From contig JAQXJB010000004.1 in the NCBI GenBank assembly GCA_029008095.1, positions 1 to 64,000 of the forward strand: a DNA stretch of 64,000 bases, written 5' to 3'. This DNA comes from Clostridiales bacterium. Lineage in GTDB: Bacteria > Bacillota > Clostridia > Oscillospirales > Oscillospiraceae. The translations under genes and the position numbers were made by a program. Positions 1 to 64,000 of this stretch are shown here, one piece after another. The stretch's first letter is position 1. The number at the start of each line of letters is the position of its first letter. The notes beneath the pieces are model-generated. The model worked only from the letters and a program-made list of their open reading frames with translations, made no database searches and had not been told where the DNA came from.

Positions 1-2
1 CC

Positions 3-821
3 GAGGAGGAGATCCGCCAGCGGGTGATGGAAATGCTGGAGGTCGTGAGTCTGAAGGGCTTTGAAAAGCGCCGCATCACGGAGCTGAGCGGCGGCCAGCA
101 GCAGCGTGTGGCCATCGCCCGGGCCCTGGTGAACCGGCCCAAGGTGCTGCTTCTGGACGAGCCTCTGGGCGCTCTGGATCTGCGCCTGCGCAAGGACATG
201 CAGAACGAACTCAAGCGCATCCAGCAGGCCATGGGCATCACCTTTATTTACGTCACCCACGACCAGGAGGAAGCTCTCTCCATGTCCGACACCATCGTGG
301 TCATGGATAAAGGCCAGATTCAGCAGATCGGACGGCCGGAGGATATCTACAACGAGCCCAAGAACGCCTTTGTGGCTGATTTCATCGGCGAAAGCAACAT
401 CCTCGACGGCGTCATGATTGAAGACTACTGCGTGGAGTTCTTCGGCCGCAAATTCCAGTGTGTGGACAAAGGCTTCTCCCCCAAGGAGCCTGTGGACGTG
501 GTCATTCGGCCCGAGGACATCGACTTCGTGGAGGCCGATCAGGGCCATCTGTGCGGCACTGTCACTTCTATCACCTTCAAAGGCATGCAGTATGACATTA
601 TCGTGGACTTCTACGGCTTCAAGTGGCTCATCCAAACCACCGACCTGTCCCCCGTGGGCAGCCGCATCGGCATCAAGATTGACCCCGACGGCATCCACGT
701 TATGAAAAAGAGCCAGTACTCCGGCATGTTCGGCGACTATTCTTCCTACTCCGAGGAGTACGAGGAGATCGGCGACGCCAGTCTGGAGTCGGAAGAGGAG
801 GAGAGCGCGGATGAAGAATAG
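3..821 (+). CDS. potA: Spermidine/putrescine ABC transporter ATP-binding protein, 5' truncated by window edge
   Basis: Cytoplasmic ATPase of a polyamine importer. The reading frame is open to the window edge (residues EEEIRQR precede the GTG used by the ORF track), so the start and the Walker A motif lie outside. Visible in order are the ABC signature [15 protein letters not shown], Walker [12 protein letters not shown], the H-loop YVTHDQEEA, and a C-terminal TOBE-like regulatory domain (about the last 130 residues) ending in a Glu/Ser-rich tail. The end overlaps potB by 11 bp, and potC and potD follow, which fixes the family as PotA rather than a maltose- or iron-type ATPase. Confidence 0.93.
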
Positions 822-1692
822 GCGCTCGGGCTTTGCCGTCCCCTATGTGGTGTGGATGGCTCTGTTCGTGGTCATTCCCATTATCATCATGGCGGTCTAT
901 GCCTTCACCACCGCCGCCTTTGACGGCACTCTGGAAAATTTCGCCCGCATGGGTACCTATCTGTCGGTGTTTTTGCGTTCCTTCCGGCTGGCTATCATCG
1001 CCACGCTGGTCTGCCTGCTCATCGGCTACCCCCTGTCCTATATGATGGCCAAGGAAGGCCCTCGGTTCCAGAAGATAGCAATGGTGCTTATCATGCTGCC
1101 CATGTGGATAAACTTTCTGCTGCGCACCTACGCCTGGATGTCCATTCTGGAGACCAACGGCCTGATAAACCAGTTGTTTCAGCGAATCGGTATCATCGAC
1201 CTGTATAACAGCATCGCCATCCATTTCGTCTCCGATCCCGCCAATTACGTGCCTATCACCCACTTTAAAATGATCGGCACCTCCGGCGCGGTGGTGCTGG
1301 GTATGGTATATAACTATCTGCCCTTTATGATCCTTCCCATCTATTCGGTCATCGTCAAGCTGGATCACTCCCTGTTGGAGGCCGCCCGGGATCTGGGTGC
1401 CAACTCCTTCGGCGTGTTCCGCAAGGTGATCTTTCCCCTTTCCCTGCCGGGAGTTCTGTCCGGCGTGACAATGGTATTTGTCCCCTCCGTGTCCACCTTC
1501 GCCATCTCCCGCCTGCTGGGCGGCGGCACTCAGATGCTGCTGGGCGACCTCATCGAGCAGCAGTTCCTTGGCGGCGCCTACAATCCCCATCTTGGCGCGG
1601 CCATCTCTCTGGTTATGATGCTTGTGGTCGTGGTGTGCATGGTGGTCATGAACCACTTCGGTGAGGGCGAAGAACAGGCGGTGATGCTATGA
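811..1692 (+). CDS. potB: Spermidine/putrescine ABC transporter permease PotB
   Basis: Inner-membrane permease of the polyamine importer, 293 aa, which is normal for PotB. It begins with one membrane segment ([18 protein letters not shown]), followed by about five more. The cytoplasmic coupling (EAA) loop reads [26 protein letters not shown], the site that docks on PotA. The start ATG lies inside the end of potA and the stop overlaps the start of potC (ATGA), so translation is coupled across potABC. The order A-B-C-D supports PotB over other binding-protein-dependent permeases. Confidence 0.93.
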
Positions 1693-2519
1693 AAAAGCAG
1701 CGCCGTGTTGGAAACCGCCTGTTTATGGCTCTGGTATTCCTGTTCCTCTACCTTCCCATTTTCCTGCTTATCATTTTCTCCTTCAATTCCGGCAACAGCA
1801 ACGCGGTGTGGAAGGGCTTCTCCCTCCACTGGTATACGGAGCTGTTCCGGGACCGCATAGTCATGGAGAGTCTTTACACCACTCTGCTGGTATCTCTGCT
1901 GGCCACGGTTATCTCCACCATCGCCGGTACCTTCGCCGCCATCGGCTTTTTCAACATGCGCCGCCGCTGGCGCAGTCCGCTTATGACGGTGAACAGCATT
2001 CCCATGATGAACGCCGATATCGTCACCGGCGTGTCTCTCTGCCTGCTCTTTGTGGCCTTTTTCTCCTTCTGGAACAGCTTTGACCTGCCCAGACTGTCCA
2101 TGGGCTTCGGTACGCTGCTTATCGCCCACGTCACCTTCAACATTCCCTATGTGATCCTTAACGTGCTGCCCAAGCTGCGGCAGATGGACAAGAATCTGGT
2201 GGACGCCGCAATGGATCTGGGCTGCACCTGGATGCGTGCCTTCTGGAAGGTCATCCTGCCGGAGATCAAGCCCGGCATCGTCTCCGGCGCTCTCATCGCC
2301 TTTACCATGTCCGTAGACGATTTCGTCATCTCCTATTTCACCGCAGGCTCGTCCACACAGACCCTCGCAATGGCGATCTACGGCATGACCAAAAAGCGCA
2401 TAACTCCTGAGATCAACGCGGTCTCCACCCTGCTTTTCGCGGTGGTGCTGCTCCTGCTGGTCATCGTTAATGTGCGGGACGCCCGGGCGGAAAAGGCTGC
2501 CGCCAAGCGGCATAACTGA
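1689..2519 (+). CDS. potC: Spermidine/putrescine ABC transporter permease PotC
   Basis: Second permease of the polyamine importer, 276 aa. It has about six membrane segments, beginning LFMALVFLFLYLPIFLLIIFSF, and a coupling loop DAAMDLGCTWMRAFWKVILPEIKPG. The motif MSVDDFVISYFT near residue 205 is characteristic of PotC. The start is the ATG of an ATGA overlap with potB. The gene ends 68 bp before potD, with no terminator between them, so all four genes are probably one operon. Confidence 0.93.
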   Translation: MKKQRRVGNRLFMALVFLFLYLPIFLLIIFSFNSGNSNAVWKGFSLHWYTELFRDRIVMESLYTTLLVSLLATVISTIAGTFAAIGFFNMRRRWRSPLMTVNSIPMMNADIVTGVSLCLLFVAFFSFWNSFDLPRLSMGFGTLLIAHVTFNIPYVILNVLPKLRQMDKNLVDAAMDLGCTWMRAFWKVILPEIKPGIVSGALIAFTMSVDDFVISYFTAGSSTQTLAMAIYGMTKKRITPEINAVSTLLFAVVLLLLVIVNVRDARAEKAAAKRHN

Positions 2520-2587
2520 GTTCTTTCGGCTTGAGTAAATACAGGCCCTGAGATAATATTTTTAAACACAACTGGAGGAATGATCAA

Positions 2588-3664
2588 TTGAAAAAAATAC
2601 TTGCCTTGGCCCTTGCCGTTCTGATGCTTTCCGGAACACTTACCGGCTGCAGCGGCGGCGAAAAACAACGTGTTGTAAACGTTTGCAGCTGGGGTGAATA
2701 CATCGACACCGATCTGATTACCCAATTTGAGGAAGCTACCGGCATCAAGGTCAACTACCAGACCGCCGAGAGCAACGAAGCCCTTTATTCCCTGCTGAAA
2801 AGCGGCGGCGCTGACTTTGACGTCATCGTCCCCTCTGACTATATGATAGCCCGCCTGATCGCGGAGGATATGCTGGCGGAGCTCAACTACAACAATATCC
2901 CCAACTACGCCAAAATCGACCAGAGATACAAGGGTCTGAGCTACGACCCCGAGAACAAGTACACCGTCCCCTACACCTGGGGCACAATGGGCATCATCTA
3001 CAATTCCTCAATGGTCGAGGAGGAGATCACCAGCTGGAGCGCCATGTTTGACGAGAAGTACGCCGGCAACGTGCTGCTCATCGGCAACTCCCGCGACGCC
3101 TTCGCTATGGGCCTTCTTTATTTGGGCTACGATGTGAACACCACCAATGAGGCGGAGATCCGCGAAGCCTATCAGCTCCTGGCCAACGCCAACGCAAAGG
3201 GCGTATATCAGGGCAAGGTAATGGACGAGATCTTCCAGAAGATGGAGGGCGGCAACGCCGCCATCGGCACCTACTACGCCGGCGACTATCTGACCATGCT
3301 GGAGAATAACGAGGATCTGCGCTATGTAGTGCCTGAGGAGGGCTCCAACTGGTTCGTGGACGCCATGTGCGTGCTCAAGAGCGCCCAGCACAAGGAAGAG
3401 GCCGAGGCATGGATAAACTTCATCGCCTCCACCGAGGCCAGCCTGAAGAACATGGACTATATCTGGTACGCCTCTCCCAATACCGAGGCGCTTGAGCAGT
3501 ACCCCGCCTATTACGAGGAGACCTACGGCGAGCCTCTGGACATGGAGCTCTACGAGATCATGGCCGCTCCCCTCGAGGTTCTGGAGCGCTGCGAGCTCTA
3601 CACCAATCTCCCCTCTGACATTCTGAACCTATATAACGATCTCTGGATACAGCTCGGTATATAA
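2588..3664 (+). CDS. potD: Spermidine/putrescine-binding lipoprotein PotD
   Basis: Extracellular polyamine-binding protein anchored by a lipidated Cys. The start is TTG with CTGGAGGA 8 bp upstream. The N-terminus is a type II signal peptide with lipobox LTGC at about residue 21. The mature part has the periplasmic-binding-protein fold, beginning VNVCSWGEYIDTDLITQFEEATG, with PotD-like segments SDYMIARL and YTWGTMGIIYN. Length 358 aa is normal. It is the last gene of potABCD and is followed by a strong intrinsic terminator. Confidence 0.93.
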   Translation: MKKILALALAVLMLSGTLTGCSGGEKQRVVNVCSWGEYIDTDLITQFEEATGIKVNYQTAESNEALYSLLKSGGADFDVIVPSDYMIARLIAEDMLAELNYNNIPNYAKIDQRYKGLSYDPENKYTVPYTWGTMGIIYNSSMVEEEITSWSAMFDEKYAGNVLLIGNSRDAFAMGLLYLGYDVNTTNEAEIREAYQLLANANAKGVYQGKVMDEIFQKMEGGNAAIGTYYAGDYLTMLENNEDLRYVVPEEGSNWFVDAMCVLKSAQHKEEAEAWINFIASTEASLKNMDYIWYASPNTEALEQYPAYYEETYGEPLDMELYEIMAAPLEVLERCELYTNLPSDILNLYNDLWIQLGI

Positions 3665-3690
3665 GCTCGAAACGCCATATAAACACACTA

Positions 3691-3731
3691 CGCCCCGGCT
3701 TCACAGCCGGGGCGTAATCTTTTTTTATTTT
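3691..3731 (+). terminator. Intrinsic terminator of the pot operon
   Basis: A 10-bp perfect stem CGCCCCGGCT/AGCCGGGGCG with loop TCAC is followed by TAATCTTTTTTTATTT, 27 bp after the potD stop codon. Confidence 0.92.
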
Positions 3732-3745
3732 ATATCAGACGTAAA

Positions 3746-4966
3746 TCACTTTGCGTTTCTCTTCTTCAGATAGCTGTCAAGATACTTCATGAGAAGTACG
3801 GGGATAACAGCGGTGACAGCGCCCATGATGAAGGTTGAGGTAACGTTCGAGATGGTGGCATGGAGAACGTTAGCGGAAAGGAAGTTAAAGAAAATGGAGC
3901 TGAAGCCGAGAGCCAGCATGGCAACGCCGTAATTGGTACCGGAATTCTTGGGTCCAAAGAGGTCGGTGCAGAGGGCAGCGTTGAGGGCAGAGGGTCCGCC
4001 GTAGGCAAAGGCGATGATCGCGATAGTGGCGAAATATCCGTAACCGGTGATGAAGGTCATCAGGATAGCTCCCAGAAGGGTGATGCCGCAGAGAATATAC
4101 ATGGTGTTGGTGCGGCCCAGCTTATCGGAGAGGGTAGCCATGATAAGGCGGCCGGCGGCGTTGGTGATGCCGGTAAAGGATACGCAGGCGATAGCCATAG
4201 CCTCAACGAGTCCGCGCTCCATGCCGAGATCCTTGATGAGGGGAACACAGAGGTTCCATGTGCCGTTGATAAAGAAGATGGAGAAAAACAGCGCCCAGAA
4301 GGCCGGGGTCTTGATGGCCTGACCAAGGCTGAAGCTGGTGGCGGAGACGGTCGCCTTCGGCAGATTCAGACTGCTGATATACTTCTCATCGGGCAGAGTG
4401 ATGAAAACGCAGGCAACAAAGCCGAGGATAGCGAAAACGACGGCCAGAATAAGAAACACGGGGACGAAATTCACTATGCCGTCAGCACCGCGGTTGAGCT
4501 CCATGAGCCAGTTGGAAACAGGGGTAAAGATAACCGTGGAGAGGCCGAATGCAGAGCAGGCCAGGCCGGAAGCAAGGCCGCGCTTATGCGGCAGCCATTT
4601 CTGGATGCAGGAGATGCATGCGCCATAGGCAAAGCCGGAGCCGAGACCGGCCATGATGGCATATGTAAGATCAAATACCGCGATGTTCCTTGCTACGGAG
4701 GAGAGTGCAACGCCGACGGTGAAGAGAGCCACACCAAGGATGCAGGTGAGCTTGGGGCCTTTCTTATCGTTGATGAAGCCGCCTATAAGATTGCCGAAAA
4801 CAAAGGCAAAGAGCATGTAAGAGGATACCATGTTGGCAGCGCCTCTGTCCCAGCCGTAGGCGGCGACGATATTGCCCTTGAAGGCGCTCCAAAGATAAAG
4901 TATACCGACGCAAAGCTGAACGACCAGGCAGCCGATGATTGCCGGTATCATTTTTTTGCTTTTCAT
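3746..4966 (-). CDS. MFS transporter, oxalate/formate antiporter (OFA)-like
   Basis: Polytopic 12-segment major-facilitator carrier of 406 aa. The N-terminal segment IIGCLVVQLCVGILYLWSAF and the loop GGFINDKKGPK after helix 2 resemble the OFA family, whose members exchange small carboxylates; the substrate here is not readable. The second ATG is chosen as start because AGGA lies 8 bp before it and abuts the first ATG. It is monocistronic, with its own TTGACA-17-TATTTT promoter upstream, and converges on the pot terminator. Confidence 0.82.
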   Translation of the reverse strand: MKSKKMIPAIIGCLVVQLCVGILYLWSAFKGNIVAAYGWDRGAANMVSSYMLFAFVFGNLIGGFINDKKGPKLTCILGVALFTVGVALSSVARNIAVFDLTYAIMAGLGSGFAYGACISCIQKWLPHKRGLASGLACSAFGLSTVIFTPVSNWLMELNRGADGIVNFVPVFLILAVVFAILGFVACVFITLPDEKYISSLNLPKATVSATSFSLGQAIKTPAFWALFFSIFFINGTWNLCVPLIKDLGMERGLVEAMAIACVSFTGITNAAGRLIMATLSDKLGRTNTMYILCGITLLGAILMTFITGYGYFATIAIIAFAYGGPSALNAALCTDLFGPKNSGTNYGVAMLALGFSSIFFNFLSANVLHATISNVTSTFIMGAVTAVIPVLLMKYLDSYLKKRNAK

Positions 4967-5003
4967 TTCATCCATCCTATCTGTATATAATAGTATACTT
5001 CTG

Positions 5004-5032
5004 AAAATATCACCAACGCCCCTTTATGTCAA
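5004..5032 (-). promoter_or_regulatory. Sigma-A-type promoter for the MFS gene
   Basis: On the minus strand TTGACA, a 17-bp spacer and TATTTT lie about 40 bp upstream of the MFS start. It diverges from the promoter at 5203. The ~170 bp between the two promoters are AT-rich, and I see no gene there. Confidence 0.7.
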
Positions 5033-5202
5033 GTACCCGGCGGTTTTTTCGCCGTCCCGCGCAGCCATCCGGGTATTCCACAATTTTACATATTTGTTTC
5101 CCGTACGAAAATGTCAATGGGCAATTTGTATCATTTTCTCTAAGACAGCCTTGTCGAATTTCGTAGGATATAACGTAACTTTTTGTTTCTTTTTGTAGAA
5201 AC

Positions 5203-5231
5203 TTGACATCTTTTGCGTTGAGCTGTATAAT
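5203..5231 (+). promoter_or_regulatory. Consensus sigma-A promoter for the 3D-domain gene
   Basis: TTGACA, 17-bp spacer, TATAAT: a perfect match to consensus. Transcription would start near 5238, leaving a leader of about 55 nt before the ATG at 5294. Confidence 0.85.
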
Positions 5232-5293
5232 CCACGAAGTTTTTGAATAAATTTTTTATACAACATTTAACTCTATTTCAGGTGGTGTTTATC

Positions 5294-6034
5294 ATGTTCC
5301 TGCAGCGGCATAAAGGCCGGCTGATCTGCGCGGCGGCACTTTTCGCCGCGTTTCTGGTCATCGGCAGCGCGGCGCAGAATCTTAATATCACAAACAACGA
5401 AGCTGCGCCGGACATAACCCCGGATATTACCCTCTCCGCACCTACCCCCGACCCTGAGGTCAAGGTGGGCAAGACCGCAACCTACGCCTCTCAGGCCGGG
5501 TTCACGGATACAGGCGAGACCATCCCGGCTATTACCGTGGAGGAGCCGGTGCTCATTCTGCCCGCTGACGCGGACGAGGCTGCTGAGCCTCCCGAAGAAG
5601 CGTCCGAGACTCAGACACAGCCTGCCGGGGAAACGGCGGCTCCCGCGCCCTATCTCAGTTACTATGAAAAAGGGCATTTCAAGCCCGGTGAGGACGGCGT
5701 GCTCATAACAGCCGACGGCGAGGAAATTCGCTACAGCTCTGTTATCCAGGTCTCCGCCACGGCATACACTACCGAGCGGCAGGAGAACAAAATAACCGCC
5801 ACCGGCACTGTGGCTCATGTGGGCGGCATCGCCGTTGACCCCAAGGTCATCCCTTACGGCACGAAGATGTATATCCTTTCCGAGGCCGGAGCCTGGGCCT
5901 ACGGCTACGCCGTGGCTGAGGACTGCGGCGGCGGCATCAAGGGCAACAAGGTAGATCTCTTCTTTGATACCTACGACGAATGTATTCAGTTCGGCGTTCG
6001 CAACGCGCTGATATATATCCTTGAAGAACAGTAA
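5294..6034 (+). CDS. 3D (Asp-Asp-Asp) domain cell-wall protein
   Basis: Secreted or membrane-anchored protein of 246 aa. The ATG at 5294 is chosen because AGGTGGTG lies at the right distance; the TTG in the ORF track has no ribosome site. An N-terminal membrane anchor (LICAAALFAAFLVIGSAA) is followed by a ~110-residue Pro/Glu/Thr-rich linker. The C-terminal 3D domain (about residues 155-245) has SATAYT, VDPKVIPYGTKMYI, AEDCGGGIKGNKVDLFF; its acidic residues are the family's catalytic signature. The domain is shared with Rpf2/YabE/YocH-type lytic proteins, so a role in peptidoglycan remodelling is likely. Confidence 0.85.
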   Translation: MFLQRHKGRLICAAALFAAFLVIGSAAQNLNITNNEAAPDITPDITLSAPTPDPEVKVGKTATYASQAGFTDTGETIPAITVEEPVLILPADADEAAEPPEEASETQTQPAGETAAPAPYLSYYEKGHFKPGEDGVLITADGEEIRYSSVIQVSATAYTTERQENKITATGTVAHVGGIAVDPKVIPYGTKMYILSEAGAWAYGYAVAEDCGGGIKGNKVDLFFDTYDECIQFGVRNALIYILEEQ

Positions 6035-6039
6035 GACAC

Positions 6040-6075
6040 ACCCCGGAAGCATGGCTTTCGGGGTGAAGTTTTTCA
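6040..6075 (+). terminator. Intrinsic terminator after the 3D-domain gene
   Basis: An 11-bp stem ACCCCGGAAGC/GCTTTCGGGGT (one G-U) with loop ATG is followed by GAAGTTTTTCATTT. Confidence 0.85.
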
Positions 6076-6091
6076 TTTCAGCATTATCATG

Positions 6092-6120
6092 TTGACACGC
6101 TCACAGGTTCATGCTACCAT
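6092..6120 (+). promoter_or_regulatory. Sigma-A-type promoter for the lipoprotein gene
   Basis: TTGACA, 17-bp spacer, TACCAT, about 70 bp upstream of the ATG at 6190. Confidence 0.65.
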
Positions 6121-6189
6121 ATATTTAATATTTTGTAAATATTATCTAATCCGATCAGAGGATGTTTATTGAAGCAGGAGGGAAACCAT

Positions 6190-6948
6190 ATGAAGTACCG
6201 CAGTTTACTTTTGGCGGCCCTTGTTCTTTCTTTGACCGCCTGTACCCCGGCATCCCCCACTGAACCAAAGCAGTATGAAGCCACAGTACTAAGCGCAGAC
6301 AGGGAATCGCTGACCGTTATACCCTTTTCCACCGAAGAGGAATACACCGGAGAAGCGTTGACTCTGCCGGCAGACGGTTCCCTCCTCTCCCGAGGCGACC
6401 ATATTCAGGTAATCTATGGCAAGGACCCGGCAGGCAAGCCCCTCTCCCTGACCCGTATCGGCGAGGTATTTGCCGTAACGGACAGTCTGCCCGATGGCGA
6501 AACAACTGTCATATATGACCGGGATAAAGACGCCATTTTCAGTTTTGTTCTCCCGGATGCATGGAGCTACGAAGAGGAATACAGGGAAAACGGTGCCGTG
6601 TTTGTCCGGATATCCCGTAAGGATGAAACCCGCATTACCAATCCCTTTGAGATCATCCTGTACTCTTTCCCGCAAGACGGAACATATCGCGGAGTAGAAC
6701 ACAGCCCGCGCGAGGAGGTAAGCGAGGTTACGCTGATAAGTGGTTTGAGCGCGCAATTCTCCTCCCGCCCTAACGCCAAAGAGCCTATAAAGTTTATGCT
6801 GGAAACGGATCTTCGTTTTTATGAGACCCGGCAAACAGACCCGCCGTTCTCTTATCTCATCATCGTTTCCTGCCCCGGCGTATACTGGAACGACGGATAT
6901 GAGGATATGGTATACGCATTTCTCAACAGCATCACGCTGCTCAAATGA
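6190..6948 (+). CDS. Lipoprotein of unknown function
   Basis: Predicted surface lipoprotein of 252 aa, which I do not assign to a named family. The ATG at 6190 is chosen because CAGGAGG lies 8-9 bp upstream; the TTG in the ORF track precedes that site. The signal peptide LLLAALVLSLTAC ends in a lipobox Cys at residue 18. The rest is soluble: an N-terminal region with small beta-barrel-like strand spacing (to about residue 100), then a mixed domain with several aromatic residues. It stands alone between its own promoter and terminators. Confidence 0.75.
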   Translation: MKYRSLLLAALVLSLTACTPASPTEPKQYEATVLSADRESLTVIPFSTEEEYTGEALTLPADGSLLSRGDHIQVIYGKDPAGKPLSLTRIGEVFAVTDSLPDGETTVIYDRDKDAIFSFVLPDAWSYEEEYRENGAVFVRISRKDETRITNPFEIILYSFPQDGTYRGVEHSPREEVSEVTLISGLSAQFSSRPNAKEPIKFMLETDLRFYETRQTDPPFSYLIIVSCPGVYWNDGYEDMVYAFLNSITLLK

Positions 6949-6956
6949 CAAACAAG

Positions 6957-7037
6957 AGGGGCTGTCGTAAAATGTGACAGCCCCTTCCCCGATTTTACAC
7001 AGGTCATGCCGCACCGCTAAAGCAGTGCGGCTTTTTT
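6957..7037 (+). terminator. Two tandem hairpins closing convergent genes
   Basis: GGGGCTGTC/GACAGCCCC (6958-6984) is followed by GCCGCAC/GTGCGGC with TTTTTTGCTTT (7008-7037). The second is a good plus-strand terminator. The first lacks a strong T-run on the plus strand but could help stop the convergent minus-strand gene. Confidence 0.75.
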
Positions 7038-7040
7038 GCT

Positions 7041-7697
7041 TTAATAGATTCCCAATTTCAGAAGCACAGCCCAGTTCGCGTCAATATAAAAGCGCGTGCC
7101 GTCTGCTGTATTTTCCTCGGTTATTTTTACGGGGTATATTTGGCTCAGCATAAAATCCGCGTACTCCTCTGCCGAAACGCCAAAGGTGTTGTTCTCTCCG
7201 TAACCCATGCTGAGAAGCTTTTGTCGATACGCTGCTCCGCCTGTGTCGGCTACCGTTTTTTCACTGTGCCAAAACCGATTTTCTTCCGAAAGCGCATATT
7301 CGTTGCCGCCGATTGTATATCCCACGGTTTCTTTTTCGCCCAAAGCTTCGGTTATTTTCTCCTTCAAAGCTTCCGCGCCGCTTTTATCCTTTGGAATCAT
7401 ATAAACTCCGCTTAATAACAGTCCTTCTTCTCCCACATATTCCGAAAAACAGTACTTCAGATTTACCTGAACATCGCAAACGACAGTTTCCGTTTCTATG
7501 ATACTTACGTCACTTTCCATGCTGCTTTCGAGATTGCTTTTCATCTCTTCCATCGAAGCTCCCCACTGCGTAGAAGAAACGATACCGTCAATCGTTTTAA
7601 CCGTTTCCGGGTCTTGATTGGTTTCGGTTTTGCCGCATGAACAAAGTATAACGGCAGACAAAATGCTGGTCAGCAATAATGCAGCGATTTGCTTCAT
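7041..7697 (-). CDS. Lipoprotein of unknown function
   Basis: Predicted lipoprotein of 218 aa, family not recognised. The ATG at 7697 is preferred over the upstream GTG because AGGTG lies 7 bp before it. The signal peptide ends in ILCSC, with Cys about residue 21. The mature part has an acidic N-terminal segment and a C-terminal half rich in Tyr and Glu. It lies downstream of the YhaN/YhaO pair on the same strand, 16 bp after the YhaN-like stop, so it may be the third gene of that operon, although its AT content is higher than its neighbours'. Confidence 0.72.
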   Translation of the reverse strand: MKQIAALLLTSILSAVILCSCGKTETNQDPETVKTIDGIVSSTQWGASMEEMKSNLESSMESDVSIIETETVVCDVQVNLKYCFSEYVGEEGLLLSGVYMIPKDKSGAEALKEKITEALGEKETVGYTIGGNEYALSEENRFWHSEKTVADTGGAAYRQKLLSMGYGENNTFGVSAEEYADFMLSQIYPVKITEENTADGTRFYIDANWAVLLKLGIY

Positions 7698-7713
7698 AAA
7701 ATTCACCTAACTT

Positions 7714-10143
7714 TCACCGGTATTGTGTATTGCTTACGATCTCGTTATATATCCGCTTTTCTCTGCTCTGGCAGGTAAAGAGTATGATCTGCCGCTCTTT
7801 GGCCAAATCACATAAAAGTTCAAGGGCGGCCCTGGCCCGCTTATCGTCAAAGCCAAGCAGAGCGTCATCCAGAATAATGGGGCAGCTCTCACCCTCGGGC
7901 AGAGCCAGCAGGCAGATAGCCAGGCGCACAGCCAGATAAAGCTGGCCCGTGGTTCCTGTGCTGAGATACTCCGCTCCGCGCTCCGCCCCGTTTGCCCGGG
8001 CGGCGGTGAAATTGAACTCCCGGTCAAAGCCGACCCTGTCGTAAGCGCCGCCGGTCATGGCGGACATAAGCTTACCCGCGAGACTGCCCACTATGGGTGA
8101 GAATCGCTGCTGAAGCTCGGCGTTGGCCTCGTCCAGAACGGATATGGCAAGGCTCAGGGCATCATACTCTTCCTCGGCTTCCGCCAGCTCTGTTCGGAGG
8201 TTTTCCAGTTCCGTGGAGACCACCAGCGGGTCGCCCAGATGCCGCAGCTCGCCCTCGGAGACCGCCAGCATACGCTCCAGCTCAGCAGCCCGCACGCGGG
8301 CGCTTTCAAGCCCGGACTGCGCTTCATCCCGCTCCATCCTCGGCTGAGGCAGCTCCTCCACATTCTCCGGCAGCTCCGGCAGCTCGCCAAGGCTCGCTTT
8401 CAGCTTCAGCGCCGCTTCATATGTACTCTCAGCCCGGCTCAAAGCGTTCAGCAGGCCGTCCTTTTCCTCGATGCGAGCCGGTATATTCATGGCTGCAGGG
8501 TCTATATTCAGGGCTGCAAGCGCTTCACAGAGAGTGGCTGACGCCGCTTTTTCCTTTTCAGCAGCCGCGTATGCCCCATCCAGAGCCGGCGCAAGGCTGC
8601 GCTCCACCTGCAGCGCGGCGGCGGTCTCGTTTTTTGCCTGCTCAAGGGCGTTCAGCAAGGCTTCGCGCTCATCTATGCGGCTCCCGGCGCGTTCGGGAAT
8701 GGTCTCGCCGCCGATGGCGGCAAGGGCGTCCATCAGCTCCCGTTCCGCCTCCCGGCTGCGGCTCCCGGCCTCCTTCGCGAGATTTTCGTAAACCGCCAGC
8801 TCCGCCTTTTTCGCCTTATCAGCGGCTGCGGCACGGCGCTCATGGGAACGCTTTCGCAGCAGAAACACCAGCAGCATCGCCGCTCCTGCCACAGTCAGCA
8901 GCGCGGCAGCAATAAGCACGGCGAATAAAGGAGCGGCAAAGTAAACCGCGAATCCGGCAAGGCCAAACAAAATCATAATGACTGCCGCGGCGGCAAGAGC
9001 CGCTCCGGGCTTTTTTCCCCCTTCGGGCGCGGCGGCAGCCGTCTCCGCAAAGCGGGTAAGCTCGTCCCGGGTCTTTTCCGCCCCGGCGCGGGCATTTTCA
9101 TACTCAAACAGAGCTCGGCGCGCGGCGGCTATACCCGCTGCGCTCACGCCTCGGGCGGCTTCAGCGGCGGCCCGGCAATGATTCTCCGCCCGCTCCAGTC
9201 CGGCCTTTGCGGCGGCGTGGCGGGCTATCACGTCCTCGCCGGCACGCTTCTCCGCCGCCGCCTCCCTGTATTCCGAAAGGGCAGTCCGAGCCGCGGCAAT
9301 CTTGGCGTCAGTGATATCACCGGCTTCACGTCGGAGCTTTTCCAGCTCCGCCGCCGCCCGCTCACGGGCGGCTTCAGCGGCGGCAGCTTTCTCATGCTCC
9401 GCCTTTATCTTAGCAACATCATGTAGGTACAGTTCGTTCTCCAGCTCGCCGACGCGGGCAAGAGCTTCCTCCCGCTCGGCATATATCCCGCCAAGACGTG
9501 CGTTTTCCTCGCTCATCTTCCCCAGAGCCGCGCTCTTCTCCGCGATACGTCCCTCAAGCTCGGCCACACGTCCGACCCGGGCGTTATGCTTACGCTTTAC
9601 TCTCCAATTATGCAGGGTGGCCCGGGCGGTGGAATATGCCTCATCCTCCTCGCTGCCCGATGTGATGAGGGCGGAAATGCGCTTTTCCAGCTCCGCGTCC
9701 CTGTCCACGGCCATAGCGCCGCCGGAAATAAACGCGCTGCGGCGAAAAACGGACTCGGGTATACCGAGAATGATTTCGCCAGGCGCCTTGCCGCATAGCT
9801 CCGGCACTTTTTCGGCGGTTCCGCTGATTTGGGCTTCACAGCTCCCCATCGGCTTGCCCGCCGCGCCCTTGCGGTGGAGGGTGACGTCGCCGCCCCTCCA
9901 TTCAAGGCGCATAGACCCGGTCATGGGGTAATTGCCCCATGGCAGAAACCTCTTTTTATCCGGAAGCTGACCCGCCTTCTCGCGCTGGGAAGTATTTATT
10001 CCGTAAAGCATCGTGCGGATAAAGCCGCACCAGGTGGATTTTCCCGCTTCATTGGGAGCCTCGATGATATTCAGCCCCGGCTCAAGCTCCATATGGGCGT
10101 TTTCCAGTCCGCCAAAGGAGGCGTCCATATTCTTAATGATCAT
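7714..10143 (-). CDS. YhaN/SbcC-like AAA ATPase with coiled coils
   Basis: Large SMC/Rad50-type ATPase, 809 aa, partner of the adjacent calcineurin-like nuclease. The N-terminal half-site has Walker A IIEAPNEAGKSTW (about residues 30-40). A long Ala/Glu/Arg-rich coiled-coil region (about 180-700) is interrupted near residue 385 by two hydrophobic segments (VIMILFGLAGFAVYF, LFAVLIAAALLTVAGAAMLLVF), as in YhaN, so the protein is probably membrane-associated. The C-terminal half-site has signature STGTTGQLYLAVRLAI and Walker B CPIILDDALLGFD. The start lies 1 bp after the stop of the nuclease gene. A DNA end-processing or repair role follows from the family. Confidence 0.85.
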   Translation of the reverse strand: MIIKNMDASFGGLENAHMELEPGLNIIEAPNEAGKSTWCGFIRTMLYGINTSQREKAGQLPDKKRFLPWGNYPMTGSMRLEWRGGDVTLHRKGAAGKPMGSCEAQISGTAEKVPELCGKAPGEIILGIPESVFRRSAFISGGAMAVDRDAELEKRISALITSGSEEDEAYSTARATLHNWRVKRKHNARVGRVAELEGRIAEKSAALGKMSEENARLGGIYAEREEALARVGELENELYLHDVAKIKAEHEKAAAAEAARERAAAELEKLRREAGDITDAKIAAARTALSEYREAAAEKRAGEDVIARHAAAKAGLERAENHCRAAAEAARGVSAAGIAAARRALFEYENARAGAEKTRDELTRFAETAAAAPEGGKKPGAALAAAAVIMILFGLAGFAVYFAAPLFAVLIAAALLTVAGAAMLLVFLLRKRSHERRAAAADKAKKAELAVYENLAKEAGSRSREAERELMDALAAIGGETIPERAGSRIDEREALLNALEQAKNETAAALQVERSLAPALDGAYAAAEKEKAASATLCEALAALNIDPAAMNIPARIEEKDGLLNALSRAESTYEAALKLKASLGELPELPENVEELPQPRMERDEAQSGLESARVRAAELERMLAVSEGELRHLGDPLVVSTELENLRTELAEAEEEYDALSLAISVLDEANAELQQRFSPIVGSLAGKLMSAMTGGAYDRVGFDREFNFTAARANGAERGAEYLSTGTTGQLYLAVRLAICLLALPEGESCPIILDDALLGFDDKRARAALELLCDLAKERQIILFTCQSREKRIYNEIVSNTQYR

Positions 10144-10144
10144 C

Positions 10145-11230
10145 TCAGCCCTCCTCCCTGTTCTCCAAAGCCGCGAGACCGTAGCTCACGGCCCGGACTA
10201 CACGCCCACGCTCGGCCTCCGACCCGGCGGCGTCATACATGGCCTTCATGCGGCGCAGGAAGCCGCCCTTCAGGGTATTATCACCGGCGGCAGCCCAAAG
10301 TTCAGTCCTGGGCCGGGTCTCATCCCGTACTTCAATCCGGCAGCAAAGCCCCGCGAGAGCGCTTTCAAGAGCGGCTGTATCGGGAGCCTCGTCCCGCTCG
10401 CCGCGCAGGATAACGCGGTAAATATCTCGTCCGCAGCCCTCCGGCAGAGCGGCGCGAACAGCTTCGTCCGCGTCTCTGCCCGTTATATCGACTGTCAATA
10501 TCTCATATTTTCTGCCGGAAAGGGGCTGGAATTGCAGCCTGCAATCGCCCTTTTCCACAGTTCCCCACAGCAGACCCTTTTCCCCGGTCTCGTCGAAACC
10601 GCGCCCCATAGCGCAGCCGGGGTAGGCATAGAAGGTCTCTCCCGCCCTCCGCACGCCGCTGAAGCTGTGGACATGTCCAAGGGCGAGGTAATCAAGCCCC
10701 GAGGCGGCAATATCGCTCTCGGATATGCAGCCGTACTTGCTGTCGGGAATACCGGTCTCGCCGTGGAGCACCATGATATTTACGCCCCCGCCATCGGCAT
10801 GGAAGCTCGCCAGAGGCGGCTGAGCACTGTCTGAAAGAAACGCCGCACCCCATACGGTGCAGCCAAGCTCCGGAAGTTCAATTTTTTCCGGGGCAGGCGA
10901 GGTGAAAACATGAACGTTTTCCGGCAGCTTCATACGCGCCCAGGGCGAGCGCGGGCCGTACCAGTCGTGGTTGCCGGGAGAGATAAAAATTCTCGCCCGG
11001 GTCTGCTCAAAGGCACGGCAGAGAGCGTCCGCTGTTTCACCGAAGCAGCGGTCACTGTCAAAAAGGTCTCCGGAAAGGAGCAGCAGATCTGCCGAAACCC
11101 GCTCGGCCTGAGCCGCGATATCCTCCAATATCCGCCGCTGCTCACGGCGTAGCATGGCCGCCTGCTCCGCCGTGAGGGCGGAAAAGGCGGAATCCAGATG
11201 GAGGTCTGCGGCGTGAACTATTTTTACCAT
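10145..11230 (-). CDS. YhaO/SbcD-like metallophosphoesterase (DNA exonuclease)
   Basis: Calcineurin-fold phosphoesterase of 361 aa. The metal-binding motifs are in order: HAADLHLD near the N-terminus, LLLSGDLFD, PGNHDWYG, MVLHGE and ALGHVH. The ATG at 11230 is chosen because GGAG lies upstream and the product then begins MVKIVHAADLHLD, as in SbcD/YhaO. With the ATPase 1 bp downstream it should form an Mre11-Rad50-like nuclease complex acting on DNA ends. A short GC hairpin and a GTGTGA palindrome lie just upstream of the start. Confidence 0.87.
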   Translation of the reverse strand: MVKIVHAADLHLDSAFSALTAEQAAMLRREQRRILEDIAAQAERVSADLLLLSGDLFDSDRCFGETADALCRAFEQTRARIFISPGNHDWYGPRSPWARMKLPENVHVFTSPAPEKIELPELGCTVWGAAFLSDSAQPPLASFHADGGGVNIMVLHGETGIPDSKYGCISESDIAASGLDYLALGHVHSFSGVRRAGETFYAYPGCAMGRGFDETGEKGLLWGTVEKGDCRLQFQPLSGRKYEILTVDITGRDADEAVRAALPEGCGRDIYRVILRGERDEAPDTAALESALAGLCCRIEVRDETRPRTELWAAAGDNTLKGGFLRRMKAMYDAAGSEAERGRVVRAVSYGLAALENREEG

Positions 11231-11268
11231 AAAAATCTCCATTCCGCCGCGATGTGCGGCACAAATCA

Positions 11269-11291
11269 AATAGTGTGATTTTTCACACTAA
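11269..11291 (-). repeat. GTGTGA/TCACAC short palindrome
   Basis: TAGTGTGATTTTTCACACTA is an 8-bp stem with a short AT loop, upstream of the yhaO-like gene. Close relatives of this palindrome occur at 29879, 53226 and 53499. Confidence 0.6.
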
Positions 11292-12064
11292 TCACATATC
11301 CTCATGGCCTCCGCCGAAAGGCAGCGCCCGGTTTTCGGGTCGATCTCAAAAACAGCGCATTCCAGCTTGCAGGGGCCGTCTGCGGCGGCGAAGCGGCTTT
11401 TCGGCTCGCCCCGAAACATGGCGATGGACTGTTCCGGCCTTACGCCCAGCACGGAAACGGCGGGGCCGGTCATGCCAAGGTCGCTGATATAGCCCGTACC
11501 CTTGGGAAAAACCGCCGCGTCGGAGGTCTGGACATGGGTATGAGTGCCCCATACTGCGGAGACCCGGCCATCCAGCATATAGCCCATTGCCAGCTTCTCG
11601 GAGCTGGCCTCGGCGTGGAAATCCACCAAAGTGACGGCGCAGGGCTCATCCTTCAGGAGCTTATCCACCATCAGGAAGGGGTTATCCGGGCCGAAATCCA
11701 TAGAGCAGCGTCCGATAAGGTTTATGACCTTCACCGGGCCGAATGGGGACTCATAAACGCCCACGCCCCGCCCTGGGCACTGAGGGGCGAAATTCGCTGG
11801 GCGCAGAATATACGGCGACTCATCAAGGTAATCGAATATTTCCCGGCGGTTGAAGCTGTGGTTGCCGAGAGTTATAACGTCCGCACCGGCGCTGAAGATA
11901 TCCTCGGCCTGCTCCGGGGTTATCCCAAGCTGGGAGGCGTTTTCTCCGTTCACCACGGTGAAGGCCGCCCCGGTGATCTTTAGAAGGCTTCTCAGATGCT
12001 TCGCGAGATAATCAACGCCCTTTTGGGCGACAACGTCGCCAACGGCAAGTATTTTAACGGACAT
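11288..12064 (-). CDS. ymdB: YmdB-family metallophosphoesterase (2',3'-cNMP phosphodiesterase)
   Basis: Cytoplasmic metal-dependent phosphodiesterase of the TIGR00282/YmdB family, 258 aa. The motifs are VGDVVAQKG near the N-terminus, VVNGENAS, TLGNHSFNRREI, DFHAEASSEK and WGTHTHVQTSD, all typical. The ATG at 12064 is chosen because GGAGG lies upstream and the product begins MSVKILAVGDV. In Bacillus YmdB hydrolyses cyclic nucleotides and affects biofilm/motility choice and RNase Y. It is the first gene before the yhaO-yhaN pair on this strand, although the palindrome between them may separate expression. Confidence 0.88.
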   Translation of the reverse strand: MSVKILAVGDVVAQKGVDYLAKHLRSLLKITGAAFTVVNGENASQLGITPEQAEDIFSAGADVITLGNHSFNRREIFDYLDESPYILRPANFAPQCPGRGVGVYESPFGPVKVINLIGRCSMDFGPDNPFLMVDKLLKDEPCAVTLVDFHAEASSEKLAMGYMLDGRVSAVWGTHTHVQTSDAAVFPKGTGYISDLGMTGPAVSVLGVRPEQSIAMFRGEPKSRFAAADGPCKLECAVFEIDPKTGRCLSAEAMRICD

Positions 12065-12188
12065 ATAGCGCCTCCATTGCATTTTCCGGATATTTTGTGG
12101 TATACTTGTTTTATAAATTTTAGTATATCACAGTGGGTTCTTTTTTACAATTTTTCCGGACAAAAAATACATATCGGGAGGCGTTGAT

Positions 12189-12614
12189 ATGCAGCTTGAG
12201 GAAATCATGACAGTACACGTATCCATCAAAGGCGGCGAGGTGACCGCTTTTCAGGGCGAGGACGGCAGCGGAGTTGTAATGATACCCTTTGACGCCACCA
12301 TTGACGGCAAATATTTCACCGGCACGGTGCTGCCCGGCGGAATTGATACGCAGGTCATCGGACCAAAGGGCTATCCACACACCCTCTCCGCCCGTTACAT
12401 GGCAAAGGGCAAGGACTATACCGGCGCGGACTGCACAGTCTACATAGAGAACAACGGCGTTATCTGCAAGGACGTGGAGGGCGGCTATATGCGCACCACC
12501 CCCAAATTCGTCACCGACAGCAAGGCGCTGGACTTTCTCAACAAACAGCTCTTCTGCGGCAAGGGCGAGCCGGAGGGCGAGGGAGTCAAAATTACCCTGT
12601 ATAGAATCCTGTAA
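12189..12614 (+). CDS. DUF3237-like protein
   Basis: Small soluble protein of 141 aa. Segments FTGTVLPGGIDTQVIGPKG and LSARYMAKGKDYTGADCTVYIENNG match the pattern of DUF3237 proteins (a beta-barrel family of unknown activity often found beside catabolic genes). No signal peptide or membrane segment is visible. The start has GGGAGG 7 bp upstream. It is monocistronic and diverges from ymdB. The family call rests on my memory of the motif, not a search. Confidence 0.65.
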   Translation: MQLEEIMTVHVSIKGGEVTAFQGEDGSGVVMIPFDATIDGKYFTGTVLPGGIDTQVIGPKGYPHTLSARYMAKGKDYTGADCTVYIENNGVICKDVEGGYMRTTPKFVTDSKALDFLNKQLFCGKGEPEGEGVKITLYRIL

Positions 12615-12680
12615 GGCAGCTAAAATGAATGAGTGGGTGCGCAGCCTTGGCGGAAAATCAAAAAATATTTGAACAAGCCC

Positions 12681-12709
12681 TTTACTTTTCCCAAAATATG
12701 TGATACACT
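12681..12709 (+). promoter_or_regulatory. Promoter for rpsO
   Basis: TTTACT, 17-bp spacer, TACACT, giving a ~105-nt leader before rpsO. That leader contains GC-rich short hairpins and could be the site of S15 autoregulation; the exact fold is not resolved. The rest of the 205-bp gap after the DUF3237 gene shows nothing else. Confidence 0.55.
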
Positions 12710-12819
12710 TCCAAGGCTATCCCCCCGGCTTAGTCAAGGGACAAGGCCGTTTACGGCTCCCTTTCACCCCTTCACTCAGCCCCGAGGGAATATACAAAAC
12801 AAGAAAGGAAATGATTCCC

Positions 12820-13086
12820 ATGATGCTGAAAGAGCAGAAGACTGCCATCATCGAAAACAACAGAACCCACGAGACCGACACTGGTTCTCCTGAGGTTCAG
12901 ATCGCCATCCTCACCGAGCGTATCGCTCAGCTCACCGAGCACCTCAAGGTCCACAAGAAGGACAACCACTCCAGAAGAGGCCTTCTGAAGATGGTCGGTA
13001 AGCGCCGCAACCTCCTTGACTACCTCGCCAAGAAGGACATTGAGCGCTACAGAGCCTGCATCGCAAAGCTCGGTATCCGTAAGTAA
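12820..13086 (+). CDS. rpsO: 30S ribosomal protein S15
   Basis: Primary 16S rRNA-binding protein of the small subunit platform. Core motifs [49 protein letters not shown] and a basic end are all present. The ATG at 12820 gives 88 aa, the standard length, with AAAGGA 10 bp upstream; the ORF track's long N-terminal extension is untranslated leader. It lies 257 bp before pnp, the common rpsO-pnp arrangement. Confidence 0.97.
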
Positions 13087-13098
13087 GCAAAGCTGTTT

Positions 13099-13127
13099 GA
13101 GGCTGTCTCGCTTATGCGGGACAGCCT
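13099..13127 (+). terminator. 13-bp hairpin after rpsO
   Basis: GAGGCTGTCTCGC/GCGGGACAGCCTC with loop TTAT follows the rpsO stop. There is no T-run after it, so it may be a processing or stability hairpin rather than a full terminator; rpsO-pnp read-through remains possible. Confidence 0.6.
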
Positions 13128-13228
13128 CGTAGTGCATTATGTGCGGCGCGGAATATAACGCCCGCAAGCAAAAAGAAAACCAAGTAATTACGGCACGGGT
13201 CCAACACCTATGCCTACAAAAAAAATAT

Positions 13229-13325
13229 GGGGAGAATGCCGAATCCTTTTAGCAGTTGAAAGACGTCCCTGAGCTTTTCAGAGCCGCGTTTCAAGTGCTA
13301 AACGATTTGGCTGAACATTCTCCCC
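13229..13325 (+). promoter_or_regulatory. Long imperfect hairpin in the pnp leader
   Basis: The arms pair as GGGGAGAATG/CATTCTCCCC, CCGAATC/GATTTGG, TTTAGCA/TGCTAAA and TTGAAA/TTTCAA, with an inner CTGA-GCTT-TCAG hairpin. That makes about 30 base pairs over 97 nt, ending 5-6 bp before the pnp SD (AAGGAG). In E. coli a comparable pnp leader hairpin is cut by RNase III and degraded by PNPase for autoregulation; the same role here is inferred. Confidence 0.7.
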
Positions 13326-13343
13326 AGGAAAAGGAGAATACCG

Positions 13344-15494
13344 ATGATAATCACCAAAAGAGAATTCACCAACGAAAAGCACTATCAAATCGATTACTGC
13401 GGCCGTCCCCTCATCATGGAGGTCGGCAAGCTGGCGGAGCTGGCTAACGCCGCCGTGCTGGTAAAGTACGGCGAGACCACCGTTCTGGCCACCGTGACCG
13501 CCTCCGCCCGTCCCAAGGACGGCATCGACTACTTCCCCCTCGCCGTAGACTTCAACGAAAAGCTCTACGCCGTCGGCCGCATCCCCGGCAGCTTTATGCG
13601 CCGCGAGGGCAAGCCCAGCCTCCCCGCTGTTTTGGCTTCCCGTCTTATCGACCGTCCCATGCGTCCCCTCTTCCCCTCCGACCTGCGCAACGATGTTGTT
13701 ATCACCTGCGACGTTCTTTCCGTTGACAGAGACTGCTCCCCCGAGATCGCCGCTATGATCGGCGCCTCCGCCGCGGTTTCCATCTCCGACGTTCCCTTCA
13801 ACGGCCCCATCGGCGGCATCGTTCTGGGCTGGGACGGCGAGAAGTATCTCTTCAATCCCACTCAGGCGGAGCGGGAGAACAACAAGATGACCGTCACCGT
13901 GGCCACCACTATGGAGAAGATCGTCATGATCGAGGCCGCTGCCGACCAGATCCCCGAGGACATCATGTACGAGGGTATCGTTCAGGCTCACGAGAAGATC
14001 AAGCCCGTTATCGAGCTCATCAACACTATGGTAGCCGAGATCGGCAAGCCCAAGTTCAGCTATGAGCACGCCGCCTTTGACGACGAGCTCTTTGAGAAGC
14101 TGGTCGCCAACGAGTTCGAAGGCATGGAATACTGCATGGACACCGACGACAAGAACGTCCGCGAGGCCCGCGTAAACGATTGGATAAGCGCGATGGAGGA
14201 AAAGTACGGCGAAGAGCACCCCGACATGATGCAGTACATGGACGAGATACTCTACAAGCTGCAGAAGAAGGTCGTTAAGAAATGGCTGCTCATGGGCAAG
14301 CGCGTTGACGGCAGAGCCATGAACGAGATCCGTCCTCTCGCCGCCGAGGTTGGCGTTATTCCGAGAGTACACGGCTCCGGTCTCTTCACCCGCGGCCAGA
14401 CCCAGGTTCTCACCATCGCCACTCTGAACACCATTGCCGCCGCCCAGAAGCTGGACACCATCTGGGAAGAGGAAACCAAGCGCTTCATGCACCACTACAA
14501 CATGCCCTCCTACTCCACCGGCGAGGCCCGCGCCAGCCGCAGCACCTCCCGCCGCGAGCAGGGACACGGCGCTCTGGTAGAGAAGGCCATCGAGCCCATC
14601 ATCCCCGATGTAGCCGATTTCCCCTATGCCATTCGCCTTGTCTCCGAGGTTCTTTCCTCCAACGGCTCCACCTCTCAGGGCTCCATCTGCGGCAGTACCC
14701 TGGCTCTCATGGACGCCGGCGTGCCCATCAAGGCTCCCGTTGCCGGTATCTCCTGCGGTCTTATCCAGGACGGCGATGATTGGACCACCTTCATCGACAT
14801 TCAGGGCGTTGAGGACTTCCACGGCGAGATGGACTTCAAGGTAGCCGGCACCAAGACCGGTATCACCGCCATCCAGATGGATCTGAAGAACGACGGTCTG
14901 AAGCACGAGATCGTTAAGAACGCATTCGAGATCACCCGCGAGGCACGCATCCAGATCCTTGACGAGATCATGCTCCCCGCTATCTCCGAGCCCCGCGCCG
15001 AGCTTTCTCCCTATGCTCCCAAGATGATAAGCATGAAGATCGCCGTGGACAAGATCCGCGAGGTCATCGGCTCCGGCGGCAAGACCATCCAGAAGATCGT
15101 TGCCGACACCGGCGCCAAGGTGGACATCGAGGACGACGGCAGCGTATTCATCTCCAGCGAGAGCATGGAGGCCTGCCTGGAAGCCAAGCGCACCATCGAG
15201 AACATCGTATTCGTTCCCGAGGTTGGCGCTATCTATCAGGGCAAGTGCGTAAGCTACCTGACCAGCAAGAAGGACGGCTCTCAGATGGGCGCGTTCATTG
15301 AGATCGTTCCCGGCAAGGACGGCCTGTGCCACATCAAGGATCTTGAGTTCAAGCGCACCGAGAAGGTGGAGGACGTGCTGAAGATCGGCGACTTGACCTG
15401 GGTAAAGGTCATCGAGATCGACGACCGCGGCCGCATCAACCTCTCCCGTAAGGACGCTTACAAGGAGCGCAAGGCTCAGGGTCTCGAGGACTGA
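13344..15494 (+). CDS. pnp: Polynucleotide phosphorylase (PNPase)
   Basis: Phosphorolytic 3'-5' exoribonuclease, 716 aa. Two RNase PH domains are separated by an alpha-helical linker; the first has GRPLIMEVGKLAELANAAVLV and PGSFMRREGKPS, the second has FTRGQTQVLTIATL and STSRREQGHGALVEKAI. A KH domain (IREVIGSGGKTIQKIVADTG, about residue 570) and an S1 domain (IYQGKCVSYL... to the end) bind RNA. The start ATG has AAGGAG upstream. It should take part in mRNA decay and be under leader control. Confidence 0.97.
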   Translation: MIITKREFTNEKHYQIDYCGRPLIMEVGKLAELANAAVLVKYGETTVLATVTASARPKDGIDYFPLAVDFNEKLYAVGRIPGSFMRREGKPSLPAVLASRLIDRPMRPLFPSDLRNDVVITCDVLSVDRDCSPEIAAMIGASAAVSISDVPFNGPIGGIVLGWDGEKYLFNPTQAERENNKMTVTVATTMEKIVMIEAAADQIPEDIMYEGIVQAHEKIKPVIELINTMVAEIGKPKFSYEHAAFDDELFEKLVANEFEGMEYCMDTDDKNVREARVNDWISAMEEKYGEEHPDMMQYMDEILYKLQKKVVKKWLLMGKRVDGRAMNEIRPLAAEVGVIPRVHGSGLFTRGQTQVLTIATLNTIAAAQKLDTIWEEETKRFMHHYNMPSYSTGEARASRSTSRREQGHGALVEKAIEPIIPDVADFPYAIRLVSEVLSSNGSTSQGSICGSTLALMDAGVPIKAPVAGISCGLIQDGDDWTTFIDIQGVEDFHGEMDFKVAGTKTGITAIQMDLKNDGLKHEIVKNAFEITREARIQILDEIMLPAISEPRAELSPYAPKMISMKIAVDKIREVIGSGGKTIQKIVADTGAKVDIEDDGSVFISSESMEACLEAKRTIENIVFVPEVGAIYQGKCVSYLTSKKDGSQMGAFIEIVPGKDGLCHIKDLEFKRTEKVEDVLKIGDLTWVKVIEIDDRGRINLSRKDAYKERKAQGLED

Positions 15495-15552
15495 TTGAAA
15501 ACCTTTCATCGATATTAACGTTATTGCGCAGGGCACTGCCCTGCGCAATAAT

Positions 15553-15600
15553 CAAAAAGCTCCCGCTGTTTCACAGAAAAACAGCGGGAGCTTGGCTTTT
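15553..15600. terminator. Bidirectional terminator between pnp and the esterase gene
   Basis: A 15-bp stem AAGCTCCCGCTGTTT/AAACAGCGGGAGCTT is flanked by T-rich tracts in both directions. A second palindrome, ATTGCGCAGGGCA-CTGCCCTGCGCAAT (about 15522-15549), sits just before it on the pnp side. Confidence 0.88.
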
Positions 15601-15605
15601 TCAAA

Positions 15606-16514
15606 TCACTTTTTCAGTACGGAATCAAGGAACTGGAAGCGGCGTTCCTCCGCTTCGGGGGTGCTGAAGGCTGGGTCGCCGTGCTTGCAGTCGGGGAAGG
15701 TCTCGAAGATAGCGCGTCCCTTGCCGCATACGGCGTTTATCTTATCGGCAAGGTCGATGGAGTTCTGATAGGGCACGACCTCGTCGGCGGAGCCTGCCTG
15801 AATGAGCATGGGCGGGCAGTGGGGGTTTATGTAGTTTCCGGGCCAGCCCATCATGGCGAGACCGGGCTTCTCCCGGCAGTTGATATCCATGAAGATATCC
15901 ATGAAGTTTTCCATCTTGGGCGCGCCGGGGAACATGGGCTCGGAGTCCTCGGTGAACTGGGACTGCATGACGGGGTCATGCACGCCGAAAAGGCTGATGA
16001 CCGCCTGAACAGCGCTGCTGTACTCAGCGTTGCCCATGCTCAGATCCTCAAAAGCGCCTATACCGGCGGTAGCGCCAAGCATGGTCACCATATAACCGCC
16101 CGCGGAAGCGCCCACAACACCGATATGGTCAGTATCCAGCAGATAGGTGGAAGCGTTGGCGCGGAGGAATCGGATGGCCGCCTTCACGTCATGAACGGGC
16201 TTGGGGAACTTGGCCTCGTCGGAAAGGCGGTGGTCAACGCTGACCACCGCATAGCCCCGGCGGATGCCGTTGGCAACATAGTGAATCTGGAAATCGCGGC
16301 GCTCGCCGCCCCAGAACGCACCGCCGTGGATGAACACGATGACTGGGAAGGGACCAACGCCCTCATCGGGCAGATAGATGTCCATTTTCTGGTTCTTGGA
16401 TTGGTCAGCGTAGGCGATGTCAAGGAATTTGCGCTTTACACCGCTGACGTCAGCCATGGGCATGGCGAAGCCGCCCTCCGGAACCTCAGGGGTATAGATT
16501 TTGATAACGTCCAT
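15606..16514 (-). CDS. Alpha/beta-hydrolase esterase
   Basis: Hydrolase of 302 aa with the oxyanion-hole motif VIVFIHGGAFWGG, the nucleophile elbow GASAGG (Ser about residue 138), a late Asp in GSADEVVPYQNS and His in CKHGDPAF, giving a complete Ser-Asp-His triad. The HGG motif places it with the hormone-sensitive-lipase/BD-FAE-like esterases. No signal peptide is seen, so it is cytoplasmic. AAAGGAGG precedes the ATG and a GCCGC-AAAA-GCGGC hairpin abuts that ribosome site. It is monocistronic; the ester substrate is unknown. Confidence 0.85.
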   Translation of the reverse strand: MDVIKIYTPEVPEGGFAMPMADVSGVKRKFLDIAYADQSKNQKMDIYLPDEGVGPFPVIVFIHGGAFWGGERRDFQIHYVANGIRRGYAVVSVDHRLSDEAKFPKPVHDVKAAIRFLRANASTYLLDTDHIGVVGASAGGYMVTMLGATAGIGAFEDLSMGNAEYSSAVQAVISLFGVHDPVMQSQFTEDSEPMFPGAPKMENFMDIFMDINCREKPGLAMMGWPGNYINPHCPPMLIQAGSADEVVPYQNSIDLADKINAVCGKGRAIFETFPDCKHGDPAFSTPEAEERRFQFLDSVLKK

Positions 16515-16668
16515 AATATCCTCCTTTGCCGCTTTTGCGGCAAAAATTTATACAAATTTAATTCGGTATTCATTCCGTTTCTTCGGCATTTTACTGAATT
16601 ATATCACGCCGCCGCTCTATTTTCAAGATATAAGAATGACTTGCATTTTCCAAAGGCATAAGAAACAC

Positions 16669-16697
16669 TTGTAAGCCATTGTATTTTGGGGTAAAAT
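16669..16697 (+). promoter_or_regulatory. Promoter for pgi
   Basis: TTGTAA, 17-bp spacer, TAAAAT, about 45 bp before the pgi ATG. Confidence 0.65.
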
Positions 16698-16742
16698 AAG
16701 GGTACATAACATTTCAATAGAAATTTCAATAAAGGTGAGTTT

Positions 16743-18002
16743 ATGATAAAAACCGATATTTCCGCCCTGCTCCCCTTCATTCCCGAGGGCATTGAGCCCT
16801 GGCTGGAAAAAGCCGGGGAGGCCGCGTCCAGGCTGAAGGACGAAAAGGCATTCGCCGGCTGGCTGCATCTGCCCTCCGGCACATCCCGGGAGCTGCTGGA
16901 CGCGGTGAACGCCGCCGCCGCGAAGATACGCGGCGAATCCCAGATACTGCTGGTGATAGGCATAGGCGGCTCGTACCTCGGCGCCCGGGCGGCGCTGGAG
17001 CTGCTGCGCCCCACCTTCGGCAGAGACGGCGAACCCGAGGTCATCTTCGCGGGCAACAATCTTTCCGGGCAGTACGCCGCCGAACTGCTGGCCTACCTTG
17101 AGGACAAGGATTTTTCCATCAACGTCATCTCCAAGTCCGGCACCACCACCGAGCCCGCCGTGGCCTTCCGGATATTCTACCGCCTGCTCGAAAAGAAATA
17201 CGGTGAGGGCGCTCCCGGCCGGGTATACGCCACCACGGACGCGAACCGCGGCGCTCTGCGCATGATGGCGGAGAAGGCCGGCTTCACCCGCTTCGTCATT
17301 CCCGACGACGTGGGCGGGCGCTACTCCGTTCTCACTCCCGTCGGCCTGCTGCCCATCGCGGCGGCGGGCATAGACATAAACGCGATGATGGACGGCGCCA
17401 AGGCCGCCGAGGCGGAATATCTTCGCAATAGCGCCGACAACTCCGCACGGCTCTATGCCGCCGCCCGGCAGGCTCTTTACGCCAAGGGCAAAAAGGTGGA
17501 GACCCTCAGCTTCTGGGAGCCCCGCTTCCGCTTTCTGGGCGAATGGTGGAAGCAGCTCTTCGGCGAGAGCGAGGGCAAGGAGGGTCTCGGTATTTTCCCC
17601 GCCTCCCTTGAGCTCACCGCGGACCTCCACTCTATGGGTCAGTACATGCAGCAGGGCGAGCGCATGCTCTTTGAGACCATGCTCTACTCCGCTCCCTCCA
17701 AAACCGTCGCCATCCCCTTTGACGAGGCCAACTCCGACGGCCTGAACTACATTTCCGGTCGGGACATAGATTATGTAAATCGCACCGCTCTCGAAGCCAC
17801 CGCCAGGGCTCACGCGGACGGCGGCGTGCCCTGCATCCGGCTGGATATGCCTGCCGTCACCGCCGCCAGCGTAGGCAATCTTTTCTACTTCTTCGAGGTC
17901 TCCTGCGCTATTTCGGCCTACATTTCCGGGGTATACCCCTTTGACCAGCCGGGCGTGGAGGCATATAAGAAAAACATGTTCGCCATGCTGGGAAAAAAGT
18001 AA
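16743..18002 (+). CDS. pgi: Glucose-6-phosphate isomerase
   Basis: Interconverts glucose-6-phosphate and fructose-6-phosphate. At 419 aa it is of the short Gram-positive type. SIS-fold phosphate-binding segments VIGIGGSYLGARAALELL (about residue 63) and ISKSGTTTEPAVAFR (about 125), the DDVGGRYSVLTPVGLLP signature, and the C-terminal QPGVEAYKKNMF lysine motif are all present. The start has AAAGGTGAG upstream and a promoter of its own. It is not clustered with other glycolytic genes. Confidence 0.95.
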   Translation: MIKTDISALLPFIPEGIEPWLEKAGEAASRLKDEKAFAGWLHLPSGTSRELLDAVNAAAAKIRGESQILLVIGIGGSYLGARAALELLRPTFGRDGEPEVIFAGNNLSGQYAAELLAYLEDKDFSINVISKSGTTTEPAVAFRIFYRLLEKKYGEGAPGRVYATTDANRGALRMMAEKAGFTRFVIPDDVGGRYSVLTPVGLLPIAAAGIDINAMMDGAKAAEAEYLRNSADNSARLYAAARQALYAKGKKVETLSFWEPRFRFLGEWWKQLFGESEGKEGLGIFPASLELTADLHSMGQYMQQGERMLFETMLYSAPSKTVAIPFDEANSDGLNYISGRDIDYVNRTALEATARAHADGGVPCIRLDMPAVTAASVGNLFYFFEVSCAISAYISGVYPFDQPGVEAYKKNMFAMLGKK

Positions 18003-18033
18003 CGTTTTTGAATCAAAAATTCACAAATTGGTG

Positions 18034-18062
18034 TTGAAGTCAGAGCGAAAAAATGTTATCAT
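18034..18062 (+). promoter_or_regulatory. Promoter for the small P-loop gene
   Basis: TTGAAG, 17-bp spacer, TATCAT, giving a ~65-nt leader. Confidence 0.65.
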
Positions 18063-18133
18063 TAGCACATAAATAGGATTCCTTATTTCGGCGGAACCTT
18101 TCCGTCAATAAAATAAAAGGGAGAGTGAACCAC

Positions 18134-18538
18134 ATGGTCAAGGTTATCATGGGAATTAAAGGCTCCGGCAAGACGAAGCAGCTTATCGAGATGGTCAAGA
18201 CCGCTATCGAGGCTGAGTCCGGCGATGTCGTAGTTCTGGAAAAGGATCAGAAGCTCACTTATGACATTCCGTACAAGGCAAGACTTATCTTCGCCAACCA
18301 GTTCAGCTTTGGTTCCTTTGAGTTTTTGAAAGGATTTATCAGCGGACTTCACGCGGGCAACTATGACATTACCCACGTTTTTATAGACAGCCTTTATAAG
18401 ATGGTCGACAGCAAGGAAGGCGTTGAAGATTTTCTGGCATGGCTTGATAAATACAGCGAAGAGGCTAACATCAAGTTCACCATCACCATCAGCGCGGATA
18501 TCGCCGAGGCTACCGACGGCATCAAAAAGTTTTTCTGA
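18134..18538 (+). CDS. Small P-loop protein of unknown function
   Basis: Cytoplasmic protein of 134 aa with a perfect Walker A at its N-terminus (MGIKGSGKTKQLIEMV, residues 5-14) and hydrophobic strands VVVLEK and HVFIDSLYK that could carry Walker B (the Asp in FIDS). There is no recombinase, kinase or transport domain beyond the minimal P-loop core. ATG 18134 is chosen because GGGAG lies about 10 bp upstream and the GTG is too close to it. Similar short clostridial proteins are often labelled PilT-like, but no pilus genes are nearby and I would not transfer that function. Confidence 0.7.
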   Translation: MVKVIMGIKGSGKTKQLIEMVKTAIEAESGDVVVLEKDQKLTYDIPYKARLIFANQFSFGSFEFLKGFISGLHAGNYDITHVFIDSLYKMVDSKEGVEDFLAWLDKYSEEANIKFTITISADIAEATDGIKKFF

Positions 18539-18551
18539 TTCTCTACGCTTC

Positions 18552-18583
18552 AGCGGGACGGGTTTTCCCCGTCCCGCTTTTGA
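18552..18583 (+). terminator. Intrinsic terminator
   Basis: The stem AGCGGGACGGG/CCCGTCCCGCT with loop TTTTC is followed by TTTTGATAT, after the small P-loop gene. Confidence 0.85.
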
Positions 18584-18661
18584 TATCAGTTTGAATTTCC
18601 TTAAACCCCACAAGGCAGCTCCGCTGCTTAGCTTCAATACTATTTCAAGGAATGATGTGAA

Positions 18662-19675
18662 ATGAAAAAACTGCTTGACAGCGTTATCGCCCTTCTTGAA
18701 GGCGGCTCGGACGCAGTTCTCGTAAGTGTCATAGGCTCCACCGGCTCCACGCCCCGCGGCGCCGGCGCCAAGATGCTCGTTCGCCCCGACGGCAGCTCTA
18801 TCGGCACCATCGGCGGCGGCAGGGTGGAATATGAGGCGCAGAAGCACGCGGCTGCTATCTACGCCGACCGCCGCTCAGGCACCGTGGGCTACAATCTCGC
18901 CCCCAACGACGTTGCAGACCTGGGTATGATATGCGGCGGCAAGGTGACGGTATACTTCCAATACATCGCCGCCGGGGACGAAAACGCCCTGGCTCTGCTG
19001 CGCTATCTCCGTACCGCTCTGGAAGGCACCGAGAGCGTATGGCTGGTGCGCAAGCTTAAGGACAACGACGTTATCGACATGGGTCTTTATACTCAGGGCC
19101 GCCTGCTCTTTTCCTCCACCATTGACGTGGACGCCATCCGGCCTATGCTCAAGAGCCGCACCATGATAAGCGAGGACTATCATGTTGAGCCCATAGTCAC
19201 CGAGGGCACCGTCTATGTATTCGGCGGCGGTCATGTTTCCCAGCAGCTTGTGCCTGTTCTTAGCAAGGTAGGCTTCCGCGTGGTCGTTTTCGAGGACAGG
19301 CCCGAATTCTCCACCCCTGAGCTTTTCCCCACCGCGGCGGAGATCATACGCGGCGATTTCAAGGACATCAAGGGCAGCGGAGTGGAACTTACCAGCCGCG
19401 ACTATGTTGTTGTAATGACCCGCGGCCACCAGAACGACTATGAGGTTCTCGCCCAGGCACTTCCCACCGGCGTGCCCTATGTTGGCTGCATCGGAAGCAG
19501 CCGCAAGGTGGCCACCACTACCGAGAGGCTGCTGGCGGCAGGCGTTTCCCGCGAGATGCTCGCACACTTGTATAGTCCCATCGGTCTCTCCATAAAGGCC
19601 GAGACCCCCGAGGAGATCGCAATAAGCGTCACCGCCCAGCTCATACTCCATCGGGCGGAGCGCGGCGGCAACTGA
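18662..19675 (+). CDS. XdhC/CoxI-family molybdenum-enzyme accessory protein
   Basis: Family proteins bind and modify molybdenum cofactor before insertion into xanthine-dehydrogenase-type enzymes. The protein has 337 aa: an N-terminal XdhC/CoxI domain (SVIGSTGSTPRGAGAKMLV, TIGGGRVE, CGGKVTVYFQ) and a C-terminal Rossmann domain (VYVFGGGHVSQQLVPVLSKVGFRVVVFEDR, DYVVVMTRGHQNDYE, YVGCIGSSRKVATT). No molybdoenzyme gene is adjacent, so its client must be elsewhere. The gene is 116 bp before the MATE gene on the same strand, with only a 30-codon ORF between. Confidence 0.88.
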   Translation: MKKLLDSVIALLEGGSDAVLVSVIGSTGSTPRGAGAKMLVRPDGSSIGTIGGGRVEYEAQKHAAAIYADRRSGTVGYNLAPNDVADLGMICGGKVTVYFQYIAAGDENALALLRYLRTALEGTESVWLVRKLKDNDVIDMGLYTQGRLLFSSTIDVDAIRPMLKSRTMISEDYHVEPIVTEGTVYVFGGGHVSQQLVPVLSKVGFRVVVFEDRPEFSTPELFPTAAEIIRGDFKDIKGSGVELTSRDYVVVMTRGHQNDYEVLAQALPTGVPYVGCIGSSRKVATTTERLLAAGVSREMLAHLYSPIGLSIKAETPEEIAISVTAQLILHRAERGGN

Positions 19676-19699
19676 GCCCTGACGGAAGGAGTATAAACA

Positions 19700-19792
19700 A
19701 TGTCATTGGATGAAACACTCACAGATACCGTGTGCTCCGCCACGGAGCTGCCCCACCGGCTTAACGCGGACGCGGAAGACTCCGGATATTGA
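19700..19792 (+). CDS. Possible 30-codon ORF coupled to the MATE gene
   Basis: ATG with GGAAGGAG 8 bp upstream opens a 30-codon frame whose TGA overlaps the MATE start codon (TGATG). The predicted peptide (MSLDETLTDTVCSATELPHR...) is acidic and resembles nothing I know. It was too short for the ORF track. It may be a translational-coupling leader, a true small protein or a gene remnant. Confidence 0.45.
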   Translation: MSLDETLTDTVCSATELPHRLNADAEDSGY

Positions 19793-21150
19793 TGAAAACT
19801 GAATTTTTCACCCGGGATAAGGCCTTTTACCGCACATTTTTCCCGCTGCTTGCGGTGATAACCCTCCAGCAGTTGGCGGCTCTGGCCGTAAACCTGGTTG
19901 ACAACATAATGCTCGGGCGCTACACCGAGCTGGCTCTTTCCGGCGCGACGCTGGTGAACCAGATACAGTTCATCATGCAGCAGCTTGTGGCAGGCATAGG
20001 TATGGGAGTTTCCGTTCTGGGCAGCCAATACTGGGGCAAAAATGACATTCCCCCCATCCGCCGCATCACCTCCGTGGGCTTGAAGTTCGCTCTGGCGGCT
20101 GGACTTGCCTTTTTGCTGCTTACCAGCCTTGCTCCGAAATTCATGCTGGGTCTTTTCACCAACGATGCGGCCGTTATCGCGGAGGGCATGCGCTATCTGG
20201 AGATAATGCGCTGGACCTACGTTATATTCGCTGTCTCCAACGTGCTCATGTACTCCCTCCAGAGCGTTGAGACCGCTTTTATCGGCACGGTAATGTCCAT
20301 CTCCACCATCATGATCAACATGTGCCTCAACTACTGCTTCATCTTCGGCAACCTCGGCGCACCGGAGCTGGGTATCGTAGGCGCGGCCATAGCCACGCTC
20401 ACAAGCCGCTGCGTGGAGCTGGCAATAATCCTGATTTACATCTTCTTCATCGATAAGAAGCTGAATTTCAGGCCCCGCCACCTTATCAACCTTGACTTCG
20501 CCTATCTGAAGGACTTTGTAAAGGCGGCTCTGCCCGTTATGGTCTCGGGCGGTCTCTGGGGCGTTGCTCAGGGCGCTCAGACGGCCATTCTCGGTCATAT
20601 GAACGCCACGGTCATAGCGGCCAACAGCATAGCCTCGGTCATCTTCCAGATATTCGTGGTAGTGGGAATGTCCAGCGCCAACGCGTCCTCTGTGACTATG
20701 GGCAAAACCGTTGGAGAGGGACGCTTCGACAAGGTGCGGCCCTATTCCCGCACTTTGCAGCTCATATTTGTGATCATCGGTGCTGTATCCGCCCTTGCCA
20801 TGTTCCTATGCCGAGGTGCAATAGTTTCCCTCTACGCGGTCTCCGGCGAGGCCAAAGAGCTGGCAAAAAGCTTCCTCGCGGTTCTGAGCGTCGCCACCCT
20901 GGGCTCCTGCTATGAGTTCCCCGTGGAGGGCGGCATCATCGCAGGCGGCGGAGATCCCAAATATCAGGCCATAGTGGACACCCTTTTCATGTGGCTGTTC
21001 ACTATACCTTCGGCGGCTGTAAGCGCCTTCGTTTTCAAAGCGTCCCCGGTGGTCGTGTTCTGTTTTCTCAAGGCCGATCAGCTTTTGAAGTGCATTCCCA
21101 ATGGCATCGTATGCAACCGCTATAAATGGGTCAAACGGCTTACAAGATAA
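19792..21150 (+). CDS. MATE-family efflux transporter
   Basis: Twelve-segment Na+- or H+-driven multidrug/toxin exporter of 452 aa. Repeated MATE halves are visible: the first starts FFPLLAVITLQQLAALAVNLVDNIMLG, and the second resumes near ALPVMVSGGLWGVAQGAQTAILGHM. The ATG at 19792 overlaps the stop of the preceding 30-codon ORF; the TTG of the ORF track is one codon earlier. It lacks a ribosome site of its own, which suggests coupled translation. The substrate is not predictable. Confidence 0.88.
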   Translation: MKTEFFTRDKAFYRTFFPLLAVITLQQLAALAVNLVDNIMLGRYTELALSGATLVNQIQFIMQQLVAGIGMGVSVLGSQYWGKNDIPPIRRITSVGLKFALAAGLAFLLLTSLAPKFMLGLFTNDAAVIAEGMRYLEIMRWTYVIFAVSNVLMYSLQSVETAFIGTVMSISTIMINMCLNYCFIFGNLGAPELGIVGAAIATLTSRCVELAIILIYIFFIDKKLNFRPRHLINLDFAYLKDFVKAALPVMVSGGLWGVAQGAQTAILGHMNATVIAANSIASVIFQIFVVVGMSSANASSVTMGKTVGEGRFDKVRPYSRTLQLIFVIIGAVSALAMFLCRGAIVSLYAVSGEAKELAKSFLAVLSVATLGSCYEFPVEGGIIAGGGDPKYQAIVDTLFMWLFTIPSAAVSAFVFKASPVVVFCFLKADQLLKCIPNGIVCNRYKWVKRLTR

Positions 21151-21156
21151 AAATTT

Positions 21157-21195
21157 ACGGCAGCAATGCGCTCGCATTGCTGCCGTTGTTTTTTT
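21157..21195 (+). terminator. Intrinsic terminator after the MATE gene
   Basis: The 13-bp stem ACGGCAGCAATGC/GCATTGCTGCCGT with loop GCTC is followed by TGTTTTTTT. Confidence 0.93.
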
Positions 21196-21198
21196 GCA

Positions 21199-22041
21199 TT
21201 ACACCAGCTTATTTTTCAGGGTGCAGATACCGTCTATGCTCAGCTCCAGCTCATCGCCGGGTTTGAGCCAGACGCGGCTGCCCTTCTTATGGCCGAGGAT
21301 GACGCCGGCGGGCGTGCCGGTATAGATGAGGTCGCCGGGGTCAAGGGTGAAGTAGCGCGAACAGTAGCTCACTATCTGAGCACAGTTAAAAATCATATCG
21401 TTTGTATTTCCGTTCTGAACAAGCTCGCCGTTCAGGCGGCAGCGGATAGCGTGGGACCCGTTGGGGTCAAAGCTGTCGGCGGTTACGATGAACGGACCTG
21501 CGGGCGAGAAATCCGGCAGGCTTTTGCCGATAAGCCACTGATTGGAGACGAACTGGCTGTCCCGGGCGCTCAGATCGTTGCCGACGGTGTAGCCGAAAAC
21601 ATAGTCCATTGCCTCCTCCTCGCTGACGTTCCAGGCATGGCGGCCGATCACAATAACCAGCTCAGTCTCATAGTCAAAGCAGCGCAGCCAGGAGGGCAGC
21701 GACACCTCAGTTCCGTCGGGGCAGAGCTGGTCATTGAACTTGCTGAAAATCACAGGCTGGGCGGGTGCGGTGCCGCCGGTCTCCTCGGCATGGCTCTTAT
21801 AGTTCAGACCCACGCAAGCCAGCTTATTGGGAACGGTCACATTGGCAAAGCGGGGATTTTCCACCACCGGCAGACTCTCGTCGGCACAGATGGACGCGAT
21901 GAGCGGCAGGGCGGTATAGGCGTTTGCGATAACGCTGTTCATATCCGAGCTGACGCCCGCCGCGGTTATATCCACTATACCGCGAGCGGTCTCGGCGCCG
22001 ATATGGACTTCCTCTCCAAGATAAAAATTACATAGCTTCAT
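21199..22041 (-). CDS. Fumarylacetoacetate-hydrolase-family protein
   Basis: Soluble FAH-fold enzyme of 280 aa (hydrolysis or decarboxylation of acylpyruvate/diketo acids). The core motif is KLACVGLNYKSHAEE, followed by metal-binding residues in FDYETELVIVIG and GYTVGNDLSARD, then SPAGPFIV and the C-terminal YTGTPAGVILGHKKG, DELELSIDGI. The start ATG is fixed by GGAGGA 8 bp upstream; the ORF track's longer version translates the inverted-repeat element. It is the last gene of the eutH-like, permease, FAH run on the minus strand, and may act on the imported acid. Confidence 0.9.
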   Translation of the reverse strand: MKLCNFYLGEEVHIGAETARGIVDITAAGVSSDMNSVIANAYTALPLIASICADESLPVVENPRFANVTVPNKLACVGLNYKSHAEETGGTAPAQPVIFSKFNDQLCPDGTEVSLPSWLRCFDYETELVIVIGRHAWNVSEEEAMDYVFGYTVGNDLSARDSQFVSNQWLIGKSLPDFSPAGPFIVTADSFDPNGSHAIRCRLNGELVQNGNTNDMIFNCAQIVSYCSRYFTLDPGDLIYTGTPAGVILGHKKGSRVWLKPGDELELSIDGICTLKNKLV

Positions 22042-22055
22042 AAGTTTTCCTCCTA

Positions 22056-22207
22056 TAAGGCATCGGGAATCGAACCCGTGCCGGTTTTTTCGGGCGGATT
22101 TTTGTCGCGGCGGACGCCGCCTTGCTGACGCAAGGCAAGGACAACAAGGCAAAAAGCGCCGAACAGAGCCGCCGGAATGCGGCACGGATTCGACTCCCGA
22201 TGCCTTA
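22056..22207 (-). repeat. 152-bp element with 28-bp inverted-repeat arms resembling a tRNA T-arm
   Basis: The arms 22056-22083 and 22180-22207 match at 26 of 28 positions as an inverted repeat. Read as minus-strand RNA, both differences become G-U pairs, so the mRNA can form a continuous 28-bp stem. The 3' arm contains CGGGTTCGATTCCCG, like a tRNA T-arm, and could alternatively fold alone (GGCACGGG/CCCGATGCC). The interior holds CCTTGC-GTCA-GCAAGG and GGCGGCGTCCGCCG hairpins. It begins in the stop codon of the permease gene and ends 2 bp before the SD of the FAH gene. Confidence 0.8.
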
Positions 22208-23314
22208 AATGAAGAACAGATATGCCGCAGCCAGCAAAACCGCCAGCAGGGCAAAATTCACTGCAAAGAATATTTTGAAAAACGCGCCCCTGTCCGGGTT
22301 TTCGCAGGCGCAGTACTGTTTATAGGAAATGAGGCTGGCCAGCGACGCCACGGGCGTTCCGAGGCCGCCGATATTCACGCCCAGCAGCAGCTCTTTGGCG
22401 TTCTCGGTGAAGGGAGCAAGCATCACCGCCGCGGGCACATTGCTAATCACCTGGCTGGCAAGGGCGCTCACCGCCACCTCACGTCCCGCAAGGACGGCGG
22501 AAACCGCCCGCCGCACCGCCTCCACCGATGACACGTTCCCGACAAAAACAAAGAAGCAGACAAAGGTGAGCAGCAGGAAATAGTCCACACGCAGGAGTAC
22601 GCGCCGGTTATATACAAGCACGATGAGAAGGACTACGGCAAAGCAGATATGGGAGCTGATAAGCTTCAGCACCGTGAGCACACATATCAGGAAAAGCGCG
22701 GCGTATACAGCCGTATCCCGGATATTGACCGCCGCTTTTTCCCTCCGCTCCGGCTTTTCCAGCTCACCGTACCGGAACAGTGCGGCAGCAGCGCCCGTGA
22801 TGACAAGGCAGAAGGCGGCGAATGGCAGAATGATGGAGAAAAATTCCCCGGCGCTCAGTGCGTAATGGGAATAAAGTAAGAGGTTCTGAGGATTGCCGAT
22901 GGGCGTGGCCATACTGCCGAGATTGGCTGCAGCGGTCTCCATGACCACGGTAAGCGCGAGACGGCGCTTATCCGCCGAGCCAAACACGGCTATGGTCAGA
23001 GGAACAAAGGTGATGAGTGCCACATCGTTGGTGATAAGCATGGACGCGAAAAAGCAGAGAGCCACCATTGCCAGCGCCAGCAGTTTGGCGCTCTTCGCAC
23101 GGGCTATCAGTGTTTCCGCCAGCCTGTCCATCACTCCCGCGCTGCGGAGTCCCGCCACGGCGCACATAAGGCAGAAAAGCAGCTCCAGAGTGGAAATGTC
23201 GATGTAGTTTATGTAGCCGGGATACGGCGGGCAGAGGATCATGGATGCCAGCGCCAGCACAAGGGCGGCGGAGAAAACAGTCTCCTTCTTCAAAAAAGCC
23301 TTTATTCCGGTCAC
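22205..23314 (-). CDS. SLC13/ArsB-like anion permease
   Basis: Polytopic carrier of the ion-transporter superfamily, 369 aa, with about 10 membrane segments. Two family signatures are present: SMLITNDVALITFVPL (about residues 91-106) and ANLGSMATPIGNPQNLLLY (about 130-148), repeated in the second half as SNVPAAVMLAPF and GVNIGGLGTPVASL. Members carry citrate, dicarboxylates, arsenite or sodium; the substrate is unassigned. It starts with GTG, 2 bp after the eutH-like stop, so it is co-transcribed and probably coupled. At 369 aa it is shorter than typical SLC13 members. Confidence 0.83.
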   Translation of the reverse strand: MTGIKAFLKKETVFSAALVLALASMILCPPYPGYINYIDISTLELLFCLMCAVAGLRSAGVMDRLAETLIARAKSAKLLALAMVALCFFASMLITNDVALITFVPLTIAVFGSADKRRLALTVVMETAAANLGSMATPIGNPQNLLLYSHYALSAGEFFSIILPFAAFCLVITGAAAALFRYGELEKPERREKAAVNIRDTAVYAALFLICVLTVLKLISSHICFAVVLLIVLVYNRRVLLRVDYFLLLTFVCFFVFVGNVSSVEAVRRAVSAVLAGREVAVSALASQVISNVPAAVMLAPFTENAKELLLGVNIGGLGTPVASLASLISYKQYCACENPDRGAFFKIFFAVNFALLAVLLAAAYLFFI

Positions 23315-23316
23315 TT

Positions 23317-24429
23317 TTATTCCTCCACAGCAGCGGCTGCGCGTTCCTTTTTCAGAAAAAGCTTTTCAGCGAAGAAATTGCCGAGAATCAGGGCAAAGAT
23401 AGCGGCGGTTATCTTGCCGACGAACATGGGCAGTATCATCTCCTGACATGTGGCGGCAGTGAAGCCCAGGTGGCCTCCGATGATATTGGAAACGGTGGAG
23501 GTGCAGCAGGCAAGCAGCACCTTGCCCTTGGTATCCATGCGGTCATAGCGGTTGAATACAGGGGCTACGATGGCCAGCGCGATGGTCATGCCCAGCATGG
23601 ACTCCTCGTTTATACCTATCTTGCGGCTGGCCGCGGCGATCGGCTTGCGGCAAACGCGGCGGAAAACATGGAGGAAGGGCAGAGAGCCGGCAACGATAAC
23701 GATTATCTTGGCGACGAGAGCGGCAGCCTCTGAAAGAGGTTTTATGCCCTTTATCATAGTGATGCCCGTGGTGGCCTGAACGCCCGCGCTGACTATGCCC
23801 AGCGCGATGACCGCCGACACTATTTTGGCAAAGCCGAGGAATATTTTTATGGTTACGTTGGGCGCGAGAGCCAAGCCCACAATGATAAGAGCCGCCACTA
23901 CGATAACCGGCACAAGGTTCACAAGAATGAGCTTTATGGGCAGACCGCAGGCCAGACCGCCGAAGAAGCTGCCCACAGGCGCTCCCGCAAGACCGCACAT
24001 GGTGCCGATGGCGAAATATCTCCTGTCCTCCTTGTTGATAACGGAGATAGCCATCGGTATGGCGAAGGATATGGCCGCGCCGATAAGAGTGGATACCACG
24101 ACGCCTGCATAGCGGGCAACCGCCGGATCATCTCCCAGCTCCGTTGCCATCGCGTAGCCACCCGCGTCTATGGTGAAGAAGGTCGGACCAAACATGGCGG
24201 GGTCAGCGCCAATAGCCCGGTACACCTTGCTCACGGTGGGACCGACAACGTCCGCCACCACAGGGGAAATGCAGTAAAGGCCCATGATGATAAGGGCGAC
24301 TGTACCCATCATAGAAAAGGCCCTTTCATATTCCGCGCCAAGGCCGAATTTATTGCCGATGAAGCGGTCTATCGCGCCCAGCACGAAGAACACCGCGAAC
24401 AGGCCGGTAACTATCTGGCTGAATAGCAT
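23317..24429 (-). CDS. EutH-like (ethanolamine permease family) transporter
   Basis: Integral membrane protein of 370 aa resembling EutH throughout: an N-terminal VLGAIDRFIGNKFGLGAEYERAFSMMGTVAL, VVADVVGPTVSKVYRAIGADPAMF, IDAGGYAMATELG, INKEDRRYFAIGTMCGLAGAPVG, and a C-terminal DTKGKVLLACCTSTVSNIIGGHLGF. EutH facilitates ethanolamine entry at low pH in enterics. No other eut genes or microcompartment genes occur in the window, so a different amine or acid is possible. It is first in a three-gene minus-strand unit, with its own promoter and an adjoining palindrome. Confidence 0.82.
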   Translation of the reverse strand: MLFSQIVTGLFAVFFVLGAIDRFIGNKFGLGAEYERAFSMMGTVALIIMGLYCISPVVADVVGPTVSKVYRAIGADPAMFGPTFFTIDAGGYAMATELGDDPAVARYAGVVVSTLIGAAISFAIPMAISVINKEDRRYFAIGTMCGLAGAPVGSFFGGLACGLPIKLILVNLVPVIVVAALIIVGLALAPNVTIKIFLGFAKIVSAVIALGIVSAGVQATTGITMIKGIKPLSEAAALVAKIIVIVAGSLPFLHVFRRVCRKPIAAASRKIGINEESMLGMTIALAIVAPVFNRYDRMDTKGKVLLACCTSTVSNIIGGHLGFTAATCQEMILPMFVGKITAAIFALILGNFFAEKLFLKKERAAAAVEE

Positions 24430-24462
24430 ATCCTTATCCTCCGAATATACATATAATTCATT

Positions 24463-24491
24463 ATTTTAATACTGCACCGTGGATTTCACAA
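24463..24491 (-). promoter_or_regulatory. Promoter of the eutH-like operon
   Basis: Minus-strand TTGTGA, 17-bp spacer, TAAAAT, about 35 bp before the eutH-like ATG. Confidence 0.6.
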
Positions 24492-24493
24492 TA

Positions 24494-24515
24494 GGCAAAT
24501 GCGTCAGTATTTGCC
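24494..24515. promoter_or_regulatory. Palindrome adjoining the eutH-like promoter
   Basis: GGCAAAT-GCGTCAGT-ATTTGCC (7-bp arms, 8-bp centre) begins 2 bp upstream of the minus-strand -35 hexamer, a position typical of an activator or repressor site. No known regulator consensus is recognised. Confidence 0.5.
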
Positions 24516-24633
24516 GCGCAAAGAGTCTTAATTTTCAATTTTCTGACTATTATAGGGATATCTGCCCACCGCCGGTAAACACCGAAACCTGAAACTTTTA
24601 CACTTTATTCACAGTATTATTCCACATTCTGCA

Positions 24634-24662
24634 TTGACTGAAATTGAAATGTGTGCTACCCT
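24634..24662 (+). promoter_or_regulatory. Probable ftsH promoter
   Basis: TTGACT, 17-bp spacer, TACCCT, about 50 bp before the TTG start. The rest of the 282-bp gap between the eutH-like gene and ftsH shows only the palindrome listed above. Confidence 0.5.
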
Positions 24663-24711
24663 TGCTTAAAAACAAGTGGGTGTCTGCCCGCTCATCGAGG
24701 AGGTCTGTCTG

Positions 24712-26610
<1,899 letters not shown>

Positions 26611-26685
26611 AACACCGTATCGCTGCTATGCAGCAGGCAAGAGAAGCAAGCAAAACAAACAAACGGGCTTAAAAAGCCCGCAAAG

Positions 26686-26730
26686 AAGCTCACCCCGCGT
26701 ATTGCTGCGCAGGGTGAGCTTTTTTATTTT
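26686..26730. terminator. Terminator shared by ftsH and the convergent MFS gene
   Basis: The stem AAGCTCACCC/GGGTGAGCTT is followed by TTTTATTTTG on the plus strand. A smaller CGGGCTT/AAGCCCG hairpin lies just upstream (about 26664-26680). Confidence 0.85.
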
Positions 26731-26733
26731 GTA

Positions 26734-27963
26734 TTACGCTTTCTTGCTCTCCAGAGGCAGGAAGATGCAGAGGACACAGAAGATGAGCATAAGCGCGCCG
26801 AAGCAGATGAACATGCCGTTATAATTATTGTTTCCGACGATATTGCAAATTACATATGTAGGCAGGACGACATTTCCGACGAGTTGGATGGTTGCGATAA
26901 AGCCGCCCGCGGTACCGGCATACCGTGGGCCGATCTCCTTAAGGCTCAGAGGCAGGGAATTGATGATAGGCGAAAAGCCGGAGGTAAGGAAGCCGGTGAT
27001 GGTCAGGCAGACCACCATGACCGGCACGCTGGTTATGCGCCAGGCAAAGGCCGCGCCGGCAGCAGCGAGCAGGCCGCCCACAAACATCCACTTTTTGGGC
27101 TGCTTGAGGATGGTGCTGAGAGTGGGCGATATGAGGCAGCCAATGGTGGCGCCGATGGTTATGCACATGCCGCAGAGGGAAGCAGTCTCCTTGGAAACGC
27201 CCCGTGACTGCAGAGCGGTGGGCAAAAACTGAGTAGCGCCGACAGTTGCCGTGCAGATGCACATCATGCAGAAAGCGGCCAGCCATACGCCCTTGCTTCC
27301 GGCGCAGATCTTGATGCACTCAATAATGGGCACCTTCTCGGCAGGGGTTTCCGCCTTCACGCCCTCCGGAGCGTTCTTGTTATCGCGCATAAAGACTATC
27401 CAGAGCAGGGCGACGATAACGGCGACAATGGCAGCGCAGAGGAAAGCGCTGTGAACAGTATCAAAAACGGCTACTATGCCTGTACCGAGAGCCATGGAAA
27501 TATTGGCTATGGCCAGGAAAACGCCAAGCAGGATGCTGGCCTTGCCGGGGGCGAACCAGGTGCCGAGCACCTTGGGGCCGTTGGCGTTGAGGAAGGTGGC
27601 GCAAACGCCCATGAGGATCATGGAAGCGATGATCGTGCCGTAGGAATCCAGACCCACGCGGAGCACTACGCCCAGGGCGGACAGCACTACGCCGGTGGTG
27701 ATGACCTTGCGCGGGCCAAAGCGGTCAACCAGCAGACCTGAGACCAGGCTGAGGAACACGCCGGGAATAAGGGGCGACATGTTCACAAGGCTGAACTGAC
27801 TGTCGCTCAGTTCGCGGCCCAGGAACCGGGAAATGGCTTCCTTGCCGAAGCCTGTTATCTGATACTGCGCGAAGTTGGGCATCGTGATGCCCAGACAGAG
27901 CAGCACCAGCACAATATAGCCGTATCTGGCGGTTGAGTTCTTTGCGGAAATTCTCTCTTTCAT
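26734..27963 (-). CDS. MFS transporter of unknown substrate
   Basis: Twelve-segment major-facilitator carrier of 409 aa. The typical A-motif-like loop is GLLVDRFGPRKVI after helix 2, and a long cytoplasmic loop (RDNKNAPEGVKAETPAEK) lies between the halves. The first half begins YIVLVLLCLGITMPNFAQYQITGFG. The layout suggests the cyanate/nitrate-type or anion-cation symporter branches, but no substrate can be read. Its start is only 15 bp after the whiA stop, so it probably forms the tail of the hprK-murB-rapZ-whiA transcript. Confidence 0.82.
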   Translation of the reverse strand: MKERISAKNSTARYGYIVLVLLCLGITMPNFAQYQITGFGKEAISRFLGRELSDSQFSLVNMSPLIPGVFLSLVSGLLVDRFGPRKVITTGVVLSALGVVLRVGLDSYGTIIASMILMGVCATFLNANGPKVLGTWFAPGKASILLGVFLAIANISMALGTGIVAVFDTVHSAFLCAAIVAVIVALLWIVFMRDNKNAPEGVKAETPAEKVPIIECIKICAGSKGVWLAAFCMMCICTATVGATQFLPTALQSRGVSKETASLCGMCITIGATIGCLISPTLSTILKQPKKWMFVGGLLAAAGAAFAWRITSVPVMVVCLTITGFLTSGFSPIINSLPLSLKEIGPRYAGTAGGFIATIQLVGNVVLPTYVICNIVGNNNYNGMFICFGALMLIFCVLCIFLPLESKKA

Positions 27964-27978
27964 TCTGACTTGCCTTTC

Positions 27979-28875
27979 TTATTTTGCCAATTCTATTATT
28001 TTTCTCAGCCTGTGATTCAGGCATGATTTCGTTACGGGCGGGTCGGCCATAGCGGCCAGCTCCGCGATACTCGCCTCCGGGTTAGCCACACGAATACGCG
28101 CCGTTTCCTTATATTTTTCGCCAAGCCCGTCCAGCGCTCCCGACTCCTCCAGAGCGCGGATCGCCTCTATCTGGGTCATGGCGGCGTTGACGGTTTTCTC
28201 CACGTTGGCGGTATCGCAGTTCACCTTGCGGTTTATGCTGTTGCGCATATCCTTCTCCACCTTGGCGTTCATTATCTCCATCGCCGCCACCGGCGCGCCA
28301 AGGGTCGTGAGCAGATCCTCGATGGCCTCGCTCTGCTTCAGATAGGTCACGCAATTACCTCCGCGGCGGGAATTGCGCGCGGAAAATCCCATTTCAAAGA
28401 GCACGGAAACGACCTCGTTGCTCACATTGAAATGACCCGTGATAAGCTCAAGATGATAATTTTTCCGCGGGTCGGTGACTGAGCCTCCCGCGAGGAAAGC
28501 TCCGCGCACAAAGGCCACCCGGCAGCATTCAGACTCCAGCACGCCGAGATTGATGTGATGGGCGAGTATTCGCTCCCGCTCATAGCCGAAGTGCCGGAAA
28601 ACATCATCTATCTTCTCCCGCTGGGTCACGGCAAGAACGATCTTGCCTTCGGCAGCTTCAAAACCCTGCCGCTGATCGACTTCCCATCCAAAGGCCCGGC
28701 TGAAGAGCTTCTCCACCCGCTGGGCGAAGGGCCGCGACTCGGTAACGATACGTATATCGTCCGCGGAAAAGGTATTGCAGTAAAGGAGTATACCATAAAT
28801 CTCCGCAGCCGTGCAACATTTTTTATTGATAGGCTGGCGGCACATTTCCGCCTTTGCCTCGGACGCAAAGCTCAT
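27979..28875 (-). CDS. whiA: WhiA, DNA-binding regulator
   Basis: Conserved Gram-positive protein of 298 aa needed for sporulation or division control, built from LAGLIDADG-like homing-endonuclease-fold N- and middle domains plus a C-terminal helix-turn-helix. Motifs are MSFASEAKAEM, CCRVAFVRGAFLAGGSVTDPRKNYHLE, NCDTANVEKTVNAAMTQ and KYKETARIRVANPEASIAELA. ATG 28875 is chosen by homology; AAAGGA lies rather far (about 16 bp) upstream, and the GTG in the ORF track is too close to it. It is 28 bp downstream of rapZ. Confidence 0.94.
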   Translation of the reverse strand: MSFASEAKAEMCRQPINKKCCTAAEIYGILLYCNTFSADDIRIVTESRPFAQRVEKLFSRAFGWEVDQRQGFEAAEGKIVLAVTQREKIDDVFRHFGYERERILAHHINLGVLESECCRVAFVRGAFLAGGSVTDPRKNYHLELITGHFNVSNEVVSVLFEMGFSARNSRRGGNCVTYLKQSEAIEDLLTTLGAPVAAMEIMNAKVEKDMRNSINRKVNCDTANVEKTVNAAMTQIEAIRALEESGALDGLGEKYKETARIRVANPEASIAELAAMADPPVTKSCLNHRLRKIIELAK

Positions 28876-28903
28876 GGCGCTGTTTGGCACATCCTTTCTC
28901 TTG

Positions 28904-29761
28904 CTATTTGCTCACATCCCGGTGAGAACAAGCAGTGTCATAGCCCTGCTCTCGCGCAAATTCAGCCACTGCTTCGGCAACAGCAACACTGCGGTGATGG
29001 CCGCCGGTGCAGCCAATGGCTATAACTATGGAGGGCTTACCCTCCTCCGCGTATTGGGGCAGCAGGAAGCCTATCAGGTCGGTGAGCTTATTCATGAACT
29101 CGCCGGTCTGCTCATATTGGAAGATATAATCACGCACAGGCTCGTCCAGACCGCATTGGTGGGTCAGCTCCGGCACGTAGTAAGGATTGGGCAGGAAGCG
29201 CACGTCAAAGACCAGGTCGGCATCGGTAGGAACGCCGTATTTGAAGCCGAAGGATTCCACGTTTACATGCAGGCCGCGCAGCTCGTTCTTATCAGCAAAA
29301 AGATCAAGTATGCTGTGCTGCAGTTGGGCAAGCGTATAGTTGCTGGTATTGATGATGTAATCAGCCCTGTCCCTGATGGGCGCCAGAAGCTTCTTCTCGC
29401 GGGTAATGGCTTCCTCCACGTTCGTTCCATCCGGGTCGAGAGGATGGCGGCGGCGGGTCTCCTTATACCTTTTCAGTATAACGCTGTTGCTGGCCTCGAT
29501 GTAAATTATCTTATACTCCACGCCCAGCTCGTGCATTCGCTCAAGAGCAGTGAAAAGCTCATCGAAGCTGTCTCTGCCGCGCACGTCGGTAACAAGTGCC
29601 ACCTTATCATAGCGTCCCTTGGTGGCCAGACACAGCTCCGTAAAAATCGGTATAAGCACCACGGGCATATTATCCACGCAGTAAAAATCCAGATCCTCCA
29701 GAATGGCCGCAACCTTACTCTTGCCCGCGCCGGAAAGCCCCGATATGACAAAAAATTCCAT
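28904..29761 (-). CDS. rapZ: RapZ/YvcJ nucleotide-binding protein
   Basis: P-loop protein of 285 aa. It has N-terminal Walker A ISGLSGAGKSKVAAILED, Walker-B-like LVTDVRGR, and the C-terminal domain with DVRFLPNPYYVPELTHQCGLDEPV and IAIGCTGGHHRSVAVAE. In enterics RapZ is an RNA-binding adaptor sensing glucosamine-6-phosphate; in Bacillus YvcJ is a GTP/ATPase linked to competence. The start is fixed by GGAGGAT 5-6 bp upstream; the ORF track's N-terminal extension is the SD-sequestering RNA element. The gene lies between murB and whiA. Confidence 0.94.
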   Translation of the reverse strand: MEFFVISGLSGAGKSKVAAILEDLDFYCVDNMPVVLIPIFTELCLATKGRYDKVALVTDVRGRDSFDELFTALERMHELGVEYKIIYIEASNSVILKRYKETRRRHPLDPDGTNVEEAITREKKLLAPIRDRADYIINTSNYTLAQLQHSILDLFADKNELRGLHVNVESFGFKYGVPTDADLVFDVRFLPNPYYVPELTHQCGLDEPVRDYIFQYEQTGEFMNKLTDLIGFLLPQYAEEGKPSIVIAIGCTGGHHRSVAVAEAVAEFAREQGYDTACSHRDVSK

Positions 29762-29765
29762 ATTC

Positions 29766-29900
29766 ATCCTCCATGCGGCAGCACCGCACAAATAGTCATT
29801 CAAAATCTCCCCCGCATGGAGGATTTTTGCCATCATCGCCGGTTGCACGAAGGGCGAGGCAATGGGCTATTCAATCATATCGTGTGATTTTTCACACGAT
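29766..29900 (-). promoter_or_regulatory. SD-sequestering dispersed leader element, copy A (upstream of rapZ)
   Basis: Read on the minus strand: palindrome ATCGTGTGA-AAAA-TCACACGAT, a linker, hairpin ATTGCC/GGCGAT, then the 13-bp stem ATCCTCCATGCGG (29812-29824) / CCGCATGGAGGAT (29766-29778) with a ~33-nt loop. The 3' strand contains the rapZ SD. About 100 nt are nearly identical to the segment upstream of the HD gene at 53635. It fills the 164-bp murB-rapZ gap. Confidence 0.8.
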
Positions 29901-29925
29901 TTCCTGTTTCGCCGTTTCCGGCGGC

Positions 29926-30816
29926 TTATCGAACGATCCGTATCTCCGGCTCCAGCTCTATACCGCTGGCGGCAAATACGGCCTCCTTAACTTTATCTAT
30001 GAGCGCAAGAACGTCGGAACAGGTAGCCCCGCCCACGTTTACAAGGAAGCCCGCGTGCTTGACGGACACCTGAGCGCCGCCCACCGTGAGTCCCTTCAGC
30101 CCCGCCTGGTCTATCAATGCGGCGGCATAGCCGCCCACCGGGCGCTTGAAAGCGCTGCCCGCCGAGGGCAAATTCAGAGGCTGGCTGGCCTTGCGTTTGG
30201 CTGCCAGTTGGTTCATTTTTTCCTGTATCTCCGCTTCAACGCCGGGCTGCAGTGAAAACTCGCTGTAAAGCACGATCTCCCCGGGCTGAAAGCGGCTGTG
30301 GCGGTAGCTGAACTCATGCTCCCCGCCGCTGACCTCACGCAGCTCTCCGGCGGTGTCCAGATACACGGTTCTGCGCGTTATATCCTTCATTTCTCCGCCG
30401 TAAGCGCCCGCGTTCATTATTATCGCGCCGCCCACGCTTCCCGGGATGCCGTGGGCAAATTCCATGCCGGTAAGCGCGTTCTTCCGGGCGAACACCGCCG
30501 CCTGGGAAAGGAGCGCCCCGCTCTCCGCGCGGACGATACCGTCCCCGGCAAGGCTTACGCCGTTCAGCCCGGTGGTCTTGATGACCACGCCCCGGCAGCC
30601 CTCGTCCGCAAAGAGCAGATTGCTGCCGTTGCCCATTACAAAGGGATGAATATCCATTTCCAGAAGCGCCCTATACAGCGCCGTAAGCTCCTCCGCGCTT
30701 TTTGGAAGGAGCATCACATCCGCCGGCCCTCCGATGCGGAAGCTGGTATGGTTTTTCAGCGGCTCATTTTCCCTTATCTCCAGTCCGGGGAAAAGGGCGC
30801 GAATTTTATTCAGCAT
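29926..30816 (-). CDS. murB: UDP-N-acetylenolpyruvoylglucosamine reductase
   Basis: FAD/NADPH enzyme that reduces UDP-GlcNAc-enolpyruvate to UDP-MurNAc in peptidoglycan synthesis. At 296 aa it is the type II (Gram-positive) form. FAD-binding segments are HTSFRIGGPADVMLLP, NGSNLLFADEG, GIPGSVGGAIIMNAGAYGGE, with SYRHSRF, catalytic Ser in LPSAGSAFKRP and a C-terminal Glu in ELEPEIRIV. It starts 3 bp after the hprK stop, so the two are translationally linked. Confidence 0.96.
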   Translation of the reverse strand: MLNKIRALFPGLEIRENEPLKNHTSFRIGGPADVMLLPKSAEELTALYRALLEMDIHPFVMGNGSNLLFADEGCRGVVIKTTGLNGVSLAGDGIVRAESGALLSQAAVFARKNALTGMEFAHGIPGSVGGAIIMNAGAYGGEMKDITRRTVYLDTAGELREVSGGEHEFSYRHSRFQPGEIVLYSEFSLQPGVEAEIQEKMNQLAAKRKASQPLNLPSAGSAFKRPVGGYAAALIDQAGLKGLTVGGAQVSVKHAGFLVNVGGATCSDVLALIDKVKEAVFAASGIELEPEIRIVR

Positions 30817-30819
30817 CTG

Positions 30820-31782
30820 TCAACCGTCTTTCTTCTTGACCTTAATATCCTTGTCGAACTGAGAATTGATGCGCTCAGTGAATTCCATCGCGCTGTCGAT
30901 GCCCATGCGCTTCTGGCGGTTCGCCATAGCCGCCGTCTCGATGATGACGGCAAGGTTGCGTCCCGGCTTTACCGGCACGGTGATCGAGGGCACCTTCACG
31001 CCGAGAATATCGGTATATTTATTATCGATGCCAAGGCGGTCATACATATATCCGTCCTGCCAGGGCTCGATATTGATTATCAGCTCCACCTTTTCGCTGT
31101 CCTTGACCGCGCCCATACCGAAGAGCTTGCGGACATCGATTACGCCGATACCTCTCAGCTCCACATAATAGCGGATGATCTCAGGGGCGGTGCCGATGAG
31201 GGTATTATAGGAGACACGCTTTATCTCCACCGCGTCGTCAGCCACCAGACGGTGGCCGCGCTTTACCAGCTCAATGGCTGCCTCGCTCTTGCCTATTCCG
31301 CTTTCACCTATGAGCAGCACGCCCTCGCCGTAGACCTCCACCATAACGCCGTGGCGGGTAATACGTGGTGCGAGATGCTCATTAAGGCTGGTGATGATAT
31401 TAGCCATGAATTCCGAGGTATCGCGGTCGGTACGCAGCAGGGGCGTATGATACTTCTCCGCCAGCTCGATGCAGCTCGGGTCAACCTTCATGCGGTTGCA
31501 GATGATGAGGGCGGGTATATCATGCTTGAACAGCAGCTCATATATCTTTCTCCTCTCCTCCTGGGGCAGAGTGCGAAGATACATTATCTCGATTATACCC
31601 ATTATCTGCAGGCGCAAATTGTCGAAGTGATTGAAGAAACCGATAAGCTGCATACCCGGGCGGTTTATGTCAGGCGTATGAACCAATATCTCCTCATAAT
31701 TCTCGGGGATATACACCTTCTCCAGTTCAAATTCATCCACCAGCTTATAGAGCGGCACGGAATATTCATGTCTCTGGTCCAT
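30820..31782 (-). CDS. hprK: HPr kinase/phosphorylase
   Basis: Phosphorylates and dephosphorylates Ser46 of HPr, the key signal in Firmicute carbon catabolite repression. The protein has 320 aa: an N-terminal domain, then Walker A GESGIGKSEAAIELVKRGHRLVADDAVEI (about residues 145-173), ELRGIGVIDVRKLFG, and the C-terminal signature PVKPGRNLAVIIETAAMANRQK. ATG 31782 is chosen over the ORF-track start because AAGGAGG lies 8 bp upstream. It is first in the hprK-murB-rapZ-whiA run, with a promoter of its own. Confidence 0.95.
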   Translation of the reverse strand: MDQRHEYSVPLYKLVDEFELEKVYIPENYEEILVHTPDINRPGMQLIGFFNHFDNLRLQIMGIIEIMYLRTLPQEERRKIYELLFKHDIPALIICNRMKVDPSCIELAEKYHTPLLRTDRDTSEFMANIITSLNEHLAPRITRHGVMVEVYGEGVLLIGESGIGKSEAAIELVKRGHRLVADDAVEIKRVSYNTLIGTAPEIIRYYVELRGIGVIDVRKLFGMGAVKDSEKVELIINIEPWQDGYMYDRLGIDNKYTDILGVKVPSITVPVKPGRNLAVIIETAAMANRQKRMGIDSAMEFTERINSQFDKDIKVKKKDG

Positions 31783-31822
31783 AGTGGCTGCCTCCTTAGT
31801 GCGAAATTTATCCATACGTTTT

Positions 31823-31851
31823 ATTGTATTATATTTTTGGAATTTTTACAA
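31823..31851 (-). promoter_or_regulatory. Promoter of the hprK operon
   Basis: Minus-strand TTGTAA, 17-bp spacer, TACAAT, giving a short leader before the AAGGAGG of hprK. Confidence 0.6.
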
Positions 31852-31993
31852 TGCTTTTTCCCTGCGCAGCAAGAAATATTTGCTTTGGCCGCAAATTCCT
31901 GTTGATTTTTTGCCGAGTTTAGGTAATAATATATGATGTATCGAAAAAAGCGGGAATATTTTCCCGCAAAAGCTTGAAAATTCAAAAAAAGAT

Positions 31994-32022
31994 TTGACAA
32001 AGCCGCTTTGATACACTATAAT
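31994..32022 (+). promoter_or_regulatory. Near-perfect sigma-A promoter for yceD-rpmF
   Basis: TTGACA, 17-bp spacer, TATAAT, identical to consensus. The start site would be near 32029. Upstream lies a small hairpin GCGGGAA-TATT-TTCCCGC (about 31951-31968). Confidence 0.88.
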
Positions 32023-32033
32023 AATCGGGCATC

Positions 32034-32174
32034 ATGGTTAAGGCATCGTTAGGCTTCGGCCCCTTTGCCTTCCGGTTCCTGCGCCACGCTTTTCAGGAAC
32101 AGCCACGAAGCATGGGCACAAATTCGCCCGATAAAACCGGCGCGGATCTGTTTCCCGCCGTCTTTCAGGGGTGA
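32034..32174 (+). CDS. Possible 46-codon leader ORF upstream of yceD
   Basis: An ATG about 5 nt from the predicted transcription start opens 46 codons ending in TGA, 5 bp before the yceD ATG and overlapping its ribosome site. The predicted peptide (MVKASLGFGPFAFRFLRHAF...) is basic and unlike known proteins. There is no SD, so it would need leaderless initiation. It could be chance. Confidence 0.3.
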   Translation: MVKASLGFGPFAFRFLRHAFQEQPRSMGTNSPDKTGADLFPAVFQG

Positions 32175-32179
32175 AGATT

Positions 32180-32674
32180 ATGCTATTGGATCTGCACACA
32201 ATAATCGCCAGCCCCGGCAGCGTACCGTTTTCATATGAAGCGGATATTTCCGATATGCATTTCGACTCCGTCAGCGAATTTCTCACTCCGCTGCGGGCCG
32301 AGGGCAAGGTCGTAAATTCCGCGGGTGTGCTTACGCTCACCGCTTCCATCAGCGTGAAAATGCTCTGCGTCTGCGACAGGTGCGGCACCGAGTACGAGCA
32401 GGAAAAGAACCTCGAGATCACGGCGAAGCTCGCCGAGGAACTGGAGGACGAGGATAACCCGGACATCTACCTTGTTGTTGACAGCAAGGCGGATCTGGAC
32501 GAGATAATCATCACTTCGTTCGTGCTCGACATGGATACGAAATTCCTTTGCAGCGAGGATTGCCCCGGCCTCTGCCACCAATGCGGCAAGCCCCTCAGGG
32601 ACGGACCCTGCGGCTGCAAAAAGGATATAGACCCCAGATTAGCTGTATTAGGGCAGCTATTGAACGACAATTAA
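32180..32674 (+). CDS. yceD: YceD (DUF177) family protein
   Basis: Conserved protein encoded before rpmF in many bacteria and thought to act in rRNA metabolism or ribosome assembly. It has 164 aa with the family's Cys-pair zinc-ribbon-like pattern: CVCDRCGTEYEQ in the middle and CSEDCPGLCHQCGKPLRDGPCGCKK near the C-terminus, ending in DPRLAVLGQLL. ATG 32180 is chosen because AGGGGTG precedes it, and the GTG of the ORF track overlaps that site. It is 43 bp before rpmF in the same transcript. Confidence 0.92.
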   Translation: MLLDLHTIIASPGSVPFSYEADISDMHFDSVSEFLTPLRAEGKVVNSAGVLTLTASISVKMLCVCDRCGTEYEQEKNLEITAKLAEELEDEDNPDIYLVVDSKADLDEIIITSFVLDMDTKFLCSEDCPGLCHQCGKPLRDGPCGCKKDIDPRLAVLGQLLNDN

Positions 32675-32717
32675 AATTAAACGCTGCTCGCACAGCTAAG
32701 CACGAGGAGGTGTCAAA

Positions 32718-32900
32718 ATGGCGGTTCCCAAGAGAAAAGTATCTAAGGCAAGAAGAGATACCAGACGTAACTCTCACTGGAAGCTCACTACTCCCGGTAT
32801 CGTTGCCTGCCCCAAGTGCGGGGTTTACCACCTGCCCCACAGAGTCTGCAAGGCCTGCGGAACTTATGACGGCAGAGAGGTCATTGCTCAGGCAAAGTAA
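32718..32900 (+). CDS. rpmF: 50S ribosomal protein L32
   Basis: Small large-subunit protein, 60 aa, with the standard start MAVPKRKVSKARRDTRRNSHWKL and a zinc-binding Cys4 pattern CPKCGVYHLPHRVCKACG. The presence of all four Cys marks it as the zinc-containing (C+) form. GAGGAGG lies upstream, and a strong palindrome follows. Confidence 0.97.
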   Translation: MAVPKRKVSKARRDTRRNSHWKLTTPGIVACPKCGVYHLPHRVCKACGTYDGREVIAQAK

Positions 32901-32917
32901 TCTCAGAAGCTTTTAAG

Positions 32918-32952
32918 AATAGAGGGGAGGGATTACCTCCCCTCTATTTCTT
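32918..32952 (+). terminator. Terminator after rpmF
   Basis: The 13-bp perfect stem AATAGAGGGGAGG/CCTCCCCTCTATT with loop GATTA is followed by TCTTATG. The T-run is short. Confidence 0.8.
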
Positions 32953-33035
32953 ATGATTTTCAGCTATTCCGCATATCCGCCCGGCAAATTATGAGCCTGG
33001 CAAATGATAACCTCTACTCAAAAGGAGTGACACCC

Positions 33036-34343
33036 GTGGCATACAACACCATAAGCTCCGTCGATCCCGGCAGTCTGGCCGAGGCGGCGGGAGTCCGAGC
33101 CGGTGAGACCGTTCTGAAGGTGAACCGCCGGGAGATAAACGATGTGCTGGACTTCAAGTATCACTCTGAGAGCAAGAAGGTCGTGCTGCTGCTCCGGAGC
33201 GAGAACGGCAAGACCCGTAAGGTGAAAATAAAGAACCCGGATTTTCAGCCCCTCGGCCTCAACTTTGAGGAATACCTCATGGACAAGGCACGCCGCTGCG
33301 CCAATAACTGCGTCTTCTGCTTCATCGACCAGCTCCCCAAGGGGCTGCGGGAAACCCTTTACTTCAAGGACGACGACTCCCGCCTTTCCTTCCTTCAGGG
33401 AAATTACGTCACACTCACCAATCTCTCCGAGCGTGAGGTACAGCGGATAATCGACCTGAAGATAAGCCCCATGAACATCTCCGTCCACACCACCAACGCC
33501 GAGCTGCGGGTAAAGATGCTCCGCAACAAGAACGCCGGAGAGTGCCTGAACATCATGCGCCGCTTTGCCGACGCGGGCATAAAGATGAACTGCCAGATAG
33601 TCTGCTGCCCCGGCCTCAACGACGGTGAGGAGCTTCTGCGCACCATGATGACCCTCACGGTGCTCTACCCTCAGGTGGACAGCGTTTCCATAGTGCCCGT
33701 GGGCATAACGAAGTATCGCGGCGGGCTATATCCCCTCAAGCCCGTTGACAGAAAAAAGGCCGCGGAAATCATCGACATTGTCGATAACTACGGCGACGAA
33801 TTCGCGAAAAATGTGGGACGGCGCATTTTTTACTGCTCCGACGAGCTTTATCTTCGGGCAGGCCGCCCCCTTCCCGATACAGAATATTACGACGAATACC
33901 CCCAATATGAAAACGGCGTGGGTCTCATGCGCTCCCTATCCGACGAATTTGAGAGCGCTCTGAAGCTGCTCGACGAGGACCCGGTCTCCTATTTCTCCGT
34001 GGCCACCGGCGAGGCGGCCGCCCCCTTTATCAAGGGGCTTATTGAGAAGCTGGGCGAGAAGTGCACGAACGCCCACGGCAAGGTATATCCCATCAAAAAC
34101 AACTTTCTCGGAGACAGCGTGGACGTAGCGGGTCTTGTTTCCGGCGGCGATATCCTCGCTCAGCTCAAGGGCAAGGAGCTGGGACGCAGGCTGCTGATCC
34201 CCGCCGTAATGCTCCGCCACGGCGGCGACGTTTTTCTGGACGACGTGAGCCTGGAGCAGCTCTCGGCAGAGCTGGGAGTGCCCGTGATCCCCGTTCCCAA
34301 CGACGGAGGCGCCCTTCTCGACGCCATGCTGGGACTGAACTGA
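33036..34343 (+). CDS. DUF512-family protein with PDZ-like and radical-SAM-like Cys motif
   Basis: Protein of 435 aa, conserved in Clostridia directly upstream of der. A PDZ-like N-terminus (SSVDPGSLAEAAGVRAGETVLKVN) is followed by the Cys cluster CANNCVFCFIDQLPKGLRETLYFKDDDSRLSF, which resembles a radical-SAM CxxxCxxC site (here CANNCVFC), then HTTNAELRVKML, CPGLNDG, SIVPVGITKYRGG and a C-terminal DUF512 domain. The start is GTG 33036 with AAAGGAG 8 bp upstream; the ORF-track start lies 15 codons too early. Function is unknown. Confidence 0.87.
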   Translation: MAYNTISSVDPGSLAEAAGVRAGETVLKVNRREINDVLDFKYHSESKKVVLLLRSENGKTRKVKIKNPDFQPLGLNFEEYLMDKARRCANNCVFCFIDQLPKGLRETLYFKDDDSRLSFLQGNYVTLTNLSEREVQRIIDLKISPMNISVHTTNAELRVKMLRNKNAGECLNIMRRFADAGIKMNCQIVCCPGLNDGEELLRTMMTLTVLYPQVDSVSIVPVGITKYRGGLYPLKPVDRKKAAEIIDIVDNYGDEFAKNVGRRIFYCSDELYLRAGRPLPDTEYYDEYPQYENGVGLMRSLSDEFESALKLLDEDPVSYFSVATGEAAAPFIKGLIEKLGEKCTNAHGKVYPIKNNFLGDSVDVAGLVSGGDILAQLKGKELGRRLLIPAVMLRHGGDVFLDDVSLEQLSAELGVPVIPVPNDGGALLDAMLGLN

Positions 34344-34367
34344 CATTACACAAAGGAGGCAAACGAT

Positions 34368-35696
34368 ATGGCAAAGCCCCTGGTAGCAATAGTAGGACGC
34401 CCCAACGTGGGCAAATCCATGCTTTTCAACAAGCTGGCCGGAAAGCGCCTTTCCATCGTGGAGGACGTGCCCGGCGTCACCCGCGACAGACTTTACGCCG
34501 ACGCCGACTGGAACGGCCGGGAGTTCACTATGGTCGACACCGGCGGTATCGAGCCCAAGACCAACAGCGAGATACTCCGCTTTATCCGCGAGCAGGCTGA
34601 GATAGCCATAGAGACGGCGGATGTCATCGTCCTTGTGACCGATATACACACCGGCGTTACCGCCGCCGACAGCGAGATAGCTTCCATGCTCCAGCGCTGC
34701 GGCAAGCCCGTTGTTCTGGTAGTGAACAAAATGGACTCCACCGGCATTACCGACCCCGGCATCTATGAGTTTTACTCGCTCGGCCTGGGCGACCCAATCG
34801 CCGTTTCCGCCGTTCATGGCCACGGCACCGGCGACCTGCTGGACGCCTGCGTAAAGGCCTTCCCGCCCGAGGACGAAACCGAGACGGATGACGACACCAT
34901 TTGCGTTGCAATGATAGGCCGTCCCAATGTGGGTAAATCCTCCCTCACCAACTATATTCTGGGCGAGAACCGCGTTATCGTAAGCGATGTTGCCGGCACG
35001 ACCCGCGACGCCGTGGACAGCTATTTCGAGAACGAGCACGGCAAGTACCTTTTCATCGACACCGCCGGTATGCGCCGCAAATCCAAGGTCGAGGACAAGA
35101 TAGAAAAATACAGCGTGCTCCGCGCCCAGCAGGCCATTGAGCGCGCCGACGTATGCCTTATCCTTATCGACGCCCAGGACGGCGTTACCGATCAGGACAC
35201 CAAGGTGGCGGGCATGGCGCACGAGGCAGGCAAGGCCTGCATCATCGTGGTGAACAAATGGGACCTTATTGAGAAGAACGACAGGACTATGGACAAGATG
35301 CGCAAGGACATCATGCGCGACCTGAGCTTCATGACCTACGCTCCCATCGTGTTCATCTCCGCCCTCACCGGACAGCGTGTGGACCGTCTCTTTGAGCTCA
35401 TCAACTACGTCAATGACCAGAGCTCCATGCGCATCACCACCGGTATGCTCAACAACGTCCTTGAGGACGCCACCGCCCGCGTGCAGCCCCCCTCCGACAA
35501 GGGCCGCCGCCTGAAGCTCTATTACATGACACAGACCGGCATAAAGCCACCCTGCTTTGTGATCTTCGTAAACAACGCCGAGCTTTTCCACTTCTCCTAT
35601 CAGCGTTATATCGAAAACCAGATACGCGCCGTGTTCGGACTGGAAGGCACGCCCATAAAAATCGTCGTCCGTCAGAAGGGCGACAAGGACAACTGA
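34368..35696 (+). CDS. der: Ribosome biogenesis GTPase Der (EngA)
   Basis: Double-Era-like GTPase required for 50S maturation, 442 aa. Two complete G domains: GRPNVGKSMLFNKLAG...DTGG...NKMD (residues 8-120) and GRPNVGKSSLTNYILG...DTAGMRRKSKVED...NKWD (about 180-300). A C-terminal KH-like domain ends in IKIVVRQKG. The start ATG has AAAGGAGG upstream. It lies 24 bp after the DUF512 gene, so the two are co-transcribed. Confidence 0.97.
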   Translation: MAKPLVAIVGRPNVGKSMLFNKLAGKRLSIVEDVPGVTRDRLYADADWNGREFTMVDTGGIEPKTNSEILRFIREQAEIAIETADVIVLVTDIHTGVTAADSEIASMLQRCGKPVVLVVNKMDSTGITDPGIYEFYSLGLGDPIAVSAVHGHGTGDLLDACVKAFPPEDETETDDDTICVAMIGRPNVGKSSLTNYILGENRVIVSDVAGTTRDAVDSYFENEHGKYLFIDTAGMRRKSKVEDKIEKYSVLRAQQAIERADVCLILIDAQDGVTDQDTKVAGMAHEAGKACIIVVNKWDLIEKNDRTMDKMRKDIMRDLSFMTYAPIVFISALTGQRVDRLFELINYVNDQSSMRITTGMLNNVLEDATARVQPPSDKGRRLKLYYMTQTGIKPPCFVIFVNNAELFHFSYQRYIENQIRAVFGLEGTPIKIVVRQKGDKDN

Positions 35697-35701
35697 CAAA
35701 T

Positions 35702-35732
35702 GATCCCCGTGTTCTGTGCGAACACGGGGATC
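35702..35732 (+). terminator. Hairpin after der
   Basis: The 13-bp perfect stem GATCCCCGTGTTC/GAACACGGGGATC with loop TGTGC follows, but with ATCATTATGG rather than a T-run. It is a termination or 3'-protection hairpin. Confidence 0.65.
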
Positions 35733-35750
35733 ATCATTATGGCAAAAATA

Positions 35751-35975
35751 GGCTTTTCCGTGATGCCTATCTCTCAATAACGCCGGAGATTCTTCGCACT
35801 CCCGCCTTCGGCGGGGCTCAGAATGACATAGTCTTTCGGTTTTGTGTTTTGTCATTACATCGGACAAATCTAAAAGCCGCGTCATTCTGAACGTAGTGAA
35901 GAATCTCCGCACTTTAACCCAGCTTGGACGTATAGATGTGTGAGTGCATCCTTATAAGCGCAATCGTTTTTCGGC
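35751..35975. repeat. Dispersed TCATTCTGA repeat, copy 1
   Basis: A non-coding ~225-bp element shares both ends and interior with 53265-53492. It contains GGAGATTCTTCGCACT and, inverted, GTCATTCTGAACGTAGTGAAGAATCTCC. Between them is an inner hairpin CCCGCC-TTCG-GGCGGG, which covaries with CCCTGC-TTCG-GCAGGG in copy 2. It fills the convergent gap between der and the DUF4129-like gene and overlaps no gene. Confidence 0.8.
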
Positions 35976-35982
35976 AGACCGT

Positions 35983-37287
35983 TTATCTTCTCCTGCTCCT
36001 CACCGCATTCATGGCCGCCTTGGCAACGGCCTCCTGCTCGGCTGTCACCTCGCTGTTTTCCTTATAGCGAACGGTATTATATACCTCGGCAAGCTCCTGT
36101 ATCTCGGCAATGCCCAGCTCGGCGCTGAGCTCACGGGGCGTATAATACACGGCACGGCGGTTGACACGGTTGCTGTTCAGCAGATTTTTATAGGCGAAGC
36201 GCACCCGCATCCGTCCGTTGGGCATATCCTCGAATTTTTCGGGAGTGGCGGTGAACTTATCGAAAAAGCTCTTTACACTGTCCCGCCCCTTCTTCAAAAT
36301 GCCTTTCAGATCCAGCAGACGCTCCACGCTGTCCTCGTAGGCCTCCACCTGCCGCACCTTGAAGAGCTTTTTCAGCCAATCTCTCACGCTGCCGCGTCCG
36401 CCCCTGCCGTCAGGTTTGGGTATGAACACGGCTATGGCGGTAATGAGAGCCAGAATGAGCATGATGCTGATAAATATCGGCACAAAAATACCGTCGCTTG
36501 TGCCGGGATCAAGCTCCACGGCTTCGCTCACCTCTTCGGTGACCTCCGGAGTTGCCGTCGGCACCATCATGGCGTCGCCGCCTCCGCTGGTGAGAGCCTT
36601 GAGTACGCTCCATACGCAGCGGAGCAGGAAGCCCAGACCGGCGCTCAGTCCTTTCTGGAGGAAGCTCAGGTTGGCAAGCGGCACGGCGATGAGCAGGAAC
36701 ACTGTCAGCATGATAAGGTTACGGCTGCGAAGTCCCGCGGGTACAGCCATCACAGCTCCGCCCTTAACATTATGTAAACCGTTGTGCAGGCTGTTTGTAT
36801 TGAAGCTGTAAAGGCTGAGGAGGAAAGCGCCCAGGGCGCAGTAGGTGATGGGCATTATCTCCCTGATAACTCCCGTATTCAGATAGAAGTAGGAGCAATC
36901 GAAGATGTAAAGGATTATTGACGCCAGCGCCACCTTGGGCGGGAAGGGCTGATCGCCCCGAAGGCCAAGGAAGAATATTCCCGCTCCCAGCAGCATGCAT
37001 GCTATTATGTAAACCACGTCCATAGTCTCATGAGCCGGGAAAACGAGCCATATCAGCGCGGCCGCGGCCAGAGCCGAGATGGGCAGCAGGGCATAGCGCA
37101 GAGCCTTTATATTCCGGGCGCAGAGTCCGGCAACGAAGCAGATAAGCAGCGGCCAGCCGCATACGCTGCGGCTGTACCAGGCCCAGCCCATAGCGGGAAG
37201 CTGTTCCATGAGCACCAGCAGAGAAAACGCAAAGGCGGCGGACAGCAGCAGATTTATCAGCCACATTCCGAGTTTATCGGCTTTCAT
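35983..37287 (-). CDS. Membrane protein with DUF4129-like C-terminus
   Basis: Protein of 434 aa, third gene of a moxR-DUF58 operon. About eight N-terminal membrane segments are followed by an external Thr/Glu-rich loop (PTATPEVTEEVSEAVELDPG), one more membrane segment (IFVPIFISIMLILALITAIAVFI) and a cytoplasmic tail with YYTPRELSAELGIAEIQELAEVYNTVRY, resembling DUF4129. Related operons usually end in a transglutaminase-DUF4129 fusion; no transglutaminase Cys-His-Asp core is seen here. ATG 37287 overlaps the DUF58 stop (ATGA). Confidence 0.75.
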   Translation of the reverse strand: MKADKLGMWLINLLLSAAFAFSLLVLMEQLPAMGWAWYSRSVCGWPLLICFVAGLCARNIKALRYALLPISALAAAALIWLVFPAHETMDVVYIIACMLLGAGIFFLGLRGDQPFPPKVALASIILYIFDCSYFYLNTGVIREIMPITYCALGAFLLSLYSFNTNSLHNGLHNVKGGAVMAVPAGLRSRNLIMLTVFLLIAVPLANLSFLQKGLSAGLGFLLRCVWSVLKALTSGGGDAMMVPTATPEVTEEVSEAVELDPGTSDGIFVPIFISIMLILALITAIAVFIPKPDGRGGRGSVRDWLKKLFKVRQVEAYEDSVERLLDLKGILKKGRDSVKSFFDKFTATPEKFEDMPNGRMRVRFAYKNLLNSNRVNRRAVYYTPRELSAELGIAEIQELAEVYNTVRYKENSEVTAEQEAVAKAAMNAVRSRRR

Positions 37288-38369
37288 CTGCCCAGCACCC
37301 CCTTTATGCGCACCCACGAAACGGAATTATTCATCTTTCGCAGGGTCTCGGCACGGGTCTGGAGAGAATCGCTCCAATAGGCGGAGATCATAACAATGTC
37401 CATCTCCGTTGTACCCGCGTTTATAAGGCTATCCAGCATGGAGTGGAAGCCCTTCTGCATTTTTATGTTCAGCACAGCCAGAGCCTCAAGTATCTCATTG
37501 AGCTTGGCCTCGCCTGTGCCGGGAGCCACATAGACCGGCTCATCGCTCTTAGCTTTGTTCTCGCCGTTGGAGCAGAAGCCCGCGTCAATGCCGTTATCGC
37601 AGCACCATGCCGCCAGAGCGGCGGCGATATTCACGCCGTTCTCAAGAAATTCCACATCCTTGGGCTCCATCGCCCCGTAAAGCAGATCGTTGATCTGGCA
37701 GTTCAGGCACAGCAGCACTCGGGGTGAAACGGTGTAGTCATGGGTCTTTACCTGCAAAGCGCCGGTGCGCGCCGTCGCTCCCCAATGTACGTCCTTGCGG
37801 CTGTCGCCGGGGCGGTATTCGCGGATGCCGTTCACCAGCATGGGATCCGGCATGATCCAGCGGCGCACGGTCACATCACCCTGCCATTTCAGGGCGGACT
37901 CGGGCATATCCTCCGGCTTGGGAATGGCGGGGTACACATATATTTTGGCGTCTCCCATATAGTCCTGACGGGCGTTGGCCAGGCCGAAAAGGTCGCCGGC
38001 CGCTATGCTCGCCTTGCTGCAGTCGTAGTAACCGCGTTTGGTGCAGAGTATCTCGTGGCGGCGGGTTATGCGGGAATAGCCGCCGAGGAAAAACAGGCTC
38101 TTATGGAAAAGCTCCATAGCTATCTCAAGATTTTCCTGGCTTTTGAATTTCAGCTCAGACGGCACGCGGGATTCCACGCGCACCCAGGGCACGGGGATGA
38201 GCTTATCATTGCTCAGTACCTCCACCAGATTCACTTTTTCTCCGGCGAACACGCGTTTTTCCGAGAAGTGCCGCTCATAGCTGACCTTTTTCAAGGCATT
38301 TTTATTATAGTACGCGACCTGAAGAAGCGCAAAAATGCCCACGATCACGATTATCCAAAAGGCGGTCAA
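37284..38369 (-). CDS. DUF58 domain protein
   Basis: Membrane-anchored protein of 361 aa with two short N-terminal hydrophobic stretches, a beta-rich region (RHFSEKRVFAGEKVNLVEVLSND) and the DUF58 core REYRPGDSRKDVHWGATARTGALQVKTHDYTVSPRVLLCLN (about residues 185-225), followed by a vWA-like C-terminal part. The start is TTG with GGAGG upstream. DUF58 and MoxR proteins are paired in many bacteria and thought to work in assembly of surface or metal-containing complexes. It is 53 bp downstream of moxR and overlaps the next gene. Confidence 0.87.
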   Translation of the reverse strand: MTAFWIIVIVGIFALLQVAYYNKNALKKVSYERHFSEKRVFAGEKVNLVEVLSNDKLIPVPWVRVESRVPSELKFKSQENLEIAMELFHKSLFFLGGYSRITRRHEILCTKRGYYDCSKASIAAGDLFGLANARQDYMGDAKIYVYPAIPKPEDMPESALKWQGDVTVRRWIMPDPMLVNGIREYRPGDSRKDVHWGATARTGALQVKTHDYTVSPRVLLCLNCQINDLLYGAMEPKDVEFLENGVNIAAALAAWCCDNGIDAGFCSNGENKAKSDEPVYVAPGTGEAKLNEILEALAVLNIKMQKGFHSMLDSLINAGTTEMDIVMISAYWSDSLQTRAETLRKMNNSVSWVRIKGVLGR

Positions 38370-38422
38370 TGCTCCACCTCCTATTCTTAAATGACGCGAA
38401 TGGCGCGGCGATGGCGCGGTTC

Positions 38423-39391
38423 TTATTCGCCTATCTTATCCGCGTTGGGGTCCTCGGTGGGCACGGCGACGGACTTGAGCAGATCATTGACCACCTGAGC
38501 GGCCTTGTCCGCAACGCCGTAGCCGGTGCGGGTTATAATGCGGTGGGCGAACACGGGTACTGCCAGCTTTTTCACATCGTCAGGCAGTACATAGTCGCGT
38601 CCCTGAACGGCGGCGTAGGTCTGGCAGGCGCGCATGAGCCAGAGGAGACCTCTGGGACTTACTCCCAGAGAAACGTCTGCGGCGGTACGGGTGGCCTCGG
38701 TGAGTGCGACCATGTAACGGCGGACCGGCTCGCTGACCTCCACCCTGCGGCAGGCGGCCTGAGCGGCCATTATCTCCCCGCCGGTGGCAACGGGCGTAAG
38801 CTCCTCAAGAGGGCTGTTATTGATAAATCTGTCCAGAACGGCCATTTCGCCCGCGGTATCGGGATAACCCAGATTCAGGCGGAAAAGGAAACGGTCGAGC
38901 TGAGCCTCGGGCAGCGGGAACGCGCCGGAGGACTCCACGGGGTTCTGGGTGGCAATGACGAAGAAGGGCTCGGCCAGGGCGCGGGTAACGCCGTCAACGG
39001 TTATCTGTCTTTCCTCCATGCACTCCAGGAGCGCGGACTGGGTTCTGGGAGTGGCGCGGTTTATCTCATCGGCAAGCAGAATATTGGTAAAAGCGGGACC
39101 TTCCCGGAACTCAAACACATACTCCTTCTGGTTGAAAATGCTCATGCCGGTGATATCGGAAGGCAGCAGGTCGGGGGTGAACTGTATGCGCTTGAAGCCG
39201 CAGTCGATGGACTTGGCCAGGGACTTCGCGGTAACGGTCTTGCCGGTACCCGGAACATCGTCCAGCAGCACATGACCTCCGGAAATGAGCGCTGTTATAA
39301 TAAGTTCTATTTCCATGCTCTTGCCTACCATGACCTTCTCGATATTTTCCCTTATCTTAGCAGCCAAGGCGGATACTTCCTTTATCTCCAT
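38423..39391 (-). CDS. MoxR-family AAA+ ATPase
   Basis: Chaperone-like AAA+ protein of 322 aa. Walker A DDVPGTGKTVTAKSLAK (about residue 42), Walker B ILLADEINRATPRTQSALLECMEERQ, sensor 1 FVIATQNPVE and arginine-finger region PLPEAQLDRFLFRL are all present, with a C-terminal lid beginning GVSPRGLLWLMRACQTYAAVQGRDYV. It has a GGAGG ribosome site and its own promoter. As the first gene before DUF58 it probably remodels that partner. Confidence 0.93.
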   Translation of the reverse strand: MEIKEVSALAAKIRENIEKVMVGKSMEIELIITALISGGHVLLDDVPGTGKTVTAKSLAKSIDCGFKRIQFTPDLLPSDITGMSIFNQKEYVFEFREGPAFTNILLADEINRATPRTQSALLECMEERQITVDGVTRALAEPFFVIATQNPVESSGAFPLPEAQLDRFLFRLNLGYPDTAGEMAVLDRFINNSPLEELTPVATGGEIMAAQAACRRVEVSEPVRRYMVALTEATRTAADVSLGVSPRGLLWLMRACQTYAAVQGRDYVLPDDVKKLAVPVFAHRIITRTGYGVADKAAQVVNDLLKSVAVPTEDPNADKIGE

Positions 39392-39437
39392 AATATGTAA
39401 ACCTCCTCACAAATTTTTGCTCTTACTATATTTATAT

Positions 39438-39466
39438 ATTGTATACGTTTCACAATCATTGGTCAA
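39438..39466 (-). promoter_or_regulatory. Promoter of the moxR operon
   Basis: Minus-strand TTGACC, 17-bp spacer, TACAAT, about 45 bp before the moxR ATG. Confidence 0.65.
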
Positions 39467-39560
39467 GTATTTTTACGAGTTATTTGCAAATTGCACACAT
39501 TTCCGTAAATAAAATCCTATGAGCGCCTATATTAGGATAGAAGAACTCCAATTTTGCTAT

Positions 39561-39589
39561 TGAATAGCTAAAAAAAATATGCTAAAATA
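39561..39589 (+). promoter_or_regulatory. Promoter of the Cys-motif/CoADR/DUF169 operon
   Basis: TTGAAT, 17-bp spacer with TG one base before the -10, then TAAAAT: an extended -10 promoter. The start site near 39596 falls inside the LacI-type operator. Confidence 0.7.
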
Positions 39590-39593
39590 TGAG

Positions 39594-39607
39594 AAATCGA
39601 TTGCAAA
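39594..39607 (+). promoter_or_regulatory. LacI-type operator overlapping the transcription start
   Basis: GAAATCGATTGCAA has the CG-centred palindrome AATCGATT typical of LacI/GalR-family operators. It matches the two sites at 42814 and 42834 (shared AATCGATTG). Its position over +1 implies repression. Confidence 0.6.
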
Positions 39608-39678
39608 ATCGTGAAAGCTTTTGGCGTTCCGGCCTCAGAAGTATGTCGGCCCGCCTTTAAAAATAGGAGGAAACCAAA

Positions 39679-40185
39679 ATGTCCAAGGAAAACATGACCA
39701 AGGAAGAGATCCTCGACCTTTGCGGCAAAACTGCCCGCGAGGCTCAGATCCGCGACGACGTATGCTCACGCAGCACCCTTATCGGCCTGAAGGCATATTT
39801 CGACTTCATTCCCGATGAGCTTATCCGCGCTTCCATGTCCCTCTGCGGCGGCGCGGGAGCAAGCAGCGGCAGCTGCGGCACCTATACCTGCGGCCAGCTG
39901 GCCGTAGGCCTGAAGTACAACGTACCCCTGGAGGACGAGCTGAAGAACCCCGACCTGCAGGATATCGGCGCTGCCAAGTTCCAGGCCTTCCGTGACAAGT
40001 ATCTGGCCGAGATGGGCACCACCATGTGTCCCGAGTTCCAGAAGAAGGTTTTTGGCCGTACCTTTATCTTCACCAATCCCGCAGACTGCGAGGAATATTG
40101 GAAGATCGAGGATCACGCAGTCAAGTGCGCCGACGTTGTTGAAAAGGCTACCCGCGTTATCGCGGAGTTCCTTCTGGACAACTGA
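39679..40185 (+). CDS. C_GCAxxG_C_C-like Cys-motif protein
   Basis: Soluble protein of 168 aa. A central Cys/Gly cluster SLCGGAGASSGSCGTYTCGQLAVGL and later single Cys residues (GTTMCPEFQKKVFGRTF, DCEEYW, VKCADVV) resemble the C_GCAxxG_C_C redox family, found near disulfide reductases and thought to bind metal or undergo redox change. AGGAGG lies upstream. It is the first gene of an operon with a CoA-disulfide-reductase-like enzyme 28 bp downstream, consistent with a thiol/redox role. The motif is a variant of the canonical one. Confidence 0.72.
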   Translation: MSKENMTKEEILDLCGKTAREAQIRDDVCSRSTLIGLKAYFDFIPDELIRASMSLCGGAGASSGSCGTYTCGQLAVGLKYNVPLEDELKNPDLQDIGAAKFQAFRDKYLAEMGTTMCPEFQKKVFGRTFIFTNPADCEEYWKIEDHAVKCADVVEKATRVIAEFLLDN

Positions 40186-40213
40186 TCGATCCGGCAACAG
40201 GAGGCATACATAA

Positions 40214-41845
40214 ATGAGAATTCTGGTAGTTGGCGGCGTTGCCGCCGGCGCATCCGCTGCAACCAAGGCCCGCCGCACCAACGAGGATGCCGAGATAGTC
40301 CTTTTTGAGAGAGGCAACTATGTTTCCTTCGCCAACTGCGGCCTGCCCTACTACATCGGCGGCGTCATCGAGGATCGCGACGAGCTGCTGCTCGTTACTC
40401 CCGAGATGTTCAAGGACCGCTTCAACATTGACGTTCGCATCAACCACGAGGTCGTGGGCGTGGACGCCAGAAACAAGACCATCACCGTAAAGACTCCCGA
40501 GGGCGAGACCACCGAGGCTTATGACAAGCTCATTCTCGCCACCGGCGGCCGTCCCATCGTCCCCCCCATCAAAGGAATTGAGCAGGACGGCGTATACAAT
40601 GTATTCACCGTACCCGACGCTGACCGCATCGTTTCCAGACTTGAGGCCGGCACCAAGAGCGCCGTTGTTGTCGGCGGCGGCTTTATCGGCCTTGAGTCCG
40701 CCGAGAACCTCCGCGAAAAAGGCGTTAAGGTCACCATCATCGAGCGCCTGCCCCAGATAATGAGCAATATGGATCAGGAATTCTCCGACGTCCTTATCGG
40801 CCACTTTGAGGAAATGGGCATCACCGTACTCACCGGCGCATCCGTAAGCGAGATCACCGGCGACGGCAAGGCCAACGGCGTTGTCCTCGCGGACGGCACC
40901 GCCATCCCCGCCGACATGGTCATCATGGCCGCAGGCGTGCGCTCCAGCACCGAGCTGGCCGTTCAGGCCGGCGTAAGGATCGGCGAGACCGGCGGCGTAT
41001 GGACCGACGCGACCATGCGTACCTCCGACCCCGACATCTACGCTGCGGGCGATATGGTGGAATCTCTTAACCTCGTTTCCGGCAAGAAGGTGCGCATCCC
41101 CCTGGCAGGCAGCGCCAACAAGCAGGGCCGCGCGGCCGGCTGCAACGCGGCTGGCGGCAAGCTTCTCTTCAAGGGCGTACTGGGAACCGCCATCATCAAG
41201 ATAGGCGAGCTCACCGCTGCCCGCACCGGTCTGAACGCCCGTGAGGCCGCAGCCCTTGGCTGGGACTTTGAGAGCGTTTACGTTCCCGGCTTCAGCAACG
41301 CCACCTACTATCCCGACGCAATGCCTATGGTTCTGAAGCTCACCGTAGCCAAGCAGGACGGCCGTATCCTCGGCGCCCAGGGCGTTGGCCGCAAGGGTAT
41401 CGACAAGCGTATCGACGTGCTTGCCACAGCCATCTACTCCGGTCTCACCGTTTTCGACCTTGAGAATCTGGATCTGGCATACGCGCCCCCCTATTCCTCC
41501 GCAAAGGATCCCGTCATTCTCGGCGGCATGATCGCTGCCAACATGATAAGAGGCGAGATGGACTACGTCCTGCCCTCCGATATTCCCGCCTGCAAGGAAG
41601 CCGGTGACGTCATCCTTGACGTCCGCAGCCAGGAGGAATATGACGCGGGTCACATTGAGGATTCCATCCTCCTGCCCATCGACGAGCTCCGCGAACGCTA
41701 TCAGGAGCTGGACAAGAGCAAGACCTATGTGGTATATTGCGGAGTAGGCTACCGCGCCTACAACTCCGCCCTCTTCCTCAAGGCCCACGGCTACCGCGTC
41801 AAGAATATGAGCGGCGGCTGGCGCGCCTGGACTATGAGTGTATAA
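40214..41845 (+). CDS. CoA-disulfide-reductase-like flavoprotein with rhodanese domain
   Basis: FAD/NAD(P)H oxidoreductase of 543 aa. FAD-binding VVGGVAAGASAATKARR starts at residue 5; the single redox Cys in SFANCGLPYYIGG (about residue 43) marks the CoADR/NADH-oxidase/persulfide-reductase class; NAD-binding is AVVVGGGFIGLESAENL (about 150) and the second FAD motif DPDIYAAGDMVE. A C-terminal rhodanese domain has active-site Cys in VVYCGVGYRAYNSA. The fusion suggests CoA-persulfide or polysulfide reduction. It sits in an operon with the Cys-motif and DUF169 proteins. Confidence 0.92.
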   Translation: MRILVVGGVAAGASAATKARRTNEDAEIVLFERGNYVSFANCGLPYYIGGVIEDRDELLLVTPEMFKDRFNIDVRINHEVVGVDARNKTITVKTPEGETTEAYDKLILATGGRPIVPPIKGIEQDGVYNVFTVPDADRIVSRLEAGTKSAVVVGGGFIGLESAENLREKGVKVTIIERLPQIMSNMDQEFSDVLIGHFEEMGITVLTGASVSEITGDGKANGVVLADGTAIPADMVIMAAGVRSSTELAVQAGVRIGETGGVWTDATMRTSDPDIYAAGDMVESLNLVSGKKVRIPLAGSANKQGRAAGCNAAGGKLLFKGVLGTAIIKIGELTAARTGLNAREAAALGWDFESVYVPGFSNATYYPDAMPMVLKLTVAKQDGRILGAQGVGRKGIDKRIDVLATAIYSGLTVFDLENLDLAYAPPYSSAKDPVILGGMIAANMIRGEMDYVLPSDIPACKEAGDVILDVRSQEEYDAGHIEDSILLPIDELRERYQELDKSKTYVVYCGVGYRAYNSALFLKAHGYRVKNMSGGWRAWTMSV

Positions 41846-41874
41846 GTATATAAACGAAAGGAAGCGTTTTTTTC

Positions 41875-42684
41875 ATGACCATACAGCAGTATAACGAATA
41901 TGGCAAGTTTCTGGAAAGCACTCTCCGCCTGGAAACCTATCCCATCGCTGTAAAATTCTTTGACAATCTCGAGGATATCCCCGCAGGTACCATCTTCCCC
42001 AAGCGCGACATGGGCAAGCACATGGCATTCTGCCAGGCAAAGGCCATGACCAGAATGAGAGGCATGACCATTGCTCTGACCAAGGAAGACCATTGGTGCT
42101 GGAATCCCCTCATTGCTTTCGGCATGGTGGACTGCACCCCCGGCACCGAATACTTCAACGTTATCAAGAAGTACATAGGCGTTCCCGAGGACAAGGCCGA
42201 GGAGTTCCTGGCCAACTTCCCCCGTCTGGAGCTGGGCAAGTGCAAGGCTGTTGTTACCTCTCCCCTCTACAAGGCAGAGTTTGAGCCTGATATCATCCTC
42301 GTTTACTCCAACACCATGCAGCTCAACTGCATTCTCCGCGCCGTTAAGTCCATGACCGGTACCTACGTCAAGAGCGAGTTCGACGGCATTGACTCCTGCG
42401 CCTACGCTACCGTTCCCCCCATGCTCAACGGTCAGTATCGCATTACCGTTCCCGACCCCGGCGATGTTGAGCGCGCCCGCGCCGGCAAGGACGAGATGAT
42501 TTTCTCTATTCCTCCCGCGAGACTGGAAGAGGTATGCACCGGCTTGAAGATGCTTGAGGACATGCACATGAATTACCGCAACACTCCCTGGCTCTATCCT
42601 CTGGATTTCGAGCGTCCCCCCTTCTACAACGAAGTATTCGAGATGTGGGGTCTGGAAAAGGGCGAGGATTGGAACAAGGTCTGA
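41875..42684 (+). CDS. DUF169 protein
   Basis: Soluble protein of 269 aa whose layout matches DUF169: YGKFLESTLRLETYPIAVKFFD at the N-terminus, AFCQAKAMTRMRGMTIALTKEDHWCWNP, a central ELGKCKAVVTSPLYKAEFEPDIILVYSNTMQL, and SCAYATVPPMLNGQYRITVPDPGDVERA. The family is widespread in anaerobes and has no established activity. Several conserved Cys suggest metal or redox involvement. It is the last gene of the LacI-type-operator-controlled unit, 29 bp after the flavoprotein. Confidence 0.82.
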   Translation: MTIQQYNEYGKFLESTLRLETYPIAVKFFDNLEDIPAGTIFPKRDMGKHMAFCQAKAMTRMRGMTIALTKEDHWCWNPLIAFGMVDCTPGTEYFNVIKKYIGVPEDKAEEFLANFPRLELGKCKAVVTSPLYKAEFEPDIILVYSNTMQLNCILRAVKSMTGTYVKSEFDGIDSCAYATVPPMLNGQYRITVPDPGDVERARAGKDEMIFSIPPARLEEVCTGLKMLEDMHMNYRNTPWLYPLDFERPPFYNEVFEMWGLEKGEDWNKV

Positions 42685-42813
42685 GCCTTACAGCATACAC
42701 CACAGCATAAAACAGCTTCAGTCCCTGCCGCGCGGAACGCCGGAAAAATTATTCAGGCTTTCTTCATCATAAAAAATGTTATGCTCGGCAGGGGCTATCT
42801 TCTCGAAGTTTCT

Positions 42814-42847
42814 CGCAATCGATTGCGCTATTTTGCAATCGATTGAT
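42814..42847 (+). promoter_or_regulatory. Tandem LacI-type operators upstream of the dehydratase gene
   Basis: CGCAATCGATTGCG (42814-42827) and TGCAATCGATTGAT (42834-42847) have centres 20 bp apart, about two helical turns. A possible promoter TTGCAA-17-TAAAGT overlaps the second site. The rest of the 242-bp gap holds a weak CCCTGCCG...CGGCAGGG pairing with a ~60-nt loop. Confidence 0.7.
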
Positions 42848-42926
42848 TAACGAGATAAAGTGCGCATTTTACATTCACAGCAATTATGTATCGAATACGA
42901 TATATGATTCTATAAGGAGGCAACAC

Positions 42927-44117
42927 ATGAAGATCACAAAGGTAGACGTATTTCAGTTTCGCTGTGACGTCCCCATACCCAACCGCCCCGTAGGCTGCCG
43001 CATCTACACCGATGAGGGCATTTACGGCGACGGCGAGGGCTCCATGTCCTATGGCACCGGCTCCGAGGCCGCGTTCGGCATGATCGAAGCTCTGGCAAAC
43101 ATGATCATCGGCATGGACCCCCTTGACAACGAGGTCATCTGGGACAAGATGCACCGCGGCACATTCTGGGGACAGAGCCCCGGACCCGCCGTTTTCTCCG
43201 GCATGAGCGCCATAGACATCGCCCTCTGGGATATCAAGGGCAAGGTCTGCAACATGCCCCTTTACCGCCTGCTGGGCGGTAAGCAGCGCAAGGATCTGCG
43301 CTGCTATGCCAGCCAGCTGCAGCACGGCTTCAAGGGCTATCACGATTTCGCTTTCACCACGGACAAGTACGAGGAGGTTTCCAAGTATGTGGTGGACGAG
43401 CTGGGCTATGACGCCATCAAGATAGACTTTCTCACCTTCGACCGCGACCCCTCCCGCCCCCTGGGCAACGAACAGCGCCGCGGCCCCATGAGCCCCTACT
43501 ACGTTCAGCTCGCCGAGGAACGCGTGGCCGCCGTCCGCGAGGCCGTTGGCCCCAACGTGGATATAATCGTGGAGAACCACTCCAACCTGGACGCTCTCTC
43601 CGCCGTTCAGCTCGCCCGCGCCATCGAAAAGTACAACATTTTCTTCTTTGAGGAGCCCAACACTCCCTCTCCCAAAACAGCCAAGTATATCCGCGAAAAT
43701 GTAAATATCCCCATCGCCAACGGCGAGCGCATATTCTCCCGCTGGCAGTATGTTCCCTACTTTGAGGATATGTCCATTCAGATCGCCCAGCCCGACCTGA
43801 CAAGCTGCGGCGGCCTGACCGAGGGCAAGAAGATATGCGACATGGCGCACACCTATGACGTGGCCGTTCAGGCTCACGTCTGCGGCACGCCCCTCTCCAC
43901 CGCCCTCTCCCTGCACCTTGAGTCCTCCATCCCCAACTTTATCATCCATGAGCAGCACTGCGTATGCCTGCATCAGTACATGAAGGATCTCTGCATTCAT
44001 GATTATCAGCCCGTGAACGGCCGCTTCGTAACTCCCGAGCTGCCCGGCATCGGCAACGAGTGGACAGAGAAAGCCATGACCGAGGCCCGCATGAAGAAAA
44101 CCGTCACCAAGGAATGA
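42927..44117 (+). CDS. Enolase-superfamily (mandelate racemase/muconate lactonizing) dehydratase-like enzyme 1
   Basis: Protein of 396 aa with the capping domain (TKVDVFQFRCDVPIPNRPVGCRIYTDEGIYGDGEGSMSYG) and a TIM barrel carrying metal-ligand segments VDIIVENHS, FFFEEPNTPSPKTAK and PIANGERIFSRW, then HVCGTPLSTALSLHLE. The superfamily abstracts a proton alpha to a carboxylate; relatives dehydrate sugar acids. The KxK acid/base motif of racemases reads KID here, so dehydratase is more likely than racemase. ATG 42927 is fixed by AAGGAGG. It is close to the paralogue at 46140. Confidence 0.85.
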   Translation: MKITKVDVFQFRCDVPIPNRPVGCRIYTDEGIYGDGEGSMSYGTGSEAAFGMIEALANMIIGMDPLDNEVIWDKMHRGTFWGQSPGPAVFSGMSAIDIALWDIKGKVCNMPLYRLLGGKQRKDLRCYASQLQHGFKGYHDFAFTTDKYEEVSKYVVDELGYDAIKIDFLTFDRDPSRPLGNEQRRGPMSPYYVQLAEERVAAVREAVGPNVDIIVENHSNLDALSAVQLARAIEKYNIFFFEEPNTPSPKTAKYIRENVNIPIANGERIFSRWQYVPYFEDMSIQIAQPDLTSCGGLTEGKKICDMAHTYDVAVQAHVCGTPLSTALSLHLESSIPNFIIHEQHCVCLHQYMKDLCIHDYQPVNGRFVTPELPGIGNEWTEKAMTEARMKKTVTKE

Positions 44118-44158
44118 TCATTCCTTAAATATATTTTATAAAGAAAGGACAGAAAAAA

Positions 44159-45901
44159 ATGAAGAAGCATTTAGCGCTTATCCTCGCACTTGTTTTCATT
44201 GTTGCCCTGTTCGCCGGCTGCGGCGGCACCAACAACAGCAACACTGACAACACCAACAGCACCAACAATAACACCACCAACACCAACAACAACACTCCTG
44301 ACGGCAACGATCAGGAGAACAGCCCCTACAAGTTCGCCGCCGGCAAGTTTGCCACCGACGAACGCGGCGTAGCCACCGAAAAGTATGACTACGAACTGCC
44401 TTTCTGCACCACTGATGAGACCCTTACCTTCTGGACTGTCAGCTGGAACCCCGAGTACATTCCCGCCGATGGTTTTGACTCCATGCCCTTCCCCAAGGAG
44501 CTGAAGGCTCAGACCGGCGTCAATGTAGAGTACACCATCGTTACCAGAGACGCCATGCAGTCCAACTTCGCCGTTCTTCTGGCCGCCGATGACCTCTGCG
44601 ACCTCATGTGCCACGGCGCAAGCTACTATTCCGGCACCGTCAAGGAATCCGTTGAGGAAGGCTATTTTGTCAACATCTATGATTATCGCGAGTACTGCCC
44701 CAACTATATGTACGAGGCTGCTTACCGCGACCCCGATGATAAGGCCACCTATGCCGACGTATTCTATGAGGACGATTTTGTTTATTCCTTCTGGGATCTT
44801 TATGACGGCAAGGTCGTCAGCATGGGTCCCGTTGTCCGCAACGACTGGGTCGAGCAGGTCGGCATGACCCGCGAGGGCATCAAGACCTGGGATGATGTCT
44901 ATGATATGATGGTCGCAGTCAAGAACGCCGGTCTCTCTACCGCCCCTTGGCAGCTTATCAGCACCATTGAGATCTCCGGCGCCAAAATTTTCAGTGCCTT
45001 TGATACCGTTGGCTATACCGACACTGCCTCTCTCCAGCAGCCCTATCAGATCAACGGAGAGGTTCAGCTGCTCCACTCCAACCAGAATGACCTTGACCTT
45101 GTCACCTATCTCAACAAGTGCTGGAACGCCGGTCTCATCGATCCTGACTGGGCCGGCTGCGCCGACAACAACGCCTACATTCCCAAGGTAGACAACTGCG
45201 GCTTCTTCGCCACCACCACCTCCGGCATCATGACCCTCGAGAGCAACGGCACCGATCCCAACGCTGAATGGGTTACCATCCAGAAGCTGCTCAAGACAGA
45301 AGACCAGGTTCTCCATGTTGGCGAGGCTGCTTCCCGTAAGTCCTACGGCGAGACAAGCGTCAGCGCAAGCTGCGAGAACATTCCTCTTGCCATTACCTGG
45401 TGCGACTTCCGTTATTCCGACGGAGCATACAACCTCATCAACTACGGCGTTCAGGGTCACACCTGGGATTACAACGAGAACGGCGAGATTCGCCTGACCG
45501 ACTTCGTTCTGAATAATCCCGACGGCCTGTCAGCCACCTGGTGCCTGCTGCTTCACGGCCTGAACAATCTGGCTGACTGCGGTCTTGAGGACAGTAACCG
45601 CAAGCTGGCCTACGAAGGCGGCAGCAAGTATGTTGAGTTCGGTCAGATTTGGACTCTCTTCCAGTATGACGGCGCTTACGAGTGGCCTGCCGGTCTGAAC
45701 CTCAGCGACGAGGATCAGCAGGAGGTCAATGAACTTGCCGGCGACGTAGTCACCTATATCTCCGAGAACTTCACCGCCTTTGTTGACAACTCCAAGTCTC
45801 TCACTGAGTGGGATTCCTATGCAGCAGGTCTTTCCTCCATCGGCGGCGATGCCATAAAGGCCATCTATCAGGATACCCTGGACGCTTACTACGCAGCATA
45901 A
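44159..45901 (+). CDS. Extracellular solute-binding lipoprotein (family 1)
   Basis: Cluster-1 sugar-type binding protein of 580 aa. The signal peptide ends in VALFAGC (lipobox Cys about residue 20), followed by a Asn/Thr/Ser linker (GGTNNSNTDNTNSTNNNTTNT). The mature part begins ETLTFWTVSWNPEYIPADGFDSMPFPKELKAQTGVNVEY, typical of large LplA-like binding proteins for oligosaccharides. No ABC permease is nearby, so it must use permeases elsewhere. It is 42 bp after dehydratase 1 and probably in its operon. Confidence 0.87.
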   Translation: MKKHLALILALVFIVALFAGCGGTNNSNTDNTNSTNNNTTNTNNNTPDGNDQENSPYKFAAGKFATDERGVATEKYDYELPFCTTDETLTFWTVSWNPEYIPADGFDSMPFPKELKAQTGVNVEYTIVTRDAMQSNFAVLLAADDLCDLMCHGASYYSGTVKESVEEGYFVNIYDYREYCPNYMYEAAYRDPDDKATYADVFYEDDFVYSFWDLYDGKVVSMGPVVRNDWVEQVGMTREGIKTWDDVYDMMVAVKNAGLSTAPWQLISTIEISGAKIFSAFDTVGYTDTASLQQPYQINGEVQLLHSNQNDLDLVTYLNKCWNAGLIDPDWAGCADNNAYIPKVDNCGFFATTTSGIMTLESNGTDPNAEWVTIQKLLKTEDQVLHVGEAASRKSYGETSVSASCENIPLAITWCDFRYSDGAYNLINYGVQGHTWDYNENGEIRLTDFVLNNPDGLSATWCLLLHGLNNLADCGLEDSNRKLAYEGGSKYVEFGQIWTLFQYDGAYEWPAGLNLSDEDQQEVNELAGDVVTYISENFTAFVDNSKSLTEWDSYAAGLSSIGGDAIKAIYQDTLDAYYAA

Positions 45902-45910
45902 ACCGTTTTT

Positions 45911-45941
45911 CTCCGCTGTCCGGTACCCCCGGGCAGCGGAG
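45911..45941 (+). terminator. Hairpin after the binding-protein gene
   Basis: CTCCGCTGTCCG/CGGGCAGCGGAG forms a stem with one bulge. No T-run follows, so it may stabilise the 3' end or only partly terminate. Confidence 0.5.
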
Positions 45942-45946
45942 CGATA

Positions 45947-46115
45947 TTAAGGAAGCTCTGAATCAATACGTCTGCGGCATCTTGTGGAAAATTTTCGCGG
46001 CAATATCGTTGTGTTTTCTTGAAATAAACCCATTATTCCTGCAAAAACACGCCTCATTGCCACAAAAATTTTGCTCACAAGCTGCTCTTGCCGATTTATT
46101 CAGAGCTTCCTTTAA
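45947..46115. mobile_element. MITE-like palindromic element
   Basis: Outer arms GGAAGCTCTGAAT (45951) and ATTCAGAGCTTCC (to 46110) are flanked by TTAA on both sides. The inner halves also pair imperfectly (CTTGTGG-AAAATTTT...GGCAAT...GTGTTTT versus AAAACACG...ATTGCC...AAAATTTT...CACAAG), so the ~165-bp element is one long hairpin. No ORF is present. It lies between the binding-protein gene and dehydratase 2, whose SD (AAGGAG) follows 10-15 bp later. Confidence 0.75.
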
Positions 46116-46139
46116 CTCCAACTATAAGGAGCTGTCACA

Positions 46140-47324
46140 ATGAAAATAACAAAGGTTGAACTTTTTCTCTTCCACTGCGACACCACCGCTCCCGCAAAGC
46201 CTGTCGGCATACGCATGTATACCGACGAGGGCATTTACGGCGACGGCGAAGCCTCCATGTCCTACGGCAACGGAGCCGAGGGCGCATACGGCATGCTGGA
46301 AAGCCTCATTCCCCTGGTTCTGGGCATGAATCCTCTGGCCAACGAGGTCATCTGGGACAAGCTGCACAAGACCACCTTCTGGGGACAGAGCCCCGGCCCC
46401 GCCGTGTTCTCCGCCATGAGCGCCATAGACATCGCCCTCTGGGACATCAAGGGCAAGTATTACAACACTCCCCTGTATAATCTCCTCGGCGGCAAGTTCC
46501 GTAATGAGCTTCGCTGCTACGCCAGCCAGCTCCAGCTTGGCTGGGGCGCCGAGTATAATATGGCCTTCTCCAACGAGGATTACGCAGCTATGGCCAAAAA
46601 AGCCGTGGCTGACGGCTATGACGCCATCAAGGTCGACTTCACCTGCTTCGGAAGCGGTCCCCAGGACAGGATATCCCATCTCCAGCGCTCCGGACTGCTG
46701 GCCCCCAAAATGCTCAAGCTCATTGAAGGCCGCGTCGCCGCAACCCGCGAGGCAGTGGGTGAGGACGTGGACATTATCATAGAGAATCACTCCGGTCTGG
46801 ACGCGCTCTCCGCCGTTCAGATAGCCGAGGCAGTGGAGAAATACAACATTTTCTTCTTCGAGGAGCCCAACACTCCCTCCCCCAAGACGGCCAAGTGGAT
46901 AAGCGAGCGCACCCGCATCCCCATAGCAAACGGCGAACGCATCTTCTCCCGCTGGCAGTATTTCCCCTATTTTGAGGACATGTCCCTGCAGGTAGCCCAG
47001 CCTGACCTGACAAGCTGCGGCGGCGTGACCGAGGGCAAGAAAATATGCGACATGGCTCACGCCTATGACGTTTCCGTCCAGCTCCATGTCTGCGGCACGC
47101 CCCTTTCCACCGCCCTCTCCCTGCATCTGGAGTCTTCCATTCCCAACTTCGTGATTCATGAGCACCATGTAAACAATCTCCACGACCACATCAAGGATCT
47201 CTGCATCTACGATTACCAGCCCGTTAACGGCGTTTACACCGTGCCTGATCTTCCCGGAATCGGCAACGAGTGGAGCGAGAAGGCTCTCGCCACTCCCGAC
47301 CGGAAGAGCGTATTTGAACTCTGA
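46140..47324 (+). CDS. Enolase-superfamily dehydratase-like enzyme 2 (paralogue)
   Basis: 394-aa paralogue of the enzyme at 42927, sharing long identical runs (DEGIYGDGE, FWGQSPGPAVFS, EKYNIFFFEEPNTPSPKTAK, CGTPLSTALSLHLESSIPN). The same metal-ligand segments are present (IIIENHS, FFEEPN, ANGERIF) and the same KVD in place of KxK. The main differences are in the insertion around residues 135-190 (LGWGAEYNMAFSNEDY), which borders the active site, so the two may act on different sugar acids. AAGGAG lies upstream. An intervening MITE-like element may have separated it from the operon. Confidence 0.85.
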   Translation: MKITKVELFLFHCDTTAPAKPVGIRMYTDEGIYGDGEASMSYGNGAEGAYGMLESLIPLVLGMNPLANEVIWDKLHKTTFWGQSPGPAVFSAMSAIDIALWDIKGKYYNTPLYNLLGGKFRNELRCYASQLQLGWGAEYNMAFSNEDYAAMAKKAVADGYDAIKVDFTCFGSGPQDRISHLQRSGLLAPKMLKLIEGRVAATREAVGEDVDIIIENHSGLDALSAVQIAEAVEKYNIFFFEEPNTPSPKTAKWISERTRIPIANGERIFSRWQYFPYFEDMSLQVAQPDLTSCGGVTEGKKICDMAHAYDVSVQLHVCGTPLSTALSLHLESSIPNFVIHEHHVNNLHDHIKDLCIYDYQPVNGVYTVPDLPGIGNEWSEKALATPDRKSVFEL

Positions 47325-47385
47325 TTCTTCCACTCCTTTCTTCCTTTTCTTGACAGTACCGCAGAAGCAATGTGCGGAGCTGCCC

Positions 47386-47420
47386 CGCCGCCGTGTCCTT
47401 CAAAGGGCGCGGCGGAAAAC
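47386..47420 (+). terminator. Probable terminator after dehydratase 2
   Basis: CCGCCGC/GCGGCGG arms with a ~16-nt loop are followed by AAAACTTTTTGAG. Confidence 0.5.
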
Positions 47421-47458
47421 TTTTTGAGATTATTTGTATTTATGGGGAACATATGCCC

Positions 47459-47488
47459 TTGACCATTCGTCTAAACCCATGATATAGT
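47459..47488 (+). promoter_or_regulatory. Promoter for the SLH gene
   Basis: TTGACC, 18-bp spacer, TATAGT, about 30 bp before the SLH-protein ATG. Confidence 0.6.
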
Positions 47489-47518
47489 CCCAAAAGAACA
47501 TATTTTTAGGAGGATACC

Positions 47519-48565
47519 ATGAAAAACTTCAAGAAGATCATTGCACTGTTTCTCGCCCTGACTCTCTGCCTGGGTTCAGGCATCAGCGCCCTGGCATACA
47601 GTGACGATACCACCATGGCTCAGGCCGACGCGCTGAATACTCTCGGTCTTTTCCAGGGCTCCGACAAGGGCTACGAGCTTGACCGTGCCCCCAGCCGCCT
47701 TGAGGCGCTCATTATGCTCATCCGCCTCTCCGGAAAGGAGAACGAAGCTCTCTATTCTTGGGAGCCTCTGACCAGCCCTTTTACAGATGTACCCACCTGG
47801 GAGGGCGCCGCTGAGTACATAGCCTATGCTTACAACAACGGTCTCACCGACGGTGTGACCGACACTACCTTCGACCCCGACAGCCCCGCCACCGCTCAGA
47901 CCTTTGTCACCTTCGCGCTCCGCGCTCTCGGCTACACCGATGAGACCGTGTGGGATAACTGGGAGACCCTGGGCAGAGACGCCGGCATCATCACTGCTGA
48001 TACAGATCTCGCCAACTTCAAGCGCGGCGACGCGGTTCTCGTTTCCTACGCCGCTCTCAGCGCGAAGCTCGCCGGCAGCGACACCACTCTCAATGATTGG
48101 ATGCTTGATAACGGCATATACGGCGAGCTGGCATATAACGTTGCCCGCAGCATCGTTGGCTATCCCGTGACCGCCGAGTCCTCCATCATGGAGATCTACG
48201 GCAAGCTCTATGCCGGTCTTGAGAACGGAATTTCCCTCTCCAGACTTATGGCTACACCCTTCGACGCGGAAAGCGCAAGCTATTTTATCGGCGCATCTGA
48301 TCTGGACATCGTTGAGGGCTATGCCTGCGAGCCCATGATGAGTTCCGTCGCTCACTCCGTCTGCCTGGTAAGACTTGCCGAAGGCAGCGACATTGAGGCC
48401 GCAAAGACCGCCATCCGCGAGAACGTGAACCCCAACAAGTGGATCTGCGTAGGTGTTGACCCTGCCAACATCCGCGTTGAGAACATCGGCAATCTCATTC
48501 TTCTGGTAATGGACAACAACAACTGCCAGCAGATCGCCGACGCCTTCCTGTCTCTTGCTCAGTAA
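47519..48565 (+). CDS. S-layer-homology protein with DUF4358-like C-terminus
   Basis: Exported protein of 348 aa. The signal peptide LFLALTLCLGSGISALAYS has a signal-peptidase-I-like AlaXAla end. SLH repeats follow (SRLEALIMLIRLSG...FTDVPTWEGAAEYIAYAYNNGLTDGVTDTTFDPDSPATAQTFVTFALRALGY, about residues 60-145), which bind cell-wall polymer. The C-terminal ~130 residues (VCLVRLAEGSDIEAAKTAIRENVNPNKWICVGVDP) resemble DUF4358. It overlaps the ribosome site region of the next gene (1-bp gap), so the two are co-expressed. Confidence 0.82.
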   Translation: MKNFKKIIALFLALTLCLGSGISALAYSDDTTMAQADALNTLGLFQGSDKGYELDRAPSRLEALIMLIRLSGKENEALYSWEPLTSPFTDVPTWEGAAEYIAYAYNNGLTDGVTDTTFDPDSPATAQTFVTFALRALGYTDETVWDNWETLGRDAGIITADTDLANFKRGDAVLVSYAALSAKLAGSDTTLNDWMLDNGIYGELAYNVARSIVGYPVTAESSIMEIYGKLYAGLENGISLSRLMATPFDAESASYFIGASDLDIVEGYACEPMMSSVAHSVCLVRLAEGSDIEAAKTAIRENVNPNKWICVGVDPANIRVENIGNLILLVMDNNNCQQIADAFLSLAQ

Positions 48566-48566
48566 A

Positions 48567-49712
48567 ATGAAGCGTCTCGCGGCGGTTACGCTGCTCCTTG
48601 CTCTGCTGCTCTGCGCCTGCGGCGGCCCGGCGAACACCATCCCGGATACGCCCTCCGCCCCTGTGTCCACCCCGGACGAAACGCCCCAGGCCACTCCCGA
48701 CACAGCTCCGGACAGCACACCGGATGCAACACCGGAGACAAGTCCCGAGGCCACCCCGGATGAAACACCCGAGGCCACCCCGGATGAAACGCCCCAGGCC
48801 ACTCCCGAGGCAAGCGCTGAGCCTACCCCGAAACCTACTCCGACTCCTGAACCCACTCCCGAGCCTACTCCCGAGGCGCCGGCAGGCCCCGTAGTTGATA
48901 AAAGCATACTTCTCAGCTTTGACGGAATGTATTTTGAGCCCCGCCCCGCCGTGGACGACGCCGCTGTTACCCGTCTGGCCGAAAAGATGACCTCCCTGCG
49001 GGACAGCTACTTCGCGGATAACAAGGTATATTACGCCATTGTTCCCGACAAAAGCTGGTATTTCCGGGACAAAACGGACAAGTATTTTGACCATAAGGCG
49101 ATTTGTGACAGCCTTGCCGCCCAGCTCTCCGGCTTCACCGCCATCGACCTGACGGATACTCTCAGCGGCTCTGACTACTATGTCACCGACCCCCATTGGC
49201 GGCAGGAAAAGCTTTCGTCCGCTGTTTCCGCCCTGTCCTCCGTCATGGGCTTCAGCTATACCAAGACCGCCTACACGACTCAGTCCGCGGGAAGCTTCGT
49301 CGGCACCTACGGCAGCAAGGCCGATGGCTTCGCTCCTGAGACCCTCTATTACCTCACCAGCGATGTCACCGAGGCCGCCAAGGTCAATAACTTCCAGCAG
49401 CCCGAATTCCGCAAGGTCTACGACTCCGCCAAGTTCAGCACCAACGGCTACGACTTTTTCCTCTCCGGTGCTACGCCCCTGACGGTCATTGAGAACCCCA
49501 AGGCCGCCGAAAAGCGCGAACTGGTCATTTTCCGCGACTCCTTCGGCTCCTCCATAGCACCGCTGATGCTGGAAAGCTACTCCAAGGTCACTCTCGTCGA
49601 CCTTCGTTACATGGTCAGCTCTCTGCTGCCAAATTATGTGGATTTTACCGGCGCGGACGTTCTTTTTCTCTACTGCGACGAGCTGGTAAACAGCAGCTTC
49701 CTGCTGAAATAA
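48567..49712 (+). CDS. DHHW/AlgX-like surface lipoprotein with Thr-Pro-Glu repeat linker
   Basis: Lipoprotein of 381 aa, start ATG 1 bp after the SLH stop. The signal peptide ends LLLCAC; then a ~75-residue linker of TPE/TPD-type repeats, a likely wall-spanning stalk. The C-terminal domain has DKSWYFRDK, YYVTDPHWRQEK (DHHW-like His) and VIFRDSFGSSIAPLM (SGNH-like Ser), so it resembles DHHW/AlgX proteins linked to polysaccharide O-acetylation. Coupling to the SLH gene suggests joint work at the cell surface. Confidence 0.8.
   Translation: MKRLAAVTLLLALLLCACGGPANTIPDTPSAPVSTPDETPQATPDTAPDSTPDATPETSPEATPDETPEATPDETPQATPEASAEPTPKPTPTPEPTPEPTPEAPAGPVVDKSILLSFDGMYFEPRPAVDDAAVTRLAEKMTSLRDSYFADNKVYYAIVPDKSWYFRDKTDKYFDHKAICDSLAAQLSGFTAIDLTDTLSGSDYYVTDPHWRQEKLSSAVSALSSVMGFSYTKTAYTTQSAGSFVGTYGSKADGFAPETLYYLTSDVTEAAKVNNFQQPEFRKVYDSAKFSTNGYDFFLSGATPLTVIENPKAAEKRELVIFRDSFGSSIAPLMLESYSKVTLVDLRYMVSSLLPNYVDFTGADVLFLYCDELVNSSFLLK
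48677..48885 (+). repeat. Coding tandem repeat (Thr-Pro-Glu/Asp)
   Basis: Degenerate repeats built on GAAACNCCCNAGGCCACNCCCGA within the lipoprotein linker. The unit ACGCCCCAGGCCACTCCCGA occurs twice exactly, so copy-number variation between strains is likely. Confidence 0.75.
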
Positions 49713-49717
49713 GCTTC

Positions 49718-49756
49718 AAGCCCGGACATGAACAATGTCCGGGCTTCATGTTTTAC
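49718..49756 (+). terminator. Intrinsic terminator
   Basis: The 12-bp stem AAGCCCGGACAT/ATGTCCGGGCTT with loop GAACA is followed by CATGTTTTACC. Confidence 0.85.
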
Positions 49757-49785
49757 CGTTACTGCCGCGTGAAGCACAATGCCGC

Positions 49786-49815
49786 TTGACACGCGCCGCC
49801 GTCAGCATATACAAT
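49786..49815 (+). promoter_or_regulatory. Promoter for the ROK kinase gene
   Basis: TTGACA, 18-bp spacer, TACAAT, with the ATG 33 bp downstream. Confidence 0.7.
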
Positions 49816-49847
49816 AAGGCAAAACAGAAAAATAAGGGTGATACCAT

Positions 49848-50729
49848 ATGATGAACATACTCGGCGTGGATGTGGGCGGTACATACGTCCGCATGGGGAC
49901 CTTAAGGGACGGCAAAATCGAAAACCTCGTCAAACGAAGCTCAGCGGAGATATTCTCCGCCCCCGGAGGCGCGGCGGCGGGACTTTCTCAGGCGCTGAAG
50001 GAATACGCCGGCGGCAAAAAATTCGCCGCAGCGGGCGTCTGCATACCCGGCACCGTCAGCCGGGACGGCGAGCGGGTGCTCAACGTGCCCAACATCCCGG
50101 GTCTCAATGACGTTCCCCTGCGGGACGCCCTCACCGACGCACTGGACGCGCCGGTATTCGTTGAAAACGACATCACCATGCTCACCACCGGAGACTCCCG
50201 CCGTCTCGGGCTTGAGCGCGGCGTGGTATTCGGCTGCTACATAGGCACGGGCCTCGGCGGCGCGGTGCTGGTGGACGGCAAGCTCCTGCGGGGCAGGAGC
50301 GGTCTTTGCGAGCCGGGTCATATCGCCATTTACGGGCTTGACCGTCCCTGCGGCTGCGGCAAGACCGGCTGCGCCGAGCCCTATGTGGCAGGCCGCGCCC
50401 TTGAGCATCTGCTGGCTGACAGATACCCTGGCCACAGCATTGCGGAGATATTTGACCTTATGAGCGATGCGGAGCTTAAGGAATATGTGGATATCCTCGC
50501 CCATCTTCTGGCCTCGGCGGTGCAGCTTCTTGACCCTGACGCGGTGATAATGGGCGGCGGCGTATGCGCTATGAGCGCCTTCCCCCGTGAGCTGCTGCTG
50601 GAACGGCTGGCCCAGCTTTGCATGGCTCCCGTTCCCGCTTCCACGCTGAATCTCCTCTATCCCGTCGTCTCCGACGCCTCCGGCGTTTACGGAGCGGCTG
50701 TATTCGCCCAGAACAGCCTGATATTATGA
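49848..50729 (+). CDS. ROK-family sugar kinase (glucokinase/allose-kinase-like)
   Basis: Cytoplasmic sugar kinase of 293 aa. The ATP site is LGVDVGGTYVRMG at the N-terminus; FVENDITML carries the catalytic Asp; CYIGTGLGGAVLVDGKLLRG and the zinc-binding ROK motif GHIAIYGLDRPCGCGKTGCAEPYVAG complete the signature. The adenosine site is VIMGGG. There is no N-terminal HTH, so it is an enzyme rather than a repressor. AlsK-type kinases have this layout, but the sugar is not assigned. It is monocistronic. Confidence 0.9.
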   Translation: MMNILGVDVGGTYVRMGTLRDGKIENLVKRSSAEIFSAPGGAAAGLSQALKEYAGGKKFAAAGVCIPGTVSRDGERVLNVPNIPGLNDVPLRDALTDALDAPVFVENDITMLTTGDSRRLGLERGVVFGCYIGTGLGGAVLVDGKLLRGRSGLCEPGHIAIYGLDRPCGCGKTGCAEPYVAGRALEHLLADRYPGHSIAEIFDLMSDAELKEYVDILAHLLASAVQLLDPDAVIMGGGVCAMSAFPRELLLERLAQLCMAPVPASTLNLLYPVVSDASGVYGAAVFAQNSLIL

Positions 50730-50748
50730 TCGTATATTCCGGGTTCAT

Positions 50749-50802
50749 TTAACCTCGATTTAACATTACTGCCGTACCTTTTTTACATCATGGGAATAGA
50801 AT
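50749..50802 (+). promoter_or_regulatory. PhoP-type box and promoter upstream of the two-component genes
   Basis: Direct repeats TTAACC (50749), TTAACA (50760) and TTTACA (50782) are phased at 11 and 22 bp, as in PhoP/PhoB boxes. A -10 TAGAAT (50797-50802) follows with no good -35. The hairpin ATATCCAT-ATAA-ATGGATAT (50801-50820) lies in the early leader. Autoregulation by the downstream pair is inferred. Confidence 0.65.
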
Positions 50803-50890
50803 ATCCATATAAATGGATATTTTATTCGATTTAAGACTTGCGTAGCAGCCGCGAACTATGGCACATTACGCAATCATGTGAGGTGATAAG

Positions 50891-51568
50891 ATGATCTATC
50901 TGCTTGAAGACGATGACAGCATCCGAAAGCTTGTCATATACACTCTTGAAAGCCAGGGCTACCGGGCCGAGGGCTTTGCCCGTCCCTCCGCCTTCTGGCG
51001 GGCTATGGACACCAACATGCCCGAGCTTATACTGCTGGATATCATGCTGCCCGAGGAGGACGGTCTGAGCATACTCCGCCGCCTGCGCTCCTCCGGTACG
51101 ACCAAAAATCTGCCCGTGATAATGCTCACCGCAAAGAACACGGAATATGACCGGGTCATCGGCCTTGACAACGGCGCGGACGATTTCATCTCCAAGCCCT
51201 TCGGCATGATGGAGATGGTCGCCAGAGTGCGCGCCGTGCTCCGCCGCACCCACCCCGCTGAGGAGAACGCGGCGGAATTCAGCATCGGCGAGCTTTACGT
51301 CTGCCCGGAGAAGCATATTGTGCGGGTTTCCGGAAACGATGTGCCTCTTACCCACAAGGAATTCGAGCTGCTCTGCCTGCTGCTGGATAGCCGCGGCCGG
51401 GTACTGACCCGCGACGTTATCATGGATAAAATATGGGACAGCGACTTTGACCGGGAAAACCGCACCGTGGACGTCCATGTCCGCACGCTTCGCTCCAAGC
51501 TCGGAGAGGCCGGAGCTTACATAGAGACCGTGCGCGGCGTGGGCTACAAAATAGGAGACGATAAATGA
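50891..51568 (+). CDS. OmpR/PhoB-family response regulator
   Basis: Two-domain regulator of 225 aa. The receiver domain has acidic pocket EDDDS, phospho-acceptor Asp in LILLDIMLPEEDGL (about residue 52), Thr in VIMLTAKN and Lys in DDFISKPFG. The C-terminal winged helix is TVDVHVRTLRSKLGEAGAYIETVRGVGYKIG. AGGTGAT lies upstream. It overlaps the kinase gene (ATGA) and is preceded by a Pho-box-like repeat, so a PhoP (phosphate-starvation) identity is plausible but not certain. Confidence 0.92.
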   Translation: MIYLLEDDDSIRKLVIYTLESQGYRAEGFARPSAFWRAMDTNMPELILLDIMLPEEDGLSILRRLRSSGTTKNLPVIMLTAKNTEYDRVIGLDNGADDFISKPFGMMEMVARVRAVLRRTHPAEENAAEFSIGELYVCPEKHIVRVSGNDVPLTHKEFELLCLLLDSRGRVLTRDVIMDKIWDSDFDRENRTVDVHVRTLRSKLGEAGAYIETVRGVGYKIGDDK

Positions 51569-53211
51569 CGCTGAAAATTTTCCGCAGCTCATTGATCGTG
51601 GGTCTGTGCGTCCTCGTCATTTCCTTCACGCTGTCCATGTTCGTTCTCTACAACTACCACGAGGATCAGGTCTATACCGAGCTCACCTCCGAAGCCAGGA
51701 ACATAGTCCACGGTCTTGATCTGGCCGGCGATGAATTTTTTCAGGATTTTCAACCACTCAACCGCGTGACCCGCGTGGCCGGGGACGGAACGGTGCTTTA
51801 CGACAGCGTGGCCGACGCCGCCTCGATGGAAAACCATCTTGACCGCGAGGAGATAAGCGGCGCGCTTTCAAACGGCTTCGGTCAGAGCGCCCACTACTCC
51901 CGAACACTGATGCAGAAAACTCTTTATTACGCCCTGCTTGCCGGAGACGGAACAGTCGTGCGCGTTTCCTGCGTGGAGCGTTCCCTTTTCGCTACCGCGG
52001 GCACCATGATGTCCGGTATTATCTGGGTTCTGGCGCTGACTCTTGCGCTCTCCGCTATTCTCGCCTCCCGCATGGCGAGGAAGATAGTCCGTCCCCTCAA
52101 CGAGCTGGATCTCGACCACCCGGAGCTAAGCCCGGACTACAAGGAGCTGACTCCTCTGGTGAACCGCCTGAAGGAGCAGAATTCCACCATTCGCCGGCAG
52201 ATAGATGAGCTGAGCATGAAGCAGAGGGAATTTTCCGCTATAACGGACAACATGAGCGAGGGCTTCCTGCTCATCGATAACCGCGCCGCCATTCTTTCCT
52301 CCAACCTGAGCGCCATGCGTCTGCTCAGCGCTCACAGGGACTCCGGCCTCCGCAACCTGCGGCAAAGCGACTGCCCCGAGGCTCTCAAGCGCTGCGCCGA
52401 GGCTGCTCTGGCAGGACGGCGGTCTGAGATATCTATGCCCGCCGAGGACCGCAGTCTCTGCCTCATCGCCAGCCCCGTAGTATCCTCCGGTCAGGTGACC
52501 GGCGCGGTGATAATGGTGATGGATATAACCGAACGGGAACAGCGCGAGACTCTGCGCCGGGAGTTCTCCGCCAACGTTTCCCATGAGCTGAAAACGCCCC
52601 TTACCTCCATATCCGGCTTCGCGGAGCTGATGAAGGAGGGAATCGTCCCGCCCGAGAAGGTCACCGAGTTCGCCGGTGATATTTACGCCGAATCTCGCCG
52701 TCTTATCGCGCTTGTGGACGACATAATCAAGCTTTCCGGCCTTGACGAGGACTCGCCCGCCTTTGAGAAGGAGCCTGTGGAGCTCTATTCCCTCTCCGCC
52801 GGGATATTGGAAAGTCTGCGCCCCATAGCGGCAAAGCGTAACATCACGCTTAACCTCAGCGGCGAGCCGACAGAGCTGAAGGGCATACGCCACATTCTCA
52901 GCGAGATGATATATAATCTCTGCGACAACGCCATAAAATATAACAAGGATGGCGGCCGCGTGGATGTAAGCATACGCCGCAGCGGCGCGAACACCATAGT
53001 TACCGTGGCGGACACCGGCATCGGCATCCCCTACGCCCACCAGGACCGGGTATTCGAGCGCTTCTACCGGGTGGATAAGAGCCACTCCAAGGAGATAGGC
53101 GGCACGGGTCTGGGTCTTTCCATCGTGAAGCACGGCGCGCAGTATCACAATGCCCGGATAGAGCTGAAGAGTGAGCCGGGAAAGGGCACTGCCGTATCTA
53201 TCATTTTTTAA
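51565..53211 (+). CDS. PhoR-like sensor histidine kinase
   Basis: Membrane sensor of 548 aa. Membrane segment LIVGLCVLVISFTLSMFVLY (residues 10-29), an external domain to about 145, second segment GIIWVLALTLALSAILASRM, then a HAMP-like/PAS region (MSEGFLLIDNRAAILSSN), HisKA with phospho-His in SANVSHELKTPLTSISGFAELM (about residue 345), and HATPase motifs NLCDNAIKYNKDGG, DTGIGIP, GGTGLGLSIVKHG. The domain order matches PhoR/WalK-class kinases. It is coupled to its regulator by the ATGA overlap. Confidence 0.92.
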   Translation: MTLKIFRSSLIVGLCVLVISFTLSMFVLYNYHEDQVYTELTSEARNIVHGLDLAGDEFFQDFQPLNRVTRVAGDGTVLYDSVADAASMENHLDREEISGALSNGFGQSAHYSRTLMQKTLYYALLAGDGTVVRVSCVERSLFATAGTMMSGIIWVLALTLALSAILASRMARKIVRPLNELDLDHPELSPDYKELTPLVNRLKEQNSTIRRQIDELSMKQREFSAITDNMSEGFLLIDNRAAILSSNLSAMRLLSAHRDSGLRNLRQSDCPEALKRCAEAALAGRRSEISMPAEDRSLCLIASPVVSSGQVTGAVIMVMDITEREQRETLRREFSANVSHELKTPLTSISGFAELMKEGIVPPEKVTEFAGDIYAESRRLIALVDDIIKLSGLDEDSPAFEKEPVELYSLSAGILESLRPIAAKRNITLNLSGEPTELKGIRHILSEMIYNLCDNAIKYNKDGGRVDVSIRRSGANTIVTVADTGIGIPYAHQDRVFERFYRVDKSHSKEIGGTGLGLSIVKHGAQYHNARIELKSEPGKGTAVSIIF

Positions 53212-53225
53212 GTAAAATGGAGAAA

Positions 53226-53247
53226 TAGTGTGATAAATCACACTATA
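53226..53247. repeat. GTGTGA/TCACAC short palindrome after the kinase gene
   Basis: ATAGTGTGA-TAAA-TCACACTAT, a 9-bp stem. A second palindrome of the family (53499) flanks the other side of the TCATTCTGA repeat, each followed by ATATTC. Confidence 0.65.
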
Positions 53248-53264
53248 TTCAGAGTGTCAAAAAA

Positions 53265-53492
53265 GCGTTTTTCCGTAAGTGCCTATCTCTCGATAAGGTC
53301 GGAGATTCTTCGCACTCCCTGCTTCGCAGGGGCTCAGAATGACAAAATCTTTAGGTGCTGCGGTTGGTCGTTACTGTGCATAAGACTTCAAGTTTATGTC
53401 ATTCTGAACGTAGTGAAGAATCTCCTAACTACGACTCAGATGGTAAGTACCAATCTGTAAGTGCTTCCTCATAATCACAATCGTTCTTTGAC
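53265..53492. repeat. Dispersed TCATTCTGA repeat, copy 2
   Basis: Homologous to 35751-35975 along its length. The same inverted GGAGATTCTTCGCACT / GTGAAGAATCTCC pair is present and the inner hairpin is CCCTGC-TTCG-GCAGGG, compensating both sides relative to copy 1. Central sequence between the arms has diverged more. No ORF is supported. With the palindromes and the leader element it fills the 423-bp gap before the HD gene. Confidence 0.8.
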
Positions 53493-53498
53493 AAGCTG

Positions 53499-53630
53499 AG
53501 TGTGAAGTTTCACACTATATTCTTTAAAAGCCCATCGCCTCGCCCTTCGGGCAACCGGCGATGATGGCTAAAATCCTCCATGCGGAGGAGATTTTTAAAA
53601 CTATTTGTGCGGTGCTGCCGCATGGAGGAT
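53499..53630 (+). promoter_or_regulatory. SD-sequestering dispersed leader element, copy B (upstream of the HD gene)
   Basis: Order is as in copy A: palindrome AGTGTGAA-G-TTTCACACT, a linker, hairpin ATCGCC/GGCGAT with inner GCCC-TTCG-GGC, then the 13-bp stem ATCCTCCATGCGG (53573-53585) / CCGCATGGAGGAT (53618-53630). The SD GGAGGA of the HD gene is inside the 3' strand; ATG follows at 53635. The stem and its spacing to the start codon match copy A exactly. Confidence 0.8.
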
Positions 53631-53634
53631 TATT

Positions 53635-54294
53635 ATGTTAACATACGAAGAGATAAAGAACAACGAAACCATAAGAACCTATATCCGTAAGGCCGACCAG
53701 TCGCTGGTGGCTCTGGGCTTCACCGAGCACAGCTTCGCCCACGTTACCCTTGTGGCGGAGAACTGCGGCTATATACTCAAGACTATGGGATACTCTGACC
53801 ACGAGGTGGAGTTGGGCAAGATAGCCTCATACCTCCACGATATCGGCAACATCGTCAACCGCTTGGATCACTCCCAGAGCGGCGCGGTCATGGCCTTTCG
53901 TATACTGGATAACCTTGATATGCCCCCCGAGGACATCGCGGAGATAGTCACCGCCATCGGCAATCACGACGAGGGCACCGGCACCCCCGTGAGTCCCATC
54001 GCAGCAGCGCTCATTCTGGCCGACAAGTCCGATGTGCGCCGCAGCCGCGTCCGCAACCCGGACACCACCTCCTTTGACATCCATGACCGGGTGAACTATT
54101 CGGTCACCAAGTCCCAGCTCAAAATAAATGAGGAAAAGACCCTCATAAAGCTCAAGCTCTCAGTCGACCCCCACTACGGCTCCGTGATGGATTACTTTGA
54201 GATATTCATGCAGCGCATGATACTCTGCCGCAAGGCGGCCGAGTTCCTCGGTCTGCAGTTCAAGCTAATCATCAACGAGCAGCAGCTTATATAA
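53635..54294 (+). CDS. HD-domain phosphohydrolase
   Basis: Cytoplasmic HD-superfamily protein of 219 aa. Metal ligands are His in SFAHVTLV, the HD pair in ASYLHDIGNIVNRLDHSQ (about residues 68-75) and His in AIGNHDEG, with Asp in LILADKSDVRRSR, so the site is complete. Substrates of such stand-alone HD proteins are nucleotides or phosphate esters; none is assigned. ATG 53635 is fixed by GGAGGA; the ORF track's extension translates the leader element. The gene is monocistronic. Confidence 0.87.
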   Translation: MLTYEEIKNNETIRTYIRKADQSLVALGFTEHSFAHVTLVAENCGYILKTMGYSDHEVELGKIASYLHDIGNIVNRLDHSQSGAVMAFRILDNLDMPPEDIAEIVTAIGNHDEGTGTPVSPIAAALILADKSDVRRSRVRNPDTTSFDIHDRVNYSVTKSQLKINEEKTLIKLKLSVDPHYGSVMDYFEIFMQRMILCRKAAEFLGLQFKLIINEQQLI

Positions 54295-54310
54295 GCCGCA
54301 AAAACATCAA

Positions 54311-54344
54311 GACCGGGATGCCCTTGCATCCCGGTCTTTTGGCG
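54311..54344. terminator. Bidirectional terminator
   Basis: The 11-bp stem GACCGGGATGC/GCATCCCGGTC with loop CCTT is followed by TTTTGGC on the plus strand; it also closes the convergent C_GCAxxG gene. Confidence 0.85.
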
Positions 54345-54740
54345 TTACACCCTATATTTTGCAACAGTTTCTTCCAGAAGGTCGGCCACCATAAGCAGCA
54401 GCTCGTAGCAGCGGATATCATCCTTCTTATATTTGGGGACGAGTTCATCGCAGAGCGTGCTTCCAAAGCGCTTTTCAAACTCGCCGATAAAGCCGCCGGT
54501 CACGCCGTGCGCGGTTTCCTTGTCCACATTTACGCAGATTAACTTTCCAAGGGCGGCGACAGAGCCGGAGATAGCTCCGCAGGTGATACCGAAGCCCATG
54601 CCGCCGCCAAAGCCGCGCATAAGGCTTATCTCATTTTCACTGAGCCCCATGCCGTATTCTTCGTTTGCTGCCAGAAGCATACTCTCAGCGCAGTTGTGTC
54701 CCTCGTCCAGAAAATATCTTTTGACCTTATCTCTCAGCAT
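54345..54740 (-). CDS. C_GCAxxG_C_C family protein
   Basis: Soluble protein of 131 aa with the family signature in order: HNCAESMLLAANEEYG near the N-terminus, GFGGGMGFGITCGAISGSVAALG in the middle and single Cys residues in STLCDELVPKYKKDDIRCYELL. The family is linked to redox or metal binding in anaerobes. AAGGGG lies upstream of the ATG, and a CCGCGC/GCGCGG hairpin abuts it. It is monocistronic and divergent from the hydrogenase-sensor operon. It is a more canonical member than the protein at 39679. Confidence 0.85.
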   Translation of the reverse strand: MLRDKVKRYFLDEGHNCAESMLLAANEEYGMGLSENEISLMRGFGGGMGFGITCGAISGSVAALGKLICVNVDKETAHGVTGGFIGEFEKRFGSTLCDELVPKYKKDDIRCYELLLMVADLLEETVAKYRV

Positions 54741-54858
54741 ATGTATTCCCCTTTCCGCCGCGCTGCGCGGCCTTTCATGAAAAATTATATCACCACGTTT
54801 TGCTCAAGACAATGATTATTAAACAAAGTGTAAAATTTTCACCGGAGGTCGATTTCTA

Positions 54859-54887
54859 TTGATTTTTTCGCGGTGAAATTATATTAT
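54859..54887 (+). promoter_or_regulatory. Promoter of the hydrogenase-sensor operon
   Basis: TTGATT, 17-bp spacer, TATTAT. The start site near 54894 puts the attenuator at the very 5' end of the RNA. Confidence 0.7.
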
Positions 54888-54898
54888 TGTAATATAAA

Positions 54899-54975
54899 TC
54901 ATGAGTGGGGAAATGGAATTTCCTCTGCTTTCCCCATGAATCGCGCCGTATTACGCGTTCATGGGGTATTGTTTT
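54899..54975 (+). promoter_or_regulatory. Transcription attenuator in the hydrogenase-sensor leader
   Basis: The terminator is CCCCATGAATCGCG (54932-54945) / CGCGTTCATGGGG (54954-54966), a 13-bp stem with one bulged T, followed by TATTGTTTT. A competing upstream GGGGAAA (54907-54913) can pair with TTTCCCC (54929-54935), which includes the first bases of the terminator stem. A small GGAAAT-GGA-ATTTCC hairpin can form in the terminated state. No plus-strand gene lies upstream that needs a terminator here. Confidence 0.7.
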
Positions 54976-54998
54976 AATAAAGCTAATGGAGAATGGTT

Positions 54999-56747
54999 AT
55001 GAAAGTTATAGAAAACAGTATGCAGGAATCTATCGCCGTCTGCAAGGTCATCGACACAAACGTTGCCAACTGTCAGGACTGTTACCGTTGTGTCCGCTCC
55101 TGCCCGGTGAAGGCCATACGCATCACCAACGGACAGGCCCACATAGAGCAGGAGTTCTGCATACACTGCGGCACCTGCGTGCGCCAATGTCCCCAGCAGG
55201 CGAAGTACATCGTCAGCACTCTGGACGCGGTCAAGGAGCTTCTGGCCTCCGGTCGCCCGGTAGCCGCCAGTGTGGCCCCCTCCTTTGCCGCGGCCGTTGA
55301 GCCCGGACTCGTGTATAAGATACCCACCGCCCTGCGTATGCTGGGCTTCAGCAAAGTTTCGGAGACTGCCGAAGGCGCTAAGCTGGTGTCCGACCGCAGT
55401 CTGGAATGCTTGCCTAAGGGCAGTATATGCACCACATGTCCCGCCGTGGTCAGCTATGTTGAAAAATATCACCATGAGGCTCTGAACCGCATGATACCCG
55501 TGGTATCTCCAATGGTGGCTCACGGCCGCATGATAAAAGAAGCCTTCGGCGAGGAATTCGCCGTGGTATTCATCGGCCCCTGCGCCGCGAAAAAGGCCGA
55601 GGCCTTGCGCCCGGAAAACCGCGACGCCATCGACGCGGTCATCACCTTCCGCGAGCTTTTCGACTGGCTTGAAGAGGCAAAGCTGGATATTGCCGATCTT
55701 CCGGACGGAAGCTTTGACTTCACCGGTCTGGCTGACGGCACCTTGAAGAACGCCCGTCTTTTCCCGGTGGACGGCGGTATGCTCAAGACCTGCGGCAAGG
55801 CCAGCGATGGCACAAGCTCCGAGGTCATGTCTCTCTCCGGCGCCAAGCAGGTCACATCCTTCTTCGATGTTGACCCCGAAAAGGTGGAATTCAAGCTGGT
55901 CGAGCCCCTGTTCTGCCCCGGCGGATGCATAGACGGCCCCGGCTTCACGGGTCTGGGTAATATATATTACCGCAAGAACGCCGTCATTTCCTATGCCGAG
56001 AGCGCCGGTGAATATGACGGCAAGCGCTTCGGCAATCAGGAAAATGTGGACACCGAGCCCTGGTTCATCCCTCTGGAGACCCGGGCAGATGAACCGGTAA
56101 GCGACGAAGCCATTCAGCAGGTATTCCAGAAGACCGGCAAGACCGATCCGCGCAACCAGCTCAACTGCGGCGCCTGCGGCTACGCCTCTTGCCGTGAAAA
56201 CGCCATCGCCGTCGTCCGCAACATGGCCGAGCCTGAGATGTGCATACCCTACATGCGCCGCCTGGCCCAGCAGCGCGCCGACCGCATAATCGAGACTACT
56301 CCCACTGCGGTGGTCATCGTGGACAAGGATCTGAAGCTTATCCATATGAACCCTGCCTTCCACAAGATGTTCATGTGCAGCAACTCCATCCTTGGCCGCC
56401 ACATCTCCTACATATTCGACGCCCGGGACTTCGAAACACTTGCCAGCAGCGACACGGACGAGATGGAGGCCGTGCGTACCTATTACGGCACTCGCTATCA
56501 CCTCACTCTCTACGCAATGCGCAGCGAGGAACAGTATGTCGGCATGTTTACCGATATTTCCCACATTAAGCTGGACGAGAGTCAGATGCACCTCATTGAG
56601 CGCCAGCTTCTCGTAAACGCCAGAGAGCTGCTGGAGCATCAGATCAGCTTCTCTCAGGAAATGGCGCACCAGCTCGGACGAAACACGGCAAAGACGGAGG
56701 AGCTGGTAAAGCGTATGCTTGACCTCTATGAGGACAGGGATCTTTGA
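54999..56747 (+). CDS. [FeFe]-hydrogenase-like sensor with Fe-S and PAS domains (HydS-like)
   Basis: Protein of 582 aa. A 2x[4Fe-4S] ferredoxin domain is seen at residues 25-75 (CQDCYRCVRSCP, CIHCGTCVRQCP). The H-cluster domain has L1-like CTTCPAVV (about 148), L2-like GPCAAKKAEA (about 190) and L3-like LFCPGGCIDGPGF (about 307). A Fes4-like CGACGYASC lies near 390 and a PAS domain at about 430-530. Thr replaces the proton-relay Cys of the usual TSCCP loop, as expected for a sensor rather than a fast catalyst. GGAG precedes ATG 54999. The phosphatase downstream supports a signalling role. Confidence 0.85.
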   Translation: MKVIENSMQESIAVCKVIDTNVANCQDCYRCVRSCPVKAIRITNGQAHIEQEFCIHCGTCVRQCPQQAKYIVSTLDAVKELLASGRPVAASVAPSFAAAVEPGLVYKIPTALRMLGFSKVSETAEGAKLVSDRSLECLPKGSICTTCPAVVSYVEKYHHEALNRMIPVVSPMVAHGRMIKEAFGEEFAVVFIGPCAAKKAEALRPENRDAIDAVITFRELFDWLEEAKLDIADLPDGSFDFTGLADGTLKNARLFPVDGGMLKTCGKASDGTSSEVMSLSGAKQVTSFFDVDPEKVEFKLVEPLFCPGGCIDGPGFTGLGNIYYRKNAVISYAESAGEYDGKRFGNQENVDTEPWFIPLETRADEPVSDEAIQQVFQKTGKTDPRNQLNCGACGYASCRENAIAVVRNMAEPEMCIPYMRRLAQQRADRIIETTPTAVVIVDKDLKLIHMNPAFHKMFMCSNSILGRHISYIFDARDFETLASSDTDEMEAVRTYYGTRYHLTLYAMRSEEQYVGMFTDISHIKLDESQMHLIERQLLVNARELLEHQISFSQEMAHQLGRNTAKTEELVKRMLDLYEDRDL

Positions 56748-56762
56748 TTGGCGGTGAAGTGA

Positions 56763-57911
56763 TTGCGATTTTTTGAAGATATTATCCAGCAGGTCACCAA
56801 GACCGGCTACCGCGTCTGCGGCGACCATGTAATGTGCTACCGCACGGTGGCGGTCACCTATCTGGTGGTGGCCGATGGCATCGGCTCCGGCGTTTACGCC
56901 AATATCGCCGCCATCACCTGCGCCGAGCAGCTCATGGGGCTGTTCAAAAGCTCCATCCAGTTCAAGGCAGGCTGCGAGATGGTGGCCGACTCCATGCACC
57001 GGGCCAAGATCGAAGACGCACCCTATGCGGCGTTCACCTGTGTGAAGATAAGCAGCGACGGCAGCTACGCCATCTTTTCCTATGAAGCTCCGGAACCCAT
57101 CCTTATCACCGGCGGCTTCGCCAAGGTGCTTGAGCCCCGGTATTACAAGGCCAAGTACGACTATGTTGGCGAGATATATGGCCACCTGAATCGGGGCGAT
57201 TCCATCCTCGTTTTCAGCGACGGCGTCGACCAGGCCGGCATGGGCAACGGCATGGGTATGGGCATCGGCTCCGAGGGCGTTGTGAAATGGCTGGAAAAGC
57301 AGAAAACAATGGGCACGCCCGAGCCGGATTTCCCAACTATACTTAAAAATCTCACTGATATGACCGCCTCTGTTTCCGGCGGAGTTCACGCCGACGATAC
57401 CACCGCCGTCATTCTAAAGTGCCGTGAGGCAAGAGACCTTATAATAGCCACCGGCCCTCCCAGCTCAAAGCAGAAGGATAACGAATTTGTCAACCGCCTG
57501 GTCGGGGCCTATGGCAAGAAGGTCATCTGTGGCTCCACCACCACGGATATCATCGCCAAGGTGATGGGCGCGAAGGTAACTTCCGTCCGCTCCTCCGAGC
57601 CCAACAGTCCGCCGGAGTATCACATAGACGGCATCGACCTTGTTGCCGAGGGCGCGATGACTCTGAGCCAGGCCTGCAATATAATCAATGAGCCGCTGGA
57701 GGCTATTTCCGGCAGCGGCGTCGTGGAACGTTTCTGCCGCATGATGCGTGAAAGCGATATCATCACCTTTATGCTTGGCACGGCTCTCAATTCCGCCCAC
57801 GGAGACCTGCTCTTCAAGCAGCTCGGCGTACGCCCGCGCCGTGAATCTGTCGTTACGCTGGCCAAAAGCCTTACCAAAATGGGCAAGGTGGTTATCATAG
57901 AGGATTATTGA
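56763..57911 (+). CDS. SpoIIE-type PP2C phosphatase
   Basis: Ser/Thr phosphatase of 382 aa. PP2C metal-site motifs are VVADGIGSG (about residue 38), VFSDGVDQAG (about 158) and GGVHADDTTAV (about 210). The C-terminal ~150 residues (IIATGPPSSKQKDNEFVNRLVGAYGKKVICGSTTTDIIAKV) form an extra domain common in homologues beside HydS-like proteins. The start is TTG, 15 bp after the sensor stop, with a weak GGTGAAG site, so translation may be coupled. It probably converts the sensor state into dephosphorylation of an unknown protein. Confidence 0.85.
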   Translation: MRFFEDIIQQVTKTGYRVCGDHVMCYRTVAVTYLVVADGIGSGVYANIAAITCAEQLMGLFKSSIQFKAGCEMVADSMHRAKIEDAPYAAFTCVKISSDGSYAIFSYEAPEPILITGGFAKVLEPRYYKAKYDYVGEIYGHLNRGDSILVFSDGVDQAGMGNGMGMGIGSEGVVKWLEKQKTMGTPEPDFPTILKNLTDMTASVSGGVHADDTTAVILKCREARDLIIATGPPSSKQKDNEFVNRLVGAYGKKVICGSTTTDIIAKVMGAKVTSVRSSEPNSPPEYHIDGIDLVAEGAMTLSQACNIINEPLEAISGSGVVERFCRMMRESDIITFMLGTALNSAHGDLLFKQLGVRPRRESVVTLAKSLTKMGKVVIIEDY

Positions 57912-57974
57912 CGAAGCCCAGGCGGCACAGACGCAATTGTGCGATACTGCCTTATATAAGAAAGGATGAAGAGA

Positions 57975-58661
57975 ATGTCTGTTTGTATAAGCTGTGGCAA
58001 CGAAATTGCCGAAAACGTAAACTTCTGCATGCATTGCGGCGCTCCTCAGGCAGCGACTGCCGCGGAGGAACCGAAAGAGATATGCGCCGAGGATACCGCT
58101 GAAAAGAGCAGCGAGACCATTGAAGCCGCCGATGATGTCTCCACCGAGCTGACGCCCACCGTTGAGGAGGCCGCCGAAGCTCCCGCCGAACCGGTATTCA
58201 TTCCCGAGCCCACCCCTGCCGAAGAGAAGAATGCACCCGCCTTCGAGTCTGCGGTTATCCCCCCTGCTCCTGCGTATGAGCCGCCAAAAACCGCCTCCGT
58301 CACCTATGCCGAGCCTGCCGGCGAGAAATCCCGACCGGAATTCACTCCTACGCCCGTTCCTGCGGAGGATCCCGAGAAGCCCGGTCCCAAGAGCAAATGG
58401 GGCATTATGAGCACCTGGGGCTATGTGGGCGCCACTCTGCTGATGTCCATCCCCATTATCGGTTTTATCATCACAATAGTCTGGGCCTGTGGAGGCTGCC
58501 GCAAGTATGCCAAGCGCAACTACGCCCGCGCCACGCTTATCTTCCTTTTTGCGGGCATTATCCTCGCCGTTGTCTCCGCCCTGATACTGCGCTTTATATT
58601 CCCCGAGCTCATCGTCTGGGCATTTGAATACCTGAATTCCGGATATACTATTATTTTCTGA
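57975..58661 (+). CDS. Zinc-ribbon membrane protein
   Basis: Protein of 228 aa: an N-terminal zinc ribbon (CISCGNEIAENVNFCMHCG, residues 4-22), a ~110-residue Glu/Pro/Ala-rich disordered linker, and a C-terminal membrane part with two segments (WGYVGATLLMSIPIIGFIITIVWACGG; ATLIFLFAGIILAVVSALILRFIF). ATG 57975 is chosen because AAAGGA lies 8 bp upstream. It lies 63 bp after the phosphatase and may share its transcript. Function unknown. Confidence 0.75.
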   Translation: MSVCISCGNEIAENVNFCMHCGAPQAATAAEEPKEICAEDTAEKSSETIEAADDVSTELTPTVEEAAEAPAEPVFIPEPTPAEEKNAPAFESAVIPPAPAYEPPKTASVTYAEPAGEKSRPEFTPTPVPAEDPEKPGPKSKWGIMSTWGYVGATLLMSIPIIGFIITIVWACGGCRKYAKRNYARATLIFLFAGIILAVVSALILRFIFPELIVWAFEYLNSGYTIIF

Positions 58662-58668
58662 TACAAAA

Positions 58669-58700
58669 AATCGCACCGCTTTCACGGTGCGATTTTTTAT
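58669..58700. terminator. Bidirectional terminator before ricT
   Basis: AAATCGCACCG/CGGTGCGATTT with loop CTTTCA is followed by TTTATT on the plus strand and by a T-run (from AAAAAA) on the minus strand. Confidence 0.9.
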
Positions 58701-58711
58701 TCAGAACTTTC

Positions 58712-60142
58712 TTAGTTTGTCTTTTCTCCGCTGGGCTTATTGGCCTTATGGCGGCGGTGATAATTGCGCTTATTGGCGTTGGGCTTAGCCTGGGCGACCG
58801 CGGCGGCAACGGCTGCTGCTCTTGCCTTGGCCTTATCGTCCATGACCTGCTGATGAGACTCGGTTTTGGGCTGCTGCTCACGCTTTTCCTGCTGGGGCTT
58901 GCCGCCGTTTCCACGGCGGTGGGAGCTATGCTGAGCGCCGGACTGCTGAGACGGTTTCTCCTGCTGGTTCTGCTTCTCCTGCTGCTCCTGCTTGGGCTGC
59001 TGCCCCTTGGATTTCTGACGGTTGGGCTGATTTTTCTGCTGCCCCTGCTTTTCCTGTCTGTTCTGAGTCTCCTGCTTAGGCGGCTCGTTCTTTTCGGCGT
59101 CAGGCTGAGCATTCTGGGCGCTCTGAGGCTTCTTGCTTCTATGGCGGCGGCCTCCGCGGTGACGGTTCTTGCCCTCGTTCTCCTGCTGCTCCGGTTTCTC
59201 CTCGCGCTCCTGGGGCTTATCGTTGATAAGAGCGGGCATAGGGTCGATGCGTCCAAAGCCGCGGCGGGAACTGACGCTGCCGGCTATATCCTCGGGCTCT
59301 TCCTCCGGCGGCTCCGGCTCCTTATACACTCCTCCCACGGTGAAGCCCAACTCACGGGCGGGGTATGACCGAAGCTCGGTAATGCTCTCCTCGGCCAGCT
59401 TTACCTTAACGGTGCGGCGCAGGAGGTTTACCTCCTTGACAGTGCCCTTGCCCTCGGGGGTATCCACCTCAGTTTCCACCTTGGGAACGGTCTTGAGCAA
59501 ATGCTCATAAGCATCCTGCTCATATTTCAGGCAGCACATAAGTCTGCCACAGGTACCTGATATCTTGGTGGGGTTAAGGGAGAGGGACTGGGTCTTGGCC
59601 ATCTTGATGGAGACCGGCTGGAAATCCTCCAGGAAGGAGGAGCAGCAGAAGGGTCTGCCGCAGATGCCGAGACCACCCACCAGCTTGGCGCTGTCACGGA
59701 CGCCTATCTGGCGCAGCTCAATGCGGGTGCGGAACACGCTGGCCAGATCCTTTACCAGCTCGCGGAAGTCAACTCTTCCGTCGCTGGTGAAGAAAAACAG
59801 TATCTTGCTGCCGTCGAAGCTGTATTCAACATCCACCAGCTTCATTTCAAGACCTCTCTCGGCTATCTTCTTCTGGCAGAAATCAAAAGCGGTCTTTTCT
59901 CTTTCCTTGTTGGCCTGGGCAACAGCCTTATCATCATCGGTGGCGATGCGGATAACGGGGCGCAGCGGAGGGACGATGGCCGTTTCCTCCACATAGTGAG
60001 CGCCGCGAACACATTCGCCGAATTCCAGGCCCTTGGCGGTCTCCACGATGACGGAGTCGCCTATGCGCGGTGTGGTGCCGGCAGGGTCAAAGAAATACGC
60101 CTTGCCCTTGCTGCGGAACCTTACGTTTACTACCTCTGGCAT
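58712..60142 (-). CDS. ricT: RicT/YaaT PSP1-domain protein with long disordered tail
   Basis: Member of the RicAFT (Y-complex) that steers RNase Y and phosphorelay activity in Bacillus. The PSP1 domain occupies residues 1-270, with FGECVRGAHYVE, CQKKIAERGLEMKLVDVEYSFDGSKILFFFTSDGRVDFRELVKDLA, GLGICGRPFCCSSFL and GTCGRLMCCLKYEQ; these Cys can ligate an Fe-S cluster. After about residue 300 there is a ~175-residue Gln/Lys/Glu-rich disordered extension ending in a basic His/Arg tail, absent from Bacillus RicT. It lies 17 bp after holB, a conserved order. Confidence 0.92.
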   Translation of the reverse strand: MPEVVNVRFRSKGKAYFFDPAGTTPRIGDSVIVETAKGLEFGECVRGAHYVEETAIVPPLRPVIRIATDDDKAVAQANKEREKTAFDFCQKKIAERGLEMKLVDVEYSFDGSKILFFFTSDGRVDFRELVKDLASVFRTRIELRQIGVRDSAKLVGGLGICGRPFCCSSFLEDFQPVSIKMAKTQSLSLNPTKISGTCGRLMCCLKYEQDAYEHLLKTVPKVETEVDTPEGKGTVKEVNLLRRTVKVKLAEESITELRSYPARELGFTVGGVYKEPEPPEEEPEDIAGSVSSRRGFGRIDPMPALINDKPQEREEKPEQQENEGKNRHRGGRRHRSKKPQSAQNAQPDAEKNEPPKQETQNRQEKQGQQKNQPNRQKSKGQQPKQEQQEKQNQQEKPSQQSGAQHSSHRRGNGGKPQQEKREQQPKTESHQQVMDDKAKARAAAVAAAVAQAKPNANKRNYHRRHKANKPSGEKTN

Positions 60143-60159
60143 ATATATCCTCGTTTCTT

Positions 60160-60978
60160 TTATCGTGCTTCGCCGGCAAGGCGGCCCAGCCTTACGGCCA
60201 GCGCCCCGGCGGTGTGACCCGCGCCGGTGTTATTGGTAACTCTACGGCGCAGAAGCTCGTCCACCGCTTCCTTTGCGGTGAAGAGCTGCTTTCTTGCTGC
60301 GGAGTCCTGTTCTCCGCGTATTTTCAGGGCAAAAAGCATCGAGAGTGATTCCAGAACGCCGTCAAAGTCCTCCCTGTCCAGCTTGGCTTTTTCCAGCATG
60401 AAGCAGGCGGATGCTATATCCATAGGACTGCGGCGGAGGAAGGAGTCAAAAACGGCGCGGGCATACTTGTCCTCGTCGCCCATGCCCTCCTCACCGTCTG
60501 CCAAAAGCTCCGTGCAGCGGGAGCGCACCGTGTCCAGAATGGCGGCGGAATTGGCGGCCGTCAGGACGAAGGCCGAGCGTGCCGGCGGCTCTTCCAATAT
60601 TTTGAGCATGGCGTTCTGCGCGTTTATGTTCATTTCGTCTGCGGAGGGGATGAGATATACCTTTCGCGGCGCTTCATTCGGCATAATATAGGCATCCCGG
60701 ACTATCTCGCGCACCTGATCCACCACATAGCTGCTCTTATCCGGCAGCTTTTCAAGCCGGATAAAGTCCGGATGGATGCCCTTTGCCAGCTTCACGCAGT
60801 GGGTACAGCAGCCGCAGGGCGCTTCCCGGTCGGGGCAGATGAGCGCGGCGGCGATATATGCCGCAAGCTCTTCCCTGCTTTCCGGCGCGCCGCCCAGTAC
60901 CAGCCACGCATGGGACAGCGTCCCCGCCCTGGCCTGAGCCTGTATTCTCTTTTTCTGTGCGTTATTGCGCTGGGGCAT
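60160..60978 (-). CDS. holB: DNA polymerase III delta' subunit
   Basis: Clamp-loader subunit of 272 aa. The family's modified P-loop region (SHAWLVLGGAPESREELAAYIAAALIC) lacks a functional Walker A, as usual in delta'. A Cys4 zinc site CPDREAPCGCCTHC, the SRC motif DTVRSRCTEL and NAMLKILEEPP are present. ATG 60978 is fixed by GGAGG upstream; the TTG in the ORF track lies inside that site. It is co-transcribed with ricT. Confidence 0.93.
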   Translation of the reverse strand: MPQRNNAQKKRIQAQARAGTLSHAWLVLGGAPESREELAAYIAAALICPDREAPCGCCTHCVKLAKGIHPDFIRLEKLPDKSSYVVDQVREIVRDAYIMPNEAPRKVYLIPSADEMNINAQNAMLKILEEPPARSAFVLTAANSAAILDTVRSRCTELLADGEEGMGDEDKYARAVFDSFLRRSPMDIASACFMLEKAKLDREDFDGVLESLSMLFALKIRGEQDSAARKQLFTAKEAVDELLRRRVTNNTGAGHTAGALAVRLGRLAGEAR

Positions 60979-61106
60979 GATTATTATATCCTCCAAAGAC
61001 GGTTATAAGCATATACAGATTTAATATATCACAAGAGGTCATGATTTACAAACATTTTTATCGCTTATGTCAAAAAACTTAGTCGCCTATTGATTTCCAG
61101 GCACAA

Positions 61107-61140
61107 AAACTCCCCCGCATCGCTGACGCAGGGGAGAGTA
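61107..61140 (-). terminator. Terminator of cysK
   Basis: Minus-strand ACTCTCCCCTGCGT/ATGCGGGGGAGT (imperfect) is followed by TTTTTGTG. The remaining ~110 bp to holB is AT-rich with nothing else visible. Confidence 0.8.
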
Positions 61141-61144
61141 AACG

Positions 61145-62074
61145 TCAATTTTCAAAAAGCAGTGTACTGAAATACCTCTCGCCGGTATCGGGCAGGATGG
61201 TGACCACGGTCTTGCCGGGGCCGAGTTCTTTAGCGAGGCGCAGGGCGGCGGCGACATTAGTACCGCTGGAGATGCCGCAGAGTATGCCCTCCTCCCGGAT
61301 GAGCCGCCTGGTGGTATTGATAGCCTCGTCATCGGTGACGATGGCGACGTCATCATAGATATCCATATTTAGATTGGCGGGGATAAGGCCGTCGCCTATG
61401 CCCATCTGGAGGTGGGTTCCGATATTGCCGCCGGAGAGGATGGCGGCGTTTTCCGGCTCCACGGCCCATATTTTTATATCCGGATTCTTAGCCTTCAGCG
61501 TGCCGCCGATGCCGGATATGGTGCCGCCGGTGCCGATACCGGAGCAGAAGCCGTGGATGGGAGCGTCCACCTGGGCAAGTATCTCCTCTCCGGTGTGTTC
61601 CTTATGTACCTGTGGGTTGGCGGGGTTTTCAAACTGCTGAGGCACCCAGACACGCTCATCCTCCTCCGCCATGCGCAGGGCGGTTCTGAGGCACTGGTCG
61701 ATGCACTCGCCTATATCCCCCGCGTCGTGGATGAGCACCAGCTCCGCGCCGTAGGCTTTGATGAGCTTTCTTCGCTCCTCGCTGACGGAGTCGGGCATGA
61801 TTATGCGCACATGATAGCCCCTCACCGCGCCCACGAGGGCAAGGCCGATACCCTGATTGCCGCTGGTGGGCTCCACGATTATGGTATCGGGTCTGATGAT
61901 ACCCTTCGCTTCCGCATCGATTATCATATTGTATGCCGTGCGGGTCTTGATAGAACCGCCTATATTTACTCCTTCGTACTTCACCAGCACCTGAGCGCAG
62001 CCGGCAGGCACAATGCGCGAGAGCTTTATAACCGGCGTATTGCCTATTGCTTCAAGAACATTAGAATAAATCAA
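61145..62074 (-). CDS. cysK: Cysteine synthase (O-acetylserine sulfhydrylase)
   Basis: PLP enzyme of 309 aa that makes Cys from O-acetylserine and sulfide. LEAIGNTPVIKLSRI is at the N-terminus, the PLP lysine is in GGSIKTRTAYNMI (about residue 42; most CysK have SVKDR), substrate loop EPTSGNQGIGLA, phosphate cup GIGTGGTISG and the final GISSGTNVAAAL. The start is TTG with GGAGG 7 bp upstream; the ORF-track start is 18 codons earlier without a site. It is monocistronic. Confidence 0.9.
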   Translation of the reverse strand: MIYSNVLEAIGNTPVIKLSRIVPAGCAQVLVKYEGVNIGGSIKTRTAYNMIIDAEAKGIIRPDTIIVEPTSGNQGIGLALVGAVRGYHVRIIMPDSVSEERRKLIKAYGAELVLIHDAGDIGECIDQCLRTALRMAEEDERVWVPQQFENPANPQVHKEHTGEEILAQVDAPIHGFCSGIGTGGTISGIGGTLKAKNPDIKIWAVEPENAAILSGGNIGTHLQMGIGDGLIPANLNMDIYDDVAIVTDDEAINTTRRLIREEGILCGISSGTNVAAALRLAKELGPGKTVVTILPDTGERYFSTLLFEN

Positions 62075-62131
62075 ACAGATACCTCCATAATCAGGATACA
62101 CCCATTGTAATATATTGGGGGGAGCCATTAC

Positions 62132-62195
62132 AATAAAAAAAAGAAATGACCCTTGACTGATCGTCTTTCAACTTTCTCAGTCAAGGGTCATTTCT
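62132..62195 (-). terminator. Strong terminator of the candidate ncRNA
   Basis: The 19-bp perfect stem AGAAATGACCCTTGACTGA/TCAGTCAAGGGTCATTTCT with a 16-nt loop is followed on the minus strand by TTTTTTTTATTG. Confidence 0.93.
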
Positions 62196-62516
62196 GTGAA
62201 TTCTTGATATCTAACATCTTTGATTAACCTCTCTTTCTGCGGATTTGAGACTTCGTTTTCTCGCCGGTCTGTTCGTTTTCCGTCTTTGTTTTATGCTCTC
62301 TGTGGCATAATTTCTCTTATGCGAGAATAGGCTTATCGGAATTCTGGCTCTTACTCAGTCTCGCTGCTCTCGGCTTTTTCACTCAGGTCAGTTGATTTCT
62401 CACCTCAAATATTCGGTTGGATTTTTACCCTCCCAGGGGTCTCTATATTAAATTTTCCTGAGCTTTTTCGCTTTGAGCCTTTGGCTGTTACCGGAACATT
62501 GGTATCACCCTTTCTT
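62132..62516 (-). ncRNA. Candidate structured non-coding RNA
   Basis: A ~385-nt minus-strand unit has its own promoter and a 19-bp perfect terminator stem, and no ORF. The A-rich sequence can form many small hairpins: AGCC-AAA-GGCT, AGC-GAAAA-GCT, ACCC-CTGGGA-GGGT, GCATAA-GAGAAA-TTATGC, and a longer-range CTCAGG/CCTGAG. A GAAAGGGTGATACCAATG near the 5' end could start only a 3-codon ORF. It is not recognisable as tmRNA, 6S, SRP or RNase P RNA. It fills most of the 622-bp gap upstream of cysK. Confidence 0.5.
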
Positions 62517-62522
62517 GCTTAT

Positions 62523-62551
62523 AAGATAGCATAAAAATTGCCCCTTGGCAA
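62523..62551 (-). promoter_or_regulatory. Promoter of the candidate ncRNA
   Basis: Minus-strand TTGCCA, 17-bp spacer, TATCTT, with a start near 62516. TTGCC-AAGG-GGCAA, at the -35, forms a small inverted repeat. Confidence 0.6.
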
Positions 62552-62625
62552 TACGCTTTTTATACAAAACTCACAATTTTTCTTTGTGTAATTCATAGAT
62601 TTACTGGCAATTATGTTTAAAACCA

Positions 62626-62690
62626 TTGACTTTGACAGTGTAATTTGGTATGATAGATATGTTGGGCGCGCCGCAACTGCGGCGCGCCCG
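62626..62690 (+). promoter_or_regulatory. Plus-strand promoter followed at once by a GC hairpin
   Basis: TTGACT, 17-bp spacer, TATGAT (62649-62654); then GGGCGCGCCGC-AACT-GCGGCGCGCCC (11-bp stem) followed by GTTCTGTTTAAAAC. Transcripts would be about 40 nt, and no plus-strand gene follows. The hairpin may also end the minus-strand zinc-ribbon gene only as a block, since it has no minus-strand T-run. Confidence 0.55.
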
Positions 62691-62696
62691 TTCTGT

Positions 62697-63980
62697 TTAA
62701 AACTCTATTTTGCGTCTGCCTCCGTCCTTGAGGCTTATCTTATACCACACGCCGGGCTCGCTGCCCCGGCAGTCCAGATAGAAATAATCCCCCAGAACCG
62801 CGCCGCCGTCCCAATAATTGCCCTCACCCAGATCTACCCGTCTGCCGTCGGCGTGGAGCGCGGTCCAGCGTCCGGGAGGGCCATAGGTGAAGCCAACGGC
62901 CCGGCTGCCGTCGAAATATTCCCGGAAGTTCTCGGTGGGGTCGATATCGCCCAGGATCCACTTCCCTCCATAAGGCTGCAGGCCGCCCGCGCCGCCGTCA
63001 TAAAGGCCGGTGCGGTACACCCGGCGGGTGAGATTTTCCGTTCCGCCATCGTCCAGCGCCGCGTATATCACGCCCTCGCTGAAATCGATGAAGGGGATAT
63101 ACTTCCAGCAGAAATCGCCGCGCTCTTCCGGGCTTTCGCCCAATTCAACGCCCAGGCCGGCGGCCATGAGCGGCAACTGCGCTCCGAGAGCATCGGCGGC
63201 GGGCGTCACCGTTCCGCCGGCGTCAATGATAAGCACGCCGCGCTTGCACTTACTGTCCTGACAAACCATATAAAGACTGCTCCGACCAGCGCCGCGAAGA
63301 ATGAAATCCTCGCCGCGCCATAGCTCCCGCAGGCCGCTGCCGTCATGGCCGCAGACCATAAGGCTCACCTTATCCGCCATGCGGCGGGAATTATACGCGA
63401 ACAGGAATATTTTTTCCTCGGTGACGATAAAGCGCTCCATTTCGCCGTATTCTTTCCCGCTTATGTCCAGCGCCACGCTGAAGCCCCCGGCAGGAGTATA
63501 GGTATAGAGCCGATAGACCCGGGCTGTATTTCCGCCGCAGTCCACCATAGCGGAAAGCCATAGCCTTCCGTTTTTCCAAAGCTTGCCGCAAAATGCAAGC
63601 ACTCCCTCCGGCAGACCAATACGCTCGGCCTTCACGCCCTCCGCGTCCACCCGGAAAAGCTCCCTGCCGTATTCGGTGCTGAGATAATGCCCCTCCGGCG
63701 ACCCCGCGCCCACGGAAAAGATGCTCCGCGCATCCCAGAGAGCCGCGAAGCTCTGCCACGCCGGGTATTCGTCAGCGGCAGCGGGAATGGGCGCGGGCTT
63801 CGCCGCCGGTACCTCCGCGGATTTCACCGCCGCGCCGCAGGCGATACAGAACCTGTCCCCCGCCTCCAGCTTTTCTCCGCATTGGGCGCAAACTATATCT
63901 TTCTCCACAGCCGCGCCGCACTGAGCGCAGAACCGCGCGCCCTCCCGCAGAGCCGTGCCGCAGCTTTTGCAATTTGCCAT
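62697..63980 (-). CDS. Double zinc-ribbon protein with beta-propeller-like C-terminus
   Basis: Soluble protein of 427 aa. Two N-terminal zinc ribbons are seen (CKSCGTALREGARFCAQCG and CAQCGEKLEAGDRFCIACG, residues 4-48), then an Ala/Pro linker and a ~350-residue region of repeated short beta-strand blocks (GRLWLSAMVD, VYRLYTYTPAGG, KIFLFAYN, SLYMVCQDSK, VIYAALDDGG, YFYLDCRGSEPGVW), consistent with a beta-propeller. No signal peptide or membrane segment is seen. GGAGGA precedes the ATG. Function unknown. Confidence 0.75.
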   Translation of the reverse strand: MANCKSCGTALREGARFCAQCGAAVEKDIVCAQCGEKLEAGDRFCIACGAAVKSAEVPAAKPAPIPAAADEYPAWQSFAALWDARSIFSVGAGSPEGHYLSTEYGRELFRVDAEGVKAERIGLPEGVLAFCGKLWKNGRLWLSAMVDCGGNTARVYRLYTYTPAGGFSVALDISGKEYGEMERFIVTEEKIFLFAYNSRRMADKVSLMVCGHDGSGLRELWRGEDFILRGAGRSSLYMVCQDSKCKRGVLIIDAGGTVTPAADALGAQLPLMAAGLGVELGESPEERGDFCWKYIPFIDFSEGVIYAALDDGGTENLTRRVYRTGLYDGGAGGLQPYGGKWILGDIDPTENFREYFDGSRAVGFTYGPPGRWTALHADGRRVDLGEGNYWDGGAVLGDYFYLDCRGSEPGVWYKISLKDGGRRKIEF

Positions 63981-64000
63981 AACGAAACATCCTCCGTTTA

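Follow-up and report, generated by a model that had tools for sequence, protein, structure and literature searches.

The leader of the hydS operon at 54894-54975 is probably a short three-state transcription attenuator, which is off by default and is turned on by whatever holds its antiterminator, the hairpin between strands 1 and 3 (hairpin 1:3). The window, i.e. the whole stretch of DNA that was analysed, comprises 64,000 nucleotides of contig C4 of the draft genome G000 (2.27 Mb, 96% complete). Its nearest named relative is the Oscillospiraceae MAG RGIG7195 from water-buffalo caecum, a sister species. Two of the five genomes of the genus encode hydS, namely G000 and RGIG7195 (locus L009), and the two proteins are 86% identical. 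The operon behind the leader is composed as follows:

54999-56747, plus strand: hydS, 582 aa, of the sensory [FeFe]-hydrogenase type (Pfam; alignment with the organism's own HydA proteins and with homologues)
56763-57911, plus strand: SpoIIE/PP2C-type phosphatase, 382 aa (PF07228), immediately following hydS in those homologous loci that were read
57966-58661, plus strand: zinc-ribbon protein with hydrophobic C-terminal segments (PF13240), kept in RGIG7195
58669-58694, no strand assigned: bidirectional terminator closing the three-gene operon

An earlier note on this DNA had read these genes as a HydS-like sensor, a phosphatase and a zinc-ribbon protein, and the Pfam domains found bear this out. 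In HydS, two [4Fe-4S] domains, Fe_hyd_lg_C, a further FeS domain and a PAS domain are recognized (PF02906, PF04060, PF13188, Fer4). When aligned to the organism's own HydA proteins, it keeps one cysteine next to P148 and others at 195, 306 and 310. The proton-shuttle cysteine is replaced by Thr, while Gly is found at the M353 position and Leu at the M497 position; here, the equivalence to CpI numbers was set by motif and no CpI sequence was aligned. The motifs CTTCP, GPC and EPLFC stand against TSCCP, MPC and EIMAC in the organism's second HydA. The residues equivalent to CpI C299, M353 and M497 are known to be altered in sensory enzymes (PMC10055695). Judged by its sequence, the product of the first gene looks like a sensory [FeFe]-hydrogenase of the PAS type (group C/HydS) with putative H2 sensing and signalling, and the sensory role of HydS-type hydrogenases is still putative even in characterised members (PMC8924675). 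The PP2C gene behind hydS agrees with Thermoanaerobacterium, where a serine-phosphatase gene, hfsC, lies beside hfsB (PMC11837493), and deletion of hfsB alters fermentation in several thermophiles (PMC5707799). The organism contains two other [FeFe]-hydrogenases: the HydA of a HydABC-like cluster (L049:6253-8109), with the L1 motif TSCSPGW, and a second HydA-like protein (L050), with TSCCPGW.

The leader itself consists of a promoter and three hairpins, followed by the ribosome-binding site:

54859-54887, plus strand: sigma-A-type promoter TTGATT-17-TATTAT, with the same hexamers and spacing in RGIG7195 (76% identity)
54903-54930, plus strand: hairpin 1:2, early and terminator-compatible, seen when the full leader or an early prefix is folded to minimum energy; equivalent in RGIG7195
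54905-54937, plus strand: hairpin 1:3, the antiterminator, GGGGAAA/TTTCCCC extending to 13 pairs
54932-54966, plus strand: intrinsic terminator 3:4 (-20.7 kcal/mol), with its U-tract TATTGTTTT at 54967-54975
54988-54991, plus strand: Shine-Dalgarno GGAG of hydS, outside the switch (TGGAG in RGIG7195)

The succession of promoter and intrinsic terminator with a 13-pair stem was correctly recognized in the earlier note. By score alone the case for the promoter is weak (9/12, with 8 promoter-like sites in a 7 kb scan versus 4.1 expected). It is, however, kept in RGIG7195, and transcription of the leader would start just behind it. The terminator stem, CCCCATGAA-T-CGCG / CGCG-TTCATGGGG, contains 13 pairs and one bulged U and begins 45 nt 3' of the -10 box. 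It is detected by an energy-based scan, whereas a rule-based scan misses it because the bulged U splits the stem. Only 1 of 5000 shuffles matches the fold of this hairpin, and termination is predicted to take place at 54932-54975. The U-tract ends 23 bp before the hydS ATG (54999), which leaves no space for a second promoter, so that hydS needs readthrough.

No plus-strand gene further upstream requires this terminator, as had been claimed before. The upstream region holds three features:

53605-54294, plus strand: HD-domain gene with its own bidirectional terminator at 54309-54338
54345-54740, minus strand: divergent C_GCAxxG_C_C redox-protein gene (PF09719 / TIGR01909), its linkage to hydS kept in RGIG7195
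54820-54842, no strand assigned: conserved block TAAACAAAGTGTAAAATTTTCAC between the two divergent promoters, a candidate operator or UP element

The HD-domain gene is self-terminated and the minus-strand gene, which has its own promoter at 54812-54784, lies in between; the hydS leader terminator is therefore not needed by any plus-strand gene upstream. The block at 54820-54842 is identical in 20 of 23 bases in RGIG7195, versus 47% identity in 54741-54819. It is AT-rich (TAAACAAArTGTAAAATTTTC) and is possibly an operator for both divergent units; no convincing further copies or regulon of it were found in the genus. The C_GCAxxG_C_C / hydS / PP2C / zinc-ribbon block as a whole (window 54345-58661; L009 4336-8573) is inverted between the two species relative to its neighbours, i.e. 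a PSP1-type gene, the HD gene and a histidine kinase. Despite the inversion, the divergent pair and the shared promoter region remain together in both species.

Strand 1, GGGGAAA (54907-54913), can pair with TTTCCCC of strand 3 (54929-54935) at -15.3 kcal/mol in the fold of 54893-54944, as the earlier note had proposed, and the pairing is kept in RGIG7195. Antiterminator and terminator are predicted to be mutually exclusive, as they share the 5' arm of the terminator. The two-state switch claimed earlier is correct in this pairing but incomplete in its arrangement: a third pairing was overlooked, in which GGGGAAA pairs with ATTTCC/CTC just downstream. This hairpin 1:2 appears in the full-leader fold and is compatible with the terminator, giving three states. 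The whole leader folds at -31.3 kcal/mol (z -4.5) and beats 200 of 200 shuffles; with the antiterminator core enforced, -23.6 kcal/mol is obtained. When successive prefixes are folded, the order is 1:2, then 1:3, then 1:2 together with 3:4, in the window species as in RGIG7195, a result that is a minimum-energy prediction and not a kinetic simulation. Among the intergenic-looking terminators of the window, only 54932-54966 has on its 5' side an alternative hairpin that is strong (-14 or better) and makes 6 or more contacts with the terminator arm.

From these folds the following mechanism can be proposed. As the polymerase leaves the promoter, strand 1 would first pair with strand 2. Subsequently, strand 1 would switch to strand 3, generating the antiterminator. 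Once strand 4 is made, the 3:4 terminator would form and hairpin 1:2 would re-form. The terminated state is favoured by about 8 kcal/mol, and by default transcription would therefore end after about 80 nt, with hydS expressed at a low level. If some factor held 1:3 or delayed 3:4, the polymerase could go on to transcribe all three genes of the operon, which would make the leader conditional. A redox- or H2-linked protein or ligand is a candidate for this factor and is compatible with the genes of the operon. The leader RNA itself has no obvious aptamer domain.

The main rival to the attenuator is a constitutive leaky terminator, in which a fixed readthrough would dampen the operon to a low, constant sensor expression and the alternative pairing would be incidental or would tune efficiency. 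We regard it as possible, though clearly the less likely reading. The U-tract TATTGTTTT is interrupted, which agrees with leakiness, and cellulolytic Clostridia are reported to set expression ratios by internal terminators of partial efficiency (PMC9045158). Taken by itself, moreover, the antiterminator of the window species exceeds chance only modestly: its energy is reached by 4.5% of shuffles. A leaky terminator, however, requires no conserved strand 1, while in RGIG7195 the 1:3 hairpin stays in register, shows a double compensatory change and has a stronger fold, its energy being reached by only 0.3% of shuffles.

The RGIG7195 leader (z -5.6) forms an antiterminator of -18.8 kcal/mol and a terminator of -19.7 kcal/mol, the latter with a G-G mismatch in its stem and the tail ATTTTTG. 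Both the antiterminator and the terminator retain 12 of 13 pairs in register. In each, one pair has changed on both sides in a compensatory way (from UA to CG in columns 3-33; from CG to UA in columns 29-63), and a few changes are one-sided. When the partners are slid by 1 to 3 columns, 23-64% are paired; two leaders yield no covariation statistic, and about half of the shuffles reach the observed pairing values. The conservation map is more telling: the leader segments are 77% and 69% identical, whereas the flanking spacers, both with indels, reach 33% on the 5' side and 47% on the 3' side.

The range of the leader was tested with a covariance model, R1, built from the two leaders (G000 and RGIG7195) and run over 401 family genomes. 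The two leaders score 96 and 86 bits and everything else at most 28 bits; the weak matches, of which the best dozen or so were examined, are ordinary terminators, unrelated hairpins and coding DNA. Among the family genomes, the structure was thus recovered in G000 and RGIG7195 alone. No further leader copies were found in the organism's own genome. Rfam gave no gathering match in the window (best local E-values 1.8 to 4.3, with scores far below cut-off), also with relaxed thresholds, in line with the earlier remark that no riboswitch or attenuator is known to be described for this family. No attenuator or riboswitch for a hydrogenase operon of this type was described in the open-licence papers searched by title and abstract.

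The more distant hydS genes (35-57% identity) were drawn from family and order samples. The earlier note had held that homologues lacking the structure would speak against the switch. Just one other close hydS is preceded by a leader of its own, and there the structure is present, while the hydS genes of 35-57% identity are without it and lie mostly inside other operons. For most of them, the upstream neighbour in the same direction is a rex or HydA-type hydrogenase gene; since hydS directly follows rex or a catalytic hydrogenase gene at these loci, no 5' leader is expected there. G150 and G206, where hydS apparently starts its own unit, have no such leader. The leader is thus not a general device of hydrogenase-PP2C operons. 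Upstream of the distant hydS of G206 (L015:1321-1470), some 150 nt of leader contain a hairpin and six consecutive T, with a fold z of only -1.5. As this fold is not exceptional, an independent attenuator at that position was dropped.

In relatives (loci L006, L007 and L013), hydS-PP2C is preceded, immediately or with one gene in between, by a gene for a Rex-type redox repressor, a proximity that links Rex to the hydrogen-sensor operon. One Rex upstream of a relative's hydS was confirmed by Pfam, and rex was not found in the five genomes of the window's genus, for which Rex control was accordingly discarded. A bolder form of the attenuator reading can be built on this distribution. The leader would then belong to a new class of small regulatory RNAs confined to this gut genus. 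Its antiterminator would be stabilised by a protein or ligand linked to redox state or H2, which might be what the HydS-PP2C pair itself puts out, and RNA control would have replaced that of Rex after the loss of rex. This extended version is speculative and we consider it improbable.

A separate gene for a trans-acting, two-hairpin small RNA of about 80 nt, with hydS expressed by readthrough, is an unlikely alternative. Such a gene would account for the own promoter, the two stable hairpins and the terminator, all kept in two species. It has no need, however, of the antiterminator overlap, and the element is found solely before hydS, in 2 of 401 family genomes. A terminated leader could also serve as small RNA and attenuator alike.

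Alternatively, CCCCATGAA-17-TTCATGGGG may be read as a palindromic DNA operator, located 3' of the promoter, to which a repressor would bind. The dyad is near-perfect and has the same 17-nt spacing in both species. This spacing is nevertheless long for a dimer site, the dyad of RGIG7195 is interrupted by the G-G mismatch, and the U-tract together with the RNA-type compensatory change suits a terminator better, which renders an operator very unlikely.

Least probable of all is ribosome-mediated attenuation via a leader peptide: in the window species, an ATG at about nt 12 of the RNA does open the frame MSGEMEFPLLSP* across strands 1 to 3, but it has no Shine-Dalgarno, is separated from the predicted start by just a few nt and corresponds in RGIG7195 to a TTG frame of unrelated sequence with no ATG, and there is no diagnostic codon run. 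A leader-peptide attenuator was rejected, as no conserved translatable leader ORF with regulatory codons is present.

Several further candidates were discarded. Both species have GGA in the hairpin 1:2 loop and again at the Shine-Dalgarno, so ANGGA loops are present with no CsrA partner: PF02599 is absent from all five genomes of the genus (control searches were positive), and CsrA control was rejected. ANTAR target RNAs consist of two hairpins whose hexaloops carry A at position 1 and G at position 4. The loops observed here (GGA / CGGACU, AUUUCC / CUUUUC and CCGUAUUA / GCUU) do not fit this pattern. Reiterative transcription was rejected on the geometry of the predicted start site, and no consistent pairing that would sequester the Shine-Dalgarno was found.

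An attenuator before a free-standing hydS-PP2C operon would add a layer of control with a readable output to the HydS-type system, which is suspected to determine how much H2 and ethanol gut and biofuel bacteria make. In relatives hydS is linked to rex or to a hydrogenase gene, whereas in a genus in which no rex was found it is probably leader-controlled; this contrast offers a testable case of regulatory replacement.

Leaders with a terminator and an antiterminator are of a well-known kind, and the hydS leader matches no described family of them. It most resembles the RAT-type leaders of the LicT/SacT/BglG family: these are also short, their antiterminator overlaps the 5' arm of the terminator, the terminator is the energetic default, and an RNA-binding factor would be required for the on-state. 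Unlike them, the hydS leader has no Rfam match of any kind and its operon no gene for an RNA-binding protein. Transcription-terminating riboswitches and T-boxes share the mutually exclusive antiterminator and terminator in the 5' leader, whereas the hydS leader is only about 80 nt long, with no aptamer-like domain and no Rfam family. In pyrG-type reiterative attenuation, a G-rich strand near the 5' end likewise pairs with the C/U-rich terminator arm; the G-run of the hydS leader, in contrast, lies about 20 nt (window) or 9 nt (RGIG7195) 3' of the -10 box and not at a conserved start site. As with the partial internal terminators of cellulolytic Clostridia (PMC9045158), a terminator within the unit could set the expression level, but the hydS terminator stands ahead of all genes of its unit and is accompanied by a competing hairpin that is conserved. 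On the protein side, HydS of the window shares its PAS domain and the altered residues surrounding the H-cluster with HydS of Thermotoga maritima and Ruminococcus albus and with HfsB of Thermoanaerobacterium, whose Hfs operon also contains a serine-phosphatase partner gene. What sets the window apart is that its hydS starts its own operon with a leader, while in most family relatives read the gene lies behind rex or a HydA-type gene.
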